DNA of 64,000 bases from Anaerolineaceae bacterium (GTDB lineage Bacteria; Chloroflexota; Anaerolineae; Anaerolineales; Anaerolineaceae), in NCBI GenBank assembly GCA_016841445.1, contig JAENZD010000001.1, positions 186,001-250,000 on the forward strand. Direction: 5' to 3'. Of the stretch, positions 1-64,000 are shown in pieces. The position numbers and the translations under genes were made by a program. The stretch's first letter is position 1. Every line of letters begins with the position of its first letter. The notes under the pieces were generated by a model that saw only the letters and a program-made list of their open reading frames with translations, had not been told where the DNA came from and made no database searches.

Positions 1-1
1 A

Positions 2-133
2 GATGAATCGGATTTTAGGGCATGGTTTTGGGAACACCGCACACTTGATTTAGCGGTGCAGGTTGTGCTGATCTTTGCGGGCGCTCTGGGGATTGCAGCG
101 ATATTACCCATTGAGAAAGAGACCCATGACTGA
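2..133 (+). CDS. Membrane subunit of hydrogenase complex, 3' end only (NuoJ/MrpB-like)
   Basis: The open frame runs from the window edge to a TGA at 131-133 and encodes 43 residues: a short polar stretch, one hydrophobic helix (LDLAVQVVLIFAGALGIAAIL) and a charged tail. A helix of this kind next to a NuoK-like gene resembles the small NuoJ/MrpB-type subunits of complex I-like membrane modules, but the family cannot be fixed from a fragment. The next gene starts inside it (8-nt overlap), which supports one operon and translational coupling. The start codon lies outside the window. Confidence 0.55.
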   Translation, partial: DESDFRAWFWEHRTLDLAVQVVLIFAGALGIAAILPIEKETHD

Positions 134-437
134 ATTGGTGTTACCTGGCTGGATGATCACTTTCATCCATATTTGTATTCTTATTGTCTTCCTGGTTGGC
201 CTGTTATGTTTTTTTCTCCGGAAAAAATATATCAGACAGCTTTTTGGTTTGAAATTAATGCTCCAAAGTGTCAGCCTGGGCTTGATCCTGACTGGCTGGC
301 AAAGAAATGAAATGTTTTTAGCCCAGTCGATGATCATCTCCGCTTTGGTGCTTGAAGCAGTGGTGATTGGGTTAGCGTTGACAATGTTGATCCACATCAC
401 AAAACATGCAAAAGATGAAAAGGACATGGTGCAATAG
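126..437 (+). CDS. NuoK/HyfE/MrpC-like small membrane subunit
   Basis: This 103-residue protein has three hydrophobic helices (about residues 10-30, 40-58 and 65-92) and a short charged tail, the size and topology of NuoK and its hydrogenase or Mrp counterparts. I chose the ATG at 126, overlapping the upstream stop, over the longer frame that begins at 75, because the extra residues lie wholly within the upstream gene and are not membrane-like. In complex I-like machines NuoK-type subunits sit between the catalytic arm and the antiporter subunits and carry part of the proton path. Family assignment rests on size, topology and context. Confidence 0.65.
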   Translation: MTELVLPGWMITFIHICILIVFLVGLLCFFLRKKYIRQLFGLKLMLQSVSLGLILTGWQRNEMFLAQSMIISALVLEAVVIGLALTMLIHITKHAKDEKDMVQ

Positions 438-456
438 CCGGTCATGGAAACTGTTT

Positions 457-2133
457 ATGTTGCGTTTTAACCTGGTCAATTTACTCATTCTGACGATTTT
501 TATTTCCCCTTTGATAATTGGGTTATTGAGCTATTTAATGAAAGCCAGGATCACCTCACGATTATTGCTGAGTGAAGCCGGTTTTCTGATTGCAAACTTG
601 TTTGGTTTGCTCTTATTGGGTGAACATGAAATTACAACAGCACTGCGTTTCATGGGGGAAGTGGTCACTTTTAGTTTACAACCCAAACCTGTGTTATTAA
701 CAATTTCGGTATTGATCGTCTTTGCTATCCAGATCTGGCGCCTTCAGAGTAAAAAACCGCTGGTGGGCTATTTTAAGTTCATCATATTGAATATTGGAAT
801 ATCTTTTGGGTTCCTTGCGTTTATCAGCGGTCAATTTATGATCCGCTACATTGCATTAGATGTTGTGGGATTGATGGCCGCACTAACCGTTATCGATTGG
901 GGCAGGGGTAAGCAGTCTTTCAAGGATTTTGTCACGATATTCTTGATTTTAAGGCTTGGTGATCTCAGTCTTTTAGTATCAATATTACTGATCAATTCAT
1001 TTTCAGGGACACTGGATATAACCCGTATGATCGACTCTGTCAGCAGGATGCCAGCTTCAAGCCAAGCCATAGCAATTTTGGGCTTCCTCCTGGCGATTCT
1101 GATCAAAATTGGGGGCTGGCCGTTTGGATATTGGGTTCACCGTGCCAGGCAATCAGCAAAGGATGCCGCTTTCTGGCTGGCGGGTTTCCTGATGCCTGCC
1201 CTGGGTTACTATCTTCTTTACCGTGTTATACCGATAATCATGCTCAGACCCGCATACCAAATTTTAGTCATTATTGTTGGGATCATTGGGTTAGTCAACT
1301 GTATCGTGGTAGATGGCTTTGGCCTGGTCATGTTTGACCGGTTCAAATATGTTGGCGTGATCACTGGAAGTATTTTGTTGTGTACAACAGCAATGTTTGG
1401 GTCCCAGTCAATCATACTATTTATGGTTGGATTAATGATCTACCGCCTCTTGGTTTACCTGAATGAAGAAAAACGATTGGCAGTTCCAGGGTTCATCAAC
1501 CTGGCTTTCCCGTTAGTGTTTAATGGATTATTCTGGATTATCAATCCCGATGTTTTTTCTATCCGAACGGCTTTTCTCTGGATTCTATTAACCGGTTTAT
1601 GGATATTTGGAGATTGGATCATCAGCCGACGGAAGGGAAAAAAGCCAATCTTCGGCGGGGAATCAAGGATGTTTGAATTGCTTCCAGAGGAATCATCAGA
1701 TGTACTTGCTAAAGGTGCAGGGTGGTTGAACCAGCATATTGAAAAAGGTCTATCATCCCTTGCCTTTTCCGGTAGCTTACTGGTGGGCACAGCTCGCTGG
1801 GTGAATCGTAATATTGAAATCGGTCTTTTTTCTACAGGCATTTCACGTCTTGCAGGCTTTTTTGTGAAATTCGCCCGGTGGAACACTGAAAAGATTGAGA
1901 AACGGTTAGAAGAGGCCTGGACATGGATTGGAAAGGAACTTTTGTCTCTTTCCAAAGGCACTTTATCGATTGTTGAAGTTGAAGCATCTCAAAAAACCGA
2001 TGAATTGGTCGGTGACGCCCTTCAATCCCTTGAGAGTTATGAACAAAAGGTTCTTAAAAAAAGGATGCGCTGGGATTTGGTATGGATTCCGTTGTTGTTG
2101 ATTGGGATCTTGATATTCATGTTGGTGATTTAA
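457..2133 (+). CDS. Antiporter-like proton-pumping subunit (NuoL-like, divergent)
   Basis: The 558-residue protein has about a dozen membrane helices followed by a long amphipathic, charged C-terminal region (about 410-535) and one final helix, the architecture of NuoL with its lateral helix and last anchor. A lysine at 217 (ILIKIGGWPFGYW) matches the TM7 lysine of antiporter subunits. The usual TM5 glutamate appears to be an aspartate (D135 in IALDVVGLM). The ATG at 457 follows the previous stop by 19 nt; the longer frame from 406 would overlap that gene. Sequence divergence is clearly greater than in the two following antiporter subunits. Role in ion translocation is inferred. Confidence 0.7.
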   Translation: MLRFNLVNLLILTIFISPLIIGLLSYLMKARITSRLLLSEAGFLIANLFGLLLLGEHEITTALRFMGEVVTFSLQPKPVLLTISVLIVFAIQIWRLQSKKPLVGYFKFIILNIGISFGFLAFISGQFMIRYIALDVVGLMAALTVIDWGRGKQSFKDFVTIFLILRLGDLSLLVSILLINSFSGTLDITRMIDSVSRMPASSQAIAILGFLLAILIKIGGWPFGYWVHRARQSAKDAAFWLAGFLMPALGYYLLYRVIPIIMLRPAYQILVIIVGIIGLVNCIVVDGFGLVMFDRFKYVGVITGSILLCTTAMFGSQSIILFMVGLMIYRLLVYLNEEKRLAVPGFINLAFPLVFNGLFWIINPDVFSIRTAFLWILLTGLWIFGDWIISRRKGKKPIFGGESRMFELLPEESSDVLAKGAGWLNQHIEKGLSSLAFSGSLLVGTARWVNRNIEIGLFSTGISRLAGFFVKFARWNTEKIEKRLEEAWTWIGKELLSLSKGTLSIVEVEASQKTDELVGDALQSLESYEQKVLKKRMRWDLVWIPLLLIGILIFMLVI

Positions 2134-2148
2134 GGAGAGGATGCGCTA

Positions 2149-3624
2149 ATGGACATATTTCAAATTCTATTGCCCGGGATCACACTCATCCCCGTGATTG
2201 GCGTTGTGATCCTCCTGATCTGGCGAGGCGCAAAAAAAGTGCAGGCTGCAGAGGTCGGTATTGCCAGCGAAGGTTTGGCATTCATCATTGCACTGGTGCT
2301 GCTTTGGGCACTTAGAAAAAATGGAGAGGTTGTCTTTACGCTCTCCTGGATCCCAAACATGGCCATTTCTTTTCGATTGACCTTGAACTGGCTTTCCATA
2401 ACATTTTTACTCACGGAATTATTGGTCACTTTGGCTGCTATGATCTATTCGCTTGGAGAAAAAACTGGCGAAAAGATGAGCAACTTTTATTATGCTCTGT
2501 TGCTGCTCTTCAGCCTGGGCATGTCGGGTACAACCCTCGCCGAGGACGCGTTTGTTTTTTACATTTTTTGGGAATTAATGCTCCTAGCCTCCGTGTTATT
2601 GATCCTCATTTGGGGACATGGGAAAAACCGGGATAAGGTTGCGCTGAAATATTTCATCATCACCCATTTGGGCTCGCTGATGGTTTTGGTTTGCCTGATC
2701 ACGTTGTATGTCAATGTGGGTTCAGCGAACATTTCTACCTGGGTTGTGAAGGCGCAATCCCTTTCTCCGAACATGCAGGCATTTCTGATCTTGTTTTTCA
2801 TTATCGGGTTTTCTGTCAAAATGGCAATTTTCCCTCTGCATATTTGGCTGCCAGACGCACACACGGTTGCGCCGATGCCTGTCACGATCATTCTCGCTGC
2901 GGCAATGTTATCGATGGGGACCTATGGTATCCTGCGGTTTCCGTACGCATTATTTTCACTGGAAAGCATCATGCCCTTTGCCATTTGGATGATGATTGCC
3001 GGGTTGATTTCCGAAGTTTATGGCTCACTGATGGCACTGGCTGAAAATGATATTAAAAGGATCATTGCGTACAGTTCCGTCAGCCAGATGGGTTATATCC
3101 TGTTTGGCTTAGGTACCCTTACGTTACGAGGAATGCAGGGCTCGATCATGCATGTTGTTTATCATGCGATCGTTAAAGCCTTATTGTTTATGGTTGTGGG
3201 TATCATCATTAAACTTACTAACGAGAGAAATATCAAAAATATTGGTGGGTTAGCGGGCAAATACAAGGTTTTATGTGTGTGCGCTGCGATTGGTGCTTTG
3301 GGGATTTCGGGTATGCCCCCATTAGGCATTTTTAATTCCGAGTGGATGATTTTTGCTGGCGGTTTTGATTCCGGGATCTCGGTTGTGCTTACCGTATTAA
3401 CACTCATTGGCTCCTTATTAACCGTTGTTTATGCGCTTCGATTTTTTGGCATGGTTTTTCTTGGGAATATTAAAACTAAGACGCTCTCAGAAAAAGCACC
3501 ACGCGCTTTGCTGATCCCAACGGTTGCCGTTTCGGCATTTTTAATATTTGAGGGTTTGGTTCCCGGACCCCTTTTGTCGTGGGCGATGAAAGGCCTGGCG
3601 ATAATCTTTGGGGGTGACCTATAA
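2149..3624 (+). CDS. Antiporter-like proton-pumping subunit (NuoM/MrpD-like)
   Basis: The 491-residue polytopic protein belongs to the proton-conducting membrane transporter family shared by complex I, Mrp antiporters and group 4 hydrogenases. The conserved TM5 glutamate is present in YIFWELMLL, and the TM7 lysine with its proline-rich partner in FSVKMAIFPLHIWLPDAH. A second signature, RIIAYSSVSQMGYILFGLG, is typical of the TM10-11 region. It starts 15 nt after the NuoL-like gene and overlaps the next start by one base (TAATG). It should couple electron transfer in the hydrogenase arm to H+ or Na+ movement. Confidence 0.85.
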   Translation: MDIFQILLPGITLIPVIGVVILLIWRGAKKVQAAEVGIASEGLAFIIALVLLWALRKNGEVVFTLSWIPNMAISFRLTLNWLSITFLLTELLVTLAAMIYSLGEKTGEKMSNFYYALLLLFSLGMSGTTLAEDAFVFYIFWELMLLASVLLILIWGHGKNRDKVALKYFIITHLGSLMVLVCLITLYVNVGSANISTWVVKAQSLSPNMQAFLILFFIIGFSVKMAIFPLHIWLPDAHTVAPMPVTIILAAAMLSMGTYGILRFPYALFSLESIMPFAIWMMIAGLISEVYGSLMALAENDIKRIIAYSSVSQMGYILFGLGTLTLRGMQGSIMHVVYHAIVKALLFMVVGIIIKLTNERNIKNIGGLAGKYKVLCVCAAIGALGISGMPPLGIFNSEWMIFAGGFDSGISVVLTVLTLIGSLLTVVYALRFFGMVFLGNIKTKTLSEKAPRALLIPTVAVSAFLIFEGLVPGPLLSWAMKGLAIIFGGDL

Positions 3625-5111
3625 TGCGCGGATTGTTTATCATTATGCTGCCTGGTGCAATCCTGGCTGGTGGCGCATTTTTGGTTTACCTATTGGCGCG
3701 GCTTCTTCGCCTGAGTAATAAAGTTGAAGCGATCATCACTGTGATCATATTAGTCAGTACGTTGTTGACACTGGTATTCATCTATATCGATTTCCCATCC
3801 CTGGTGGATAACCCAGACGCCATTTTTGGGATGCGAGAAGCAGGAGGAATTGTTTACCAGGTTAATGCGCTGGGAATTTTCATCTTAATGGTCGGTGTGA
3901 TTATTGGGATCATGGTCACACTATATTCCGGTGAATACTTATCGAAAGACCCCCGTTTTTTACTGTATTATCCTTTGATCTTGCTGACCTTATCGGGGTT
4001 ATTTGGGATTTTCATGTCGAATAATTTGTTCAACATATTCCTGTTAACAGAATTTGTCACTGTGACGGCAAGTGCTTTAATTGCTTTCCGGTTTTACCAG
4101 GAGATCGCCATCAAAGCGGGATTCAAATACCTCATCATGAGCAGTATAGGCACGATGATGATGCTGTTGGGGATCTATTTTGTCTTCCGAAGTACAGGCT
4201 CAATGCATCTCTTTGAAACGCTGTCTGCACCCGATACCTATTCCCGGGTTGGCGCTGCAGCCTTCCTGTTGGGCTTCAGCCTTAAAGCAGGTGTTGTTCC
4301 GTTACATACCTGGGTGCCGGATGTATATGGCCACGCACCCAGTGCGATCAGCGGGCTGCTGGCAGGCGTGGTATCCAAAAGTATGCTGTTTCTAATGCCG
4401 GTCATTTGCCTGAGGCTTGGAATGTCCCGGATCGAATTAGGTGCCTACCTGATGGTGTTTGCCTGTCTTAACATGCTTGTCGGTGCCATCCGGATGTTGA
4501 GACAGCCGCTTCTCAGACGTTTTCTCTCGTTCTCTTCGATTGGGCAGACAGGTTATCTTATGTTTGGATTGGGGATAGGGCTTTACTATGGGCTGGATCA
4601 GGCTATTGCCGCTGCCTTGTTCTTATTTTTGATCATTGCTGTCATGAAATCCCTGGCTTTTTTATCAGCAGGAATCTACGAATTTTATTATGGCACTCAA
4701 AATGTTGATCATCTGAGCGGAATTGGTTTGATCATGAAAATCCCCGGTATTGCCACCAGTATCGCCTTAGCAGGATTGGCAGGGATCCCACTCCTAGCTG
4801 GTTTTACAGGAAAATGGCTGATTTTTTCTGCAGCCTTTGCAGCTGGAGATATTTTTGCAAACATTTGCCTTGTTATATTTTTGATCAGTTCGGTGATCAG
4901 TTTGGGTGGATACCTGCCTGCCATTGTTAAACAATATCTGCCTACAGAAGACAGTTTATTTTCAGGCAGCCTGGATAGAAACAAAACCAGGCAATCGAAA
5001 TGGATGTTAATCCCTATCATAAGTTTATCAATATTGGTTGTCATCATAGGCCTTTTTCCTGCGCCCTGGCTGAACCTGGTCGCTTATATCGTTGAATGGA
5101 TAAGGATTTGA
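3624..5111 (+). CDS. Antiporter-like proton-pumping subunit (NuoN/M-like)
   Basis: The 495-residue polytopic protein is the third antiporter-type subunit of the operon. It keeps the key glutamate (NIFLLTEFVTVTASALIAF) and the TM7 lysine (GFSLKAGVVPLHTWVPDVY), plus a typical late motif (FLSFSSIGQTGYLMFGLG). Three such subunits in one hydrogenase operon suggest a large membrane arm comparable to Hyf-type hydrogenases or complex I. Its ATG shares a base with the upstream stop, and its own 3' end overlaps the next gene by 16 nt, so the genes are probably translationally coupled. The exact ion cannot be told from the sequence. Confidence 0.85.
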   Translation: MRGLFIIMLPGAILAGGAFLVYLLARLLRLSNKVEAIITVIILVSTLLTLVFIYIDFPSLVDNPDAIFGMREAGGIVYQVNALGIFILMVGVIIGIMVTLYSGEYLSKDPRFLLYYPLILLTLSGLFGIFMSNNLFNIFLLTEFVTVTASALIAFRFYQEIAIKAGFKYLIMSSIGTMMMLLGIYFVFRSTGSMHLFETLSAPDTYSRVGAAAFLLGFSLKAGVVPLHTWVPDVYGHAPSAISGLLAGVVSKSMLFLMPVICLRLGMSRIELGAYLMVFACLNMLVGAIRMLRQPLLRRFLSFSSIGQTGYLMFGLGIGLYYGLDQAIAAALFLFLIIAVMKSLAFLSAGIYEFYYGTQNVDHLSGIGLIMKIPGIATSIALAGLAGIPLLAGFTGKWLIFSAAFAAGDIFANICLVIFLISSVISLGGYLPAIVKQYLPTEDSLFSGSLDRNKTRQSKWMLIPIISLSILVVIIGLFPAPWLNLVAYIVEWIRI

Positions 5112-5440
5112 TCCTGAAACTTCTGATCAGTCCGCCTGTTGCTTTTATTGTATTCATGGTGTTGTTGACTCTTGGATATATTTTTATACGGAAGCGAGCA
5201 GCAAAGGGTCTTGACCACCCCGAAAAGTATTTACCTTATTCTGGCGGCCAAAATATCCCGCCCGTTGAGGTGCGCTTATCTTATGAGGCGTTTTTCAGGA
5301 TAAGCCTGCTGTTTGGGATCGCACATGTTGCTGTTTTAGTATTAGCCACACTGTCTCTTGGGAAGGGATTGCATTGGCCCGGATTATTATTTTTAGCAGG
5401 GATTTCGATCAGTGCGCTTGTCCTTTCAAGGACAAAGTAG
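5096..5440 (+). CDS. NuoA-like membrane subunit
   Basis: This 114-residue protein has three predicted helices with a hydrophilic loop after the first (YLPYSGGQNIPPVEVRLSYEA), which recalls the YECG-x-P loop and following helix of NuoA, although the acidic residues of NuoA helix 2 are not conserved. Position between the antiporter genes and the NuoB-like subunit fits a subunit that packs against the NuoH-like anchor. It overlaps the upstream gene by 16 nt and is separated from the next by 30 nt. The NuoA link is an inference from loop, length and context. Confidence 0.55.
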   Translation: MDKDLILKLLISPPVAFIVFMVLLTLGYIFIRKRAAKGLDHPEKYLPYSGGQNIPPVEVRLSYEAFFRISLLFGIAHVAVLVLATLSLGKGLHWPGLLFLAGISISALVLSRTK

Positions 5441-5470
5441 ATATTAAATGAGATCTAGGAATAGATAACC

Positions 5471-5947
5471 ATGATAAATAATTTGATCAAAAAAGCTTAT
5501 CAATGGGCACAGAAAAAATCATTATGGGTCATCCATTTCAACAGCGGAAGCTGCAATGGCTGCGATATTGAGATCCTGGACCTGTTAACACCCCGTTATG
5601 ATGTTGAACGGTTGGGGATCGTGGTTGAAGCTTCTCCACGCCACGCTGATGTTTTGTTGGTGACCGGACCGGTCACCCGGCAGGCGAAAGACGGACTGTG
5701 GCAGATCTATTCGCAAATGCCATCCCCAAAATGGGTGGTTGCAGTTGGCAGCTGCAGCAGCACTGGTGGGATTTTTGCCAACAGTGATACTGTTTTGGGT
5801 GGGGTGGACAAGATCCTGCCGGTGGATGTGTATATCCCTGGCTGCCCCTGTCGACCGGAGGCAGTTATCAATGGCTTGTTAAAACTTCAAGAAAGGATAT
5901 CAATTAATGGTGATGATCGACCAGAAAACTTTGCAAAAAGAGATTAA
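5471..5947 (+). CDS. Group 4 [NiFe] hydrogenase small subunit (NuoB-like)
   Basis: The 158-residue soluble protein carries all four ligands of the proximal [4Fe-4S] cluster: C28 and C31 (SCNGCD), C95 (GSCSSTGG) and C125 (PGCPCRP). This matches the NuoB/HyfI/EchC family, in which the cluster passes electrons between the NuoI-like ferredoxin and the active site. There is no twin-arginine signal, as expected for the cytoplasmic group 4 enzymes. A modest ribosome site precedes the ATG. The 3' end overlaps the NuoC-like gene by 41 nt, so the two are very likely co-translated. Confidence 0.9.
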   Translation: MINNLIKKAYQWAQKKSLWVIHFNSGSCNGCDIEILDLLTPRYDVERLGIVVEASPRHADVLLVTGPVTRQAKDGLWQIYSQMPSPKWVVAVGSCSSTGGIFANSDTVLGGVDKILPVDVYIPGCPCRPEAVINGLLKLQERISINGDDRPENFAKRD

Positions 5948-6338
5948 TAACGTCATTGATAGCGATTTTGAAATATATCCTGGTATCCAGGGTGACCATA
6001 CGATTTGCATTCCATCAGTACAGTTGAAAAACGTTATCGTAATGATGATGGACAAGTTTGATTGCAGACACCTTTCGGGGATCACGGCTCAAATTAGATC
6101 TGAGAATCAGGATGTTATTGAAGTGCTGTATCATTTTTGGATTGGCAGCAGCTTTTCATTAATGATAAAGCTTCCAAAACATGCGCCGAAGTTAGCAGAG
6201 ATTACTTCCATTTTGCCCGGTGCTGACTTTTACGAACGAGAGGTTGCAGAAATGTTTGGCGTTGAATTTATTGGGCGGGAAGAAATACCGCCCCTATTGC
6301 TTCCGGACGATTGGGATCAGGGTCCACCCTTTATTTAA
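5907..6338 (+). CDS. NuoC-like hydrogenase subunit (HycE N-domain type)
   Basis: The 143-residue protein has the 30-kDa-subunit core: a strand-helix fold with the motif PGADFYEREVAEMFGVEFIG, corresponding to the conserved YDREVYDMFG segment of NuoC, and a final LLLPDDW. In complex I and group 4 hydrogenases this subunit holds the NuoB- and NuoD-like subunits together. In Hyc/Hyf enzymes it is fused to the large subunit, whereas here it is separate as in Ech and Mbh. The start at 5907 lies within the previous gene; a second ATG two codons later is equally possible. Confidence 0.88.
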   Translation: MVMIDQKTLQKEINNVIDSDFEIYPGIQGDHTICIPSVQLKNVIVMMMDKFDCRHLSGITAQIRSENQDVIEVLYHFWIGSSFSLMIKLPKHAPKLAEITSILPGADFYEREVAEMFGVEFIGREEIPPLLLPDDWDQGPPFI

Positions 6339-6351
6339 AGTGAGGTCAGTC

Positions 6352-7434
6352 ATGAATAAAATTTCGATCCCGATCGGTCCGCAGCACCCGCTTTTAAAGG
6401 AACCCTTAACCATGAATATCGATATTTCGGGTGAGAGGGTTCTTGGAGGGACATTGCGGCTGGGATACGTCCACCGTGGTATTGAAAGGCTTGCACAGCA
6501 AAAAACCTACGTCCAAAATGTGCACCTGATCGAGCGTATTTGCGGGATCTGTTCCCATGTTCATACGACGACTTTCTGCCACGCCGTTGAAACGCTGTTG
6601 GGTATTGATGTACCAATCCGTGCGCAATATATCCGTGCGTTAATGTGCGAGCTAGAGCGCGTTCACAGCCATTTATTGTGGTTGGGGATCATTGCCAAAC
6701 ATGTTGGTCTGGATACCATTTTTATGCATACCTGGCATGATCGAGAACTGGCATTGGATATTATGGAAGAAGTTTCCGGCGGGCGTGTTTCACATGCTGC
6801 CAACCAGATCGGCGGTGTGCGGTTTGACCTGAGCCAGGAGCAAGAAGCAATGATCCGCAAGACCGTTAACGATTTATCTGATAAAGCGAATACTTTGATG
6901 GATGTGATTGAAAATGAGCCAGTACTTCAGGCAAGGACAAAAGGTGTTGCACCGCTTTCTGCCGAAACGATCAAGAATTACTGCGTGGTCGGGCCGGTCG
7001 CAAGGGCATCAGGTGTGGATGTCGATATGCGCCGTGATCATCCCCCGCCGCCTTATGACCGGCTGACTTTCAACGTGATCACACGCCAAGATGGTGACGC
7101 CTGGGCAAGGACAGTCGTTCGGGCGGAAGAAACGCGTGAAACCCTGAAATTATGCCACACGATCCTGGATGAAATGCCCGACGGTCCGGTATCTGTGCGT
7201 GCACCTCGAAAAGTACCGGAAGGTGAAGTTGTTGTGAGATCAGAAGCCCCGCGTGGTGAGCTGCTTTATTACTTGCGTAGTGATGGCAGCGAAAACCCTG
7301 CGAGACTGAAAGTCAGGACGCCAACCTTACCAGCCCTGAACTTGATACCAAAACAGTTGTCAGCTATTCATGTTGCCGATATTCCAGTCGTGATGGCTGG
7401 TGTTGATCTGTGTATCGCTTGTGCAGATCGATGA
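6352..7434 (+). CDS. Group 4 [NiFe] hydrogenase large subunit (catalytic, NuoD-like)
   Basis: This 360-residue catalytic subunit has both nickel-binding pairs: C64 and C67 in ERICGICSHVHTT and C354 and C357 in the extreme C-terminus (DLCIACADR). Retention of all four cysteines separates it from complex I NuoD and from cysteine-less hydrogenase-related complexes. The protein ends three residues after the last cysteine, so no C-terminal peptide needs to be removed, as in CooH/EchE-type enzymes. The usual proline of the DPCxxC motif is leucine here. The ATG at 6352 begins the conserved GPQHP segment; the longer frame from 6220 runs through the NuoC-like gene. No hyp maturation genes are in the window. 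Confidence 0.9.
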   Translation: MNKISIPIGPQHPLLKEPLTMNIDISGERVLGGTLRLGYVHRGIERLAQQKTYVQNVHLIERICGICSHVHTTTFCHAVETLLGIDVPIRAQYIRALMCELERVHSHLLWLGIIAKHVGLDTIFMHTWHDRELALDIMEEVSGGRVSHAANQIGGVRFDLSQEQEAMIRKTVNDLSDKANTLMDVIENEPVLQARTKGVAPLSAETIKNYCVVGPVARASGVDVDMRRDHPPPPYDRLTFNVITRQDGDAWARTVVRAEETRETLKLCHTILDEMPDGPVSVRAPRKVPEGEVVVRSEAPRGELLYYLRSDGSENPARLKVRTPTLPALNLIPKQLSAIHVADIPVVMAGVDLCIACADR

Positions 7435-7447
7435 GGAGCATTTATCT

Positions 7448-8374
7448 GTGATATCTGGTTTGTTCTACCTTTTACTCTTTCCCGGTCTGCTGTTCCAGGT
7501 GATTTGTAGCTTGTTCTTCGAGTGGCTGGACCGGAAATTATTGGCCCGTTTCCAGAGGCGGGTCGGTCCTCCCTGGTTTCAGCCTTTGGCGGACTTGATA
7601 AAGCTATTCAGCAAAGAAGATCTTTTGCCGGAAGGTGCCAATGATCTGGTTGCCACGCTTTTACCGCTAATTTCATTGAGTGCTGTGCTGACAGCGGGTT
7701 TGTACATCCCCATTGCCGGGTTCACACCGTTTTCATTTGAAGGCGACCTGATTGTGATCCTGTTCTTAATGAGCGTACCCACGCTCGCCTATTACCTGGC
7801 TGGGGTTGTCTCGGTTGGTGTTTACAGCATATTAGGGGGCAGCCGCTCTTTGCTGCAGTTCTTTTCATACGAGGTACCGCTTCTGATCGCCCTCAGCGGT
7901 CCGGCGATCATGTCAGGGTCCTGGTCTGTCGAACAGATCATGATTTCTCAGGGTTCAATGGGACCTTTCATTTTGTTCCAACCCGTTGGCTTTGTTCTGG
8001 CGGTTGTAGGTTTGATCGGGAAGCTCAAACGTGATCCCCTGGATATTCCTAAAGCAAAATCTGAAGTGGTGGGCGGTCCGCTGACGGAATTTACAGGGGC
8101 AAAGATGGGTCTCTGGCATCTTGTGATGAACATCCAGGCGGTTTTAGGGATATTCTTATTGACGAATCTGTATTTGGGATGGACCAAAACTTTCAATCCA
8201 CTGGTTGCAGTTGTTGTGTTTATCATCGAGTTTCTGGTGCTGGTGGTGATATTGAGTGGGGCGAGTGCGATCTATGCGCGCTTAAGGATAGATCAGCTTG
8301 CTGGGTTAGGGTGGCGGATTCTTGTTCCGCTGAGTTTACTACAAATTGGTTTTGTCATCCTGATGGGTATTTAA
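7448..8374 (+). CDS. NuoH-like membrane anchor subunit
   Basis: The 308-residue, roughly eight-helix protein matches the NuoH/HyfC/EchB family. It contains the signature FEWLDRKLLARFQRRVGPPWFQPLAD in the first cytoplasmic loop and the acidic, Pro-rich loop near DIPKAKSEVVGG..TEFTGAK that contacts the catalytic arm. I prefer the GTG at 7448, preceded nine bases upstream by a strong GAGGAG at 7433-7438, over the ATG at 7400 inside the large-subunit gene. This subunit anchors the hydrogenase module and starts the coupling pathway to the antiporter subunits. Confidence 0.88.
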   Translation: MISGLFYLLLFPGLLFQVICSLFFEWLDRKLLARFQRRVGPPWFQPLADLIKLFSKEDLLPEGANDLVATLLPLISLSAVLTAGLYIPIAGFTPFSFEGDLIVILFLMSVPTLAYYLAGVVSVGVYSILGGSRSLLQFFSYEVPLLIALSGPAIMSGSWSVEQIMISQGSMGPFILFQPVGFVLAVVGLIGKLKRDPLDIPKAKSEVVGGPLTEFTGAKMGLWHLVMNIQAVLGIFLLTNLYLGWTKTFNPLVAVVVFIIEFLVLVVILSGASAIYARLRIDQLAGLGWRILVPLSLLQIGFVILMGI

Positions 8375-8397
8375 TAAATTAAAATTCAAAGGATTTT

Positions 8398-8751
8398 ATG
8401 AGTATTTTAAAAGCAGTGATTAATGCATTCAGAAAAACACCCGATACCGTGAAATACCCTTATGGACCTTTAGTGATTCCAAAGGGATTCCGGGGGGCGA
8501 TTGTAATTGACACTGAAAAGTGCTCAGGCTGCGGTTTGTGTGTGCGGGATTGCCCGGCGGCAGGGCTGGAACTCATCAAGGAATCTCGCCAGGATTATCA
8601 ACTGATCCATTACCCGGCACGCTGTGCTTACTGCGGCCAATGTGAAGATAGCTGTGCACGGGGGGCAATCTCTCATTCGAACGATCTTGTCGAACCCACG
8701 TATGATTCCGATGAGTGGGTTGTGGTATTAAAGCACCAATCTGGCGATTAA
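8398..8751 (+). CDS. NuoI/HyfH-like 2x[4Fe-4S] ferredoxin subunit
   Basis: The 117-residue protein has two canonical [4Fe-4S] motifs: CSGCGLCVRDCP at about residue 41 and CAYCGQCEDSCA at about residue 79. It matches the NuoI/HyfH/EchF subunit that takes electrons from a soluble donor, probably reduced ferredoxin, and passes them to the NuoB-like subunit. It is the last gene of the hydrogenase operon and is followed by an intrinsic terminator. No formate dehydrogenase or CO dehydrogenase gene adjoins the operon inside the window, so the electron donor is not shown by context. Confidence 0.9.
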   Translation: MSILKAVINAFRKTPDTVKYPYGPLVIPKGFRGAIVIDTEKCSGCGLCVRDCPAAGLELIKESRQDYQLIHYPARCAYCGQCEDSCARGAISHSNDLVEPTYDSDEWVVVLKHQSGD

Positions 8752-8765
8752 AACCGTAAATGAAT

Positions 8766-8808
8766 AAAAAAACCGTCTGGTAATATCAGGGCGGTTTTTT
8801 TGTTTTAT
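8766..8808 (+). terminator. Intrinsic terminator of hydrogenase operon, possibly bidirectional
   Basis: A-rich sequence, then AACCGTC, a 12-nt loop and GGCGGTT followed by a run of seven T. It lies directly after the ferredoxin gene and just before the 3' end of a convergent minus-strand gene, with A and T tracts on both sides, so it may end transcription from both directions. Confidence 0.85.
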
Positions 8809-8820
8809 TATTAAAAATCT

Positions 8821-9633
8821 CTACGGCCTTCGTCCATTTCCCCGTCCGCCGCGTTGGATATCCGCAGATACGATTGATTCATAAGCATCTGCATCCATAT
8901 ACTGGGGTTCATATATTTCACCGGTTTGCCGTTCAAGCGTTGATGTGAAGGCTCGCAGATGGTTCTCTGAACCTTTCAACAGGTTCTGATAAACAGTTCG
9001 GATATCGTTGGCATTTATGAAAGTGAGGGCTTCTTCAAGGTCGAGGATGTCAATTTCTTCAATAGCTGCACCGACTTTGAGGGCGTCACTTAGCGATTTG
9101 GACCCCCAGGCAACCAGGTCATCATACAGGGTCTGCAAATCTGGATTGACAAACGCACCAACCGGGGAGGTGTCTGCAGGGTCGGGAATGTTGTAGGTGT
9201 ACAGCAGGCCAGCGACGGCATCTGTGTGGGTTTGTTCGCTGCCGGCAATATTCTGGAAGAGGTTCAGACCCCAAACATCATACAGCGTCAGGTAAACGTC
9301 ATGGGCCAGTTTTTCTTCTTCACGCATGTATGTCAGGCTGTCAACTTCGGCCTGGGAAAGACCGCTGGCCAAAACATTAACCGCTGTTTCTATTGGTTCC
9401 GCTGATGTATCTGGAACTGAGGATGCTTCAGTTTCAACTGATGTTTCCTGGTCTGTTTCAGGGATGACTTCGTTGGTTGTATCAAACTCTACGGAAGCAG
9501 CAGCTGTTTCTGCGGGTTCATCGACAACGCTTTGATCGATTTGTGTGGTTGGCGAAGCGCAGGCTTGTAAGGCAAAACCTGCCATGATGATAAGGACCGA
9601 GATCCTTGAGATATTTTTTAAAATGGATTTCAT
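8821..9633 (-). CDS. DUF2202 ferritin-like lipoprotein
   Basis: The 270-residue protein begins with a signal peptide and lipobox (FALQAC, Cys about 24), then an 80-residue acidic Ser/Thr/Glu-rich linker, then a DUF2202 domain from about residue 95. The domain is recognised by YMREEEKLAHDVYLTLY, EQTHTDAV and the late ENHLRAF motif, a ferritin-like helical bundle with metal-ligand-type Glu/His pairs. Function of the family is not established. It is anchored on the outer face of the membrane and ends in a Gly/Arg-rich tail. It is monocistronic and convergent with the hydrogenase operon. Confidence 0.82.
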   Translation of the reverse strand: MKSILKNISRISVLIIMAGFALQACASPTTQIDQSVVDEPAETAAASVEFDTTNEVIPETDQETSVETEASSVPDTSAEPIETAVNVLASGLSQAEVDSLTYMREEEKLAHDVYLTLYDVWGLNLFQNIAGSEQTHTDAVAGLLYTYNIPDPADTSPVGAFVNPDLQTLYDDLVAWGSKSLSDALKVGAAIEEIDILDLEEALTFINANDIRTVYQNLLKGSENHLRAFTSTLERQTGEIYEPQYMDADAYESIVSADIQRGGRGNGRRP

Positions 9634-9757
9634 TGTTTTCTCCTTCTATATTTGCATTCAGTGTTGATTATCTCTCAACGATGTGTACAAATTATGAAGG
9701 AGATATAAAGAGGATATATGGGATATTTGCTGGAAAAATTTTAGCGGTGCTGCAATA

Positions 9758-10690
9758 TTAAGAGAGATTTGCTGTCTTGATCTCAATCCCCATTGCCTTA
9801 TCGAATTTATCATCCAGGATCATGCGCCCCAGGCGTGCCCCGTAGGCCAGCAGACGGTCCATTTGTTTCACATCATCCATTTCAATGTTCTCACGCAGGT
9901 CAATCTGGAAGCGGCGGAAATCCAGTTCTTTGAAGAATGTTTCCACCAGGTGAACCTGCTGGTCATCCGCAGACTGCTGGAAAGCGCCTAAGGCCTTGCC
10001 GATCCAATCCCATGCCCAAAATTTCGGTGCTTTATCGGGATCAAAGGTGTAGGGCGATCGGCCGGTACCGATGCTGATCAGGGTGGTCTCAGAAGGGTCC
10101 CAACCCAGGCATTCTTTGGCTTCATAGGCTGCAACATAGCAGGGGTTGGCGTAGGAGCCTACGCCGCCGTCAATGTAACGGTTCTCAACGGCAGGGAAGT
10201 ACGTGGGCACGGTGCACGAGGCCTGCACGGCAGTCTTAACCAGCCAATCCTTGGTTTCCTCCTTCCAGGGTTTGATGAAGCGGGTGCGGTTTTCAACCAG
10301 GTCAAAGGTTGTGATGACCACATCAATGGGTTGGTTGTAAGCCCAAAAGTCTCCCATCTTAATTTGTCCAAAGTAGGTATCAAGGGCAGATTCAAGGGGT
10401 TCCACCGGGTAGCGCCAGCGGGTGAGCGGGAACAAGAGCTTTCGCAGTGTTGAGGGGAAAATTGCTTCCCCCAATTCTAGGTAGTGTTCAGTCATATATT
10501 TTGATGAAAACCCCGCGCCAATCCCAGCGGATATGATCGAACCCGTAGAAGTGCCAACTGCGAGTTCAGCGAGGTTGTGCATGGCTGCTCCCAGGTGATC
10601 TTCAAGGACGGATAGGGCTTGCGTGACGACGATCCCGCGGATGCCGCCGCCGTCAATTGCCAGTGCCAGGTTTTTTCGTAATGGTTTCAT
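9758..10690 (-). CDS. Patatin-like phospholipase
   Basis: The 310-residue protein has the patatin signatures: oxyanion loop DGGGIRG at residues 13-19, nucleophile elbow GTSTG with Ser48, and the catalytic aspartate in YIDGGVGSYANP. Patatins hydrolyse acyl chains from phospholipids or other lipids with a Ser-Asp dyad. No signal peptide is visible, so it is probably cytoplasmic. CBASS systems can use patatin effectors, but this gene lies 23 kb from the nucleotidyltransferase and has no partner beside it, so I read it as a general lipase. It is flanked by intergenic repeats and appears to be monocistronic. Confidence 0.88.
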   Translation of the reverse strand: MKPLRKNLALAIDGGGIRGIVVTQALSVLEDHLGAAMHNLAELAVGTSTGSIISAGIGAGFSSKYMTEHYLELGEAIFPSTLRKLLFPLTRWRYPVEPLESALDTYFGQIKMGDFWAYNQPIDVVITTFDLVENRTRFIKPWKEETKDWLVKTAVQASCTVPTYFPAVENRYIDGGVGSYANPCYVAAYEAKECLGWDPSETTLISIGTGRSPYTFDPDKAPKFWAWDWIGKALGAFQQSADDQQVHLVETFFKELDFRRFQIDLRENIEMDDVKQMDRLLAYGARLGRMILDDKFDKAMGIEIKTANLS

Positions 10691-10764
10691 GTTGGTTGAC
10701 TTTGTTCATTGTTAAGTCTTCATCCAACAGGGTGCAAGAAATCAGCCAGCTATCAGGATGAATC

Positions 10765-10792
10765 GTAGGGGCTCAGCGTGCTAAGCCCCTAT
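10765..10792 (+). repeat. Palindromic intergenic hairpin, GTAGGGGC...GCCCCTAT type
   Basis: A 28-bp imperfect inverted repeat with 13 paired positions (one mismatch and one wobble) and a 2-nt loop lies between the patatin and beta-helix genes. It resembles short interspersed palindromes with GTAGGGG...CCCCTAC ends that recur between genes in many bacteria. Similar hairpins occur at 34966 and 38568. Confidence 0.6.
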
Positions 10793-10850
10793 GACCATTT
10801 TATAAGGCCCTAACAATAGCGTTCGAGGTTTTAACCGCTGATCATTATTG

Positions 10851-12416
10851 TTACTTCATCATAAATGGCAGATGCGTGAGCCACGCAAATTCATCTGCCC
10901 CCAGATCATAGGGTGTTGCACCTGGCCCGATTGGGCGGTGGCCTCCATCAATATCGATATCAAAATCAACGGCTGTCACTTTGTCGATGGCACCGGAATT
11001 GGGCATCAGGTGAAAATCCCCATTAGCCACATTGACAAGCAACGGGTCCTCGTAATAATATGGGCTTCCAAGTGTGTTGTACGTCACGTTGTTGTAGAAG
11101 AGGTTGTCAGAAATCGTGTGAGTGGATGTGGTTCCAGATAATAAGATCCCTTCAGTTAACTCTGTAAAGATGTTGGCGGACAAATGAACGTCCGCATAAT
11201 CGCCAACATCAACCCCATAATTTGCAGCTGCGAAGGTGTTAAAAAATATGTCAGCACTAACGCGCTCGGTTGCACTATTACCTTCAATATTTATTAGAGT
11301 TGATGATCCACCTCGTGACAAAGTCCCCAATATTTGCCTGCCAAGGAAATTGTTGGTGATATCGACACTGAAATCGCCATCCAGTTCGATATTGGTAAAC
11401 ACCGAATTATTCCACCATTTGTTTCTCTTGATGCTGCTGCCGGTAGAACTGTTCCCGTTAATACTTACAACAGATGTTCCCCAATCATTTGCAAATGAAT
11501 TACCTTCAATAGAGAAACCACTGATTGTATCAAAATAAATTGATGTTCCTAAAATATTCAAGTTCTGCCGAATAGCATTTTGATATTCAAAGCTGTTGTA
11601 ATTGATCTGGGCGTTATTGCTATTGATGATGCATAAAGCGCCACCAGCATGGGTAGGGGTATCTACTGAACTAGTCTCATTTCCAGAGAAAACGTTGTGT
11701 TCAAAGATAACAGCATGCGGCCCCCCTGATCCATAGACAAATGCTGCACCACCCCCTCCTATACCTGAATCAGTTGCTTGATTGAAGATAAAAATATTAT
11801 CTTCAACTTCAACTAAATCGACATTTTCAGCATACAGACCACCGCCGACACCGTTTGTATATCCACCTGTATTATCCCAGATATAGTTTTGTTCCAGGTT
11901 TAATCGCCAGAGGTCTTTTGCATAAACACCGGCACCACATCCACTTCCAAAGTAGCATGGCGCCATGCCAGTGCCGGAACCTCGCATGATCGTAAATCCT
12001 TTTATAACAACTTCCTCAGTCCCAAGGACACCGTCTATACGTACGACCCTTTTGGCGTTTTCTCCATCCAGGATGGAGTTTTGAGCATCAGGATAGCAGA
12101 TAAAAGGTGTTGATGCGTCGAACTCACAACTCCCCCACAACGTGAGAGATTTATCGATAAAGATCAAATCCTCAGAAGGCAATGTTGAAGTATACGTTCC
12201 GCTGTGAACAATCAGGATATCATGCGGTTGTGCCACCACGTCAATGGCATATCTGAGATCGCAGGGGTCGTTGCCCTGACAGTTTGCACTTGTAGTCGAG
12301 CCACCGGGAACAACATATCGATATAGCGGAATTCTTTGCGCTTTGACCTTCCCGCCAGGTAAGACGATAAGCATACCAAGAACCATTAGAATAGTCATGA
12401 TCCGTTTTGTTTTCAT
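10851..12416 (-). CDS. Secreted parallel beta-helix protein with C-terminal LPFMMK motif
   Basis: The 521-residue protein begins with a signal peptide (MKTKRIMTILMVLGMLIVL) and consists of irregular right-handed beta-helix rungs rich in NxF, GGG and DNxF patterns, as in pectate-lyase-like or NosD-type surface proteins. No catalytic residues can be assigned. I chose the ATG at 12416, which has GGAGG six bases upstream, over the ATG at 12431. The protein stops at THLPFMMK, which closely parallels the ends of two other secreted proteins here (25289 and 26541) and may be a sorting or anchoring signal. It is probably extracellular; substrate unknown. Confidence 0.8.
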   Translation of the reverse strand: MKTKRIMTILMVLGMLIVLPGGKVKAQRIPLYRYVVPGGSTTSANCQGNDPCDLRYAIDVVAQPHDILIVHSGTYTSTLPSEDLIFIDKSLTLWGSCEFDASTPFICYPDAQNSILDGENAKRVVRIDGVLGTEEVVIKGFTIMRGSGTGMAPCYFGSGCGAGVYAKDLWRLNLEQNYIWDNTGGYTNGVGGGLYAENVDLVEVEDNIFIFNQATDSGIGGGGAAFVYGSGGPHAVIFEHNVFSGNETSSVDTPTHAGGALCIINSNNAQINYNSFEYQNAIRQNLNILGTSIYFDTISGFSIEGNSFANDWGTSVVSINGNSSTGSSIKRNKWWNNSVFTNIELDGDFSVDITNNFLGRQILGTLSRGGSSTLINIEGNSATERVSADIFFNTFAAANYGVDVGDYADVHLSANIFTELTEGILLSGTTSTHTISDNLFYNNVTYNTLGSPYYYEDPLLVNVANGDFHLMPNSGAIDKVTAVDFDIDIDGGHRPIGPGATPYDLGADEFAWLTHLPFMMK

Positions 12417-12837
12417 TTTATACCTCCGCATATATTTGTGATTGACAAATTAAAAAATGAAAGTGGTGACGGAATATTGGAATGATCTGTTGTTCAAATT
12501 ACTGAAAGGTTCAGCGCCTAAGCACTCTGGTTTGTTATGATGGGTTATTGGATTAAAGACTCGCATCTTTATCAGAAAGGGTACGATGATTGAGGTTGAA
12601 GGGAAATCGATGGGTGTGAAGTATTTTTCGGAGATGGTGAAGTTCTTCTGATAGTTTAATTATATGATAGAATGTCATTATCATCAAATTTAGCCGTTCA
12701 ACAACCAGCATTTATTGTTAGATCATTATTTACTCGTTTTGTGGTATTCATCTTGATGTTGTAATTGACACAAGAATTGATGTGTTTAGCTCCGCATATG
12801 TCTTATTAGAAAGTTTGATTGATTAGAAAGGTGCCAA
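12417..12837. other. Intergenic region between divergent genes
   Basis: This 421-bp region separates the minus-strand beta-helix gene from the plus-strand membrane protein. It contains the GGAGG ribosome site for the former and probable promoters for both, but no clear -35/-10 pair. A short open stretch near 12589-12654 has no ribosome site and is not called. Confidence 0.5.
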
Positions 12838-13425
12838 ATGGCTGATCAGAGTAAACGTTTAGAGAACAAAAAAGGTGATTCACGGGCGAGGGCAGTTTCT
12901 GCTGTCGCTCTCGTCGCCACGATACTGGTGATTATCCTTGTGGTTGTGGCAGCTATCGTTGGTGTCGTCTATGGAATACGTGTGAATAATCGTCTCAAAG
13001 TATTGGAAGAACAGATCGCGCAATCCAGCCAGGTCAGCGCTGACCTGGAGGAATATAAAGGTGAAGTCGATGCACGTTTTGCATCCCTTGAGGGTGCGTC
13101 AGGAGATTCGGAACCCCAATTTTCGATCTCAGATTTGATCATGGATTCAGAGATCACAGAATATGATTACATTGACGATTACGTCACTTATGAGGGAGAA
13201 GGTTCAATCACTGAAACGACCGGCAGCAGCGCAGATTACCTTGTGGTTCTCAAGCAGACCCTGGTTTCAGGCGGTGTCAGCTATGCTGAACCTGTCACAT
13301 ATATGATCATTTCAGTTGTCGATGGCAGCGGCGATTTTTCAACTTATGACTATGGCTCTGTTTTTGAAGTTGATCAGCCAACCTATGATTTTGAGATCAT
13401 TGGGTTCATCACTATCAACGATTGA
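12838..13425 (+). CDS. Membrane-anchored hypothetical protein with coiled coil
   Basis: I do not recognise this 195-residue protein. It has a basic N-terminus, one strong membrane helix (about residues 20-48, Val/Ile/Ala-rich), a short coiled coil (RLKVLEEQIAQSS...ADLEEYKGEVDARFASLE) and an acidic beta-rich C-terminal domain of about 100 residues starting near FSISDLIMDSEITEYDYID. The C-terminal domain is probably outside the cell. The ATG is preceded by AAAGGTG. It has no operon partner: a palindrome and about 380 bp of non-coding DNA follow it. Confidence 0.75.
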   Translation: MADQSKRLENKKGDSRARAVSAVALVATILVIILVVVAAIVGVVYGIRVNNRLKVLEEQIAQSSQVSADLEEYKGEVDARFASLEGASGDSEPQFSISDLIMDSEITEYDYIDDYVTYEGEGSITETTGSSADYLVVLKQTLVSGGVSYAEPVTYMIISVVDGSGDFSTYDYGSVFEVDQPTYDFEIIGFITIND

Positions 13426-13506
13426 ATGTTAATTTTGTTGTAGATATTCACAAAGCACCAAGTAATCTATGACTGGGTTTTCTGATTTTTGATTTAACAG
13501 GATTTT

Positions 13507-13542
13507 AAACGTTGAGACGTTGCATGCAACGTCTCAACGTTT
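13507..13542. repeat. Perfect 36-bp palindrome
   Basis: AAACGTTGAGACGTTGCA is followed immediately by its exact reverse complement, 18 bp per arm with no spacer. It lies about 80 bp after the coiled-coil protein gene in a 384-bp gap (13426-13809) with no other feature I can support. The GAGACGTTGCATGCAACGTCTC core resembles intergenic palindromes seen many times in some bacterial genomes (recalled, not checked). It might also act as a transcript end. Confidence 0.75.
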
Positions 13543-13809
13543 TACAAGGAAGGGAATGGGGTAATTTATTAAGTCTACGGTCAGCTTCAGGGCTGTCCGC
13601 CTCCGGCGGGTTGAACACAACCTGGTGTAATCGCTTCTTGCAACCTGATCTGCCCTTCTATTTTATAACCCCTTCAATAAAATACCGCTGTAATTGACTG
13701 GTTGCCCAGCACAAAAGTTAGCAGGGATTAAACGGTTATTGTGATCAATACCAGAAAGAGATTGCGTTTGAGTTTGTTAACCATGGTTCTGCGCCTGGGT
13801 TGGTTTTAT

Positions 13810-14490
13810 TTATAAGTCGGTTCCGTGATAACCGGTGACCAGTGTAACCTTATTATTATTGTTAAGCTTTTTGATATCACTGACAAATCGATCCACAAGG
13901 CCAGCTTTACGCATCCCGATGCTGTAAGTCAGCTCGGTGAGTGTTCCGCTCTGGACTGAATCGACCGCGATCAGTTCTGCAGCGGTTGTGTATTTTAAGA
14001 ACAAGTTTTCAAAAAGATCAGTAAATTTGGCGTCACCAGGGACCTGGATCCTGAGGATCTGGTTTGCCATCTTCCGGGAGAACCAATCGAAGCGGGTCAT
14101 CAACAGGATCATCAAGCTGATCACAATCGTCCCAACGACTGCCAGGGTATAAAATTGGGTACCCACTGCCATCCCTATCGCCATCGTGAAGAAGATGAAC
14201 CCAACGTCACGAGTCTCTTTGACCGCGTTCCGGAAACGGATGATCGAAAGCGCGCCCACCAGAGAAAAGGCACGGGCGATGCTGGACCCAACGATCATCA
14301 TGACCAATGCAACCACCATCCCATTCAGCACAAGCGTGAAAACAAAGCTTTGGGTGTAGGATGAACCGCGGTGGGTGGTCTTATAAATCCAACCAATGAA
14401 AGCGGTAAGCGCGAAACTGAGCACAAATACCAGCACGACATCGATGACGGTGAATTCTGACGACAAGTCCTGAAAATTTAGAAAGTCCAT
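13810..14490 (-). CDS. DUF4956 membrane protein
   Basis: The 226-residue protein has about four membrane helices in its first 140 residues and a soluble C-terminal domain of about 85 residues. The segment ARAFSLVGALSIIRFRNAVKETRDVGFIF is the hallmark of DUF4956, a family found beside VTC-type polyphosphate polymerases and CotH proteins in bacteria. It lies 23 nt downstream of the VTC-domain gene on the same strand, so the two form an operon. Its role is unknown; a part in polyphosphate synthesis or in membrane placement of the polymerase is inferred. No CotH gene is adjacent. Confidence 0.82.
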   Translation of the reverse strand: MDFLNFQDLSSEFTVIDVVLVFVLSFALTAFIGWIYKTTHRGSSYTQSFVFTLVLNGMVVALVMMIVGSSIARAFSLVGALSIIRFRNAVKETRDVGFIFFTMAIGMAVGTQFYTLAVVGTIVISLMILLMTRFDWFSRKMANQILRIQVPGDAKFTDLFENLFLKYTTAAELIAVDSVQSGTLTELTYSIGMRKAGLVDRFVSDIKKLNNNNKVTLVTGYHGTDL

Positions 14491-14513
14491 TTTGAAATTT
14501 CTCCTGATGACAC

Positions 14514-15359
14514 CTAATTATTTTTTTCTGCATGTTGTAAACTATTCCAGAAGACTGGAACAGAATAAGCGGATGACAAAACCTCCTGCGAAGGTTCAGA
14601 TATGAGATTTCGAGATTGCATACCGGGAAGATCCCATGCCGCCTCGATGCTGCAGCAGTATTTGCTGATCCGGTATAACTGCAGGTTTTTTGCAGCGATC
14701 ATTTCAGTCAACCAGTTTGGTATCCGTTCATTGACCTTGATCTCCATTACGACTTTATCAGCAGGAATGAACGGAAGGGTAGTGCGTTTTTCATGGAGAT
14801 GCAGCGGGGCAACCTGGAAAGAAAGGTCAGTATCAAATGTGACCCGCAGGCCGGGATCATAGACTGTGCCGGTAAACGCTTGCCGCTGGTATCTGATGAT
14901 GTTTGCAGGAACCAGGTTGTATTGCCACAGGTAGACAAAAATTTCCTTGATGGCATCCCGATCCACCGGGTCGTGGTTTGGAATCTGGCGGTCGCTGCAT
15001 AAGTGAAGTGCATCCCGATAGGCCAGCACAGACCTTCTTTTTTGGGTCACCCGGTCCACGCGCTGCTTGATTTCCACGAAAACGGGTGTTTCATCTGTCA
15101 GGGTTGCACCTGTTTCGTAGTGTCGTATACGCAGTTTTCGGCGATATTTGATCCCGTTTTCTTTTTCCCAGTAACAGCGGAAATTGGGCGAATCGTAGTA
15201 AAGGTTCGCGATGGTATAGCACCCATCCTGGTTGCCATAGGTATCTGGCGTCATATAGCGCTGCAGGACCTTTTTGAATTCTTCTGCTTGCTTCAGGTCA
15301 ATCATGTATTTGAGTTCGAAGCGGTTGAAGTTTCGCATGGTTTTGTAAAAATGATTCAT
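14514..15359 (-). CDS. VTC-domain polyphosphate polymerase-like protein
   Basis: The 281-residue protein is a VTC domain, the tunnel-shaped catalytic fold of yeast Vtc4, which makes polyphosphate from ATP. Visible family features are FNRFELKYMI near the N-terminus, the basic strand RRKLRIRHYE, the EIKQRVDRVTQKRR segment (lysines and arginines lining the tunnel) and VVMEIKVNERIPNWL near the end, which holds the metal-binding glutamate. It is cytoplasmic and probably works with the downstream DUF4956 membrane protein. With the Pho-like two-component system and Na/Pi cotransporter that follow, it suggests phosphate storage, though the genes are divergently transcribed. Confidence 0.85.
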   Translation of the reverse strand: MNHFYKTMRNFNRFELKYMIDLKQAEEFKKVLQRYMTPDTYGNQDGCYTIANLYYDSPNFRCYWEKENGIKYRRKLRIRHYETGATLTDETPVFVEIKQRVDRVTQKRRSVLAYRDALHLCSDRQIPNHDPVDRDAIKEIFVYLWQYNLVPANIIRYQRQAFTGTVYDPGLRVTFDTDLSFQVAPLHLHEKRTTLPFIPADKVVMEIKVNERIPNWLTEMIAAKNLQLYRISKYCCSIEAAWDLPGMQSRNLISEPSQEVLSSAYSVPVFWNSLQHAEKNN

Positions 15360-15829
15360 GGTGCACCTTTACGTTCTTTTGCTTAGTTCTGACTATATTA
15401 TTTACAAAGTAAGCCAATTGTTCTGGCGATGATTGGATGTACTAAATTTTAGATTTTAATGCTGTGAGCATTCTAAGAAATGCCTGTGAAATTCCTGAGG
15501 ACTGGGAATTTAATTGTTTTGGTATTCTTTGCGAATACAAAATGAGGGCATTATTGACAATGACCTAATTTCAGGAGATTGTTTTGGTCACCTCCTTTCG
15601 TCGAGAAGGTAACGCTGGAGGAGAAGTTATTGACCTGAACTTGGGAAGTGTTGATTTACTATGCATTGTTCAGCCAAAATGTAACTCTACAGACTGAACC
15701 TTTGAAAGTTCTGAGAAAAAGCTGTTAATTTACTGAGAATGAATGCCGCAAAGGGTAACTGGGATTTGGCGTCTGGGCAATCTGAGAAAATCCTGTGGAT
15801 ATATGGGTTATCAGGTTTAAACAATACCA
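15360..15829. other. Long intergenic region between divergent operons
   Basis: About 470 bp separates the VTC gene from the regulator promoter. No supported reading frame is present. At 15786-15797 lies GAAAATCCTGTG, which pairs exactly with CACAGGATTTTC at 15832-15843, part of the Pho-type site upstream of the regulator gene. Confidence 0.5.
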
Positions 15830-15863
15830 TTCACAGGATTTTCACAGTAAAATCGACTATAGT
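15830..15863 (+). promoter_or_regulatory. Pho-type direct repeat and -10 upstream of the two-component system
   Basis: Two identical TTCACAG heptamers stand at 15830-15836 and 15841-15847, an 11-bp period. This fits the TT(A/T/C)ACA-N5-TT(A/T/C)ACA arrangement of Gram-positive PhoP boxes and, read on the other strand, the CTGTnA-type halves of PhoB boxes. A TATAGT hexamer begins exactly 10 bp after the second repeat, the usual place for a -10 activated from such a box. Autoregulation by the downstream response regulator is inferred. Confidence 0.6.
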
Positions 15864-15890
15864 GAAGGCAGTAAAGGAAGTTAACCAGCT

Positions 15891-16571
15891 GTGGCAACTA
15901 TTTTAATTGTTGATGATGACCCGAAATTATTGAAGATGCTCAAGCGCACATTGACCTATGAGGGGTTGAATGTGAGCACTGCTTTGAATGGTTTGGAGGC
16001 GCTTCCTTTGGTGTCTTCGCAAGCGCCTGATCTTATCGTTTTGGATTGGATGATGCCCAAAATGGACGGTTTGCGGTTTATCCAGCGCTTGCGCGATAAC
16101 CAGAACCAGACCTTGGTTTTAATGCTCACTGCGCGGGATGCGATTGAAAACCGTGTGGAAGGATTGGAAAGTGGCGCGGATGACTACCTGGTCAAACCTT
16201 TTGCACCCTCTGAATTGGTGGCGCGGGTGCATGCCCTTCTGAGGCGCGCTGAAGAAAAACCTGAGAACAATACAGTTGAATACTGTGGCATCTCATTAGA
16301 CCCAAAGACGCGTGAAGTGATCAATGGCGGTGAGCCGGTGTCTTTAACCGTAACCGAATTTGATTTGCTGCATATGTTGCTGCTTCATCCCCGCCAGGTG
16401 CTGGAGCGCCAGCAGATCTTGAATAAGGTTTGGGGCTATGATTTTTATGGGAACGATAATGTCTTGGAGGTCTATATCGGCTACCTGCGGAAAAAACTGG
16501 AAGCGAATGGCCGCCCAAGGCTGATCCGTACGGTACGCGGTGTGGGGTATGTACTGCGGGAGGTCGAATGA
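15891..16571 (+). CDS. OmpR/PhoB-family response regulator
   Basis: The 226-residue protein has a receiver domain with acidic pocket D8-D10, phospho-acceptor D52 (VLDWMMPKMDG), T80 and K102, then a winged-helix DNA-binding domain (LTVTEFDLLHMLLLHPRQVLERQQILNKVWG...VYIGYLRKKL, ending RTVRGVGYVL). It starts with GTG, preceded by AAGGAAG. A Pho-type direct repeat lies just upstream. Its stop overlaps the kinase start by four bases (ATGA). Control of phosphate uptake is inferred from the box and from the Na/Pi cotransporter downstream; by sequence alone it could be any OmpR-type regulator. Confidence 0.92.
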   Translation: MATILIVDDDPKLLKMLKRTLTYEGLNVSTALNGLEALPLVSSQAPDLIVLDWMMPKMDGLRFIQRLRDNQNQTLVLMLTARDAIENRVEGLESGADDYLVKPFAPSELVARVHALLRRAEEKPENNTVEYCGISLDPKTREVINGGEPVSLTVTEFDLLHMLLLHPRQVLERQQILNKVWGYDFYGNDNVLEVYIGYLRKKLEANGRPRLIRTVRGVGYVLREVE

Positions 16572-18013
16572 CGATCCGCCTGCGGTTAACCCTGGTTTAT
16601 AGTGCTATCCTGACGCTGACGTTGGTAGTATTTGGGGTTGCGTTGTACACCATTCAATCACAGGATACGCTGAAATCACTCGAACAAGACCTGGTCGTCA
16701 GCAGCAACAAATTCACAGAATCATTCCTGCGGACAGGATTTGCGATCCTGCCATTTGATAGGGATCAACAAGCACCACCACCCCCCAGGCCGTTTGACCA
16801 GATCACGGACGATCAAGTATTCCAGAACCTGAGGGAAAGAGAAATTGTTCGGATTGTGGATGCAGACGGCAATTTGATCGCCAGCCCATCTGGATTAGCA
16901 GAAGATGCCCTCCCGCTAAGTGAAGAAGCGCTTGATGAATTACAGCAAAATAATGTTATTTTTGAAACCGGGCTGGTTCTTAATGAAAATATGCTCATTT
17001 ACAGCCGGCCTGTTAATATTAACGGTGAATTGACATTTATCATCCAGGTTGCGCGGTCTTTGACAGAACGGAACCGGACACTTCAGTCGCTGGCGACAAC
17101 ACTGTTCATAGCCGGTGCCACAATGGTGCTGTTTGCCTTTGGTGTGGGATGGTTCCTTTCAGGGTTGACTCTTCGCCCCATAGACCGGATCACACAAACG
17201 GCGAAAAGCATTGGTGCAGAACGTGATTTCAGCAAACGGGTCAAACACACCGGCAAGCAAGATGAAGTCGGGCGTCTGGCGAACACCTTCAACCAGATGC
17301 TTGGGCGGCTGCAAGAAGCCTATCAAAAGGTTGAAAGATCCCTTGACCAGCAGCGGAATTTTGTTTCAGATGTTTCCCATGAACTTCGCACGCCCCTGAC
17401 CACACTCCGGGGCAATCTTGGTTTGCTGCGCCACCAACCGCCAGTATCCCAGGATGAGCAAGAAGACATCCTGAAGGATATGGTGGATGAGAGCGAACGT
17501 ATGATCCGGCTGGTGAATGAACTGCTGATGCTGGCGCATGCGGATGCAGGTCGAAGTCTGGCGAAAGAGGCGATTGCCATTAACCCTGTCATTGAGGAGG
17601 TTGTTCGCCAGTCAAAACACCTTGACCCAAACCGCAAGATCATCCTGGCGCTATGTGAAGGCCCAATAATCCAGGGCGACAGAGATGCGCTAAAACAAAT
17701 CGTTTTAATATTGCTGGACAACGCTATTAAATATTCCACAGAAGACGTGCATATCATCTCAGTTTGCCAGGATAAACAGGTCACAATTTCAGTTAAGGAT
17801 AAGGGTCAGGGGATATCTACAGATGAGTTAACGAGAGTTTTTGACCGGTTCTATCGGGGGGAAGAAAACGCTATCATCCAGGGTTTTGGTCTGGGATTGC
17901 CAATTGCAAAATCACTGGTTGAGGCAATGGATGGCACCATTGAAATCGATAGTCAGTTGGGTGTTGGCAGCGTTCTCAGAATTTCCTTCCCAATTTCATT
18001 AGAAAATAACTGA
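16568..18013 (+). CDS. HAMP sensor histidine kinase
   Basis: The 481-residue kinase has an N-terminal membrane helix (about 8-28), an extracytoplasmic sensor of about 140 residues, a second helix (about 175-197), a HAMP domain, an H-box (FVSDVSHELRTPLTTLRGNL) and an HATPase domain with the N-box (LDNAIKYS) and G boxes (DKGQGIS, GFGLGLPIAKSLV). It lacks a cytoplasmic PAS domain, unlike classic PhoR. It overlaps the response-regulator gene by ATGA and is its evident partner. The signal sensed cannot be told from the sequence. Confidence 0.93.
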   Translation: MTIRLRLTLVYSAILTLTLVVFGVALYTIQSQDTLKSLEQDLVVSSNKFTESFLRTGFAILPFDRDQQAPPPPRPFDQITDDQVFQNLREREIVRIVDADGNLIASPSGLAEDALPLSEEALDELQQNNVIFETGLVLNENMLIYSRPVNINGELTFIIQVARSLTERNRTLQSLATTLFIAGATMVLFAFGVGWFLSGLTLRPIDRITQTAKSIGAERDFSKRVKHTGKQDEVGRLANTFNQMLGRLQEAYQKVERSLDQQRNFVSDVSHELRTPLTTLRGNLGLLRHQPPVSQDEQEDILKDMVDESERMIRLVNELLMLAHADAGRSLAKEAIAINPVIEEVVRQSKHLDPNRKIILALCEGPIIQGDRDALKQIVLILLDNAIKYSTEDVHIISVCQDKQVTISVKDKGQGISTDELTRVFDRFYRGEENAIIQGFGLGLPIAKSLVEAMDGTIEIDSQLGVGSVLRISFPISLENN

Positions 18014-18203
18014 GGGCATCGATGACCCGCTCAAAAGATATGATATGATTTCCTATGCTTTTATTATAAGAAAGTGCTTCTGCAAGACGTAACAAGTTAA
18101 TGTTCGAAAAAAGTTTAGGAAATTTCACAATCTGATAGAATGAGGTTGATTCTAAATTCATCTCACTTTATTTGGTTGCGTTCTGGATATCTAAAGAGGA
18201 AAA

Positions 18204-19805
18204 ATGGTTGGGTTAATTCAAATATTAGGTGGTCTGGCATTATTTTTATTTGGTATCAATTTACTGAGTTCGGGTATTGAAAAATTAGCGGGGGATCAAA
18301 TCCAGGTCTGGCTAGAAAAAGTCACCAATAACCGATTTAAAAGTGCAGTCTTTGGCGCAGTTGCTACAGCGCTTGTGCAAAGTTCCAGCTTGATCATGGT
18401 CACGATGATCGGGTTGATCAATGCCAACCTGATGACCGTCACCCAGGCCATAGGCGTGATGCTAGGGCAGGAAATTGGGACAACCATGACTGCCCAGATC
18501 GTTTCCTTCCATGTCGGTGATTTTCGTTTGATCCTTGTTGTGGTTGGCTTGCTTTTCTATGAGTTTTTCCCCAATCGTGACTGGAAGAAATTTGGTGAAA
18601 TATTCATGGGGTTGGGCGTGATTTTTATTGGTATGGGGTTTATGTCTGGAGCTTTAGACTCCCTTATAACAATTCCCTGGGTAGCTAATTTATTACGACT
18701 CCTTGGCCAAAATATTTGGTTGGGGGTTTTAGCTGGGATTGTATTGACCGCTGTCACTCAGAGCAGTTCGGCAGTGACAAGTTTGGTTGTCGCGATGGGG
18801 ATCAGCAATGTTATCACGCTTCAAGGCGCGATCGGGATCATCCTTGGCGCAAATATTGGCACGTGTGTCACGGGCTTGATTGCCTCGTTACGGTTATCGC
18901 CCACGGCGCGCCAGGCATCGCTTGCTCAAATTGTGATCAATATTGCGGGTGTCCTGCTATTCTTACCCTTCATTGCGCCTTTCGCTGATCTGGTTGAAGG
19001 TACTGCGACCGCACTTGCAAGGCAGATAGCCAACGCCCATTCGATCTTCAATGTTGTTGTGAGTGTTGTCCTGTTCCCGTTTGCCAAACCCATAGCGAAC
19101 CTGGTTAAGAGTATTTCTCCAGCGAAACCCGAAAAAGAAAAGCAAAAGGTCACAGCCTATATTGATGAAAAGCAGTTTGCGGTCCCCTCTGTAGCAATCA
19201 ATGAAGCCGCACGAGAACTCTCCCGGATGGGGGAGATTACTGCAGAGATGGTCGCTTTGTGCTGCCGTGCATTGATCGAGAAAGACTTCGGGCTTGCTGA
19301 ACGCGTTCTGGTAATGGAGGACAGCCAGGTCGATCCTATCACCGATGAGCTGGATGGTTTTTTGATCCGCCTGATGCGATCGGAATTAAGCCTAAAACAA
19401 CAGAAGCGCACTTTTCAGATAAAGAATTTATTGGTCGATATTGAACGCGTCGGGGATATGGCGGAAGATATCGCACAGTTCGCCCAGGAAAGGATCGAAA
19501 AAAATATACCATTCACGGATGAAGCGATCAATGAGCTGGATCGCTTTTGGCACGGTGCCCACCGAAACTATACCATGGCTTTGGAAGCCTTTACGAATAA
19601 AGACCACGAACTGGCTGCCAAAGTGTGCGAGGTCGAAAGCGAATTTGATGTCCTGTATTGGCAAGCCAGGCAGCGGCATATTGAACGGCTTGAAATTGGT
19701 TTATGTAAACCGGGCGCAGATGTGATCTTTTCAGAAACCCTGCGGTTGCTGGAGAGGATCAGCGACCATGCAGATAATATCGGGGTGAGTGTGTCGAGGA
19801 ATTAA
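18204..19805 (+). CDS. Na/Pi cotransporter family protein with PhoU-like domain
   Basis: The 533-residue protein has two inverted transport repeats, each with the QSSS signature of the NptA/PNaS family (LVQSSSLIMVTMIG near residue 53 and VTQSSSAVTSLVVAMG near residue 190). A cytoplasmic PhoU-like helical domain follows from about residue 325 (LLVDIERVGDMAEDIAQFA and LLERISDHADNIG). It probably brings in or exports phosphate with Na+. The 190-bp gap from the kinase gene holds only one TTCACA half-site (18126-18131), so separate transcription is likely. AAAGAGG precedes the ATG. Confidence 0.9.
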   Translation: MVGLIQILGGLALFLFGINLLSSGIEKLAGDQIQVWLEKVTNNRFKSAVFGAVATALVQSSSLIMVTMIGLINANLMTVTQAIGVMLGQEIGTTMTAQIVSFHVGDFRLILVVVGLLFYEFFPNRDWKKFGEIFMGLGVIFIGMGFMSGALDSLITIPWVANLLRLLGQNIWLGVLAGIVLTAVTQSSSAVTSLVVAMGISNVITLQGAIGIILGANIGTCVTGLIASLRLSPTARQASLAQIVINIAGVLLFLPFIAPFADLVEGTATALARQIANAHSIFNVVVSVVLFPFAKPIANLVKSISPAKPEKEKQKVTAYIDEKQFAVPSVAINEAARELSRMGEITAEMVALCCRALIEKDFGLAERVLVMEDSQVDPITDELDGFLIRLMRSELSLKQQKRTFQIKNLLVDIERVGDMAEDIAQFAQERIEKNIPFTDEAINELDRFWHGAHRNYTMALEAFTNKDHELAAKVCEVESEFDVLYWQARQRHIERLEIGLCKPGADVIFSETLRLLERISDHADNIGVSVSRN

Positions 19806-20083
19806 ATTTAAATCTCTAGGGGTGTAATGGTTAATAAGAATCAGTTTTGCCTTCTTCATGTGTAATTATGATTCACATTAAAACTAAGACAGAAGATCGA
19901 AATAGTCACTCTTTGAGGAGTGAGTTGAAATTACCTGATCAAATTCATATAATGGAGTTACAAGATCAGGCCGTCAATATAATTTATTACATAACTCAAT
20001 AAAAAGAACGTGTGTCTTTGATTATTCAACCCTCGAAAGATAAAAAGCCTTTAGATCTCTGATGCGATAATTTCATCTTTAGA

Positions 20084-20578
20084 ATGGATTTTGTTGTGAA
20101 AAGCAAATTACGAGGGGATGAAGAAATTTGGGAACTCTGGGTTCAAGATCGCTTTGATTGGGATACCCCACGCAAAGTTGAAATTCGGGGAAAAGACCTG
20201 AAAAAAGGGCTTTGCACTTTGTGGCAGTACCACTTGCGCGAGTCAATAACCCCGGAGGGACATCAAGGGTTCTCAAAATTCAATTTATGGCTCCCATCGC
20301 TTCGAAGTAGTCATGAAATTTCAGGAGAATTATCAAGCCAGGTAAAAATACGTGATTGGGCTTTTGGGTTTGGGGAGCGTCTTCCTGACCCTTCTGGCGA
20401 AAATCACGATCTGCTAGAACTTCTCGGTAAGGCGCATTATTGCCTCATTGCCAGTAGGCAAAACGAACAAGAGATTTTAAAGATCGCTGAAGCTTCGAAA
20501 GATCAATTTGATTTTTCACGTCATCTTTCAAAATTAATAGATTTTAGTCTTGATAAAATGCAGGAAAAGTTTTCGTAA
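20084..20578 (+). CDS. Hypothetical protein
   Basis: I do not recognise this 164-residue soluble protein. It is rich in Trp and charged residues (DEEIWELWVQDRFDWDTPRK near the N-terminus) and has a helical C-terminal half (LLELLGKAHYCLIASRQNEQEILKIAEAS) with no signal peptide or membrane helix. No good ribosome site precedes the ATG, and 278 bp of AT-rich non-coding DNA lies upstream. It is followed by the GyrI-like gene after 45 nt, so the two may be co-transcribed. Confidence 0.6.
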   Translation: MDFVVKSKLRGDEEIWELWVQDRFDWDTPRKVEIRGKDLKKGLCTLWQYHLRESITPEGHQGFSKFNLWLPSLRSSHEISGELSSQVKIRDWAFGFGERLPDPSGENHDLLELLGKAHYCLIASRQNEQEILKIAEASKDQFDFSRHLSKLIDFSLDKMQEKFS

Positions 20579-20623
20579 ATTGGAAATATTTATTACCCCA
20601 TTTATTATGGAAAGGAGAAACTT

Positions 20624-21091
20624 ATGGACCAACCAAAAATAGTCGACATGCCGAAAAAATATCTAGTGGGCATCGTCGGGACAGGTGAATCCGTCCTCGA
20701 CCTGGACATTGCCGGCTTGTGGGCGCGCTTCATTGAACATGAAAATGAGATCAAGCGCAAAATTGAAGGCATGGGTTATGAACTTCATATCGAAGAAGAA
20801 ACCGAACCCACAATGCACTTCTGCCTGGTTGGCGTTTCAGTGGAAAAAATAAAAAAACTGCCCCTCGAGCTGTTTGCAAAAGTGATCCCGGCAGGTGAGT
20901 ATGCTGTTTTCACGCATCAATTCAGTGAAGGCGATTTAGGGGAGGCATTTAAAGCCGTTTATGCCTGGATTGATACATCTGAATACGAACCGGCTTTCGC
21001 TTTTGACATTCAATGTTATGACGAGCGTTATAAAGGTCCCTCTGACCCCACATCGGTCATCGAAATCATGGTGCCAGTGAAGCCTAAATAG
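20624..21091 (+). CDS. GyrI-like / AraC effector-binding domain protein
   Basis: The 155-residue stand-alone protein fits the GyrI-like small-molecule-binding fold found at the C-terminus of AraC and MerR-type regulators. Recognisable parts are the opening strand PKIVDMPKKYLVGI, a DIAGLWARFIEHENEI helix, and IPAGEYAVFTHQFSEGDLGEAFKAVYAWI before a final EIMVPVKPK strand. No DNA-binding domain is attached. Such proteins bind or sequester hydrophobic ligands or, in SbmC/GyrI, protect DNA gyrase. Its ligand is unknown. AAAGGAG precedes the ATG. Confidence 0.8.
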   Translation: MDQPKIVDMPKKYLVGIVGTGESVLDLDIAGLWARFIEHENEIKRKIEGMGYELHIEEETEPTMHFCLVGVSVEKIKKLPLELFAKVIPAGEYAVFTHQFSEGDLGEAFKAVYAWIDTSEYEPAFAFDIQCYDERYKGPSDPTSVIEIMVPVKPK

Positions 21092-21223
21092 AGCGATTTC
21101 TAACTGCTGTAAATTCAACTGTCGTTTCGATTAAGACATTAGATTATCTATTGGTCACGCTTTCGAATATCTCTATCATCAAGTTATCAATGTTTGACGG
21201 ATTCTTGAAGAAGAAAGGAAGTT

Positions 21224-21637
21224 ATGTATAAAATAAGCCTTGATCAAATGAAAGCCGCACTTTCGACGTACCTGAATGAAAATGAGGAGCTGGAAGCGAT
21301 TGGGATATTCAAAAAAGTACCTTCTACCTCATTTCTATTGTTAACTCGTGGTATGGCATGGTTCTTGTCACGGGATTTCCACATTGGTGTCACTGATCAG
21401 CGATTAGTCATTCTCCCAGTAACGAAAAGAAGTCTTGCCACTGGCAAATATGAAGAGGTGATCTATGCAGATTATGCTGAAGTGCATCTGCATGAGGGGC
21501 CACTTAATAATACAATGCTGGATATCCAGAAGATATATAAGGGAAAGCCTTTGAACCTTCGCTATAAGACAAATCTGATGCCTGAAGGCTTGGACCTTTA
21601 TGAGTTTATAACAGCTGTAAAACAAAAAACAGTTTGA
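21224..21637 (+). CDS. Hypothetical protein, PH-like domain
   Basis: This 137-residue protein opens with a helix (LDQMKAALSTYLNENEELEAIGIFKK), then strands with the pattern HIGVTDQRLVILPV and EVIYADYAEVHLHEGPLNN that resemble bacterial PH-like (bPH) domains, and a C-terminal helix (DLYEFITAVKQ). There is no signal peptide. AAAGGAA lies just ahead of the ATG. The assignment rests on the VTDQRLVI-type motif and strand pattern, so it remains tentative. Confidence 0.6.
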   Translation: MYKISLDQMKAALSTYLNENEELEAIGIFKKVPSTSFLLLTRGMAWFLSRDFHIGVTDQRLVILPVTKRSLATGKYEEVIYADYAEVHLHEGPLNNTMLDIQKIYKGKPLNLRYKTNLMPEGLDLYEFITAVKQKTV

Positions 21638-22080
21638 TGATCAAAATGGAACGATACTCAAGCGGAAAAAGGATTAAATTCTTGAGAAAACGGCATCAAA
21701 GCGCATGCAAAACGTTCCGGAAAAGCGAAGGTCTCTTAATACCGGTCACTGTCTGTGGAATAAACCAATGCGCTCGCAATACAGGATGCCTAACTCAATT
21801 TGGGATTGTTCGATAAGACCTTCTCGTGATTTAGACATGAGGGTGACGTCTTCTGAATGTTGAAAATGCAGAAGGTTTGGAGGATTTAACTTATTCGGCC
21901 TATCTTGTGTTTGTTGAGACAGTGAGTGATTAAGTCAGTAGGATATTTAACTATCTACTCTATTAAACCCTCATTCTACATTGTGAAATAATGAGTCAGT
22001 GAAAAACAGTCCGCATCAACACCCTCTAAATTGAAAAATTAGATGGTTAGAATATGTAGGTTAATATTAATTAATTGATA
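21638..22080. other. Non-coding region between convergent genes
   Basis: This 443-bp AT-rich stretch separates the PH-like gene from the minus-strand cupin gene. I see no supported gene, RNA or terminator. A 60-codon frame at 21634-21816 overlaps the upstream stop and has no protein-like features. Confidence 0.4.
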
Positions 22081-22464
22081 TCAAACAGTGGGTTCCCATA
22101 CGCCCTGTATGCAAGTTGCTTCTGATTCCCCAGGCCAGCGCGGCATTGAAATGCAGATAAATTTTAGCTCCTGATCCGATACATTCCTGTATTGAAATGC
22201 CGTTCCAACCGGGATATCGATAGCTGTACCTGGTGTTAGGGGGGTGATGGCGCTTTCCTTCCCGCTAATGCGCCAGATTTCCCCCTCTCCTTCCAGGATA
22301 TACCAGAATTCACTGACTGTTTTATGGACTGTTGCTTTATTGATTTGGCGAGGTGGGACAGTGCTGTAGATCATGTTGCCCGTTTCGCCATCCACGAGGT
22401 AACGAATATCTGCGCCAGCAGGGGATTTTGCATCTGGATTTGCGGGAAGTATTTTTGTTTTCAT
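22081..22464 (-). CDS. Cupin-domain protein
   Basis: The 127-residue protein is a single small cupin barrel: VHKTVSEFWYILEGEGEIWRI forms the first motif with its histidine and glutamate, and PGTAIDIPVGTAFQYRN the second. The usual second-motif histidine is replaced (GTAFQY), so metal binding may be altered. Function cannot be assigned from the fold; small cupins serve as isomerases, dioxygenases or binding proteins. The AAA_28 gene lies 27 nt upstream on the same strand, so the two probably form an operon. Confidence 0.82.
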   Translation of the reverse strand: MKTKILPANPDAKSPAGADIRYLVDGETGNMIYSTVPPRQINKATVHKTVSEFWYILEGEGEIWRISGKESAITPLTPGTAIDIPVGTAFQYRNVSDQELKFICISMPRWPGESEATCIQGVWEPTV

Positions 22465-22491
22465 ACGTTCTTCATATGAGCTATATAAATG

Positions 22492-23115
22492 TTATTCTAA
22501 TAATTCACCTAAGCCTTGCCCTTTTAGTAAGTTGATTACGAATGCCAATCTCTCTTCAAGCTTCATTACAGGGACGCGTGTCGTGGCATATCCTAATGCA
22601 TGGTAATCACAGGTGATCCATTCATCAAAATAATCCACGATCTCAGCTTCAGGGTCCCTGTAGCCATCTTTTTCGAAAGGGAGCGGCGCTAGAATAAGCA
22701 CAGTTGCATAACGATGAATAAAACAGTCATTTAGGAAAATATTGGGGTCAACACCAAACATTCTACAATAAGAAAACTGATCAGGAATCCCACGGTCGAG
22801 CAAGAGAAATTCATCGTGGGGAAGGCTGCGCTCTAAATCCAATTGCAAATTAAAGAAAATGTGCTGCAAATCCTTTTGCTCTGAGCGAATCTCCTGCACC
22901 GTTCTGCCTTTAACAACTTCCTTATCGAGATACAATCTTGCTGGTTCTGGTCTTGTATTAAACCCCGTTTGTGAGAGCAGTTCAATTAAGGTTGTTTTTC
23001 CAGCAGAAGGCGCACCGGCAATCACATGCCAGTTCGTGTGAGCCTGGAAAGCGAATTTTTGTTGATCTGGATTGAGTTTAATGCTGCGATAATCAGGGCG
23101 AGGAATGTTGTTCAT
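22492..23115 (-). CDS. AAA_28-type P-loop NTPase/kinase
   Basis: The 207-residue protein has a Walker A motif (GAPSAGKTTLI, about residues 34-44), a FLLLDRGIPDQFSY Walker B-like strand with an arginine, and a lid-like C-terminal region (PLPFEKDGYRDPEAE). This pattern matches the AAA_28 family, which includes predicted nucleoside or small-molecule kinases. It has no signal peptide or partner domain. It is followed by a cupin gene on the same strand. Its substrate is not evident. Confidence 0.8.
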   Translation of the reverse strand: MNNIPRPDYRSIKLNPDQQKFAFQAHTNWHVIAGAPSAGKTTLIELLSQTGFNTRPEPARLYLDKEVVKGRTVQEIRSEQKDLQHIFFNLQLDLERSLPHDEFLLLDRGIPDQFSYCRMFGVDPNIFLNDCFIHRYATVLILAPLPFEKDGYRDPEAEIVDYFDEWITCDYHALGYATTRVPVMKLEERLAFVINLLKGQGLGELLE

Positions 23116-23290
23116 TGTTAATGCTCCTCAGTGCCATTATATCATATTGGTTTATGTAGGAGTTCATTGATGTGTTCAACAACGTTTCGATAAGGAAACT
23201 CGTTTGTTAATGATTGTGCTTGATTCCATGTTTTAGAAAAGGGTACTATGAAGTGTAGAGAACAAATTGAATAAGATAAAGGAATAGTCA

Positions 23291-23830
23291 ATGGAACTAA
23301 ATACAGCCCTTCTTATAACCCTGGAAGAACGTTTTGTGGAAAATATGTCTCGTCATAAAGGTCTGGATTGGCCTGATGTGCAGAAAAAACTGGAAGCAAG
23401 CCCTAAAAAGCTGCGGTCTTTAAATGAGATGGAACAGTCTGGTGGCGAACCGGATGTGGTCAGCTATGACCAGAACACTGGTGAATTCATCTTCTATGAC
23501 TGTGCAAAGGAAAGTCCTGATGGTCGCCGGAGCCTGTGTTACGATCGGGCAGCGCTGGATTCCCGGAAAGCCAATAAGCCCGTATCCAGTGTGATGGATG
23601 CGGCAGCAGAGATGGGGATCGAACTGCTCACAGAAGAAGAATATTTTGCGCTCCAGGAACTTGGCGAATTCGATTTAAAGACATCCAGCTGGCTGAAGAC
23701 GCCTGATGCAGTGCGCGAGCTTGGCGGCGCGATCTTTGGCGACCGTCGTTACGACCGCGTTTTCATATACCATAACGGTGCGGATTCTTACTACAGCGCC
23801 AGGGGATTTCGGGGCTCACTGAGAGTCTAG
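23291..23830 (+). CDS. DUF4256 family protein
   Basis: The 179-residue soluble protein matches DUF4256: RFVENMSRHKGLDWPDVQKKLEASPKKL near the N-terminus, then GGEPDVVSYD, a FYDCAKESPDGRRSLCYDR segment and a C-terminal RYDRVFIYHNGADSYYSARGFRG. It is a near full-length single-domain member. Family function is unknown. It is probably monocistronic: the next gene has its own ribosome site after about 170 bp. Confidence 0.82.
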   Translation: MELNTALLITLEERFVENMSRHKGLDWPDVQKKLEASPKKLRSLNEMEQSGGEPDVVSYDQNTGEFIFYDCAKESPDGRRSLCYDRAALDSRKANKPVSSVMDAAAEMGIELLTEEEYFALQELGEFDLKTSSWLKTPDAVRELGGAIFGDRRYDRVFIYHNGADSYYSARGFRGSLRV

Positions 23831-24003
23831 ATTGTGGGGATTGAGCCATAAAGGGGAAAATACACGCGAATTGACTTCCCGCGCCGAAGTTTTATATAAT
23901 GTAGATACCCAAAACAGCACTGGATGTCGTAATATCCCACTAAAACGGAGGTGAATATCGATCCATTATTTTCCCATTGTGTTGTTATTTAAAGGAGTTG
24001 GCG

Positions 24004-24315
24004 ATGAAAAAAACTTTAACCTTCATTGTTCTCTTCGTCTTGACCAGTATCTTGATGATATCGTGCGTTCCTGATCCACAAGAAATCCAACCGCTTTGCA
24101 GAGATCTTTACAGCGAGCTACTTGATGTATATCCTGGTTACCCGCCGTCATTTGTTGGGTTCTGCGTTGCAACGCTTCAAGCTGGAAAACCGGTTGCCTA
24201 CCAAGGTGTGTGTGGCTCCGAAGCGTTCTGGTTGAGCATGCCCGAATTATTTGATGAGGGATTGGTGATCACATCCAGGCAAGAATGCATCAACTATTTT
24301 AAATCACTGGAATAG
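24004..24315 (+). CDS. Small lipoprotein, hypothetical
   Basis: The 103-residue protein starts at the ATG at 24004, preceded by AAAGGAG nine bases upstream. It has a lipoprotein signal (KKTLTFIVLFVLTSILMISC) with lipobox cysteine about residue 20 and a 83-residue mature part with four more cysteines that could form disulfides outside the membrane. I do not recognise the domain. It is followed by a strong hairpin. Confidence 0.75.
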   Translation: MKKTLTFIVLFVLTSILMISCVPDPQEIQPLCRDLYSELLDVYPGYPPSFVGFCVATLQAGKPVAYQGVCGSEAFWLSMPELFDEGLVITSRQECINYFKSLE

Positions 24316-24338
24316 AAGAGGTCCATCACAACCACTGG

Positions 24339-24373
24339 ATTAGAGACTGTTCGCGTGATGAACAGTCTCTAAT
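24339..24373 (+). terminator. Strong hairpin after lipoprotein gene
   Basis: A perfect 14-bp stem (ATTAGAGACTGTTC and its complement) with a 7-nt loop follows the lipoprotein stop by 23 nt. The trailing T-run is weak (AATTTAAAG), so termination is probable but not certain. Confidence 0.6.
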
Positions 24374-24418
24374 TTAAAGAATCACGGGAATCTTTGGAAA
24401 GCTGAGAGAGGAATCAGG

Positions 24419-24775
24419 ATGAAAAAATTCTTAAGAATAATCGGGTTGATCATCATTTCTATTGTCGGTGTGTTTTACTTATCCATTGTTGTCGGTGGTT
24501 TTTTTGAAGGTGAGTCAATCTCAGCGGATTTTGAATCGATTGGTATGCTTGTTCTCGTCATTCTTACAATCATTGGTGTGGCTATTGCGTGGATCCGAGT
24601 TCGCATTGGGGCATGGGCGGTGCTGGGTGTCGGGATCGTGTTTTCCATATTTGGTATGTTGACCGCAGGGGGGAACAGGATATTGGCTGTCCTTGGAGCA
24701 GGTGGGCCGTTGGTGATCGGGAGTTTGTTGATCATCCTTGGTTTGGAGCGCTCTAAACCACTAGCTGAAGGATAA
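24419..24775 (+). CDS. Small multi-pass membrane protein
   Basis: The 118-residue protein has four hydrophobic helices (about 4-26, 40-58, 64-82 and 88-110) separated by very short loops. An Asp/Glu-rich loop follows the first helix. I do not recognise the family; similar four-helix proteins are common and uncharacterised. The region after it carries two families of intergenic repeats. Confidence 0.7.
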   Translation: MKKFLRIIGLIIISIVGVFYLSIVVGGFFEGESISADFESIGMLVLVILTIIGVAIAWIRVRIGAWAVLGVGIVFSIFGMLTAGGNRILAVLGAGGPLVIGSLLIILGLERSKPLAEG

Positions 24776-24863
24776 GGGGAAATAGTATTTGTTGGATTTA
24801 TTCACAATCCAATGTGATCGAAGGTCTCCTGACATGAACCAAATATTTTTTGGGCGTGATTTT

Positions 24864-24890
24864 TCGCTGGTGAGGACACCGATGGGAACG
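24864..24890 (+). repeat. Interspersed repeat, CGCTGGTGAGGACACC family (copy 1)
   Basis: CGCTGGTGAGGACACC followed by GATGGGAACG. Related copies stand at 29836, 30496 and 32798. The element is a short partial palindrome (GGTG...CACC), always intergenic here. Confidence 0.6.
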
Positions 24891-24989
24891 AATAATTTCC
24901 CTAATCGACTGATACCCAATTACCTGATTCCCTAAGTTAACAATGGCTTTCTGATCAGAGCTTGATAAATTTTATGAGTGATCTTCCAT

Positions 24990-25175
24990 TCAATAATCAA
25001 TATTGATATAACGGAAAGCTTGGATCAATGAAACGATCCCGACAAGCAAAGCGGGAATACCGCAGATATAGCCAATTATTGAGCTGTTTTTGACTCCAAG
25101 GACGATGCTGATAATGCCAAGGATGATCCCGCCAAACGCGCCAAAGGTGTAAAAAATAGATTTTCCCAGGTTCAT
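24990..25175 (-). CDS. Small two-helix membrane protein
   Basis: This 61-residue protein consists of two hydrophobic helices (about 6-26 and 32-54) with a short NSS-containing loop and a polar C-terminus. A GGAAAA sequence precedes the ATG. The regular hydrophobic pattern makes a real gene more likely than chance, but there is no recognised family and no operon partner. Confidence 0.5.
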   Translation of the reverse strand: MNLGKSIFYTFGAFGGIILGIISIVLGVKNSSIIGYICGIPALLVGIVSLIQAFRYINIDY

Positions 25176-25288
25176 GAATTTTCCAAAATATTGCTGAAAG
25201 TGTAGTGGATGGTTTATGGCTTCATTATAATATCTAAACCTACTGGGATCGATTTATTTAGTCAGGGAAGCCTTTGGCAATTGATATT

Positions 25289-26047
25289 TTATTTACAAAT
25301 TAAAGGCATAAAAACATCATATATCGTAAGAATTTCAATGGTCACTAATTCATAATTCTCCTGCCCAGGTAGTCTGGATCCATCTGGTGTTGGACTTGGT
25401 ACAGCCGTAAGAGTGTCGTAATCGGTATATTGTAACTGTAATCCTAATACACTTCCCGCTGTTAGGCAGAAATCATCAGCATCTCCACTGCACAAAGGGA
25501 AAGCAAGCTCAACATGATTGGTGCTGCCTTGCCTGGCAAGGATCCCCTGACCGTCTTGCTGGGCATCTGCAGCGGTAGACCCTGAAGTATTTACGAAGTG
25601 GCTATCATAATATGGTGTGACAGAGTTGATGGTGACTTTATTCTCCCCTACTTCATACAGCGAGCCGCTGTTATTATCATCAAAACTAATTTCTAAGGTA
25701 TCTCCGAGGATGCCATACCAGTTTCCAACGGTTAATTCGTCATCATCGATGATGAAACCCAGATAGAGGTTCTCCTTATCCTGCATCACATACAGGGTAC
25801 CGGTCAGCCCTGTGTTGGAACCGTACATCACTTGAGTATAAGTATCTGCTGCTGCCCATTCACTGGTTTCGATATTGCCATCAATTGTTGGTTTACTAAA
25901 GCCTGGGTGGAATAAGTAGAAGGATGATGCTGAAACCGTAGGATGTTGATCGAGTGGTAGTACAAGGGCAAATACGATTACTGTAATGAAAATAATGATT
26001 GCCAACCGATAATAGTGTCCATTAAAAGATCGTTCAGGTATAAGCAT
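25289..26047 (-). CDS. Secreted CBM9-like domain protein ending in FMPLICK
   Basis: The 252-residue protein has an N-terminal signal helix (about 12-33) and a beta-sandwich region beginning PTIDGNIETSEWAAA and YVMQDKENLYLGFIIDDDEL. This is the pattern of the carbohydrate-binding family 9 (CBM9)-like or DOMON-like fold often found in secreted proteins. It ends abruptly in YDVFMPLICK, a terminal motif shared with the beta-helix proteins at 10851 and 26541. It is probably exported and may bind sugars. No catalytic domain is attached, and it has no operon partner. Confidence 0.75.
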   Translation of the reverse strand: MLIPERSFNGHYYRLAIIIFITVIVFALVLPLDQHPTVSASSFYLFHPGFSKPTIDGNIETSEWAAADTYTQVMYGSNTGLTGTLYVMQDKENLYLGFIIDDDELTVGNWYGILGDTLEISFDDNNSGSLYEVGENKVTINSVTPYYDSHFVNTSGSTAADAQQDGQGILARQGSTNHVELAFPLCSGDADDFCLTAGSVLGLQLQYTDYDTLTAVPSPTPDGSRLPGQENYELVTIEILTIYDVFMPLICK

Positions 26048-26341
26048 TAATGACTCCCTTCAACTAGCGGTGATCAATTTTTCTATTTATCAAACAATTA
26101 GGTCTGGGAATTATGAATTTTGCAGTGTTCCTATTGTTAATTTATACAATAATTTATTTCTAATATCAACCATTAACCATAGTAAGTATGTTTGATTTTG
26201 ATAAACAGTGAGAATCCGTATCTATATTTTATTGGTGCCTCCAATGTGATCTATTTTCCAACTCAGGTGCAGCGATACTACGTTCAAATTGCCGTTATTA
26301 TTAACACCTGAACCGGATAGAGTATACGGTTCAAATCATTA

Positions 26342-26450
26342 CCCGTTCGCTTTGCTTTAGAACAGGAAGCGCACCCCACCCTACAAAAATTCCTGATTGC
26401 CTGGTACCTGATTGCCTGATCTCTGCTTTCCCAATTCACAATTCCCCACT
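26342..26450 (+). repeat. Composite intergenic repeat, CCTGATTGCCTGAT family (copy 1)
   Basis: The block runs CCCGTTCGCTTTGCTT, then GCGCACCCCACCCTAC, then AAAAATTCCTGATTGCCTG with a second CCTGATTGCCTGAT unit, then AATTCACAATTCCCCACT. The order matches the copy at 35795-35925 almost unit by unit, and both are followed by tRNA-like sequence. Parts recur at 35131, 35278 and, inverted, at 38481. Confidence 0.7.
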
Positions 26451-26467
26451 AACTGTAAACACAAAGA

Positions 26468-26532
26468 TGATTGTGGGGAGGCTCGAACTTACACCAAATG
26501 CCCTATGATTCCACTGCTCAATTACGAGATAA
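26468..26532 (-). pseudogene. tRNA relic (tRNA-Met-like, CAT anticodon loop)
   Basis: Read on the minus strand, this stretch keeps AGCAGTGG, an ATCATAG loop with CAT in the anticodon place, CATTTGGT and a clear GTTCGAGCCTCCCC T-arm, and it aligns with the intact tRNA-Lys at 35937. The D-arm is damaged, the anticodon stem has mismatches and the acceptor stem cannot pair. It sits right after a composite repeat, in the same order as the intact tRNA-Lys. Confidence 0.55.
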
Positions 26533-26540
26533 AGTCTCCG

Positions 26541-27830
26541 TTATTTCAATATTAACGGCAGGTATGTTGGTATCACAGGTAGCCATTCATATGCCCCGAA
26601 ATCACAACCTGGTCCTTGGGGACGGTTTACCCCACGTTGGTCTATTGGCTCACAGTCTGCTAGAGAAGCATTATCTATTGCAGGAGATCCTATTAGGAGT
26701 GCATGAGTTTGAGTTGGCCCACCATTATCAGCCAGGGGGCCGAGTAATGGGTCACCAGAAAACCAAGCATCGCAGCTGCCATCTTGAACAAATTTATTGG
26801 TGCCCTCCACAATATCCCCATTATTATTACAGTCAATGCCGCCAACAGAATTAGTAATAATTGCGTTTCTTAAATCCAACCATCCATTTTCAGTATTTTC
26901 GATACCAGCCCCGCCATAGGCTGAAATATTATCTGAAAAAGTGCAGTGAATAACATAGGCATCATCATTATTATAAAAGGCACCACCATCTTCTGCTGCG
27001 TAATTTTCTGAGAATGTGCTGTTTCTGATATCTGAATTTCCATTACTGTTAATCGCACCGCCTTGCGCTGCAAAATTCCCCCAGAATGTGCTGCTAACAA
27101 CATCCAATTCACCAGCAGTCGAAATATATATGGCACCACCATTGTAAGCAAGGTTTGCAGATAAGGTGCTAAAACCAATACCCAACCAACCAGTAGACGA
27201 AATATATATGGCACCACCGCTGTCTCCACGGTTTGCAGATAAGGTGCTACCTATGATACCAACGGCTCCGCTACTCATAATTACCCCACCGTATGTGCCA
27301 ATGTTATTTGTCAGAATACTATTTGTTATACCCAGAGTGCCGGCATTATAAATTGCGCCACCATTTAAATCCCCGGTATTCTTTCCATTACGGAGGGTCA
27401 GATTATTAAGGTTCAGATTACCAGATTCGGAAATCCAAAACATTTCATGGTCGTTTTCACAAGTTTCTTGAGTAGGATTGCAGCTGGAAGCTTGTATAAT
27501 TGTTGTTTCTGCACTTGCCCCATTTATAAAAATAGTGGTGGTTATCGAGGGTAGTTGGTCATCAATAGTGTATATCCCCCCTGGAACAGTAATGCTATCG
27601 TCTGCGCCACTACCTGCAGTACACCCCCCATAAACCGTATCTGTCTCTGCAGCTGTTATTGCCTCACGCAAAGAGCAATGCTCTGTATCCGTGTTATTTT
27701 GGTCTTCAGTTGTATTCACAGAAATCGTCGCTGCATTGACCGGCCTAACATCGATGACGCATATAAAGGATAGGATTAATAGAATAAAAACAACCCCGAA
27801 TATTCTCTTTGCGCTGAAGAGGATTGACAT
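26541..27830 (-). CDS. Secreted CSLREA / beta-helix protein ending in YLPLILK
   Basis: The 429-residue protein has a signal peptide (about residues 8-32), a CSLREA-type motif ([16 protein letters not shown]) that marks the start of the mature beta-helix in this family, and then repeated GGAIY, NSTFSEN and [15 protein letters not shown] rungs typical of right-handed beta-helix surface proteins. The C-terminus is [12 protein letters not shown] chose the ATG at 27830 because GGGAG stands five bases upstream; the longer frame adds a non-signal-like N-terminus. Such proteins are usually extracellular; function is unknown. Confidence 0.8.
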
Positions 27831-28778
27831 GGATACTCCCATCCTGATAAAAAAAGCTAAACCTGAATCGACTATATTTGATTTAGCTTGGGGTAATAAT
27901 ATGTTTATTATATATTGATTATTTTTAATCGTCAATTATTAGAATTATTTATAAAATACTGAATGTAGGTTAACCATTGACCTGACCCCACAAGTTGTAT
28001 CAATCTGTAAGATAGTCAAAAAGGCTGGATTTGGGTAAGCTGAATTGGAATAGTCGCTGGTATAGGGGAGTATAACCTTGTTAACAATGTGTGCTTAGCT
28101 TGTTGTAATATCTGCACAATATTATCATTAAAAAAGGTGTTTCATCCATTAATCATCCTGAAATTGTTAAAGTCGGTTATATGTTAAGGTGCAAAAAAAC
28201 ATAGTGAACATAGGGCGGAATTATCTATATATCCTGAGATTGGTTGGTGCTTAATACTCAGGCATGTGGTTCATTATAAAGGCAAGTATTCTAAAAAAGA
28301 TGATATGATTTATTTAGCTTGAATCCATTTTAATTTAAAGAGTTCTTATTCTTAATAATTTTCCGAAAAAATTATATAATGATGTGTATCTCAATTTGTG
28401 ATTTATATGCACAGATCAGAATAGCATAGCCAATTTATACAACCCAGAGCTCTGTTTACACAGAGTATCCCCGGCTTTGCACCTGCATGGCACCAGGAAA
28501 GGCAACCAAGATTTCGATTGAATTACTCAGCCATGCACCTGTCTAACCTCCTATTTGTGTCCAAGTACCATCATTGTATTTGGCTCAGTTTTCCGTGATC
28601 GAGTCAGTTAAGGAAAAAATAAGAAATGCTGAGAATGGGATTTTTGAGTTGATCTTTCCGTACACCATACCAACAAAGCGTGCATCCAAGAACATGAATC
28701 TGTCGAACTAGAGCCATCGGGTGCTATGCGAGGATCTGTTGATAAACCAAAACTCTGAATGGTCATTGAAAGGACTGG
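27831..28778. other. Long AT-rich non-coding region
   Basis: About 950 bp between the CSLREA gene and the CPBP protease gene hold no frame with protein-like features on either strand. Several short stretches look like decayed sequence, but none gives a recognisable remnant. Confidence 0.4.
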
Positions 28779-29630
28779 ATGATGAATAAAAGAACAGATC
28801 GGGATAAAAAAACGAACTACATAAGTGCGATTTTATTATTTATTATTTTGGGGGGAACAATCGGTTCTGCTACCTACGTTAGCATAATTCCGCAAGATAT
28901 CAGAACAATATTGAAAGTTAGTATGCTCATTGTAAGTTTGGTTGCTTGGATCATATCACGATATAGCGAACGCTTGTCACAGTATAAACAAATCCTCATC
29001 GGTTTTTTTGCCATTTCGCTGGGTGTTCTTTTGTCACAGTACTTTGGCGATATACCTATGAGGCTTCTCGGATTCTCAGTTACCACAGTGAAGGGCGTAG
29101 CAATAGCCAAGTTCGGTGAAACCTTGCCAATAATATTATCTATTCTTGTGGTTCACTTTGCAACTGGTGGTGAGATGAATGGTCTCTTCCTAAAGCGAGG
29201 CAACCTAAAACTTGGATTGACCGCCGGTATTATTGGTTTTGCAGTCTTTGCAGGTGTTGGCTTAGCACAAGTTGTCGGCTCTGGTCTGCGGTGGGCATTA
29301 GTCGCAAAGGAATTGCCTTGGATCCTGATATTCATTTTCTCAAATGCCTTATTGGAGGAATTATGGTTTCGGGCTTTATTCTTAAAAAAGCTAACGCCGC
29401 TGATCGGGGTTAGAACTACTCTTGTCATCACCTCAATTGTGTTTGCTGGCGTTCATATCAGTTCAACCTATATTATAGATGTTCTACCCTATATGGGAGC
29501 GGTATTGGCTTTAGGTCTATTATGGGGTTGGCTCATGCAAAAGTCTGAGAGCATTTGGGGTTCAGTTTTAATCCATGCTGGTGTTGATGTGCTGGCCATA
29601 TTGGGTTTTATTGTTGGTGCCTACCACTAA
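28779..29630 (+). CDS. CPBP-family intramembrane metalloprotease
   Basis: The 283-residue protein has about eight membrane helices. The CAAX-protease/bacteriocin-processing motifs are all present: EELWFR (E193, E194, R198), FAGVH with H226, and a later HAGVD near residue 267. These bind the catalytic metal inside the membrane. Family members process prenylated proteins or peptides, or give self-immunity to bacteriocins; no bacteriocin gene is adjacent, so the substrate is open. GAAAGGA precedes the ATG. Confidence 0.88.
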   Translation: MMNKRTDRDKKTNYISAILLFIILGGTIGSATYVSIIPQDIRTILKVSMLIVSLVAWIISRYSERLSQYKQILIGFFAISLGVLLSQYFGDIPMRLLGFSVTTVKGVAIAKFGETLPIILSILVVHFATGGEMNGLFLKRGNLKLGLTAGIIGFAVFAGVGLAQVVGSGLRWALVAKELPWILIFIFSNALLEELWFRALFLKKLTPLIGVRTTLVITSIVFAGVHISSTYIIDVLPYMGAVLALGLLWGWLMQKSESIWGSVLIHAGVDVLAILGFIVGAYH

Positions 29631-29835
29631 TTCTCCCATGGTAAACCAGGTCAACTTTCATTGTTTTTTGGTGCTTCCTGGTGCAAACGAATATTGGAAA
29701 CATGGATAAAGTAGGCATAATCGAAGATGATGAGGATGTGGGAAATTAACTTTGTTTGCGCCGGTCTTTATTACCCCCAAAGCGCAGCGGAGAGGGGCTT
29801 GACCGGACGCATGACTAACTGTTGGTTGCGTTTAT

Positions 29836-29863
29836 CCGCTGGTAAGGACATCATTGAGAATGG
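29836..29863 (+). repeat. Interspersed repeat, CGCTGGTGAGGACACC family (copy 2, diverged)
   Basis: CCGCTGGTAAGGACATC followed by TTGAGAATGG: two transitions away from the common core, in the same order as the other copies, between the CPBP gene and a convergent gene. Confidence 0.5.
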
Positions 29864-29879
29864 TAGTATTGTGATCTAT

Positions 29880-30419
29880 TTACTTCCTTGGTATAAATCC
29901 GGAATCTAACAAAACTAATTCAACTAATGAAGCTCCAGATGCACTATTAATTATCATCTTTTTATTTGCGAGTTCTAATACGATGTCTTTCAGATGATGT
30001 ATCTTGATTCCAGCATCCCGAAAGAGGTCCAGTTCCTCGGGATGAAGAACTTTGTGAACAACAAGCTCATACGACCATTTCCCTGGATATAATTTTTGTC
30101 TCAATTGGCATTTCCTAGGTAGATTGAATTTTTTATCAACCCACTCCTTAATTCCAATCTGTAACTCCTCAGTGGTTCTATGTACAGGGGATTTTGGAGG
30201 ACGCCCGGTTGTTTTACGGATTTCCTTTGGAACATCCGTGAGATAACTCATGGGTCGTACTGATGCGGTTACTTCAATGTGCCGGCATTCAACGTCCTTC
30301 TCGTATATTCTTAATGCAAGCAAGTCAATCTCGTGAACCCCTAATTTAATGCCCCTGATAGTAAAAAAGCCTTGTCGGTTCAACCATTCTTCCACGATTT
30401 CTTCTGCAAGTAAAGCCAT
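29880..30419 (-). CDS. Putative PD-(D/E)XK-fold protein
   Basis: The 179-residue protein opens with a helix (LAEEIVEEWLNRQGFFTIRG) and then has GVHEIDLLAL followed after about 12 residues by CRHIEVTAS. This order (Glu in the first helix, Asp after EI, then an E-x-K-like strand) is typical of restriction-endonuclease-like folds, but the usual lysine is a threonine here. The C-terminal half carries no motif I know. I chose the ATG at 30419 (AGGA eight bases upstream) over the TTG at 30425. A nuclease or inactive relative is inferred, not shown. Confidence 0.55.
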   Translation of the reverse strand: MALLAEEIVEEWLNRQGFFTIRGIKLGVHEIDLLALRIYEKDVECRHIEVTASVRPMSYLTDVPKEIRKTTGRPPKSPVHRTTEELQIGIKEWVDKKFNLPRKCQLRQKLYPGKWSYELVVHKVLHPEELDLFRDAGIKIHHLKDIVLELANKKMIINSASGASLVELVLLDSGFIPRK

Positions 30420-30495
30420 AGACAAATCCTATCGATATCAAAATTCATAAATTGGTTATATTAACACTATTAAGAATATTATAACTAAAAGATCT

Positions 30496-30524
30496 CCGCC
30501 GGTGAGAACACCAGCTTGAACGAG
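30496..30524 (+). repeat. Interspersed repeat, CGCTGGTGAGGACACC family (copy 3)
   Basis: CCGCCGGTGAGAACACCAGC then TTGAACGAGG, an almost complete copy of the family core including the closing CACCAGC half. Confidence 0.6.
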
Positions 30525-30598
30525 GAGAATTAAGAAAGATTGCCGTAATTATTTCCTTACAGGACGCTTCGCAGCCACTCCTTCGCAATTACATAGCT

Positions 30599-30624
30599 GT
30601 CACTGCGAGGCACGAAGCAGTCTC
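30599..30624 (+). repeat. GTCATTGCGAGG-GAAGCAATCTC type interspersed repeat
   Basis: GTCACTGCGAGG followed directly by CACGAAGCAGTCTC. It matches the widespread GTCATTGCGAGG...GAAGCAATCTC intergenic repeat (recalled from other genomes) with three differences. A reverse-oriented degraded half begins near 30537 (AGATTGCC), which would fold back on it. Confidence 0.65.
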
Positions 30625-30640
30625 TTTAAATGTTCATCAT

Positions 30641-30898
30641 TTAGCGATAATCATCTGGAAAACCATCAATATCCAGATCAAGTTTTCGGAAAAACAACGT
30701 ACCACAATCTGCACATTCCCACCTGGGATTATCAGGATTAACCACACAGCCCCCAAGCGTGATCTTTCCCTCATCCAACTTCTTGCTCAACTCTTCGGAA
30801 AATGCTGGATATCCATAGAGAATATTGGCTATCCGTTTGGATTTACAATTAGGGCATTTCCTGGGTTTTGCTTTATATTCGAGTTTAGGATTTTCCAT
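30641..30898 (-). CDS. Small zinc-ribbon protein
   Basis: The 85-residue protein has two cysteine pairs, CPNCKS near the N-terminus and CADCGT near the C-terminus, spaced as in a zinc ribbon, with an insertion of about 45 residues (LYGYPAFSEELSKKLDEGKITLGG). I place the start at the ATG at 30898, preceded by GAGG; the longer frame from 30928 has no such site. The role is unknown. Confidence 0.7.
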   Translation of the reverse strand: MENPKLEYKAKPRKCPNCKSKRIANILYGYPAFSEELSKKLDEGKITLGGCVVNPDNPRWECADCGTLFFRKLDLDIDGFPDDYR

Positions 30899-31002
30899 TT
30901 CTATTTGCCTCATTAAAACAACGCACAATTAATGTTGCATCAATGACTAATGACCTTCAAATCAACCCTTAGCTTCCTGCAAGATTCTTGTTGTACATTG
31001 GT

Positions 31003-31404
31003 TTATTTTGGCCGCGCCTCCAATGCCACAGCATTATAAATGGATGGCAGCGTGGTCAACCTGCTGGTTGGCTCTACCATGTTCAACTGTGTCCCAGTCG
31101 CTTCTTCCCACCGCTGAATATCCGCCGCCATGAAGCATATCACATCCCCGAGGTCGACGGTTTTGAAGACCTGCATCCATTGGGCGTTATCGGTTGGGAG
31201 GACGATTTCAGGCAGCACCGAGAACAGGATCTTGCTGGCACCGACCAGGCCGTAAGAACCGGGGCTCATCGTCACCGGCAGAATGGCTTTAGTCATCAGC
31301 CAGATTTTACCGATTGACCTCTCCCGCTCTTCATTGGTGATTTCAAGTAAATACCGGTCGCGGGAAAAGCCGCTGGCGTGGATGGACTTTCTGATTTCAA
31401 GCAA
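31003..31404 (-). CDS. Hypothetical protein, possibly 5'-truncated
   Basis: I do not recognise this 133-residue frame. It would start at a TTG with no ribosome site, and the open frame extends about nine codons upstream (GKIGSEL) before an in-frame stop, which suggests that the natural 5' end has been lost. The middle (IWLMTKAILPVTMSPGSYGLVGA) and the Trp-containing MQVF and IQRWEEATGTQLN segments look protein-like. It may be a remnant; upstream lies a short gap and then a lipoprotein gene in the same orientation. Confidence 0.45.
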   Translation of the reverse strand: MLEIRKSIHASGFSRDRYLLEITNEERERSIGKIWLMTKAILPVTMSPGSYGLVGASKILFSVLPEIVLPTDNAQWMQVFKTVDLGDVICFMAADIQRWEEATGTQLNMVEPTSRLTTLPSIYNAVALEARPK

Positions 31405-31538
31405 TTCAGAACCGATTTTTCCCCAGCAGTTATCTTAAACGGTTCTCTCCATGAAAAATACCACGGCGGGTCATCCCGTAATGATTCAGGATCCTGTTAG
31501 AGCAATGATGAAATATCTCTCCAACCGTATGGATTTTT

Positions 31539-32408
31539 TTACCTACCATATCCGGAGCCCATAACTAAATAAATTGGGCATGGGTCATTGGAAAGGCTTA
31601 TCTGGAAAGGGATTTGTTCGCCTTTTTGCGCTTCATCTTTATCTGTATAATCACGATGTACGTATAAGAAGCTTCCCGTCTCATCAAAGCAGTACGCGAT
31701 TACTTTTATAGGCCCAGTTACCGTGACATTGTGATTATTGGTAAATAATCCCACCAACCTGTCCTCAACCAGATTAACTTCAGAGACATCTAAATCACGG
31801 AACCATTCAGGTTCATTCGATGGGGTACCAGTCACCTCAAACGTATAGGTAGCATCAGAAGGTAATTTTGTGTCTGAAAAATATACATAGCCAAAGGATA
31901 TTTCCCCTGGTCTCACGAAATAAGGATTTAGACCTTGGTCGCCACCTGTGGCTAACATTTTTCCTTCAGAAGTATAAGCAACCCCTGTTACTTGAATCGA
32001 ACTCACGCTTGATGTTGTATTATTTCGTACAACCACGTAATAAACATTATCGGAATTTCCTAAACCGAGTGGAATCACTGATAATTGTCCCGATTCACCT
32101 TCAGGAAATGTGGGAGACTCGTTTCCAGATATATAACTAGATGCCTGGGCATCTGCTGGTTGTAATGGCGACGCGGAAGGTGTGGCTGTAGCTGGAGCCA
32201 ATGTCGGATTTACTTCTACGATACGAGTAACTTCAACCACTTTGGTAACCTGAACTTCACGAGTTATGTCAACTTGATGAGTCACTTCAATAACTTTCGT
32301 AATTGGTGTGTTACCAGAGCAAGCGCTGAGTATTAGAACGGCTAGGATTCCAGATATTTTTTTAGTGAATGAATATAGTGGATTGGTGTTTCTTATATTA
32401 GGCTTCAT
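31539..32408 (-). CDS. Lipoprotein with VTxVVEV stalk and FxLYD-like domain
   Basis: The 289-residue protein has a signal peptide ending at a lipobox (LILSAC, Cys about 30), a stalk of repeated valine-rich units (KVIEVTHQV, VQVTKVVEVTRIVEV) and a Pro/Ala/Thr linker, then a mature part with a beta-sandwich pattern (YYVVVRNNTTSSVSSIQVTGVAYTSEGKML) like FxLYD domains. The VTxVVEV stalk is a common feature of Chloroflexota lipoproteins (recalled). Function unknown; it is displayed on the outer face of the membrane. Confidence 0.75.
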   Translation of the reverse strand: MKPNIRNTNPLYSFTKKISGILAVLILSACSGNTPITKVIEVTHQVDITREVQVTKVVEVTRIVEVNPTLAPATATPSASPLQPADAQASSYISGNESPTFPEGESGQLSVIPLGLGNSDNVYYVVVRNNTTSSVSSIQVTGVAYTSEGKMLATGGDQGLNPYFVRPGEISFGYVYFSDTKLPSDATYTFEVTGTPSNEPEWFRDLDVSEVNLVEDRLVGLFTNNHNVTVTGPIKVIAYCFDETGSFLYVHRDYTDKDEAQKGEQIPFQISLSNDPCPIYLVMGSGYGR

Positions 32409-32584
32409 AGTAATTAATCTCCTCCGTTGATTTAAAACTTACAACATTTGAAAATAAGATTGTGAATATTTCGGTGAAATCAACCAGTAGTTCCAGATTT
32501 AACGACCACCACAACGGGATATCAGAACTGGTCAACATATTATACATCAATTGAACGACATGGTAGGATCGCACGCAATTTTCG

Positions 32585-32653
32585 TTAGTATTCACCTTGT
32601 AGTTCAATGCGGTGGGCTTTATGCATTACCCGGTCAAGTGTCCCATCAGCTTT
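32585..32653 (-). pseudogene. IS21-family IstB C-terminal remnant
   Basis: On the minus strand, 22 codons between two stops read KADGTLDRVMHKAHRIELQG then EY. This closely matches the end of IstB ATPases of IS21-type elements (DxILDRLVHxAHRIELxGES). Only the tail survives, and no istA, inverted repeat or upstream part is visible. Confidence 0.6.
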
Positions 32654-32797
32654 TCAGGATATTCGAGCGGATTTGATATTCTATTTGATGGCGAGCCTAG
32701 CTCAACAGAGCAGACAGTAGTACCGTACCTATGAAGAAATGGGATTTATGACTTGGAGATATTGTTCTCCTGACCGAGCGATTATAATCCACGTTTT

Positions 32798-32830
32798 CGC
32801 GCAGTTGAGGACACCAGCGAGAACGGAGAA
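32798..32830 (+). repeat. Interspersed repeat, CGCTGGTGAGGACACC family (copy 4)
   Basis: CGCGCAGTTGAGGACACC then AGCGAGAACGGAGAA, matching the family core and its A-rich tail. It lies between the IstB and recombinase remnants. Confidence 0.55.
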
Positions 32831-32884
32831 AGAAGTTACATTCTGTGCGCCATTATTTGTGCTTCCTGAATATTTTTTAGGTAA

Positions 32885-33043
32885 ACAACTCTCGCACTTA
32901 GGGCTTCGCAGTGGAGTGACCTGTCTGCAGCATCGCAACGGTTGGGTCACGCTCAACCGAGTATCCCACTAGATGTTTATCGCCATTTGATGCCATCTAT
33001 TCAAAATGAATCGGCTATTATCCTTGATTCACTTGGTAGATAA
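32885..33043 (+). pseudogene. Tyrosine recombinase (integrase) C-terminal remnant
   Basis: Following a stop at 32882, 52 codons read on to a TAA at 33041. They contain SAASQRLGHAQPSIPLDVY and RHLMPSIQNESA, which is the classic integrase C-terminal box: the LGH motif, the S/T-x-x-DxY nucleophile tyrosine and the HxxPxxQ tail. The catalytic Arg-Lys-H-x-x-R part upstream is gone. It ends 99 bp before the CBASS-like genes and points to an integrative element once present here. Confidence 0.7.
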
Positions 33044-33098
33044 CCTAAACACATAGGATTTTTGAATATATTGAGATCGATTTGAGCCACATTTAGTT

Positions 33099-33104
33099 TA
33101 TAAT
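33099..33104 (+). promoter_or_regulatory. Candidate -10 (TATAAT) for the CBASS-like operon
   Basis: A consensus TATAAT lies 38 bp upstream of the nucleotidyltransferase ATG. No well-spaced -35 is present: TTGAGC at 33082-33087 is only 11 bp away. GGGAGGT near 33131 is a strong ribosome site. Confidence 0.4.
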
Positions 33105-33142
33105 TCTAACATAACTCAAATTTAATATTCTGGGAGGTAAAA

Positions 33143-33946
33143 ATGACGGTGAATTCTTATCTAACTAATCTGGCAAGTTCGTTAGTACTGATAGATGATG
33201 AAAAAATTAGTATTGATACATCTATAAGAGCTCTAGAGAACAGACTTGACTTATATTTTGGTGAAAGGGTTATTGAACAGCATAGATTTGGTTCTAGTAC
33301 ACGGGGAACAATTCTTCCAAGAAAGGCAGATGAAAATTCAGACATTGATTATATGATTGTTTTCAACACAAAAGAAAGTACTTATAAGCCACAGACTTAT
33401 TTAAATTACTTAAAGGACTTTGCTGAAAAATATTACTCTTTTTCTGAAATACATCAATCTAACCCTGTTGTTGTTTTGGAATTAAACCATATAAAATTCG
33501 ATTTAGTTCCTGCACGGAAAGAAGAATACTATTATTCAGGATCAGTTTATTATATTCCTTCTCCATCGAATTATTTAATGGATTGGATAACAACAGATCC
33601 GTGGAAATATGAAAAAGATTTGGTTAGTAAAAATGCTGCTAATAATTATAAAATAAAGCCGTTAATTAGGATTATTAAGTATTGGAACTCGCTAATTAAT
33701 CATCAATTTAATTCCTTTGATCTCGAGAACTATACTGCAAATGCCTTATATTTATTTTGTGATTCATTAAGTGAATTTTTCTATTCTTTTTGGAAATCAA
33801 TCCAGGTATCATCAAGTTGGAATCAATTGTTGCAAGAGAAAGTTTCTTTTGTTAAGAGAGAAGTTATGGAAATAAAAGACCTTGAAAATCAAGGTGACCA
33901 ATATTCCGCAGAAGTGAAAATAAAAAAGTTGTTACCTGAGGTGTAA
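33143..33946 (+). CDS. CD-NTase-like nucleotidyltransferase (CBASS second-messenger synthase)
   Basis: The 267-residue protein has the Pol-beta/OAS nucleotidyltransferase core: GSST at residues 50-53 (RFGSSTRGT), the metal-binding D67 and D69 (ENSDIDYMIVF) and the third acid D120 (IKFDLVPA). A helical OAS-like C-domain follows (SNYLMDWITTDPWKYEKDL...PLIRIIKYWNSL). Size and motifs fit SMODS-type CD-NTases that make cyclic oligonucleotides on phage infection. The next gene, two bases away, encodes a four-helix membrane protein of the kind these enzymes activate. Base composition is visibly AT-rich compared with neighbours. The clade and product are unknown; a non-CBASS nucleotidyltransferase is possible. 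Confidence 0.75.
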   Translation: MTVNSYLTNLASSLVLIDDEKISIDTSIRALENRLDLYFGERVIEQHRFGSSTRGTILPRKADENSDIDYMIVFNTKESTYKPQTYLNYLKDFAEKYYSFSEIHQSNPVVVLELNHIKFDLVPARKEEYYYSGSVYYIPSPSNYLMDWITTDPWKYEKDLVSKNAANNYKIKPLIRIIKYWNSLINHQFNSFDLENYTANALYLFCDSLSEFFYSFWKSIQVSSSWNQLLQEKVSFVKREVMEIKDLENQGDQYSAEVKIKKLLPEV

Positions 33947-33948
33947 TT

Positions 33949-34731
33949 TTGGAAAATGAGAGGGTTGATACAGTAGAAGATTTTTACAAACCTGTAAACA
34001 CATTAGATTTAATAACAAAGGTGTCTTTTTGGATATCTTTTGTCTTATCATTCGTAATATTGATTCAACAAGTATTTTCGGATAGTTTTATGGAATTTAT
34101 TATCATATCATACTTGTTAATTGTAATAATTCATATTACATTATCTTTTATTGTTGATTATGTCATGTTACCAAATGCTGAAAGAGAAAGGAGAAATCAA
34201 TTATTAACAGATTCGCTGAATGTTGTTTTTTCTTCTGAAGTTACAAAAAATTATTACAACAATCAATATCTGCCTTCAATAAAAAGACTCGGGGCTAATA
34301 TATTTGAAAACTCTTTGTTTTGTAAAGAGATATCTAAACGAATGTTAAATTCTGAAAGGATAAAAATTTCTTTATATATTTTAATTTGGTTGACACTTTT
34401 ATTGATTCGGAAGACAGATTTACAAGTAATTGTAATTATTACGCAAACACTATTTTCATCTGAATTATTGTTCAATTGGTTACGGCTTGAGATATTCAAA
34501 AAGAACGTGGAAGCTATTTATGGTGATCTATTTCATTTGTATTCCTCGAAAATCGAAGATAATCAAACCGAACTGGCAAGTTTCATAATCAAAGAAATGG
34601 TTGCGTATGAATCAATAAAATCGTTAACACACATAAAACTTTCAACAAGAATATTTAGAAGAATTAACTCTTCAATAATAAGAAAGTGGAATAATATTAG
34701 AAAAGAACTAAGAATGGATAAACTTGAATGA
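33949..34731 (+). CDS. S-4TM-like membrane effector of CBASS
   Basis: The 260-residue protein has two membrane hairpins: helices at about 25-43 and 47-72, a soluble helical stretch with a LPNAERERRNQLLTDSL start, then helices at about 139-153 and 158-178, and a basic C-terminal region. This 2+2 layout beside a CD-NTase matches the predicted SMODS-associated 4TM (S-4TM) effector, thought to breach the membrane once the nucleotide signal is bound. It starts with TTG two bases after the synthase stop, with GAGGTG five bases upstream, so expression should be coupled. Assignment rests on topology and context; no search was possible. Confidence 0.65.
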   Translation: MENERVDTVEDFYKPVNTLDLITKVSFWISFVLSFVILIQQVFSDSFMEFIIISYLLIVIIHITLSFIVDYVMLPNAERERRNQLLTDSLNVVFSSEVTKNYYNNQYLPSIKRLGANIFENSLFCKEISKRMLNSERIKISLYILIWLTLLLIRKTDLQVIVIITQTLFSSELLFNWLRLEIFKKNVEAIYGDLFHLYSSKIEDNQTELASFIIKEMVAYESIKSLTHIKLSTRIFRRINSSIIRKWNNIRKELRMDKLE

Positions 34732-34847
34732 TTATCCAGAAGGTCAGATAAAAAAATTGGGATTAACTGCACCAAAATTGCACTAAAATTTTATGAAATT
34801 CAATATAAAAACAATTATTTAAAAATATTTTAATATAAATTAGGAAG

Positions 34848-34869
34848 AAACCCTTATTAAGGGTTTTTT
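34848..34869 (+). terminator. Intrinsic terminator after CBASS-like operon
   Basis: AAACCCTT and AAGGGTTT form an 8-bp stem around a 3-nt loop, followed by further T residues. It lies about 115 bp after the effector stop and closes the two-gene unit. Confidence 0.75.
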
Positions 34870-34870
34870 A

Positions 34871-34941
34871 TGAGCGTACAGAGATTCGAACATTGATCCA
34901 ATGGCTTAAAAGGCCACTGCTCTACCATTGAGCTACATGCC
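34871..34941 (-). pseudogene. tRNA-Lys (UUU) pseudogene
   Basis: The 39 bases covering D-arm and anticodon arm (CTTTTAA loop) are identical to the intact tRNA-Lys at 35937-36008, and both flanks also align. The acceptor stem has lost a base and cannot pair fully, and two of five T-stem pairs are broken. It directly follows the terminator of the CBASS-like operon. A decayed target-site duplication is a plausible origin. Confidence 0.7.
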
Positions 34942-34965
34942 GTCTTCTGATGATAATTATAGCTT

Positions 34966-34994
34966 GTAGGGTGTGCAGCGGTTTTCTGCGCACC
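34966..34994 (+). repeat. Palindromic intergenic hairpin, GTAGGGTG...GCGCACC type
   Basis: GTAGGGTGTGCAG, then CGGTTTT, then CTGCGCACC: an 8-bp stem with one wobble. Related in layout to the hairpin at 10765 and to the one inside the inverted composite repeat at 38481. Confidence 0.5.
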
Positions 34995-35130
34995 AATTGG
35001 TTAATACATGTTTCTGAGAGGTGATCACAGATTTGGGTTCGGAATGCCTAATCCCTGCGATGGTGATATTACGTCCTCCCCACGGGATTAACTCGTGAGA
35101 CTCGTACGGAGACAGGCGTGACGAGGTTTT

Positions 35131-35215
35131 TCCTGATCGACTGTTACCTGGTTGCCTGATCCCTGGTATCGTAAACATAATGGTGGAGTGAAGATCGCAA
35201 CCCACTCTGCGAACT
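35131..35215 (+). repeat. Composite intergenic repeat (copy 2, partial and rearranged)
   Basis: TCCTGATCGACTGTTACCTG, GTTGCCTGATCCCTGG, then GGTGGAGTGAAGATCGCAACCC. It contains the CCTGATTGCCTGAT-type part and the GGTGGGGTGAAGATCGC hairpin part in the opposite order to copy 1. Confidence 0.6.
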
Positions 35216-35277
35216 GATAAAAATTGTCACGTAGATTGCTGACGCAACCATACGTCACCTACGCTCTACAATAACTC

Positions 35278-35340
35278 CTAATTGCCTCTTCGCCTTTTAC
35301 CTGATTGCCTGATTGCCGATTCCCCATTCACCATTCACTA
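35278..35340 (+). repeat. Composite intergenic repeat (copy 3) with ATTCCCC heptamers
   Basis: CTAATTGCCTCTTCGCC, then TACCTGATTGCCTGATTGCC, then ATTCCCC-ATTCACC-ATTCACT. The end is a run of 7-bp units resembling the short tandem heptamer repeats known from cyanobacteria. Confidence 0.65.
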
Positions 35341-35744
35341 TGCTCTATTGCCTAAAGTGGCATAACGCGGCCCAATTTTAGCCGCTTTTGACGTATTGAA
35401 AACCCTCCTGAACTTTGATATCCTGTAATAAACTCAGAACATTCGTTTTGTGTTTGCTCGCATTTATTCCGAAGGAGGCTTACCCACGACGGTAAAAATT
35501 AATTGATAAACTAAAATGTCGGGAAAAGGTTGTAAAAAGAGGGATTGCCAGGCTGGACGGGTTTGAAACTGGCGCCCAGACAGAACATTTGAGCCTCGCC
35601 CTTGCAGAAATTTCCACAAGGCTGGCTCTCAATGAAGGCTGGGAGTGGCTCTTATTCGTTTCGGTTCGTTTTTATCTGGAACGAATACGGTCATGCCATT
35701 TTCAAGGGGCAGGATATCCAGGTGGATCGTCGTAAAACAAGAAT
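35341..35744. other. Non-coding region with possible structured RNA
   Basis: No supported gene. At 35591-35628, GAGCC pairs with GGCTC and, inside it, CCTTG with CAAGG, around a 12-nt loop. A CCAGGCTGG palindrome lies near 35549. A transcribed structured RNA is possible but unproven. Confidence 0.3.
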
Positions 35745-35786
35745 GAGATCGCTTCCACGTTCCTGCGGAACTTCCCTCGCGAAGAC
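35745..35786 (-). repeat. GTCATTGCGAGG-GAAGCAATCTC type repeat, degenerate
   Basis: On the plus strand: GAGATCGCTTC at the left and CCTCGCGAAGAC at the right of a GTTCCTGCGGAAC hairpin. It is the reverse orientation of the repeat at 30599. Confidence 0.45.
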
Positions 35787-35794
35787 AATATTTT

Positions 35795-35925
35795 GGTGGG
35801 GTGAACCCATTCCGCTTCGCTTCAGGGCAGGTTCGCATCCCATCTGCAAAAATTCCTGATACCTGATCGCCTGATACCTGATTGCCTGATCCCCGCTCCA
35901 ACCATTCCCCATTCACCATTCACTT
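35795..35925 (+). repeat. Composite intergenic repeat (copy 4, longest)
   Basis: GGTGGGGTGAACCC, TTCCGCTTCGCTTCAGG, GTTCGCATCCCATCTGC, AAAAATTCCTGATACCTG, two further CCTGAT units, then ATTCCCCATTCACC and ATTCACT. It is the fullest copy and stands 12 bp before the 3' end of the intact tRNA-Lys, just as copy 1 precedes the tRNA relic at 26468. Confidence 0.7.
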
Positions 35926-35936
35926 TAAAGCAGAAA

Positions 35937-36008
35937 TGAGCGCGGGGAGGCTCGAACTCCCAACCAATGGCTTAAAAGGCCACTGCTCTACCATTGAGCT
36001 ACGCGCCC
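35937..36008 (-). tRNA. tRNA-Lys (UUU)
   Basis: A complete cloverleaf: acceptor GGGCGCG with CGCGCTC (one G-T wobble), D-arm GCTC...GAGC, anticodon stem GTGGC/GCCAT with loop CTTTTAA (anticodon UUU), T-arm GGGAG-TTCGAGC-CTCCC and discriminator A. CCA is not encoded. The sequence is read on the minus strand. Confidence 0.92.
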
Positions 36009-36125
36009 GTCTTCAGGTCATTATTGTAGCACTTTAGGGGGTGAGCGTCAATAAATTGAATGAAATCTTCAGGGCATATTGTATGACTTTGATTGTCTAT
36101 CCCCGCATCAGTTTCAGGATATGTT

Positions 36126-36160
36126 TTGTCCTGAGGGGGGGGGTGTTCAAATAGTATAAT
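36126..36160 (+). promoter_or_regulatory. Candidate promoter with nine-G tract upstream of thioredoxin gene
   Basis: A consensus TATAAT at 36155-36160 stands 76 bp before the thioredoxin ATG. Upstream lies TTGTCC at 36126-36131 and a tract of nine G at 36135-36143. The gap of 23 bp between the hexamers is longer than ideal, and the G tract lies inside it. Confidence 0.4.
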
Positions 36161-36236
36161 AAAAGCAGCATCATTTGTACCAGCAATATATTGTTTTTTC
36201 TTAGGTGGAACTGCTATCAGTTAGAAAGGCGCACTT

Positions 36237-36554
36237 ATGTCGAATCTCAACCCCATCCATCAGCTCGATTTCGAGGAAAAAGTTCTCATGGCTGAGAAAC
36301 CTGCCCTGGTGGATTTTGGCGCGCCCTGGTGCGGACCCTGTAAAATGCTTGAGCCGATTTTGGATGAATTAGCAGCCGATTACAGCGGTCAGGTGGCATT
36401 TTTCTACGTGGATGTGGACCAGAACCCTGATCTGGCGATGCAGTTCGGTGTGATGGGGGTACCAACGCTGATCCTCTTTGAAGGAGGAGAAGCGGTGAAA
36501 CGCCAGACGGGTTTCAGGCCGAAGAAAGCCATTGAAAAAACGTTCTTTAATTAA
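36237..36554 (+). CDS. trxA: Thioredoxin
   Basis: The 105-residue protein is a complete thioredoxin fold with the active-site CGPC (C32 and C35 in APWCGPCKML), the buried Asp in the LVDFGAPW strand and a cis-proline in GVPTLIL. It reduces cytoplasmic disulfides with electrons from thioredoxin reductase, which is not in this window. No signal peptide. It is followed after 37 nt by the S9 peptidase gene, so they may share a transcript. Confidence 0.93.
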   Translation: MSNLNPIHQLDFEEKVLMAEKPALVDFGAPWCGPCKMLEPILDELAADYSGQVAFFYVDVDQNPDLAMQFGVMGVPTLILFEGGEAVKRQTGFRPKKAIEKTFFN

Positions 36555-36591
36555 CTTTAGATCGATCGATAGACAGATTGGATAAAAGCGA

Positions 36592-38472
36592 ATGGAAAAC
36601 AGTAAATCACATAAAATTACGAAACCCTACGGGCTTTGGCAGAGCAAGATCACCCCGGACCTGATCGCGGCTGAAATTTCCCTGAATGACCCGACGTGGG
36701 ATAGCGATGGAGAGACCCTCGTGTGGCGGGAGAGGCGCTCCGCGAAAGGTGTACTGATGGCACAGCCGGAAGGGGAGGCACCGTATGAGCTCTCCGGCAA
36801 CCTGGACGTGAAAGGCGGCATTGGTTATGGCGGCGGTGATTTCACGGTAAAGGATGGGTTGGTGATCTTCGCGGCAAAGGATGGCCGGCTTTATAAGCGA
36901 TATTTAGGTGCAGGATTTCCCGAAGCCATCACACCTGCTTTTGGAAGCGTGGCCGCACCTGTGCTTTCCCCGGATAATAAGTGGGTCCTATTCATTCATA
37001 CCTATGAAGGGCATGATGTGATCGGGCTGGTTGATTCCGATGGCAGAGATTGGCCGATTAAATTCATGGAAGGCGCAGATTTCTATATGCAGCCGGCCTG
37101 GCATCCTGATGGCAAAGCGGTCGTCTGGGTGGAATGGGACCATCCCAACATGCCCTGGGACGGGACACGGCTGATGTATGCTGTGCTTGAAGGTGATCCG
37201 CCGCGTGTCCAGGCTGCCCAAAACCTGGCAGGTGGCCCGGATATCCCCATCCTTCAGCCGGCATTCTCACCCGATGGCCGCTACCTGAGCTATATCCGGA
37301 ATTTGGGAGAGTGGGATCAGTTGATCCTGCGTGATCTCGAAGAAGGGGATTCGAAGGTTTTAGTTGAAGGTGAATCCCTCCTGAAACCCGCCTGGATCCA
37401 GGGCGTGGTCGTGCAGGCCTGGTCAGCGGACAGCCAGAAGATCGTCTTCCTGAAAACCAGAGCCGGGATAACGACCCTTAACCAGGTGGATGTTGACAGC
37501 GGCGAGGTCAACGAGATCGATATGAGCCCTTACACAGCGCTATCTCACCCTGCAGTCAGCTCGGGTGGCAGGCTATGCATGGTCGCCGATGCACCTTCGG
37601 TTTCACCGCGGGTGATCAGCACGAAAGATGGTGCGATCAAAATCCACCAGCGCAGCACGAGCGAATCGGTGCCGTTTGAAGACCTGCCAACGCCATACGA
37701 AATTAACTGGACATCCACAGATGGCGAAACGGTTTATGGGATTTACTCTCCACCAACCAGCACCCGGTACGAGGGTGAGGGACTGCCTCCTGCGATCGTA
37801 TACATCCACGGGGGGCCAACCAGCGCGGTTTCGATTGGTTATAACCTGGAAGCGGCATTCTTTACCAGCCGCGGTTACGCTTATTTAGAAGTGAATTATC
37901 GCGGCAGCACGGGTTACGGACGGAAATACAGGGATGCACTGCGCAGTAACTGGGGCAACCTCGATGTGATTGACGCTGCAGGCGGTGCCCAGGCGCTGGT
38001 CGACCAGGGCCTGGCTGACCCCGAGCGCTTGGTGATCAAAGGCGGGAGCGCGGGCGGATATACCGTTTTGAATGCCCTGATCCGCTTCCCCGGTTTGTTC
38101 AAAGCCGGGCTGTGTTCCTATGGTGTTTCAAACCTGTTCACACTGGCGATGGATACCCACAAATTTGAAGAGCGTTATAATGACTCCCTGGTTGGCCCGC
38201 TGCCGAAAGCGGCAGAATTGTACCGCAAGTGTTCGCCCGTGTTCCACGCTGAAGCGATCAAAGACCCGGTGGCGATCTTCCAGGGTGAAGAGGATAAGGT
38301 GGTGCCGCCCAGCCAATCGGAAGAGATCGTCAAAGCCCTGAAAGCGAATGGCGTGCCGTATGAATATCACCTCTACCCGGGTGAGGGGCATGGCTTCCGA
38401 AAATCAGAAACCCGCAAGGCCTTTTATGAGGCGATTGAGCGATTTTTATTGCAGTATGTGGTGTTTGGATAA
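36592..38472 (+). CDS. S9-family acylaminoacyl peptidase/prolyl oligopeptidase-like
   Basis: The 626-residue protein has an N-terminal beta-propeller with WD40-like (PD40) repeats such as PVLSPDNKWVLF, PAWHPDGKAVVW and PAFSPDGRYLSY, and a C-terminal alpha/beta-hydrolase domain. The catalytic triad is S486 (GGSAGGYTV), D568 (GEEDKVVPP) and H600 (GEGHGFRK), and the oxyanion loop is HGGPTSAV. No signal peptide is present, so it is a cytoplasmic enzyme removing short peptides or acylated residues. Confidence 0.93.
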   Translation: MENSKSHKITKPYGLWQSKITPDLIAAEISLNDPTWDSDGETLVWRERRSAKGVLMAQPEGEAPYELSGNLDVKGGIGYGGGDFTVKDGLVIFAAKDGRLYKRYLGAGFPEAITPAFGSVAAPVLSPDNKWVLFIHTYEGHDVIGLVDSDGRDWPIKFMEGADFYMQPAWHPDGKAVVWVEWDHPNMPWDGTRLMYAVLEGDPPRVQAAQNLAGGPDIPILQPAFSPDGRYLSYIRNLGEWDQLILRDLEEGDSKVLVEGESLLKPAWIQGVVVQAWSADSQKIVFLKTRAGITTLNQVDVDSGEVNEIDMSPYTALSHPAVSSGGRLCMVADAPSVSPRVISTKDGAIKIHQRSTSESVPFEDLPTPYEINWTSTDGETVYGIYSPPTSTRYEGEGLPPAIVYIHGGPTSAVSIGYNLEAAFFTSRGYAYLEVNYRGSTGYGRKYRDALRSNWGNLDVIDAAGGAQALVDQGLADPERLVIKGGSAGGYTVLNALIRFPGLFKAGLCSYGVSNLFTLAMDTHKFEERYNDSLVGPLPKAAELYRKCSPVFHAEAIKDPVAIFQGEEDKVVPPSQSEEIVKALKANGVPYEYHLYPGEGHGFRKSETRKAFYEAIERFLLQYVVFG

Positions 38473-38480
38473 AGGTGAAA

Positions 38481-38560
38481 GGGAATCAGGCGATGAGGTA
38501 GCAGGCAATCAGGAATCTTTTGTAGGGTGGGGTGCGATCTTCACCCCACCATATTGCAGG
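38481..38560 (-). repeat. Composite intergenic repeat (copy 5, inverted)
   Basis: Read on the minus strand: GGTGGGGTGAAGATCGC, ACCCCACCCTAC, AAAAGATTCCTGATTGCCTG, CTACCTCATCGCCTGATTCCC. GGTGGGGTG and CACCCCACC form a perfect 9-bp stem around a 7-nt loop. It follows the peptidase stop. Confidence 0.65.
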
Positions 38561-38567
38561 GTTTGTT

Positions 38568-38589
38568 GAAGCGAGGTACGCCTCGCTTC
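38568..38589. repeat. Short perfect hairpin
   Basis: GAAGCGAGG, TACG, CCTCGCTTC: a 9-bp stem with a 4-nt loop between convergent genes. It may serve as a transcript end although it lacks a T-run. Confidence 0.5.
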
Positions 38590-38611
38590 TACGATTTACG
38601 ATGGATTATTT

Positions 38612-39514
38612 TTAGGTTAAGGGTTCTTCCAGGGGCTCCACATGGACGTAGGCACGATCAACTTCTGATAACTCCTCGAGGGCTTCAATGACACGATCTT
38701 CCACAGCATGGACTTCATCCAGGGATGCATCCCCGGGAAGGTTGATGTGCATATCGACGATCAGTTTCGGCCCGACATAATCACTCATCATGTGGTGCAC
38801 TTGCTTTACGCCGTCAACGCTGTTGGCTGTATCGATGATCTTCTGACGCAGTTCTTCATCTGCCCCTGCGCCTGTCAGGAAACCGAGATTTTCCTTGCCT
38901 GCCTGGTAGGCGGACCTGAAAATCCAGATTGATACCAGAACGCCGGCGATGGGGTCTAAAATGGGGTGAATAAGGTGGGTGCCCAAAATGCCGATGAAGG
39001 CTGCAAAAGACGTCAGCACATCACTGAGGTTGTCTTTCGCGGTTGCTCTAAGGGAAGGACTGTCAGTAGTTTTTGCTAATTTGGCGATGATGGTGAACAT
39101 TCCCGCCTTGATCGCTGCGCTCGCCAGAAGGGTGATAGTAGGCAGGTCCAGTGCGATCACCTCGCCGCCAGCGAGGAAACGGCTGATAGATGAACGCAGC
39201 GCTTCATAACCTGCAATGCTCATCGTCACAGCGACAACAAGCCCAACGAGAGGTTCAAATCGGCCATGCCCCTGGGGATGGGAGAGGTCAGGTGGCTGAA
39301 TCGTGAGCCATATCCCGATCACGATCGCGAGAGAGTAAACGACATCCGAGACTGAGTTCACAGCATCAGCATACAGCGCAACGCTGCCAGTAAGGTAAGA
39401 TACAACACCCTTTCCAGCCGCCAGAAGAATATTTCCAACCAGCGTGATGATCATGGCGATCTTGAGCGCTTTCGTTCTTTCCGGATTGGGTTGATAATCA
39501 CGGGTCCACTGCAT
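38612..39514 (-). CDS. Cation diffusion facilitator (CDF) transporter
   Basis: The 300-residue protein has six predicted helices and a cytoplasmic C-terminal domain. Family motifs are the paired aspartates of TM2 (YADAVNSVSDVVYSLA), the HPQGHGRFEPL loop, the second metal site in TM5 (KDNLSDVLTSF) and a metal-binding tail with HHMMSDYVGPKLIVDMHI. CDF proteins export Zn2+, Fe2+, Mn2+ or similar ions in exchange for protons. I place the start at the ATG at 39514 with GGAG nine bases upstream; the longer frame begins at a GTG within that site. Confidence 0.92.
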   Translation of the reverse strand: MQWTRDYQPNPERTKALKIAMIITLVGNILLAAGKGVVSYLTGSVALYADAVNSVSDVVYSLAIVIGIWLTIQPPDLSHPQGHGRFEPLVGLVVAVTMSIAGYEALRSSISRFLAGGEVIALDLPTITLLASAAIKAGMFTIIAKLAKTTDSPSLRATAKDNLSDVLTSFAAFIGILGTHLIHPILDPIAGVLVSIWIFRSAYQAGKENLGFLTGAGADEELRQKIIDTANSVDGVKQVHHMMSDYVGPKLIVDMHINLPGDASLDEVHAVEDRVIEALEELSEVDRAYVHVEPLEEPLT

Positions 39515-39769
39515 TTTTGAAATCTCCACAGGTGAAAGGATTGGTCAGTAATATTTTCGTTGATAGATTCTAACTCAAACATGAGGATTTGTCATGTCAT
39601 CGTGAAAGCGTTACTGATGCAAATTGCACTTACACGCTGAACAGGGCACAAAGAATGAATTGAGATATCGTTAATGGTTGTAAAACACACGCCTGCTTGA
39701 TGAATTTTGGTTTCTCACTTGATTTTTTATGGATTAATCTACTATAACATTTAATAGAAGGGAGCGCGG

Positions 39770-40642
39770 ATGACTGGACAAGAACCGTACTGGGATGAAC
39801 AAATCCATCAGATTATGCCTGACCTGGAGATCAGCGGTATTGAACTGCATCAGGAAGGCCTGGTGAACGATGTCGTGATCGTTAATGACCAATGGGTATT
39901 TCGCTTTACAAAGACCGATTGGGGGAAAGAGTTAATGGATCTCGAAGACTGTTTAATGCGCTTTCTTGGGCCAAAATTAAGTTTACCTGTTCCCTTACCG
40001 GCTAAAAGGGCTGATGGCGTCCTGGTCTATCCACTGCTAAAAGGAAAATCATTTCTGCGTGAGACCTGGTTAGGGTTTGATCAGGAACATCAGCAAATGA
40101 TCGCTGACCAATTGGGACAATTTCTGTATGAACTGCATCATATCGGTACGTCTGAACTTAAATGGGAAGTCCCGCTGACATTAGCCCCTGTGACCCGGGA
40201 AACCTGGTTGGATATTTTCGAAAGGATCGTTGAGAAGGTTTACCCGCTGCTGCTCCCTCACCAAATTGATTGGGTGGAATGGCTGTTTGATCCCGCACTG
40301 GGCGAGGTGGATTTTTTCGATTTTCATTCATCCCTGATCCACGGAGATCTCTCTCCCTATCACATTCTCTATCTGCCGGATGCGTCAGCGCTCAACGGCG
40401 TGATCGACTTCGGCGTTGCCGGGCTTGGTGACCCCGCAACGGATATTGGCTCCCTGATCAATTATTATGGTGAGACACTGATCGGGAAAATTCACAGAAC
40501 TTATCCGGACCTGGATCGTTTGCTGCCCCGTGCACGTTTCTACGCCCAGGCCATCGAACTGCAGTGGGCACTTTTAGGTGTGGAATCAGAGGAGACCTAT
40601 TGGTTCACCGCCCATCTGGGCGGGGCGAGGGATATCAGGTAA
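39770..40642 (+). CDS. Aminoglycoside phosphotransferase (APH)-family kinase
   Basis: The 290-residue protein has the APH/choline-kinase fold: an N-lobe with FRFTKTDWGKELMDLE (possible ATP-binding lysine), a catalytic loop SLIHGDLSPYHILYL, and GVIDFGVAGLGDPATDIGS, the metal-binding DxD/DFG region. Family members phosphorylate aminoglycosides, choline, homoserine or other alcohols, so the substrate is open. It is monocistronic and convergent with pncB. AAGGGAG precedes the ATG. Confidence 0.85.
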   Translation: MTGQEPYWDEQIHQIMPDLEISGIELHQEGLVNDVVIVNDQWVFRFTKTDWGKELMDLEDCLMRFLGPKLSLPVPLPAKRADGVLVYPLLKGKSFLRETWLGFDQEHQQMIADQLGQFLYELHHIGTSELKWEVPLTLAPVTRETWLDIFERIVEKVYPLLLPHQIDWVEWLFDPALGEVDFFDFHSSLIHGDLSPYHILYLPDASALNGVIDFGVAGLGDPATDIGSLINYYGETLIGKIHRTYPDLDRLLPRARFYAQAIELQWALLGVESEETYWFTAHLGGARDIR

Positions 40643-40668
40643 AAAAGTGAATCAACCTGACTCGGGTG

Positions 40669-42225
40669 TTAATTTTCTTTATCTGCGAGCGTTTTCCTGA
40701 CCATTGATTGCTTCAAGTCCCATAATTTCCTTGTCAGAGAGACATGATAAATATGGGGGTTCATCAGCCGGCGAACGCCTGGATCAAGGCATTCAATGTC
40801 CTGGTCTCTGACTTTCCTTATGTCAGGGATGCCAGGGCGATCTGTAAGGATTTTCCCCGCTTTGATCACAGGGACAAGTAGTGTTTCAACGTGGTCAATA
40901 TCATCAGAGCATAATAGCCGCCGTTTGCTCGCCAAGGTTGGATGCCTCAGCTCCAGCGGTATTTGATGTTCGATATCCTCGTCATGAAGGCTGATCAGGT
41001 CAGCGGTGGCATTGCCGCGGTTATCGTACACGCGCCAAACCCGCTTATTCCCGGGATTAAGGGTTTTATCGATGTTTTCAGATATCTTCAGGGTTGGTAT
41101 CCACGCATCATCCGGGCAAATAGCGACTAATTTATAAACCCCGTCCAGGGCAGCATCACCCCGGGAGGTGATCAAACTGGTACCAACGCCGTAAGCCAGG
41201 CGCTTGATCAAATGGTCAGGCTCAACACCGTAACGTCCAGCCTCTTCCTGGATCTGGGTAATGATCTGCCAGATAACCAGCTCATCCAGGTCGTTTGAGA
41301 GGACGATCGATACGTCGGGAAAACCGGCATCGTTCAACATTTTTGCAGCTTTGATGCTCAAATGAGCCAGATCACCGGAATCCAACCGGATTCCGACAGG
41401 TTGGTGACCTTCATTTTTTAATTTTTCAAAGACCTTAATGGCGTTTGGCACACCGGATTCAAGGGTATCAATTGTATCGACCAGCAGCAGGCAGTCATCC
41501 GGGTAAATATCAGCGTATGCCTGGAAAGCTGCCAACTCCCCCTCACCCAGCCCCATGAAGACCTGCACCATGCTGTGGGCGTGGGTGCCCTTGGGCGGGA
41601 AGCCATAGATACGCGAAGCGCCAACGTTCGATGAGAAATCAGCACCACCGATCAGCGCGGCCCGGGTGCCCTGAACAGCACCCAAACCTTGTGCCCTCCG
41701 CAGCCCGAATTCCATCAGGAGCTGGTCCCGCCCGCTTTGCTTCATTCTTGCGGCTTTAGTTGCAATCAGGATCTGGTAATTGACTGTATTGAGAAGGCCT
41801 GTTTCGATGATTTGGCCGACGGCCAGTGGGCCTTCGATGACGTGAATGGGTACATTTGGGTGGATCACCCGGCCTTCAGGGATCGCATACAGGTTAATGG
41901 CTTTGGATGAAAAATCGTCACGCAACCAGGATAAGAAATCATCGCCGAAAAGCTGGCCCCCAGTCGCACTTTTTTGGCTTCGCAAATAATCCACTTCTTC
42001 CTGACCAAATTTAACCGTATCCAGCCAATCCAGGAGGGAATCAAGGCCTGCATTCACACAAAAACCAGCATTGTGAATACCATAATCCGGGTAGCTGCGA
42101 AAGAAATGGTCAAACTGCGCCATGGTTTCATGCAGCCCCATCCGGAAATAGAGCTGTGCCATGGTCAACTGGTACTGATCGGTCAGAAAAACACCGCTGG
42201 CTTCATTCAATTGGTTTGGTTTCAT
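40669..42225 (-). CDS. pncB: Nicotinate phosphoribosyltransferase
   Basis: The 518-residue protein matches the long bacterial PncB family: [16 protein letters not shown] at the N-terminus (the PRPP/nicotinate pocket), a [25 protein letters not shown] core, and [15 protein letters not shown]-type strand (here GIRLDSGDL) for phosphate binding. It makes nicotinate mononucleotide from nicotinate, PRPP and ATP in NAD salvage. The ATG at 42225 has GAGGA seven bases upstream; the TTG at 42243 lies within that site's leader. A long C-terminal extension of about 100 residues follows the barrel. Confidence 0.92.
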
Positions 42226-42257
42226 TGATTTTTCCTCAGACAATTCTTAATAAATTA

Positions 42258-42674
42258 TTATTCTGCTTCCACCCGGATTCCGCTTTGAAGCATTCGCCGG
42301 ATGGAGCAGGCTTTTGCCACCTGATGAAGGCGCTTTAACTGCTCAGAATCCAGATCGCCTTCGAAGTCAATTTTTTCATGAATGATCTCTTCATATTCAT
42401 TGTTCTCATTGCAATCGTCGCAGTCTTCTGCGAAAATCCGATCGAATGTTGTATCGATATTGACGGATTCTAAGGGGATATCATGGTGGTTGGCGTAGCT
42501 GTTAACCACAATTGCGGTACAGGCAGCCACACTGGCCAGAAGCATCCCATACGGGGTCAGATCGTGCAGGTGATGTACTGGCTCCACATCGTCTGAACGC
42601 TGATCGTTCGGGTCAGCTGCTTTGAAATTTGTTTTAAAACTGTGATCTTGAAACACAATGACTCGCTCTGACAT
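42258..42674 (-). CDS. OsmC-family protein
   Basis: The 138-residue protein has the OsmC/Ohr fold: PYGMLLASVAACTAIVVNSYANHHDI holds the first reactive cysteine in its long helix and AKACSIRRML holds the second. OsmC proteins reduce organic peroxides with these two cysteines. An acidic loop with CDDCNENNE is unusual and could bind metal. It lies upstream of pncB on the same strand with a 32-nt gap, so the two may share a transcript. Confidence 0.88.
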   Translation of the reverse strand: MSERVIVFQDHSFKTNFKAADPNDQRSDDVEPVHHLHDLTPYGMLLASVAACTAIVVNSYANHHDIPLESVNIDTTFDRIFAEDCDDCNENNEYEEIIHEKIDFEGDLDSEQLKRLHQVAKACSIRRMLQSGIRVEAE

Positions 42675-42750
42675 TGTTTGCCTTTCTCATATTTTATCAA
42701 TCAATGTAATTATATGAGATGGAAGATAAGAACCAAAATCTCCCATCACA

Positions 42751-44955
42751 TTAGGGGATGGCGAAGATTAATATCTGTCCATCCAGGCTCGCTAAAGCAA
42801 GCATGGAACCGTCAGGTGATACCGATAAAGTCACAATTAAATTCTTTTGGTCGGTGACTCGATCAGTGGAAAGTTTTCCGTAGAAGTTGAGGGGATCAAC
42901 GGACCAGAAATGCAGGTCTTCCTTGCTGGCGATGATCAGCGTAGAACCATCCAACGAAAAGCCCAGGGCAGTACCCTCGCCTTCGATATCTTCAAGCAGC
43001 AATGACCTGTTGATCGTTCCCTCATCCGTCAATGAAAGCAGCCAGGATTTTGAACCTGATGCTGCCAGCCATCTTCCACTTTGTGAGATTGCGAGATCAT
43101 TAAAACCAAATTGTGAGTCGAGCAGAACCTCATCCACTTGTGTTCCTCGTACAGAAGCGATCACATCCCTGTTCCCGGATATGAATTGGATAGTGTTTCC
43201 TGGGAAGAACTTAATTCCGGTGACCTGGAAGGGGTCCAGCCAGTTGGGTGATAAAAGCCGCACACGGTAGCGGTTGATGGGGTCCCATAAACCAATCGTA
43301 CAATCTTCGCTGCTGGACACCAATTGGGTTCCATCACCCGAGAAGGCAATGTCTGTGATGGCCGCGTGGTGTTTTGCTACAAAATCGAAATAGCGTCCTT
43401 CTGCCAGCTCAAATATCCTGAGGGCGCCGTCATTCAACCCCGCCGCTAACCAATTGCTACCTGGAGAGAATGTTAAGGCGGACGCGTTCCCGTCCAAAAC
43501 ACCTAACATCTGCCCATTGACAGTACTGAAAACACGGATCCAACCATCGGAAAAACTTGCAGCCAGGATAGTCCCATCGGGAGAATAAGCGAGGTCAAAT
43601 AATCGGCTGGGGTGAAGGTTCAGGGAATCGATCAAACCACCATCAAGGGTCGAGCGTTTCTCGATTGTTCCGTCCGGACGTAATCCGAAGAATAGATCAC
43701 CCCCTGGTGAAAAAGTGATATTTGTAAACTGGATATCAAGATCCCAGACAATCAGTCCATCTGACGCCCGCCTGAATTCTGTCCTGCCGCTGTTTAGAAG
43801 GATAAGCATCATGATGTTGTCTGGAGTCAGGATGACCTTTACGATCGGGTTAATCAATGGTGAGGGTGGACAGTCCCAGGAGTAGGTTCCGGATTGGTTG
43901 ATGCAGGAGGGCGGAACATCATAACAACTCGCCGGTTCCACAAACGGGTAGTTATCAAAACGGTAAGATGTCTCACTATCGGATATTGTCCAATGTGTCA
44001 GGGCTTCTCCATTATTCATTAAGATGAAATCACCGGTTGAGGAGGAGATGATTTCGCCATTGTTCAGACGCAATTGCTCAAGGAAACCAGGAGTCAGATC
44101 CGAGGGTAGTTGGACTGTATCAAGATCATCCGGGTAATTGATGGATTGCAAAATCAGCGCATCTTCCCTGAGGATACCGATCAGGTTGATGGCAGGTATG
44201 GCGTAAGAGGCCGCGCCTTTTCGGACCGAGTAAGCATCAAGGAGAGACCAATTGAAAGAGTCCCAGCGGTTGATGTAAATTGTCTCAGGGGTATTGATCA
44301 TACTGACCAAATTGTTATCCAGCGGTGAAAAATAAATGGTGATATCGAAATCATCTTCCAAATCCCATTCAGTGATCTCGAGACGGATGATATGTTCGAA
44401 AGAATTTTTGTTAAAGATATCAATGGCCTGGTTGGCTTGTCCGAGGGCGATAAATTGGTTATCGATCGAGAAAGCTATCGAATCAACAGGTGCGGGTGTT
44501 GGTAAAACAGCCAGTTCTTCATAAGTAGTGATGTCGTACATGTAAGCACCAATCGATGTACCCACAGTTAGAAAGAGACCATCCCGGGAAACCGAAAGTT
44601 CACGTGCTCTTCCAGTCCCCCAAACGGCCATCAGCTGGAGGTTTTGGATATTGTTCGCTGTGATTGCTTGGGTAAATTGCGGGAGCGGGGTTAATGCAAT
44701 GCTCCGATCAAGCGGTGTGAGTGTCGGCGTAGCGGTTTGTGTCGGTGTTGAGGTCGGTTGGGGTAGAAGGGTCTGGGTGAATGTCGGGAGGGGAACAGGT
44801 GTTTCGGACGCGGTTGGGTCAGGTGTACTTGTGGGGGTTTGTGCAGTTAATGCCTGAGTGGGGCTTGGGGATGGGGTCAATGCCGTGCGGCAGCCTGAAA
44901 TAGCAGGGGTAAAAAGGAGGAATAAACATATCAGCAGCGATAACCTTCGAATCAT
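42751..44955 (-). CDS. WD40-repeat lipoprotein with Pro/Thr-rich linker
   Basis: The 734-residue protein has a signal peptide with lipobox (PAISGC, Cys about 22), a linker of about 60 residues made of TPTxTPxP units, and then a WD40-type beta-propeller region with many SPDGTxLA, SxDGTQLVSSSEDCTIGLWD and SPDGSMLALASLDGQ units. Two propellers could fit in its length. It is displayed outside the membrane and is probably a binding scaffold. Its ATG overlaps the stop of the upstream glycosidase gene by four bases, so the two are co-expressed, although the glycosidase lacks a signal peptide. Confidence 0.85.
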   Translation of the reverse strand: MIRRLSLLICLFLLFTPAISGCRTALTPSPSPTQALTAQTPTSTPDPTASETPVPLPTFTQTLLPQPTSTPTQTATPTLTPLDRSIALTPLPQFTQAITANNIQNLQLMAVWGTGRARELSVSRDGLFLTVGTSIGAYMYDITTYEELAVLPTPAPVDSIAFSIDNQFIALGQANQAIDIFNKNSFEHIIRLEITEWDLEDDFDITIYFSPLDNNLVSMINTPETIYINRWDSFNWSLLDAYSVRKGAASYAIPAINLIGILREDALILQSINYPDDLDTVQLPSDLTPGFLEQLRLNNGEIISSSTGDFILMNNGEALTHWTISDSETSYRFDNYPFVEPASCYDVPPSCINQSGTYSWDCPPSPLINPIVKVILTPDNIMMLILLNSGRTEFRRASDGLIVWDLDIQFTNITFSPGGDLFFGLRPDGTIEKRSTLDGGLIDSLNLHPSRLFDLAYSPDGTILAASFSDGWIRVFSTVNGQMLGVLDGNASALTFSPGSNWLAAGLNDGALRIFELAEGRYFDFVAKHHAAITDIAFSGDGTQLVSSSEDCTIGLWDPINRYRVRLLSPNWLDPFQVTGIKFFPGNTIQFISGNRDVIASVRGTQVDEVLLDSQFGFNDLAISQSGRWLAASGSKSWLLSLTDEGTINRSLLLEDIEGEGTALGFSLDGSTLIIASKEDLHFWSVDPLNFYGKLSTDRVTDQKNLIVTLSVSPDGSMLALASLDGQILIFAIP

Positions 44956-47345
44956 AGTGCCGCCTCACTAGGCATTTCGGGAGTAATAATTTTAGGTTCT
45001 TCTGTATCGCTATCATAAATAGCACCATTTGGGAATGTGATACGGGTATGGGATCCCTGCCGGTGAAGGGATAATCCTTGCCAGTGAACTTCAACGGGTT
45101 CTGGAAAGGGGCTGCTGCCCCAAACGGCAACCTTGTTTGGATTGAACAGCTTGATCCCTGAAATTTTCAGGAATAGATGCAGCGGCGCTAAACCGGCGAT
45201 TGCATTACGTCCACCGGCTGGCAAGTTTTTCTCCCTTTCGTAATAAGGAAAAAATCCGCTGTGATTCTTCAGGCCGGATACAATTGTTTCCATCAGGCTG
45301 GAGAAGATCTCTTTTGCTTCAGAGATACATCCCTCTCGAACCAGCCCATCAAGGATGAGCGAATTCCATAGGACATTGACATAAATGGGAAGGCTGGCAG
45401 GGAGATTGCTGTGCGATGACCATGTTTCAGGGATACCAGCACTCAGACCAGGATCCTGGGGGTTGAGGATTTTCTGTAATAGAACCCCGAGTTGTTCCTC
45501 ATTGATCGCGCCTCCCCAGATGGGTAAGAGGCAGCTGATATCGGTTTGCTGCAAGTCAACGTTTTCAACCAGTATGTGATCATCAGAGGACAGCCCTTCA
45601 ATGGATAAAGACTCAAGGGTCTGGAAAAGATGGTCTGTCATGATATGGGTGCGCCCTAAGATCCAGTGCATATCGCGGCCGCAAAAATCTTCAATGACCA
45701 GGTTTCCATCCTGGTCGGTCCCTTGAAAAGTTACCCTGCCTGCACGGGTTTTTTCATCATTAGAGAATAAATGGCACAATAATCGCTGCGGTGTAAAAAA
45801 TGTTTTGTTAAATTCGAACTTTTCTTGATAAGGTGATGGGTAATAAAATTCCCTGTCCGGGGATTGCCCCGATTCAAGATCCTGGTAGCAAAACGCGCCC
45901 CTCGATTCGAACCAGAGTTTTTGTATGCTTTCCGCTAATTCGGCCGTCAAATGGCGAAATTTTTGATGCTGACGATCATCTTCAAGCACCCTAGATAGCT
46001 CCTTCAGCGCTTTTGCTTCACTCAGGAGCATGACCGCTAAAGAAGGACTTATTACCCGCTGGATATCAATACCGCGGCCCCAATCATCCCAGCTATCAAA
46101 TGTAAACAGTCCCGATTCAATTTGAAGCTGCTGTGGATTCTGCCAGGTGGGAAGAATGGGTCCATCTGTTTCCGCTGAAGGAGGCAGCCAGGTATTAAAA
46201 ATCCGGCACAAATCGGGAAATGTTTCGGCGAGAAAGTCTTTATCATCATGGCTATCAAAATAATCCAGGCAAAGCTTAGCAAGTAGCGGAGGTTCTTTGA
46301 AGGCTTTTAGAAAAGGCGAGGTCTGAAGGGTACAATTCAAACTGCCGTCATCTACAAGAAGGTTCAGAAATGTAAGGATTTGGTTTTTGATGATCTCCGG
46401 ATAGGAAGGCAGTAAAACCTGTGCCAGGTGATAGGTTTCGAGGGTCGTAATATCCGAGCTTTTTGGTGGTCTGCTGCTCGGGGGTGGCGTATCATCCGGG
46501 AGGCGCATTCGCTGGAGGTGGGGTTTTCCCTCAGGATCACTGATGGGTGCCAGGTGGCTTAATGCGCAAGTCTGCGCTAACAAAAAGGCGGCATCCCAAT
46601 CCGGGTTTCCTGTCCTGATCCGGATTGTTTTTGATTCATAATGCATCCTTTGTTTTGCGGCTTGCTCACGCCAATTGGAATTTAGTATTGCCTGGGCTTT
46701 TGCCAATGAAGCCGATTGGGAATGCTTGGTTGCCAAAGACCAACTGATCCTGGCTGTACTGCCGCCCAAAATGTTAAGAGGGAGGGAGAGCGCAGGATAA
46801 GGATTGCTGATCCCAGATGGTCCACCGCTCATGATCAGTACCGGCCAATAATCAGCGCTATGACCTGAAAGGATATGCTGGTTTGATTTCTTCTCGGGTC
46901 GAGTTGGGAATCCCGTTCCCAACGGTGTGAGGATAGCGGCTAACTCTAGATTCAGATCTAAAGGCTCTTCAGTTCTATTTCCAATCACAACTTCACCCAC
47001 CAAAACATCAGGTTCAACGGCGAAGATTGTAAATTTGAAGTCAATGGAATCCACAATAATGGCATTGATGCTTAAAAGGGCAGGAAAGTATTGTGTGAGT
47101 TGGATTTTTAGTCTATCTTTACCATTTGCCAGCAGACTTTGCTTATTCCTGATGAGATTGGGGAAGACCCGCATGGAAGATGCCTGGAGCCCATAGGTCG
47201 TGTGGATCTGAAAGGGGTAGATATTGTTTGGTTCCAGATCAAGCTCCCATACCTGGTCATTCTCCGGTGCGAAGTCGGAAAACTGAGGATCTGCCGCCAA
47301 AATGAAACACTTAGGTGCAGGAGAGTCAAAATCAAGGGGGTCCAT
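44952..47345 (-). CDS. (alpha/alpha)6-barrel glycosidase-like protein
   Basis: The 797-residue protein has an N-terminal beta-sandwich of about 220 residues and a helical toroid resembling glycogen-debranching, GH63 or MGH1-like glycosidases. Clues are DSWDDWGRGIDIQRVISPSLAVMLLSEAKAL, SRGAFCYQDLESGQ, GGAINEEQLG and a late PYYEREKNLPAGGRNAIAGLAPLHLFL with acidic residues. It lacks a signal peptide. Which acids are catalytic cannot be told. It overlaps the WD40 lipoprotein gene by ATGA and is upstream of it. An alternative is a non-catalytic toroid protein. Confidence 0.65.
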   Translation of the reverse strand: MDPLDFDSPAPKCFILAADPQFSDFAPENDQVWELDLEPNNIYPFQIHTTYGLQASSMRVFPNLIRNKQSLLANGKDRLKIQLTQYFPALLSINAIIVDSIDFKFTIFAVEPDVLVGEVVIGNRTEEPLDLNLELAAILTPLGTGFPTRPEKKSNQHILSGHSADYWPVLIMSGGPSGISNPYPALSLPLNILGGSTARISWSLATKHSQSASLAKAQAILNSNWREQAAKQRMHYESKTIRIRTGNPDWDAAFLLAQTCALSHLAPISDPEGKPHLQRMRLPDDTPPPSSRPPKSSDITTLETYHLAQVLLPSYPEIIKNQILTFLNLLVDDGSLNCTLQTSPFLKAFKEPPLLAKLCLDYFDSHDDKDFLAETFPDLCRIFNTWLPPSAETDGPILPTWQNPQQLQIESGLFTFDSWDDWGRGIDIQRVISPSLAVMLLSEAKALKELSRVLEDDRQHQKFRHLTAELAESIQKLWFESRGAFCYQDLESGQSPDREFYYPSPYQEKFEFNKTFFTPQRLLCHLFSNDEKTRAGRVTFQGTDQDGNLVIEDFCGRDMHWILGRTHIMTDHLFQTLESLSIEGLSSDDHILVENVDLQQTDISCLLPIWGGAINEEQLGVLLQKILNPQDPGLSAGIPETWSSHSNLPASLPIYVNVLWNSLILDGLVREGCISEAKEIFSSLMETIVSGLKNHSGFFPYYEREKNLPAGGRNAIAGLAPLHLFLKISGIKLFNPNKVAVWGSSPFPEPVEVHWQGLSLHRQGSHTRITFPNGAIYDSDTEEPKIITPEMPSEAAL

Positions 47346-47512
47346 GACTCAATTTTACCAATGAATTAAGAGAAATTTTCCTCTCTCAAGGCTATTGCCA
47401 ACAGGTCTCTGAATCACTTTCCAGGGAATGTTCTTATTATTTCGAAAGCATGGAACAAAGTGTGTTTAACTTGCGTCTTTTGAGTAAAAAGGAATTGTGC
47501 TAGAATAATCGC

Positions 47513-50500
47513 ATGGCAAATGACAATAATTCTGAAGAAATGAAATCAAATACGCCTGCTCAGGAACCCATTGAACAGCCGCAAATTAGGAAAAAACCGT
47601 CTTCGGATGATGAAATCACGCAAGAAAATAAGGTTGATCTCACCCCGCCGCCAGAATCGACACGTTCACAAATTGCAGAAAGCATTTTGAATGAGTCAGA
47701 AGCGGACCCGGCAAACGGGTGGGTTAATGAAGACCAGATTGAGGATGATCCTGGAAAAGTGCAAGAAGAACTGGCGCACTCACCTGATGCTCCTGATGAT
47801 ATTTCCCGGGATGCGTCTGAAGCCAGCCCAGGGTGGTGGGCAGGCGCGCCATTTACACCCATTGAGAAGCTTTCAGATCAGGATACAAAACCAGTTTTGG
47901 CTGTGCCGGATACTGAAACCGGCACCCCAAATGAAGAGGTGGGTCAGGTAAAACCAGAGGAGAATGTGACCAGGGTCATTCCCAGCCGGTCTGCTTCTGA
48001 ATTTAGCGCTGAAACGCGTGTGACACCGGCTGAGGCAAGCCCAAATCATAATGATCAGACACGGGTGATCTCCCATCAGCGAACTGTACCTGAAAACAGG
48101 GATGATATTCCGACCATCCCACCCGTTGGAACACCCCAGGGATGGCAGCCCGAAAGAGCGAACCTGCCAAAATATGTGAGCGAAGTCGATCATCAAGCAA
48201 CCCAGGTGACCCCAGCAGCTTATCGTTCGTCTCAAAAGACTTCCCAAAATAAGCCTGGACAAAGCACAACACCGCGAGATGACAGGGCTAAAGGCCGGCG
48301 TCCGTCTGAAACGAAGCGCCCACAAAAAACCAAAAAGAAAAAACGCAGAATTTTCCTTAAAATCCTCCTGGTCCTGGGATTCTTGATTATCATCGGTTTG
48401 CTGGTCGCTGTTTCAATTGGCATTTACCAGTATTTCCGGATCTCATCCTCACTGCCGGATGTGGCGGAACTGCGAGAGAGTGCTGCCCAATTTGAAACAA
48501 CGCGCATCCTTGACCGGGATGGAAATGTGCTTTATGAAATCCTGGATCCCAATGCAGGGAGGCGCACCTACGTTGCATTGGAAGATATTTCCCCTTACTT
48601 AATTGCAGCAACCATTGCAACAGAGGATAAGGATTTTTATACTAATCCGGGCTTTGATCTATGGGCGATGACCCGGGCGCTCTGGCAGAACTATACGGCA
48701 GGTGAAATTCAATCAGGCGCTTCTACTATTACACAGCAGTTAGCTCGTGCGCTGCTGCTTGATCCTTCTGAGCGGTACGAACAGTCATATGAGCGGAAAG
48801 CTCGTGAGATTGTATTGGCTTTCAAGATCACGCAGGAATATTCAAAAGAGGAAATCCTTGAGCTTTATGTCAACGAAAACTTCTATGGCAATATGGCATA
48901 CGGCGTACAGGCTGCATCCGAGACCTATTTTAAAACCTCTGCCGGTGATTTGAATCTATGGCAGGCTTCATTTCTGGCGGGTTTACCGCAAGGCCCCTCA
49001 ATCTATGATATTTACAACAACCGGGAAGCCACGCTCTACCGCCAGCGCTCTGTGCTTGTCCTGATGTACGAACTGAGCCAGGAAGCCAATTGTATTGAAG
49101 TTGGGACCAATCGACCGGCGATCTGCGTGACCTATCCTGAAGCAACCCAGGCCGGTATCGATTTGGCGAATTATGAATTTCCAAAACTGGTTTTCAATAT
49201 GCAGTACCCACACTGGGTAGTTTATGTCCGGTCTCTGCTTGAAGAGCAATTTGATCCTCAAACCATCTACCGCAGCGGTTTTACGGTTTATACGACGCTC
49301 GATCCTGACCTGCAAAATGAGGCTGAAGATATCGTAGCTGAGCAGGTTGCCTTGCTCGCAAATAATAATGCCAAAAATGGTGCACTGGTCGCAATCGATC
49401 CGAATAGCGGTGAAATCCTGGCCATGGTTGGCTCGGCTGATTTTGAAAATGAATCGATTGACGGGCAGGTGAACATGGTGCTTTCAAAGACCCGCCAACC
49501 TGGTTCAGCAATCAAGCCGCTGACGTATGTTGCCGCTTTTGAAAAAGGGTGGACGCCATCCACACTCATCTGGGATGTTCCCAGTCAATTTCCACCATCA
49601 TCGGACCCCTTTGACACCAACCCGCCCTATGAACCCGTCAATTATGATGGGAGGTTCCATGGGCCGGTCACCGTGCGGTCCGCACTGGCAAACTCCTATA
49701 ATATCCCGGCCGTCAAAACCCTTGATTTTGTTGGCATCTATGATGATCCTGATACACCAGCAGAAGAAGGATTGATCGCTTTTGCAGAACGGCTGGGCAT
49801 CACCAGCCTGACCAGGGGAGAATATGGTCTTTCACTGACCCTGGGCGGCGGTGAAGTCAGCCTGATGGAATTGACCTCGGCCTATGGGACATTTGCCAAT
49901 GAAGGCAGAAGAATACCGCCAGTCGCAATTTCAAAGATCGTCGATCATACCGGCAATACAGTTTATGAATACGAGCCCCCCAATGGTGACCAGGTGGTTA
50001 GGGTGGAGCATGCTTACCTGATCTCGTCAATCTTATCCGATACCACGGCAAGGATTCCCATGTTTGGCACCAGCCCTGTGATCAACTTGAGTTTTCCTGC
50101 GGCTGTCAAAACCGGTACGACCAATGACTTTAGGGACAACTGGACGGTTGGGTACACACCGGACCTGGTGGTCGGAGCCTGGGTGGGGAATGCCGATTAT
50201 ACGCCCATGGTCAATACAACTGGCCTGAGCGGAGCCGGACCAATTTGGGCGAAATTTATGACCTATGGGATCAATACATTAATGGGCGGCACACCTTCTT
50301 CATTTGTGCGGCCGCCTGGCATTGTTGACAGGGTCATTTGTTCTGTTTCAGGAACTGAGCCTTCAGAGTGGTGCCCTCAGCAGCGTAGTGAGATTTATGC
50401 TGCAGACCAGCTCCCCAAGCCTGAATCTGAGGACTTATGGAAACGGGTGAACGTCGATACCTGGACGGGGTTAGCTGTTTCAGAAGCTTGTCCGGATTAC

Positions 50501-51109
50501 ACAGACGAGAAATTTGCCATCAATGTGGATGACTCCTGGGCAAAACTTTGGTTAAAAAATGACTCCAATGGCAAGGCATGGGCAGAAAATTATGGTTTCT
50601 CATCACCATTGTTCTTTGTACCAGATCGTGCTTGCCGATCAGACGATCCCCGGCCGATCATCACACTGACCGGCATCTCGGATGGACAAACCATCACAAG
50701 CAGTCCGCTGGAAATCCGTGGGATGGTAACTGCCACTGAAAACTTTGACTACTTCCGGATCGAATGGGGAGAGGGATCTGACCCGGTCTCCTGGGAAGTG
50801 CTGGTTGATGATGAAGATGATCCCCAGGAAACCCCCGGAACGTTGTATGAGTGGGATCTTGAAGATGTTGACCCGGGTACGATTACGCTGCGAATCTATG
50901 TTCACAGTACGGAGGATACTTACGCGGAAAAGTTGATCCGGTTGGAAATTATGCTTCCGACCCCAACCCCAACGGAGACCCCCACACCGACTGAAACGCC
51001 TACCCCAACCCTGACACCGACGGAGACCACAACACCCACATTAACACCGACATCTACGCCAACGTTAACCCCAACACCAACGCTGACACCGACGCCCACC
51101 GGGACATAA
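47513..51109 (+). CDS. Class A penicillin-binding protein (PBP1A/1C-like)
   Basis: The 1,198-residue protein is an unusually long bifunctional peptidoglycan synthase. It has an extended acidic, disordered cytoplasmic N-terminus (1-278) with TRV motifs at residues 153, 168 and 183, a basic stretch, and a membrane helix (279-302). A GT51 glycosyltransferase follows (catalytic E371 in [19 protein letters not shown]), then a transpeptidase with SAIK ([10 protein letters not shown]), SYN (NSYNIPAVK) and KTGTT motifs. An Ig-like C-terminal domain (about 1045-1145) precedes a Pro/Thr-rich tail. It polymerises glycan strands and cross-links them outside the membrane. Confidence 0.93.
50957..51107 (+). 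repeat. Degenerate tandem repeat coding for the Pro/Thr tail
   Basis: About 25 imperfect 6-bp units of the ACCCCA/ACACCG kind encode [13 protein letters not shown]-type sequence at the end of the PBP gene. Such repeats change length easily; the tail is probably a flexible wall-spanning spacer. Confidence 0.75.
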
Positions 51110-51151
51110 ACCCCGTTAAATTTCGGCCAAAGCTATTATCTATAGAAATAG

Positions 51152-53389
51152 TTAAAATAGAGCCAATTGGGAAGAGCTGTATTCAGGGGGTTCAACCTGG
51201 ATCTGCTCCATGAATAAGTCGCGGGTTAATAATGGATTTGCATGCAGGTCCCTGATCAATGGGAATTTCACGATCAGGTAATCCTGGCTGAGTAAATTTT
51301 TTATCAGGGGATCCCGCTCTTGTTTATATGCAAGCAAATTCAGCCGGTTCTCAGGAATGACCAGTACATTGAAGTCAGCAGCGAGTGCACCTTTCTCGAT
51401 ATGTTTGGATAGGATCGCTGACGAGAAAACATGAAAACAAAAATTTGGCGTGAGATTCCCTTCTGTTTGCCACAGGATCGGGTCTTGACTGATGACCTGG
51501 TAATTTAACCTTTCCCCGATTTGTTCAACGTACGAACGTGTGAGCGCAATGTCCGAATTCCGTTTGGCAGGTACTTCTGATTCCCGCAATTTCCAGGTAT
51601 GAGATTTTTTATCGATTAATTCAGCGTACGATTCGAGGCAGTTGAGGATCACATCATCTTCTGGCGTGAATATTCCCGGAAAGTTTTGATAGATCACATC
51701 TTTGAGGTCTGACGCAATTATTTCGCCCTCTTTCACCAGGTGACGCACGACCTGTTCTTCAATGCGGTCGATTAAAGGGGGTTGAATAGATTCTGGATCT
51801 GAGAGCCACCAATCTCCTGTTTCAATGGATGCCCCGCCCCCACCAACACGCAAGAGCTCTCCGCCTTTTTGGAACAGGGCTTCCAGCCATTTCTGGGTTT
51901 CAGACGCTGCCTGGTTGGTGTTTTCCATGAAAATGTCTAAAGCCAGGCTGTTATGCATCGCTAACTTTGTTAAGGCCGCAGTATGGATTTCCTGATAGGT
52001 TGCTGGCTCACCTTTCTCACTGAGATAATCTCTGATCGCGAGCCTGGCCATATTAAAAGCTGGTTCAGGCTTTTCAGATAGAACAGGGAGTGGATTTCTT
52101 TCCCAAACGCATTGGGCAATTTGATCATCGAGGGATTGTGCAAATTGTGCCAGGCGGAAATCGCATTGGTCGGCTGCCAATAAAGCTGCCAGGAGAAGCA
52201 TCGGTTCCGCTTCTGCAACGATCCCCAGGACTTTCTTTGATGCCGTAGGCATGCTGTGAAGCCCGTCAAACACAAAACTGAGTGCATTGGTATGCCAATT
52301 CCAGTCATATCGCTGGCGAGAAAGCACCTGGCGAATGGGTGTCACAGCTTCCTTTCCCCATAACCAGCCTGACCATAAGGCAGACATCGTCCAAAAAGCC
52401 TGGTTTGGCCTGGGGATGGCAGAGATGACGGCTGAAATAAAATCATTATAATCATCGAAACCCAGCTCTCTAAAACGACCACTGAAAAGAAATATACCTT
52501 GTGGATCTTCTGGCTTTCCCTCCCAGGTTGATACAGGAAGGGGTTCATTGATAACCTGCCAGGTGGAAATGGCATCTTCCATCACTTTCCAAAGGTTCTT
52601 TTCCTGGTAGACCGGCGGTACCACGATCTGGCGGGGGCGTTCTCTGGGTGTGGGATAAGCCCAAAGGGTATTACCCTGGTCTGCTGTGGAGAGGATCAAG
52701 GCGATCAGCAGATCGCGACGGCGAGGCGTTTGATCCAGGTTTTCAAGACGGTTGATCAGGGTTTGGAGAATGATCAAAGGACGCGATGGATAGGCATTGA
52801 GTGCTGACTCGACCTGGTTTCGAATAGGGTCATCGATGTCGGCAATCCGGTTTAATGCACGGGCGAAGTGAAGATGTTTTTGCGGGAGGGGTTGTGGTTT
52901 TTGGATGTTTGCGCCTTCAAGGGTTTGTTCTCCTCGAGCGCCGCAGAATGGGCATGCAACCACCGAAGCATATGGTTGGTCCGATCCTTTTTTCCACAAA
53001 AATGCATCAGCTTCAATTTGCTGCTTACAGTCTGCACAGTTCACCTGGTAGAGACTCCGGATGTAAGGTTCCATCCTTTCATCTCCCTTTTCGGAAATTG
53101 CCAGGTCCTGGAGTGCGGCAATAAATTCTTCTTCCATGGGTGCGCTGGCGATGACTTTGAGCATAAAGGCATTAATGGGGTTGTTTGCTGCGACCAGGAC
53201 AGGATGGCCTGCCCGAGCTACCTCGACGGGTAGCATGGGGTTGAATCCAAAAGGGTCCAGCACCCATTCATTAGGACCAAGGATTTCCCGGCACCAATCA
53301 GTGACCATACCGCCGGGGATGGGGGGAATATACCGCCCTAAAGGCAGGTCAGGAGGAGGGGATTGACCTCGCATATATGGTGTATTCAT
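51152..53389 (-). CDS. DUF1156/DNA-methylase-like protein, probably catalytically dead
   Basis: The 745-residue protein begins like an adenine-specific DNA methylase: VLDPFGFNPMLPVEVARAGHPVLVAANNPI (residues 43-72) resembles the SAM-binding motif, but the Gly-rich loop is altered. A zinc-ribbon insertion (C118, C121, C146, C149) follows. A domain with RRRDLLIALILSTADQG and PNQAFWTMSALWSGWLWG follows, also seen in DUF1156 methylases, but the (N/D)PP(Y/F) catalytic motif is missing. The C-terminal 350 residues are unrecognised. GGAAGG lies just ahead of the ATG at 53389. It may bind nucleic acid without methylating it. Confidence 0.6.
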   Translation of the reverse strand: MNTPYMRGQSPPPDLPLGRYIPPIPGGMVTDWCREILGPNEWVLDPFGFNPMLPVEVARAGHPVLVAANNPINAFMLKVIASAPMEEEFIAALQDLAISEKGDERMEPYIRSLYQVNCADCKQQIEADAFLWKKGSDQPYASVVACPFCGARGEQTLEGANIQKPQPLPQKHLHFARALNRIADIDDPIRNQVESALNAYPSRPLIILQTLINRLENLDQTPRRRDLLIALILSTADQGNTLWAYPTPRERPRQIVVPPVYQEKNLWKVMEDAISTWQVINEPLPVSTWEGKPEDPQGIFLFSGRFRELGFDDYNDFISAVISAIPRPNQAFWTMSALWSGWLWGKEAVTPIRQVLSRQRYDWNWHTNALSFVFDGLHSMPTASKKVLGIVAEAEPMLLLAALLAADQCDFRLAQFAQSLDDQIAQCVWERNPLPVLSEKPEPAFNMARLAIRDYLSEKGEPATYQEIHTAALTKLAMHNSLALDIFMENTNQAASETQKWLEALFQKGGELLRVGGGGASIETGDWWLSDPESIQPPLIDRIEEQVVRHLVKEGEIIASDLKDVIYQNFPGIFTPEDDVILNCLESYAELIDKKSHTWKLRESEVPAKRNSDIALTRSYVEQIGERLNYQVISQDPILWQTEGNLTPNFCFHVFSSAILSKHIEKGALAADFNVLVIPENRLNLLAYKQERDPLIKNLLSQDYLIVKFPLIRDLHANPLLTRDLFMEQIQVEPPEYSSSQLALF

Positions 53390-53443
53390 CGAACCTTCCT
53401 TTTGTGTTTGTTCGATGGAGGACTGCTGTAAGAAAATCAAATC

Positions 53444-55027
53444 TTAATCGGGCAGCTTTTGAAGTATTTCGACCTGGTAGGGTGCCAGGTTTATGCTGCT
53501 TTGATAATTTTTCTTCTCATTTAACAATGCAATCCAGTGACCTTCAGGTAAAGCATAGTCCAGGTTTCGTATGCTGAAGTTGAGGACCACCAGGATCACG
53601 TCATCTCCATATTCTCGCAAAAAAGAAAGGATATGGGGCGATTGATGATCCAGGGGAACAAAATCACCTTTCTGGAGTGCCGGATGTGCCTTCCGAATAC
53701 TGACAACAGCCTTGAAGAAGTTAAGCATAGAACCCGGGTCGGTGCTTTGCTGCGTAACATTGCGTTCAGTGTAGTTTTTATGTACTGGCAGCCAGGGGTC
53801 GGCCTGGGAAAATCCTGCATGAATATCATGACTCCACTGCATCGGTGCGCGGCAGCCATCCCTTCCTTTATGCAGAGGCCAGAAGATCTTTCCAATCCGG
53901 TCTTTGACATCACTTTTTTTGCGTATTGGAATGTCGCGCATCCCAATTTCTTCACCATAGTAAATGAAAGGTGTCCCTTTGAGCGTCAGCAGCATGGCAA
54001 GGGCAACCTTTGCACGCCGGTCATCTTCACCGAAGCAATAACGCGTGGCAGTTCGTTTCATGTCGTGGTTGCTTAAGAAATTGTTAGGCCAGGCATCATC
54101 TGCGAGCGCACTGTACCAGCTGAGGGCAGATTGTAAAAATCGTTTCGGGTGCCAGCGGTTGTTAGCAAAATCAAAGTTGAAGGCTGCGTGCAATTTATCT
54201 TTTCCGCAGTACCCGGCGGTTTGCTGTGGGTCAGCCAGGAAGGTTTCCCCGACAGCGTAAGACTCTTTATGCTTATCCAAAATGCCCCGGATATCTGCCA
54301 ATAGTGGGATCATTTCGGGTTGTGAACAGTCGTAAATGTGTTTTTGCTGATCAAAGGGACGGATACCGATCTTTCGGGGGTTGTCAGGAAAATCGGGATG
54401 TTTAAAATACATATTGAAAACATCCAGGCGGAATCCATCTACACCTTTCTTGAGCCAGAACCGGAAGACATCCAGCATCGCTTTTCGCACATCCGGGTTG
54501 CGCCAGTTAACATCAGGCTGCTCTTCATAAAACATGTGGTAATAATATTGATCGAGCTCCGGGTCATACGTCCAGGCTGATCCACCGAAGATCGCCTGCC
54601 AATTGTTTGGAGGCTTGCCGCCTGGGCTTGGGTCCATCCAAAGGTACCAATCGTGATAAGGGTTGGTTGTAGATTTGGTGGATTCGATGAACCAGGGATG
54701 CTGATCAGATGTGTGGTTCAGAACCAGATCCAGGACCATGTGGATCTTTCGTTTTTTGGCTTCCTTGACAAGGAATTCAAAGTCAGACATACTGCCGAAC
54801 TTTGGATCGATGGCGGTGTAGTCAGCGACATCGTAGCCAAAATCAATATCAGGCGAAGGGTAGATTGGTGAAAGCCAGATGGCGTCGATTCCCAATCCTT
54901 CAAGGTAATCCAGTTTCCCTATGATCCCCTGGAGATCACCAATCCCATCACCATTTGAGTCTGCAAAAGATCGCGGGTAGATCTGGTATATGATCCCATC
55001 GCGCCACCACAGGTAATCCGTTTCCAT
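53444..55027 (-). CDS. GH13 alpha-glucosidase (oligo-1,6-glucosidase-like)
   Basis: The 527-residue protein is a complete GH13 enzyme: GDLQGIIGKLDYL, DLVLNHTSDQH (region I), GVDGFRLDVF with nucleophile D202, the acid/base E261 (YAVGETFL) and D322 (FLSNHD), and a C-terminal beta domain. The order and the QPDVNWRNP motif fit the oligo-1,6-glucosidase/alpha-glucosidase subfamilies. No signal peptide is seen, so it degrades imported maltooligosaccharides or isomaltose in the cytoplasm. The methylase-like gene follows it on the same strand after a 54-nt gap. Confidence 0.9.
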   Translation of the reverse strand: METDYLWWRDGIIYQIYPRSFADSNGDGIGDLQGIIGKLDYLEGLGIDAIWLSPIYPSPDIDFGYDVADYTAIDPKFGSMSDFEFLVKEAKKRKIHMVLDLVLNHTSDQHPWFIESTKSTTNPYHDWYLWMDPSPGGKPPNNWQAIFGGSAWTYDPELDQYYYHMFYEEQPDVNWRNPDVRKAMLDVFRFWLKKGVDGFRLDVFNMYFKHPDFPDNPRKIGIRPFDQQKHIYDCSQPEMIPLLADIRGILDKHKESYAVGETFLADPQQTAGYCGKDKLHAAFNFDFANNRWHPKRFLQSALSWYSALADDAWPNNFLSNHDMKRTATRYCFGEDDRRAKVALAMLLTLKGTPFIYYGEEIGMRDIPIRKKSDVKDRIGKIFWPLHKGRDGCRAPMQWSHDIHAGFSQADPWLPVHKNYTERNVTQQSTDPGSMLNFFKAVVSIRKAHPALQKGDFVPLDHQSPHILSFLREYGDDVILVVLNFSIRNLDYALPEGHWIALLNEKKNYQSSINLAPYQVEILQKLPD

Positions 55028-55276
55028 AAGTTGATCCTGATCTGATTAAATTGATTTCAATATTGTCTAAATTATAGTGGAATTATTAATGATTAGCAAA
55101 ACATTAGGGCAGATTTCACTGATCACTTGATAAGGCTTACCTTTAAAGATTATTCCAATGCTTCTTCAATAAAAATGTTAACCAAAAAATTTGCTGCGAA
55201 AATTGAAATCTTCTCCCAAAAGCGCGATACTAAAGCATAAGTTAATATTTGGTCTATTCCAAAAAGGAGCGGCGCA

Positions 55277-55480
55277 ATGAGCCTAAAAAAACTGCGTGAT
55301 CTTCTTGAGATGCCAGTCCTGATTTTTGGGGCAGCCGGGATCATTACCGCAGCACTCGACATAAAAATTCGTGGGTTTTCCCCTGTTGTTTGGTTCCTGA
55401 TTTCATTTTGATTTATTCTGATCATCATCTGTATGGAAGCCTCTATGATCCGTGAGCAGTTAGAAAAGAAACATAATTAA
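55277..55480 (+). pseudogene. Small membrane protein gene with in-frame TGA
   Basis: An ATG with AAGGAGC ten bases upstream opens 44 codons (MSLKKLRDLLEMPVLIFGAA...VVWFLISF), then TGA at 55409-55411, after which the frame continues for 22 more codons (FILIIICMEASMIREQLEKKHN) to a TAA. The joined product would be a 67-residue protein with two membrane helices and a charged tail. The stop lies within the second helix, so a nonsense mutation (probably from TGG or CGA) is the simplest reading. Confidence 0.55.
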
Positions 55481-55575
55481 TTGCATCCGGAACGACCAAA
55501 TCAATCATTGGATTTTGCAAAATTGATGGTTAGCCAATTCTATATTTCCCCCTGGGATAAGAAAAGGATTAGGTG

Positions 55576-56172
55576 ATGAGCAAACAAAAAATACAAGACC
55601 TTACAAGAGACTCTGAAGCAAAGCGAACTGACCATTGGTGGCAGTCAAAGCGCGGTCCGGCATTTATTGACCCTTTCATTCATTTCGATGAAAAATCCAT
55701 TGAAATTGTCAAACCCTTAATAAATAGAGGTCAAATTGTTGTCGATCTAGGCTGTGGGTGGGGATATTATGCCTTCAAACTGGCAGATCTTGTTGGCCCA
55801 TATGGAAAAGTCTACTGTGTAGATTTATCAGAAAAATGTACTCAAAAGATCATCAGCAGGATTCAAAAGAGAAAATTTGATCACATTGAGGTTCATAATT
55901 CAACAGCAGCTGACATTAACTTTATCCCGGATAGCTTGGTTGATCTTGTTTTTGCCAATGGACTGCTCTGTTCGATGGCAATTGAGCGGGACCTGGCGGT
56001 ATCTGAAATCAAGCGAGTTCTAAAGGCAACGGGGTACGCATATTTGAGTCTTGGTGCGGTTCCGCCGATGGGGTATGTTGATGAGGAAGAATGGCATGGC
56101 ATTCTTCAAGGATTTAACCTGGTAGAAGGGGGTAATTTCAAAGAAAAATGGGCATTAGTCTCGTTATCATAA
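55576..56172 (+). CDS. SAM-dependent methyltransferase (class I)
   Basis: The 198-residue protein has the class I motifs: VVDLGCGWGYYAFKLADLVG (motif I, residues 57-76), YCVDLSEKC (the acid after strand 2) and DLVFANGLL (motif IV), with VLKATGYAYLSLGAV near the end. The substrate is not evident. Start choice: the ATG at 55576 with AAAGGA about eight bases upstream, or the GTG directly before it. It may be unrelated to the nusA operon that begins 330 bp downstream with its own promoter. Confidence 0.88.
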   Translation: MSKQKIQDLTRDSEAKRTDHWWQSKRGPAFIDPFIHFDEKSIEIVKPLINRGQIVVDLGCGWGYYAFKLADLVGPYGKVYCVDLSEKCTQKIISRIQKRKFDHIEVHNSTAADINFIPDSLVDLVFANGLLCSMAIERDLAVSEIKRVLKATGYAYLSLGAVPPMGYVDEEEWHGILQGFNLVEGGNFKEKWALVSLS

Positions 56173-56363
56173 TCTGCTGAAGTTCGCTTTAGGTTTTGTT
56201 TTGACGTGAACCGGTAAAAAATACCAAAGAAATGTTTTATTGATCCCCTGGGTTCATATTTACCCGATTTTGGGTGCCATTTACTTCTAAAAGAAATGAA
56301 GATATCGCCCGATTTTTCTTTTAACTGAATTTTATTTTGGCATATAACCTGGTCATCCATGTC

Positions 56364-56392
56364 TTGCCCCCGGTATTAATATGTGCTAGAAT
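56364..56392 (+). promoter_or_regulatory. Sigma70-type promoter of the nusA operon
   Basis: TTGCCC at 56364-56369 and TAGAAT at 56387-56392, 17 bp apart, with an upstream TGTG that makes an extended -10. The predicted transcript would start near 56399, giving a leader of about 104 nt before the nusA ATG. Confidence 0.65.
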
Positions 56393-56442
56393 TATGTTTG
56401 AATTAGTAAGCCTCGGTTTACGTTTTAATACCCTTTGCGTCG

Positions 56443-56468
56443 AAAAGTGGGTGTCCCCCACTTTTTTA
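56443..56468 (+). terminator. Terminator-like hairpin in the nusA leader (attenuator candidate)
   Basis: AAAAGTGGG, loop TGTCC, CCCACTTTT and two further T. This 9-bp stem with a T-run lies between promoter and nusA start, so part of the transcripts may stop here. NusA itself enhances hairpin-dependent termination, which would give feedback. A competing antiterminator structure has not been worked out. Confidence 0.6.
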
Positions 56469-56502
56469 TGTATAAGTCAGTTAGTCTGGAGTAAGTAAGA
56501 AC

Positions 56503-58377
56503 ATGAAGAGTGAATTTACGCTGGCATTCAATGAAGTTGTAGAGGATAAACAGCTATCCAAAGAAGTGATTATGGATGCCCTCGAATCAGCGATGGTCTC
56601 TGCCTATCGCAGGGCTGTTAATGCATCGAGTGCACAACTCATTGAATCAAAAGTTGATATGGATACCGGCGAGGTTTTAATCTTTGCTGAAAAAGAAGTT
56701 GTCGAAGATGTCCAAAATGCAGACACGGAAGTCCTGCTGAGTGAAGCCCAAAAGGTTAACCCCGAAGCTCAGCTTGGGGATATGGTTGTTGTGGAAACCA
56801 CACCTGATGATTTTGGCCGTGTCGCAGCCCAAACCGCTCGCCAGGTGATCCAGCAGCGAATTCGGGAAGCAGAACGGGAAATCCAGCTCGAGTACTTTGA
56901 GAAACAGGTTGGTGAGATTGTTAGCGGTGTCGTCCAGGCAGTCAGCGGACGCAGCGCCACAATTGGTCTCGATAAAAAAGCGGAAGGCATCATGCTTCGC
57001 AAGGATATGATCCCAAGGGAACGTTTGCGCGTTCATGATAGGATCCGTTGTTTAATCTATGAAGTTAAAGACAGCGGCCGCGGCCCACAGATTTATCTTT
57101 CAAGGGCGCACAGGAATTTCCTGCGGCGTTTGCTGGAAAATGAAGTCCCTGAAATCTATCATGGGGTGGTTGAAATCCGTTCGATTGCCCGGGAACCCGG
57201 CCAACGTGCTAAAGTGGCTGTTTCTGCCACGCAGCAGGGGATTGACCCTGTTGGAGCATGTGTCGGTGTCCGAGGTGTTCGCATCCAGGCAATTGTTCGG
57301 GAACTCAGCGATGAAAAAATCGATGTGATCGAGTGGAGCAATGACGCTGCTTCATTCATAGCCAAGGCAATCAGTCCTGCCAGGGTTTCCGGTGTCTACC
57401 TTTCAGATTCTGAAGGTGAAGGAAATACGGCGACTGTGGTTGTCCCGGAGGATCAGCTTTCACTTGCTATTGGACGAGATGGGCAAAATGCCCGTCTGGC
57501 TGCCAAACTGACAGGCTGGCGGATTGATATCAAGAGCCAGGTTGAGGCCGCAGGGGATTCTCTGAATAAACTGCGTGAGGATCCTGCCTATGCTGAAATG
57601 GCAGACCGAGAATCAGAGGTCATGGAAAAGATCGACGTGATGCTCGAGAAGAAGGCGGAAGGTCGTCCTTTGCCGCCTGAAGATTATGACACAATGGCAA
57701 AGTTCATTGACCGGATTGAGAAACGTGTCGAGAAAAAGCGGCGTGAAGAAGATTTGGAAGAAAAGCGGCGCTACGAAGAGGCTTTGGCAACGGTTCCTGA
57801 ATTGACTTTTGAGATTAATATTCTTGATGTTGATTTGAAAGAGCACATTCTTTTCATCCTGCAGGAAGGTGGCATTGATACCTTGGGCGATCTTGTACTT
57901 CAAATGAGATTGGATTCCGATAAAATTCTAGCGATGAACGGGATTGGTCCAAAGTCATTTGAAGAAATCGTGGAATTAACCGATGCTTTGCGAGTGATCC
58001 CAGGGGAAATGGTTGAAGAAGAAGCTGTTGTTCAACCTGCTGAAGAGGTTAGTGAAACACCTGCAGAGATTGAGCAAGAAGTTGAAGTTGTTGAAGCACC
58101 TCAGGTTGAACCTGAAACAGAAGCAGAACCAGAAGCAGAAGTAGTCACTGAGGAAGCTCCTGTTGAGGTGAAGGAAGAACCTAAGGAAGAGGAAAAAGAA
58201 GAAGAGGAAGAATTTGATAAGCTCTTCTCCTATGATGCTCGAAAATACGGTTACTACAAACCGGAAAAAGTAAAGCCTGATGTTGAAGAAGACGAGACAG
58301 AAAAGGCAAGCAAGAAGAAGAAACGGAAGAAACCCCGCCCAACATTGGATGAACCTGATGAATGGGATGAATGGTAG
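56503..58377 (+). CDS. nusA: Transcription termination/antitermination protein NusA
   Basis: The 624-residue protein has the NusA N-domain ([23 protein letters not shown]), an S1 domain from about 135, and two KH domains ([26 protein letters not shown] and [23 protein letters not shown]). A helix-hairpin-helix region follows ([15 protein letters not shown]). It ends in a highly acidic extension of about 110 residues with E-rich tracts and a basic [10 protein letters not shown] patch. NusA binds RNA polymerase and controls pausing and termination. rimP, usually before it, is absent; a promoter and leader hairpin stand there instead. Confidence 0.95.
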
Positions 58378-58398
58378 AAAAAATTGAGTAGCGATTAG

Positions 58399-58725
58399 AT
58401 GGTCAAGAAATCAAAGCGTCGTATCAAGCATATTCCAAGGCGAACATGCGTGGGATGCCGAGAAGTCTTGCCCAAACGGTCATTGATCAGGATCGTGAAT
58501 GGTCCTGAGGGGATCCAGGTTGATCCCACTGGCAAAGCCCACGGCAGAGGAGCTTATTTGCATGATAAGCGGTCTTGCTGGGTGAACGGCATAAAAGGTG
58601 GTTTAGCACACGCTTTCAAAACCACGCTGACCGACCAGGAACAGAATGATCTAATGACTTTTATGGAAGCTAACATTCCTGACGAAAACGATGCTAAGGA
58701 TAAGGCAGAGGGAATTTCAGGATGA
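58399..58725 (+). CDS. ylxR: YlxR (DUF448) RNA-binding protein
   Basis: The 108-residue protein has the DUF448 core: IPRRTCVGCREVLPKRSLIRIV with the conserved CVGCR, then GKAHGRGAYLHDKRSC. It is the usual gene between nusA and infB. The L7Ae-like ribosomal gene sometimes next to it is absent. YlxR binds nucleic acid; roles in RNase P and transcription have been suggested for relatives. It starts 21 nt after nusA and has an extended basic N-terminus. Confidence 0.9.
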   Translation: MVKKSKRRIKHIPRRTCVGCREVLPKRSLIRIVNGPEGIQVDPTGKAHGRGAYLHDKRSCWVNGIKGGLAHAFKTTLTDQEQNDLMTFMEANIPDENDAKDKAEGISG

Positions 58726-58823
58726 ATTAAGTCATCTGGTCGCTCCTCAGCAAAATTAATCATCGATCAATAATCTCCATCCGAAATTGGCTGGAGAATG
58801 GGGAATAAACATGGAGGTGTTGT

Positions 58824-60611
58824 GTGAGCGATAACGATATCAAGAAAATCATATTACCATATAGTATCAGCGTACGAAAATTAGCGGATGAATTGGACGC
58901 GAGTCCGATTGAAGTAATCAAAGTTCTGATGGCGAATGGCGTGATGGCCAGTATCAATCAGAGCGTTGATTTTGATACCGCTGCCGTTGTGGCGAGTGAA
59001 CTTGGTTTCGAACCTGAACTTGAGAAAATTGAAGAAGAGACAGCCGAGGATAAAAGTGAAGTTCCTTTATGGCGGCGTGTTATTGAGGATGAGGATGAGG
59101 AAGATCTTGAACCTCGACCACCTGTTGTAACAATGCTTGGTCATGTCGATCATGGGAAAACATCCCTTTTAGATGCTATTCGGCATTCTAATGTTGCTGG
59201 TGGTGAAGAAGGCGGCATTACACAGCATATTGGTGCATACCAGATTGATCATAACGGACGAAAAATTACGTTTCTTGACACGCCTGGTCACGCAGCTTTT
59301 ACTTCCATGCGCGCCCGGGGCGCACAGGGTGCGGATATTGTCATATTGGTCGTTGCAGCCGATGATGGCGTGATGCCTCAGACGAGAGAAGCAGCGAACC
59401 ATGCCAAAGCGGCCAGGGTACCGATTGTTGTGGCAATGAATAAAATGGACCTGTCTTCCGCAAACCCTGATCTGGTTAAACGCCAACTTTCTGAAATTGA
59501 CCTTGTCCCGGATGAATGGGATGGTGATACCATGATCGTGCCTGTATCCGCAACTAAAATGCAGGGTTTAGATGACCTGATGGAAGCGATACTGCTGGTT
59601 GCCGATAACAAAGAGATCAAAGCCAATCCTAAGGGTGAAGTGATGGGGACTGTGGTTGAAGCGGAACTCGATAGATTTCGTGGGGTGATGGCTACCCTTT
59701 TACTGCAGAATGGCACCATCGGCGTTGGCGATACGATTATTGCCGGCAAAGCCCATGGACGGATCAAAGCGATGTTTGATTATCGGGGCAACCGAATTGA
59801 AACAGCCGGTCCATCAACACCAATTGCGGTGATGGGATTGAACGATGTTCCCAGGGCAGGTGATCTCTTCAGGTGTATTGAATCCGAAAAAGAAGCGCGA
59901 GCTTTTGTTGATGAACTTGAAAATGAAGAAAAATCAAAAACCGTTTTTCAGCGCGTTTCCCTGGAAGACCTTTTTGAACGTCTCCAGGCTGGCGAAACAC
60001 AAGAATTGAGATTGATTGTCAAAGCGGATGTGCAGGGCTCGCTTGAACCCATCGTTAACTCAATCAAGGAAATTGAAGAAAAACAATCAGAAGTTTCCAT
60101 TGAAATTCTGCATCAGGAAACAGGAAATATCACAGAGAGCGATGTTATGCTTGCCGCAGCTTCGAACGCGATCGTGATTGGCTTTGCTGTTGAAGCCGAT
60201 AATCCTGCGTTACGGCTTGCAGAAAAAGAGGGCGTATCCATTCGCTTATATACTATTATTTACCGGCTGATTGAAGATATCGAAAAAGCTCTAAAAGGTA
60301 TGCTTGAACCCGAATTTGTTGAGCGAACAGTTGGGCAAGCAAAGGTTCTGGCTACATTCAAGGTATCAAAGTTTAAGGTTGCTGCTGGTTGCCGCGTTCT
60401 CGATGGTGAAATTCGCAGAAACGGTAAGATCCGGGTGCTCCGGAACAGCAAAGTTATTTTTGATGGTGAAATTGGCTCCCTTAAGCGCGGGAAGGATGAT
60501 GTGCGTGAGGTGAGGGAGGGTTTCGAATGCGGCGTTGCTCTCAAGCAGTTCCACGAATTTGAAGAAGGGGATCTGCTGGAATGCTACGTGGTTGAAGAAA
60601 AGCCGATTTAA
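58824..60611 (+). CDS. infB: Translation initiation factor IF-2
   Basis: The 595-residue protein is a short IF-2. After an IF2_N segment (SISVRKLADELDASPIEVIKVLMANGV) come the G domain with GHVDHGKT (G1), DTPGH (G3) and NKMD (G4), the beta-barrel domains, and the C-terminal domain that binds fMet-tRNA (KVAAGCRVLDGEIRRNGKIRVLR). The long charged N-terminal extension of enteric IF-2 is missing. It starts with GTG, with GGAGGT five bases upstream. It positions the initiator tRNA on the 30S ribosome using GTP. Confidence 0.95.
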   Translation: MSDNDIKKIILPYSISVRKLADELDASPIEVIKVLMANGVMASINQSVDFDTAAVVASELGFEPELEKIEEETAEDKSEVPLWRRVIEDEDEEDLEPRPPVVTMLGHVDHGKTSLLDAIRHSNVAGGEEGGITQHIGAYQIDHNGRKITFLDTPGHAAFTSMRARGAQGADIVILVVAADDGVMPQTREAANHAKAARVPIVVAMNKMDLSSANPDLVKRQLSEIDLVPDEWDGDTMIVPVSATKMQGLDDLMEAILLVADNKEIKANPKGEVMGTVVEAELDRFRGVMATLLLQNGTIGVGDTIIAGKAHGRIKAMFDYRGNRIETAGPSTPIAVMGLNDVPRAGDLFRCIESEKEARAFVDELENEEKSKTVFQRVSLEDLFERLQAGETQELRLIVKADVQGSLEPIVNSIKEIEEKQSEVSIEILHQETGNITESDVMLAAASNAIVIGFAVEADNPALRLAEKEGVSIRLYTIIYRLIEDIEKALKGMLEPEFVERTVGQAKVLATFKVSKFKVAAGCRVLDGEIRRNGKIRVLRNSKVIFDGEIGSLKRGKDDVREVREGFECGVALKQFHEFEEGDLLECYVVEEKPI

Positions 60612-60632
60612 AGAAAGAAAGAGGAAATTGTC

Positions 60633-61049
60633 ATGCCTTCAGATATCAGAATGAAGAGGATCCAGGAACAAATGCAGCGGGTGCTGACGGAAATCCTGGA
60701 AACAAAGGTCAACGACCCACGGGTTGATGGTGTTTATATCACCGATGTTACGGTGGATCGTGAAATGGATTATGCAAATATTTATGTCTCATCGTTAGGG
60801 GGGCAGGAAGATGCAGAGGAAATGCTGGCAGGTTTGCGAAATGCCAGCGGTTTTATCCGCTACACCCTCAGCCAGGAAATTGAACTGCGCTCTATGCCCA
60901 AATTGCGGTTTGCCTGGGATACAACCCCGGAACGAGCCGACCGAATTGAAGAACTTCTGGTAGAAATCCATGAGGAGAGGGAATCTCTTGAGGATGACCA
61001 GGTAATTAATGATGACGCTGCAGAGGAATTAGATGACCCGAACGATTGA
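60633..61049 (+). CDS. rbfA: Ribosome-binding factor A
   Basis: The 138-residue protein has the KH-like RbfA fold: IRMKRIQEQMQRVLTEILETKVNDPRV, then VTVDREMDYANIYVSSLG and LRNASGFIRYTLSQEIELRSMPKLRFAWD. RbfA helps to mature the 5' end of 16S rRNA in the 30S subunit. It follows infB by 21 nt and overlaps the next gene by 17 nt. An acidic tail of about 25 residues closes the protein. Confidence 0.93.
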   Translation: MPSDIRMKRIQEQMQRVLTEILETKVNDPRVDGVYITDVTVDREMDYANIYVSSLGGQEDAEEMLAGLRNASGFIRYTLSQEIELRSMPKLRFAWDTTPERADRIEELLVEIHEERESLEDDQVINDDAAEELDDPND

Positions 61050-62001
61050 CCAGAAAATCGCAGACCGAATTTCAGCCCATCAAAATATCCTGATCGTGTC
61101 CCATGTGCGGCCAGATGCCGATGCGGTTGGTTCCTTGTTGGGTGTGGGTTTAGCCTTGAAGGACGCCGGTAAAAATGTTCAAATGGTGCTTGAGGATGGG
61201 GCTGATAAATATCGATATCTTCCCGGGAGTGAAAATATCACTCTGGCGCCTTATGAACCAGTAGATATGATCATTATTGTTGATTGTTCAGATCCTGACC
61301 GGGTGGGTGGTGTCCTGTCAGGTCACGGAAAACCAGACCTGGTTGTTGATCACCATAAGACAAATCTCAACTTTGGAGAAATAAATGTGGTCGAACCTGA
61401 TGAGGCTGCGACTGCTGCTATTTTATTTGATCATCTCCCGGAATGGGGCTTGAAGATCACCCCTGAAGTTGCCACTTGTTTGCTTTCTGGGATTGTGGGT
61501 GATACGATTGGTTTTAGAACCTCGAACGTCACTTCATCCCTGATGCGGAAAACCAGTGAGTTAATGGATATGGGTGCAGATCTATCGAGTGTTTACCGGG
61601 AAGAACTGATCGCCAAATCTTTCAAAGCTGTACGCTATTGGGGCGCCGGTTTGAGTCGTTTGGAAAAGGATGACGGCCTGGTATGGACCAGTCTGAAGCT
61701 CTCAGATCGCCAGGAGGTTGGCTACCCTACAAATGATGACGCAGATTTGGTAAATGTGTTATCATCAATAAGGGAAGCAGAGATTGCATTGATCTTTGTT
61801 GAACAATTAGAAAATAAGGTTAAAATTAGTTGGAGAGCGCGGCCGAAATTTGATGTATCTCAGATCGCGTTTCAATTTGGGGGTGGGGGGCATGCTGCGG
61901 CAGCAGGCGCAGATGTTGAAGGGGCACTGGAAGACGTAAAAAAGCAGATCATTACGGAAACCAAAAAGTTATTAATAAATCAACGCACGAACAAAGGGTA
62001 A
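61033..62001 (+). CDS. nrnA: DHH/DHHA1 phosphoesterase, NrnA-like (oligoribonuclease/pAp phosphatase)
   Basis: The 322-residue protein has the DHH-domain motifs: VSHVRPDADAVGSLLG (motif I), IIVDCSDPDRVG (motif II), VVDHHKTN (motif III, the DHH), and a DHHA1 domain with GGGGHAAAAGADV. NrnA degrades short oligoribonucleotides and dephosphorylates pAp. Its position between rbfA and truB is the common order in Gram-positive-type genomes. The start overlaps rbfA by 17 nt. An LGR-type insertion is not seen. Confidence 0.92.
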   Translation: MTRTIDQKIADRISAHQNILIVSHVRPDADAVGSLLGVGLALKDAGKNVQMVLEDGADKYRYLPGSENITLAPYEPVDMIIIVDCSDPDRVGGVLSGHGKPDLVVDHHKTNLNFGEINVVEPDEAATAAILFDHLPEWGLKITPEVATCLLSGIVGDTIGFRTSNVTSSLMRKTSELMDMGADLSSVYREELIAKSFKAVRYWGAGLSRLEKDDGLVWTSLKLSDRQEVGYPTNDDADLVNVLSSIREAEIALIFVEQLENKVKISWRARPKFDVSQIAFQFGGGGHAAAAGADVEGALEDVKKQIITETKKLLINQRTNKG

Positions 62002-62031
62002 AAAGGATTATCTCTTGCGGAGTATTAAATT

Positions 62032-62949
62032 ATGAGCGAAAATGAATTTGACGTAAAAAATGCTGTTTCAGGCGTGTTGGTCATTGATAAACCGGTTGGA
62101 ATGACATCACATGATGTTGTGCAGGTTGTGCGGCGCGGCACCGGTATCCGGCGCGCAGGACACACCGGAACCCTCGACCCCCGTGCCTCTGGTGTTTTAG
62201 TTGTTCTGGTTGGACCTGCGGTCCGGCTGAGCGAATATGTATCTGCTTCTGACAAACGCTACCAGGCGATCATTCGTCTGGGTGAGTCAACCGATACGTT
62301 TGACGGGGATGGAGAGGTTACCCAACGCTCACCAGTCAATATCACCGAAGAGCAAATTGAAGAGGCTTTGACCCAATTTGAAGGTGTTGTTGAACAGGTG
62401 CCACCCGCTTATTCAGCGAAGAAGATCAACGGTGAAAAAGCTTATGAACTGGCACGAAAAGGTGAAGAAGTTGAACTGGAACCAAAAGAGATTGATGTTT
62501 ATCATCTTGAATTGCTCGAATGGGATCCACCTGAGGCAATTGTGGATGTCTACTGTTCATCTGGTACTTATGTACGCGCTTTGGCCAATGACCTTGGGGA
62601 AGTCCTGGGATGTGGTGGGCATCTTGTCGGCCTCCGAAGAACTAAAAGTGGTGAGTTTGCCTTAAGGGATGCGATCCAATTGCGCAAGCTTGAAGAAGCT
62701 TTTGATAATGGTGATTGGTATAAATACCTGATCCCTGCCGCTGAAGCTTTGGGTGATTGGCCCTCCCGCGAACTCAGCTTTGATGAAGTTGATTTGATCA
62801 GGCACGGTCACCGGATTCCAGTGGAAGTGGAACCTGATAACCCGGATCATTGGGTCAGGGCGGTCAGCCAGCAAGGTGAACTGGTCGCTTTATTAGAGTA
62901 TCTACCCGAAGAGAAAGAATGGCAGCCGCGTAAAGTATTCTTTTCTTAG
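62032..62949 (+). CDS. truB: tRNA pseudouridine(55) synthase TruB
   Basis: The 305-residue protein has the TruB signatures: GVLVIDKPVGMTSHDVV, the catalytic aspartate in GHTGTLDPRASGVLVV, RYQAIIRLGESTDTFDGDGEV, and a CSSGTYVRALANDLGEVLGCGGHLVGLRRTKSGEF region followed by a PUA-like tail. It makes the universal pseudouridine 55 in the T-loop of tRNAs. It belongs to the nusA-infB operon. A short 82-nt gap to ribF holds no clear terminator. Confidence 0.95.
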   Translation: MSENEFDVKNAVSGVLVIDKPVGMTSHDVVQVVRRGTGIRRAGHTGTLDPRASGVLVVLVGPAVRLSEYVSASDKRYQAIIRLGESTDTFDGDGEVTQRSPVNITEEQIEEALTQFEGVVEQVPPAYSAKKINGEKAYELARKGEEVELEPKEIDVYHLELLEWDPPEAIVDVYCSSGTYVRALANDLGEVLGCGGHLVGLRRTKSGEFALRDAIQLRKLEEAFDNGDWYKYLIPAAEALGDWPSRELSFDEVDLIRHGHRIPVEVEPDNPDHWVRAVSQQGELVALLEYLPEEKEWQPRKVFFS

Positions 62950-63033
62950 ACGGAGTTTGATGAAATAAGATCATGATAATGCCCTTTCTTCATGTTTGAG
63001 GGAGGGGTATTTTTATAGTCAGAGTGTTGTGTG

Positions 63034-63993
63034 ATGAAATTTGACGATCCTGAATTCATGACTGAAATTTACGATTTTGAATCATTGCCAAAATTCGACA
63101 TTGAACGATCCTGCCTCACGATTGGGAACTTTGATGGGGTTCATCTCGGTCATCAGGCTTTGATCAAGACATTGATCAATAAAGCCCACCTGGTTGGTGC
63201 CGCTGTAGTTGTTGTGACATTCTATCCCAACCCGGTAAACTTTTTCAAACCCGATCTCAATTCGTTTTATTTATCCACACCCCAGGAAAAGGAAGCATTC
63301 CTGGTTGATTTTGGTGTTGATAAGGTTGTTACGTTTGCTTTTGATCATCACTTTGCAAACCTGACAGCGAGGGAATTCCTGGTTGGGATGAAGGAAAAGC
63401 TTGGATTGCAGTTGTTGGTGGTTGGACCTGATTTTGCGCTCGGGAAAAACCGCCAGGGCACCATCCCGGTTATCCAATCAATCGGCGAGGAGATAGGATT
63501 CAGCCTTGAACTAATGGAGCCTGTGAGTCTGGGAGAGGAGGAGATTTCTTCAACCAGGGTCCGCGCTCTTCTTGAAGCAGGCGATGTTGTTGGGGCTGCA
63601 AAATTATTAGGACGTTCATACGAAATTTCAGGTATTGTTGAACACGGATCGGACCGGGGTGCCAGCATTGGGCTGCCGACTGCGAATATTAAACACTGGA
63701 AGAAAAAGAAATTACCAGCGGTAGGCGTTTATGCCACAGAGACCATTTATAAAGGGGAATTACATCTGGGTATCACTAATGTTGGTTACAGGCCAACATT
63801 TGAAGACCAGGATGAACCCAATGTGGAGACCTACATCCTCGATTTTAACAGGGATATTTATGGAAACAGGCTAACATTGAAATTCATTGAAAAGCTTCGG
63901 GATGAAGAAAAATTTACGAGCCTTGAATCCTTTCTTGAACAAATTGAGCGTGATAAAACCGCAGCACGAGAGATATTTCGCAATGAAAGATAG
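63034..63993 (+). CDS. ribF: Bifunctional riboflavin kinase/FAD synthetase RibF
   Basis: The 319-residue protein has the FAD synthetase domain (CLTIGNFDGVHLGHQALI, the nucleotidyl-binding GxxH site, and EEISSTRVRALLEAGDV) and the riboflavin kinase domain (GRSYEISGIVEHGSDRGASIGLPTANI, GITNVGYRPTFE, VETYILDFNRDIYG). It phosphorylates riboflavin to FMN and adenylates FMN to FAD. The start is uncertain: ATG at 63034, the GTG before it, or ATG at 63058. It closes the operon at the end of the window. Confidence 0.95.
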   Translation: MKFDDPEFMTEIYDFESLPKFDIERSCLTIGNFDGVHLGHQALIKTLINKAHLVGAAVVVVTFYPNPVNFFKPDLNSFYLSTPQEKEAFLVDFGVDKVVTFAFDHHFANLTAREFLVGMKEKLGLQLLVVGPDFALGKNRQGTIPVIQSIGEEIGFSLELMEPVSLGEEEISSTRVRALLEAGDVVGAAKLLGRSYEISGIVEHGSDRGASIGLPTANIKHWKKKKLPAVGVYATETIYKGELHLGITNVGYRPTFEDQDEPNVETYILDFNRDIYGNRLTLKFIEKLRDEEKFTSLESFLEQIERDKTAAREIFRNER

Positions 63994-64000
63994 AAGAATC

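Follow-up and report, generated by a model that had tools for sequence, protein, structure and literature searches.

Putative PhoP-like tandem operators at a two-component locus of Anaerolineaceae and their predicted VTC, CotH and Cthe_2159 targets

Putative tandem operators at the response regulator locus

In promoters activated by response regulators of the PhoB/PhoP type, the PHO box sits at a fixed distance from the -10 hexamer, and it is established for that family that the box replaces the -35 element. One review describes PHO boxes as direct repeats of 11 nt, in which seven bases are conserved and four less so, the consensus being CTGTCAT in E. coli and GTTCACC in S. coelicolor, and the Pho regulon includes Pi transporters and extracellular Pi-releasing enzymes (PMC4415409). 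According to another study, PhoP of Mycobacterium tuberculosis recognizes TCACAGC-N4-TCACAGC in the form of a head-to-tail dimer; altering the 4-bp spacer weakens the binding, three or four units are bound more tightly, and the recognition helix of PhoP contacts bases through Asn212, Val213, Glu215, Ser216, Tyr217 and Tyr220 (PMC4832192).

The window, by which we mean the whole 64-kb stretch of DNA analysed (G000:C3:186001-250000, from a genome of 3.35 Mb), contains the gene of an OmpR/PhoB-family response regulator (RR; PF00072, 115.5 bits; PF00486, 102.4 bits) with a sensor histidine kinase gene behind it. Genes for a VTC-domain protein and a DUF4956 protein, the latter presumably a membrane protein by its family, are divergent from the RR gene, and a gene for a Na/Pi symporter with a PhoU domain follows the kinase (Table 1). 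A predicted fold of the kinase sensor was discarded, its mean pLDDT being 38.

We found TTCACAG at 15830-15836 and 15841-15847, 11 bp apart, with a -10 hexamer 10 bp downstream at 15858, just as the earlier note had described, and the PhoB/PhoP-type promoter geometry that it recognized here (7-bp units, 11-bp period, -10 at 10 bp) is also kept in orthologues. The same note read GAAAATCCTGTG at 15786 as a third half-site in inverse orientation; that sequence is present at 15786-15797 and the site is real, but it holds two half-sites (TCCACAG-N4-TTCTCAG) rather than one. This inverse box is possibly a decayed divergent array. Arrays A and B, both stronger than the inverse element, had been overlooked in that first reading of the sequence: each has an 11-bp period and ends exactly 10 bp before its -10-like hexamer. 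The suggested link between the divergent VTC gene and the box region is supported in that VTC is a predicted target, faced by these two four-unit arrays. A small gene between arrays A and B was considered and rejected, as that strand has only ORFs of up to 47 aa and gave no evidence of a gene. The distance from array to VTC is only about 90 to 330 bp in the window; in a genome of the same genus, G010, two trypsin/PDZ (HtrA-like) reading frames separate the array from VTC (L176:6527-7805).

Table 1. Coordinates of the features at the locus (window positions) and of the pst loci elsewhere in the same genome
Feature	Position	Strand	Basis or remark
Two-unit putative operator TTCACAG-N4-TTCACAG, RR promoter (autoregulatory box)	15830..15847	+	sequence; kept in 29/35 orthologues
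-10-like hexamer TATAGT, exactly 10 bp past RR-facing box	15858..15863	+	sequence; orthologue gap scan
Two-unit inverse box TCCACAG-N4-TTCTCAG, without -10	15782..15799	-	pattern scan
Array B, four-unit putative operator (TTCTCAG TTAACAG TTCTCAG TTCAAAG), facing VTC-DUF4956	15700..15739	-	scan score 27, window maximum
-10-like hexamer TAGAGT of array B	15684..15689	-	sequence
Array A, four-unit putative operator (TCCTCAG TTCACAG TTCTTAG CTCACAG), facing VTC-DUF4956	15462..15501	-	scan score 26
-10-like hexamer TAAAAT of array A	15446..15451	-	sequence
Response regulator (RR), OmpR/PhoB family, Response_reg + Trans_reg_C	15891..16571	+	domain profile search
Sensor histidine kinase: ArlS_N-like sensor, HAMP, HisKA, HATPase; no PAS	16568..18013	+	domain profiles
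VTC-domain protein, predicted polyphosphate polymerase, predicted target	14514..15359	-	ORFs and domain profiles
DUF4956 protein, predicted target behind VTC	13810..14490	-	ORFs and domain profiles
Na/Pi symporter with PhoU domain, neighbour 3' of kinase	18204..19805	+	domain profiles
pstS...pstB locus	C3:541-545 kb		pstS, pstB by curated models; two genes between taken as pstC, pstA by position
pstB-phoU locus	C5:17.8-19.5 kb		own RR and kinase beside; whole L186:5839-10074 = G000:C5:17.8-22.1 kb

When the 64 kb were scanned for four units followed by 10 bp and TAnnnT, the three promoters of this locus scored 27, 26 and 23; the next value was 20, found at one site elsewhere and in a shifted frame of the array at 15700-15739. 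The exact pair TTCACAG-N4-TTCACAG has a single match in the window and likewise a single match genome-wide. Lone TTCACAG words show no enrichment in the window (11 vs 8.4 expected), and the pair pattern with up to 3 mismatches has 15 window matches vs 6.0 expected, a number reached in 0 of 100 shuffles.

The arrangement thus has the 7-bp direct repeats, 4-bp spacers and fixed -10 distance of a PHO-box-type tandem operator. It resembles the PHO boxes of PhoB-PhoR and PhoP-PhoR systems in its 11-nt direct repeats and -10 distance, and differs from their Pho regulons in that neither pst locus here has a box, the kinase has no PAS domain and the unit sequence is another one. The closer likeness in sequence is to the M. 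tuberculosis PhoP operator: the box, (T)TCACAG(C), contains TCACAGC units with a 4-bp spacer, so that the 7-bp motif lies within one base of the PhoP register, and PhoP binds up to four units in vitro, where the four-unit arrays of the present locus are known from sequence (PMC4832192, PMC9019756). Aligned to PhoP, the window RR keeps five of the six base-contact residues (Asn212, Val213, Glu215, Tyr217, Tyr220) and has Val for Ser216. All 37 orthologue rows, which include two duplicate loci, share the motif N-V-x-E-x-Y-x-x-Y, and the Ser216 position is Val or Ile. Differences from PhoP are this substitution, the other phylum and the other target genes. Against M. tuberculosis chains the RR scored 206.3 bits with PrrA, 197.4 with PhoP and 159.4 with MtrA, and since PrrA scores slightly above PhoP these values do not establish orthology to PhoP.

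Conservation of the boxes and their co-occurrence with the adjacent regulator

We compiled 35 distinct orthologous loci with upstream DNA from 61 family and 400 order genomes, two sets that overlap partly; L031 equals L265 in sequence and L032 equals L272, and each pair was counted once. The RR-facing box with 10 bp and TAnnnT scored at least 15 of 17 in 29/35 loci (0/700 dinucleotide shuffles), and a divergent four-unit array, searched for in the final 600 bp, scored at least 23 of 31 in 28/35 (0/700 shuffles), the orthologous promoters being non-independent samples. An 11-bp period fits 29 of the 35 loci and periods of 8-10 and 12-14 bp fit none of them; a complete TAnnnT past a good box stands at gap 10 in 29/35, and none of the other gaps between 5 and 15 exceeds 4/35. 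The total score alone is looser on the gap, with up to 22/35 passing at gap 5, because two perfect units already yield 14 of 17. The RR-facing box is absent in six of the 35 loci and the divergent array in seven, both being absent in L273 and L274. The loci L277, L279, L282 and L285 (G081, G139, G147 and G068; genus g48) keep the divergent array before VTC and have no RR-facing box. Sequence logos gave 0.7 to 2.0 bits at unit positions and less than 0.6 bits at most spacer positions, the exceptions in the RR-promoter logos being C after unit 1, T before unit 2 and A directly past unit 2; of 29 RR promoters, 24 have a C directly behind unit 1 and 14 have one directly behind unit 2. In G022, the VTC copy adjoining the RR gene (G022:C5:105909-106337, L229) has an in-frame stop and no DUF4956 match beside it, and the RR promoter box is intact.

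Across 48 genomes, the pattern TTCACAG-N4-TTCWYRG-N4-TTCACAG-N10-TANAAT with up to 3 mismatches gave 48 matches, found in 27 of the 30 genomes that have the RR and in none of the 18 that lack it; it is missing in three RR-positive genomes, and its reversed control had 0 matches in all 48. The RR-positive sample covers 30 of the 47 known, 22 of them from families other than the window's. The 18 RR-negative genomes, mostly complete, were chosen by the analyst from the 61 family genomes and all belong to the window's own family, within which the pattern occurs in 7/8 RR-positive vs 0/18 RR-negative genomes.

Within the genome of the window, the pair pattern with up to 2 mismatches matched 38 times and its reversed control 7 times (30 of those 38 loci looked at), and a degenerate form of the triple with up to 3 mismatches had 31 vs 6 (30 of 31 looked at). 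Because the consensus TTCACAG was taken from this same genome, these counts are not independent of it; those in other genomes are. Among the 30 triples, intergenic arrays with at least three units at 5/7 or better occur only at this locus, at C6:98225 upstream of a CotH-kinase-domain lipoprotein, and at C3:415951-415990 upstream of a Cthe_2159 carbohydrate-binding lipoprotein, both being called lipoproteins by eye from their signal sequences. The array before Cthe_2159 scores 25 and was missed by the three-unit pattern with TANAAT at 3 mismatches. A weaker fourth intergenic triplet (GTCACAG ATCACAG GTCACAC) at C2:288474-288502 (L174:2475-2503) precedes an ABC-transporter ATPase gene, which may be a further, weaker target.

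Alternative readings and a proposed mechanism

The earlier note proposed phosphate control of storage and uptake, that is, a Pho regulon element whose RR is the genome's PhoB/PhoP, senses phosphate and controls both polyphosphate storage (VTC) and Na/Pi uptake. This would accord with the Pho-box geometry of the repeats, the predicted polyphosphate polymerase, the Na/Pi-PhoU gene after the kinase and the finding that, among equivalog models, PhoB scores highest with the RR, if under its cut-off. We nevertheless consider it unlikely, because the pst loci have no box, the RR and kinase score below the PhoB and PhoR cut-offs and no PhoU or Na/Pi targets were found. The RR reaches 231.4 bits with the PhoB equivalog TIGR02154 (cut-off 296.2), and the kinase, without a PAS domain, 169.6 bits with the PhoR model (cut-off 334.2). 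Neither of the genome's own pst loci has an array with a summed score of at least 12, and the 242 bp upstream of pstS contain no 11-bp repeat of any sequence at 6/7 matches. The pstB-phoU locus adjoins a two-component system of its own, whose RR helix, TVDVHVRWLRE, is unlike that of the window RR and, we assume, resembles PhoB's; the top models of its kinase, WalK, PnpS and PhoR, all stay under their cut-offs, and the adjoining PhoU exceeds its own. That system is likelier to be the phosphate two-component system of the genome. We also sought PstS, PstC, PstA, PstB, PhoU and Na/Pi genes behind the 48 boxes and found no PhoU or Na/Pi gene there and no convincing Pst target. PstB-like matches of 34-36% identity in L329 and L336, the former adjoining a MacB-type permease, were taken as other ABC ATPases, and L348 has weak PstC/PstA-like and short PstS-like matches, with a binding protein that by eye looks molybdate-type. 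No Na/Pi-PhoU gene was found after the kinase in the nine orthologous loci with enough downstream DNA, and we list it as a neighbour, making no claim of regulon membership.

Another possibility is that some other regulator of the OmpR family occupies the boxes, such as the pst-linked RR or a 53%-identical paralogue at C6:651291, and related winged-helix regulators can indeed bind similar tandem repeats; the paralogue's helix (NVLDVYIRY) is similar to that of the RR. However, the boxes track the adjacent RR (27/30 vs 0/18 genomes) and follow neither of the other two, since 16 of the 18 box-free, RR-negative genomes have a match to the pst-linked RR and 16 contain a 49-54% identical paralogue. 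In addition, Asp stands at the Glu215 position in 21 of 21 paralogue rows, all from genomes without the RR, and no array was found in the 11-kb region of the genome's own paralogue. In four genomes with boxes the pst-linked RR had no match up to an E of 1e-85; its absence is uncertain in G218, G245 and G279, where some candidates went unscored (58 of 74, 58 of 96 and 58 of 64 scored, respectively), and all 58 were scored in G267. Binding by another regulator is on this evidence very unlikely. The inverted repeat at 15782-15847 might instead form an RNA hairpin, either an attenuator or a terminator, as GAGAAAATCCTGTG and CACAGGATTTTC are able to pair and two Rfam hairpin models gave matches, far under threshold (22.9 vs 48.5 and 22.8 vs 51.5 bits). 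With only these sub-threshold Rfam matches, an RNA element was rejected. Since this repeat precedes the -10 hexamer of the RR promoter, transcription from that promoter would not include it, and what relatives keep is the tandem unit of 11 bp, whereas most bases of the spacers vary; a hairpin in place of a protein site is hence hardly credible.

We regard the region as quite probably a bidirectional control region of a dedicated, self-activating OmpR/PhoB-family two-component regulon for a surface/polyphosphate module. The arrays, their spacing and conservation, their co-occurrence with the RR and the genes behind them are read directly from the genomes; from them we infer that the RR may bind the boxes, would activate rather than repress, and may be dedicated to envelope and polyphosphate genes in response to a signal other than phosphate. 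The kinase encoded at 16568 would phosphorylate the RR encoded at 15891, which would then bind the 7-bp (T)TCACAG(C) units, 11 bp apart, head-to-tail as tandem dimers, a binding mode suggested by the match of the box to the PhoP motif and by the conserved helix contacts. The RR's own promoter would be driven by one dimer on two units and every strong target promoter by two dimers on four units, with the final unit 10 bp before the -10 and the box substituting for the -35 element.

Predicted targets and possible function

We searched for ten gene families within 3 kb downstream and on the same strand of the 48 boxes in 27 genomes, the stretches of L327 and L334 ending at contig ends. VTC, DUF4956, CotH or Cthe_2159 lay behind 25 of the 48 boxes and any of the ten families behind 39, with none of them downstream of the remaining 9. 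The first recognized family was VTC at 15 boxes and DUF4405 at 12, followed by HlyD (3), Cthe_2159 (3), CotH (2), PAP2 (2), MacB (1) and DUF4956 (1). From their position behind the arrays, the predicted targets in the genome of the window are VTC-DUF4956 (with two tandem promoters), the CotH-kinase lipoprotein and the Cthe_2159 lipoprotein, and DUF4405 proteins and HlyD/MacB exporters are further predicted targets in relatives. These genes also occur together: the RR and kinase genes of G007 are divergent from VTC-DUF4956-CotH, JACRBH010000025 (L032) has Cthe_2159 and then VTC-DUF4956, and G279 (L332) has DUF4405, VTC-DUF4956, CotH and Cthe_2159 in a single row with three boxes.

A box common to all VTC, CotH and Cthe_2159 genes was considered and rejected: only 5 of 40 loci in 20 genomes scored at least 24 (the window genome's VTC, CotH and Cthe_2159 and the VTC of G007 and G010), a count that excludes 14 more loci that are secondary stretches of the same genes. 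The array is absent at three of the four VTC genes and three of the four CotH genes of the window's genome, and several Cthe_2159/VTC clusters in other RR-positive genomes have no box. With so many VTC, CotH and Cthe_2159 loci lacking a box, the module is not under box control as a whole. The box-free VTC genes at C3:321832, C3:1717905 and C6:19978 in G000 are paired with CotH genes at C3:323199, C3:1721058 and C6:22178, respectively, and these three pairs are presumably under other control. No VTC, DUF4956, CotH, Cthe_2159 or Na/Pi match was found at 78 loci (L033-L110) of more distant RRs with at most 55% identity.

To our knowledge, no joint function has been described for bacterial VTC, DUF4956, CotH and Cthe_2159 genes. 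Parts of this group recur in two described settings: CotH, polyphosphate polymerase and DUF4956 accessory genes adjoin Pel exopolysaccharide operons in Gram-positive bacteria (PMC7112168), and the NELoc-2 cluster of C. perfringens comprises VTC, CotH and neighbouring genes (PMC2879425). The present locus is like both in grouping CotH with VTC/polyphosphate polymerase, and like the Pel case also in DUF4956; in the excerpts of these two sources considered here no regulator or operator is described for that accessory group, whereas the present locus links such a group to a specific two-component system. The target set most likely points to a role in the envelope or matrix, given these parallels and the presence of Cthe_2159 surface lipoproteins and exporters among the predicted targets. 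A literature search that left most subscription journals outside its range found no paper describing the RR or the box. We lean, with reserve, towards an undescribed, order-wide Chloroflexota two-component regulon with PhoP-like tandem boxes that would co-control VTC, DUF4956, CotH kinase, Cthe_2159, DUF4405 and MacB/HlyD as one Pho-independent envelope module that may use polyphosphate or protein phosphorylation to build or modify a surface structure.

A searchable operator and its regulator would link VTC, DUF4956, CotH and Cthe_2159 with one another as well as with DUF4405 and export genes, and would set this gene set apart from the phosphate-starvation regulon. Together with a gene set expected to be co-regulated, the operator offers a handle for finding the inducing signal. 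The comparison also suggests that a PhoP-type TCACAGC tandem site may serve a different gene set in another phylum. No Pfam family was found for a small box-controlled lipoprotein of G004 (L175:10101-10727), which by eye is resembled by the C-terminal part of the Cthe_2159 lipoprotein of G010 (L176:2496-4811).
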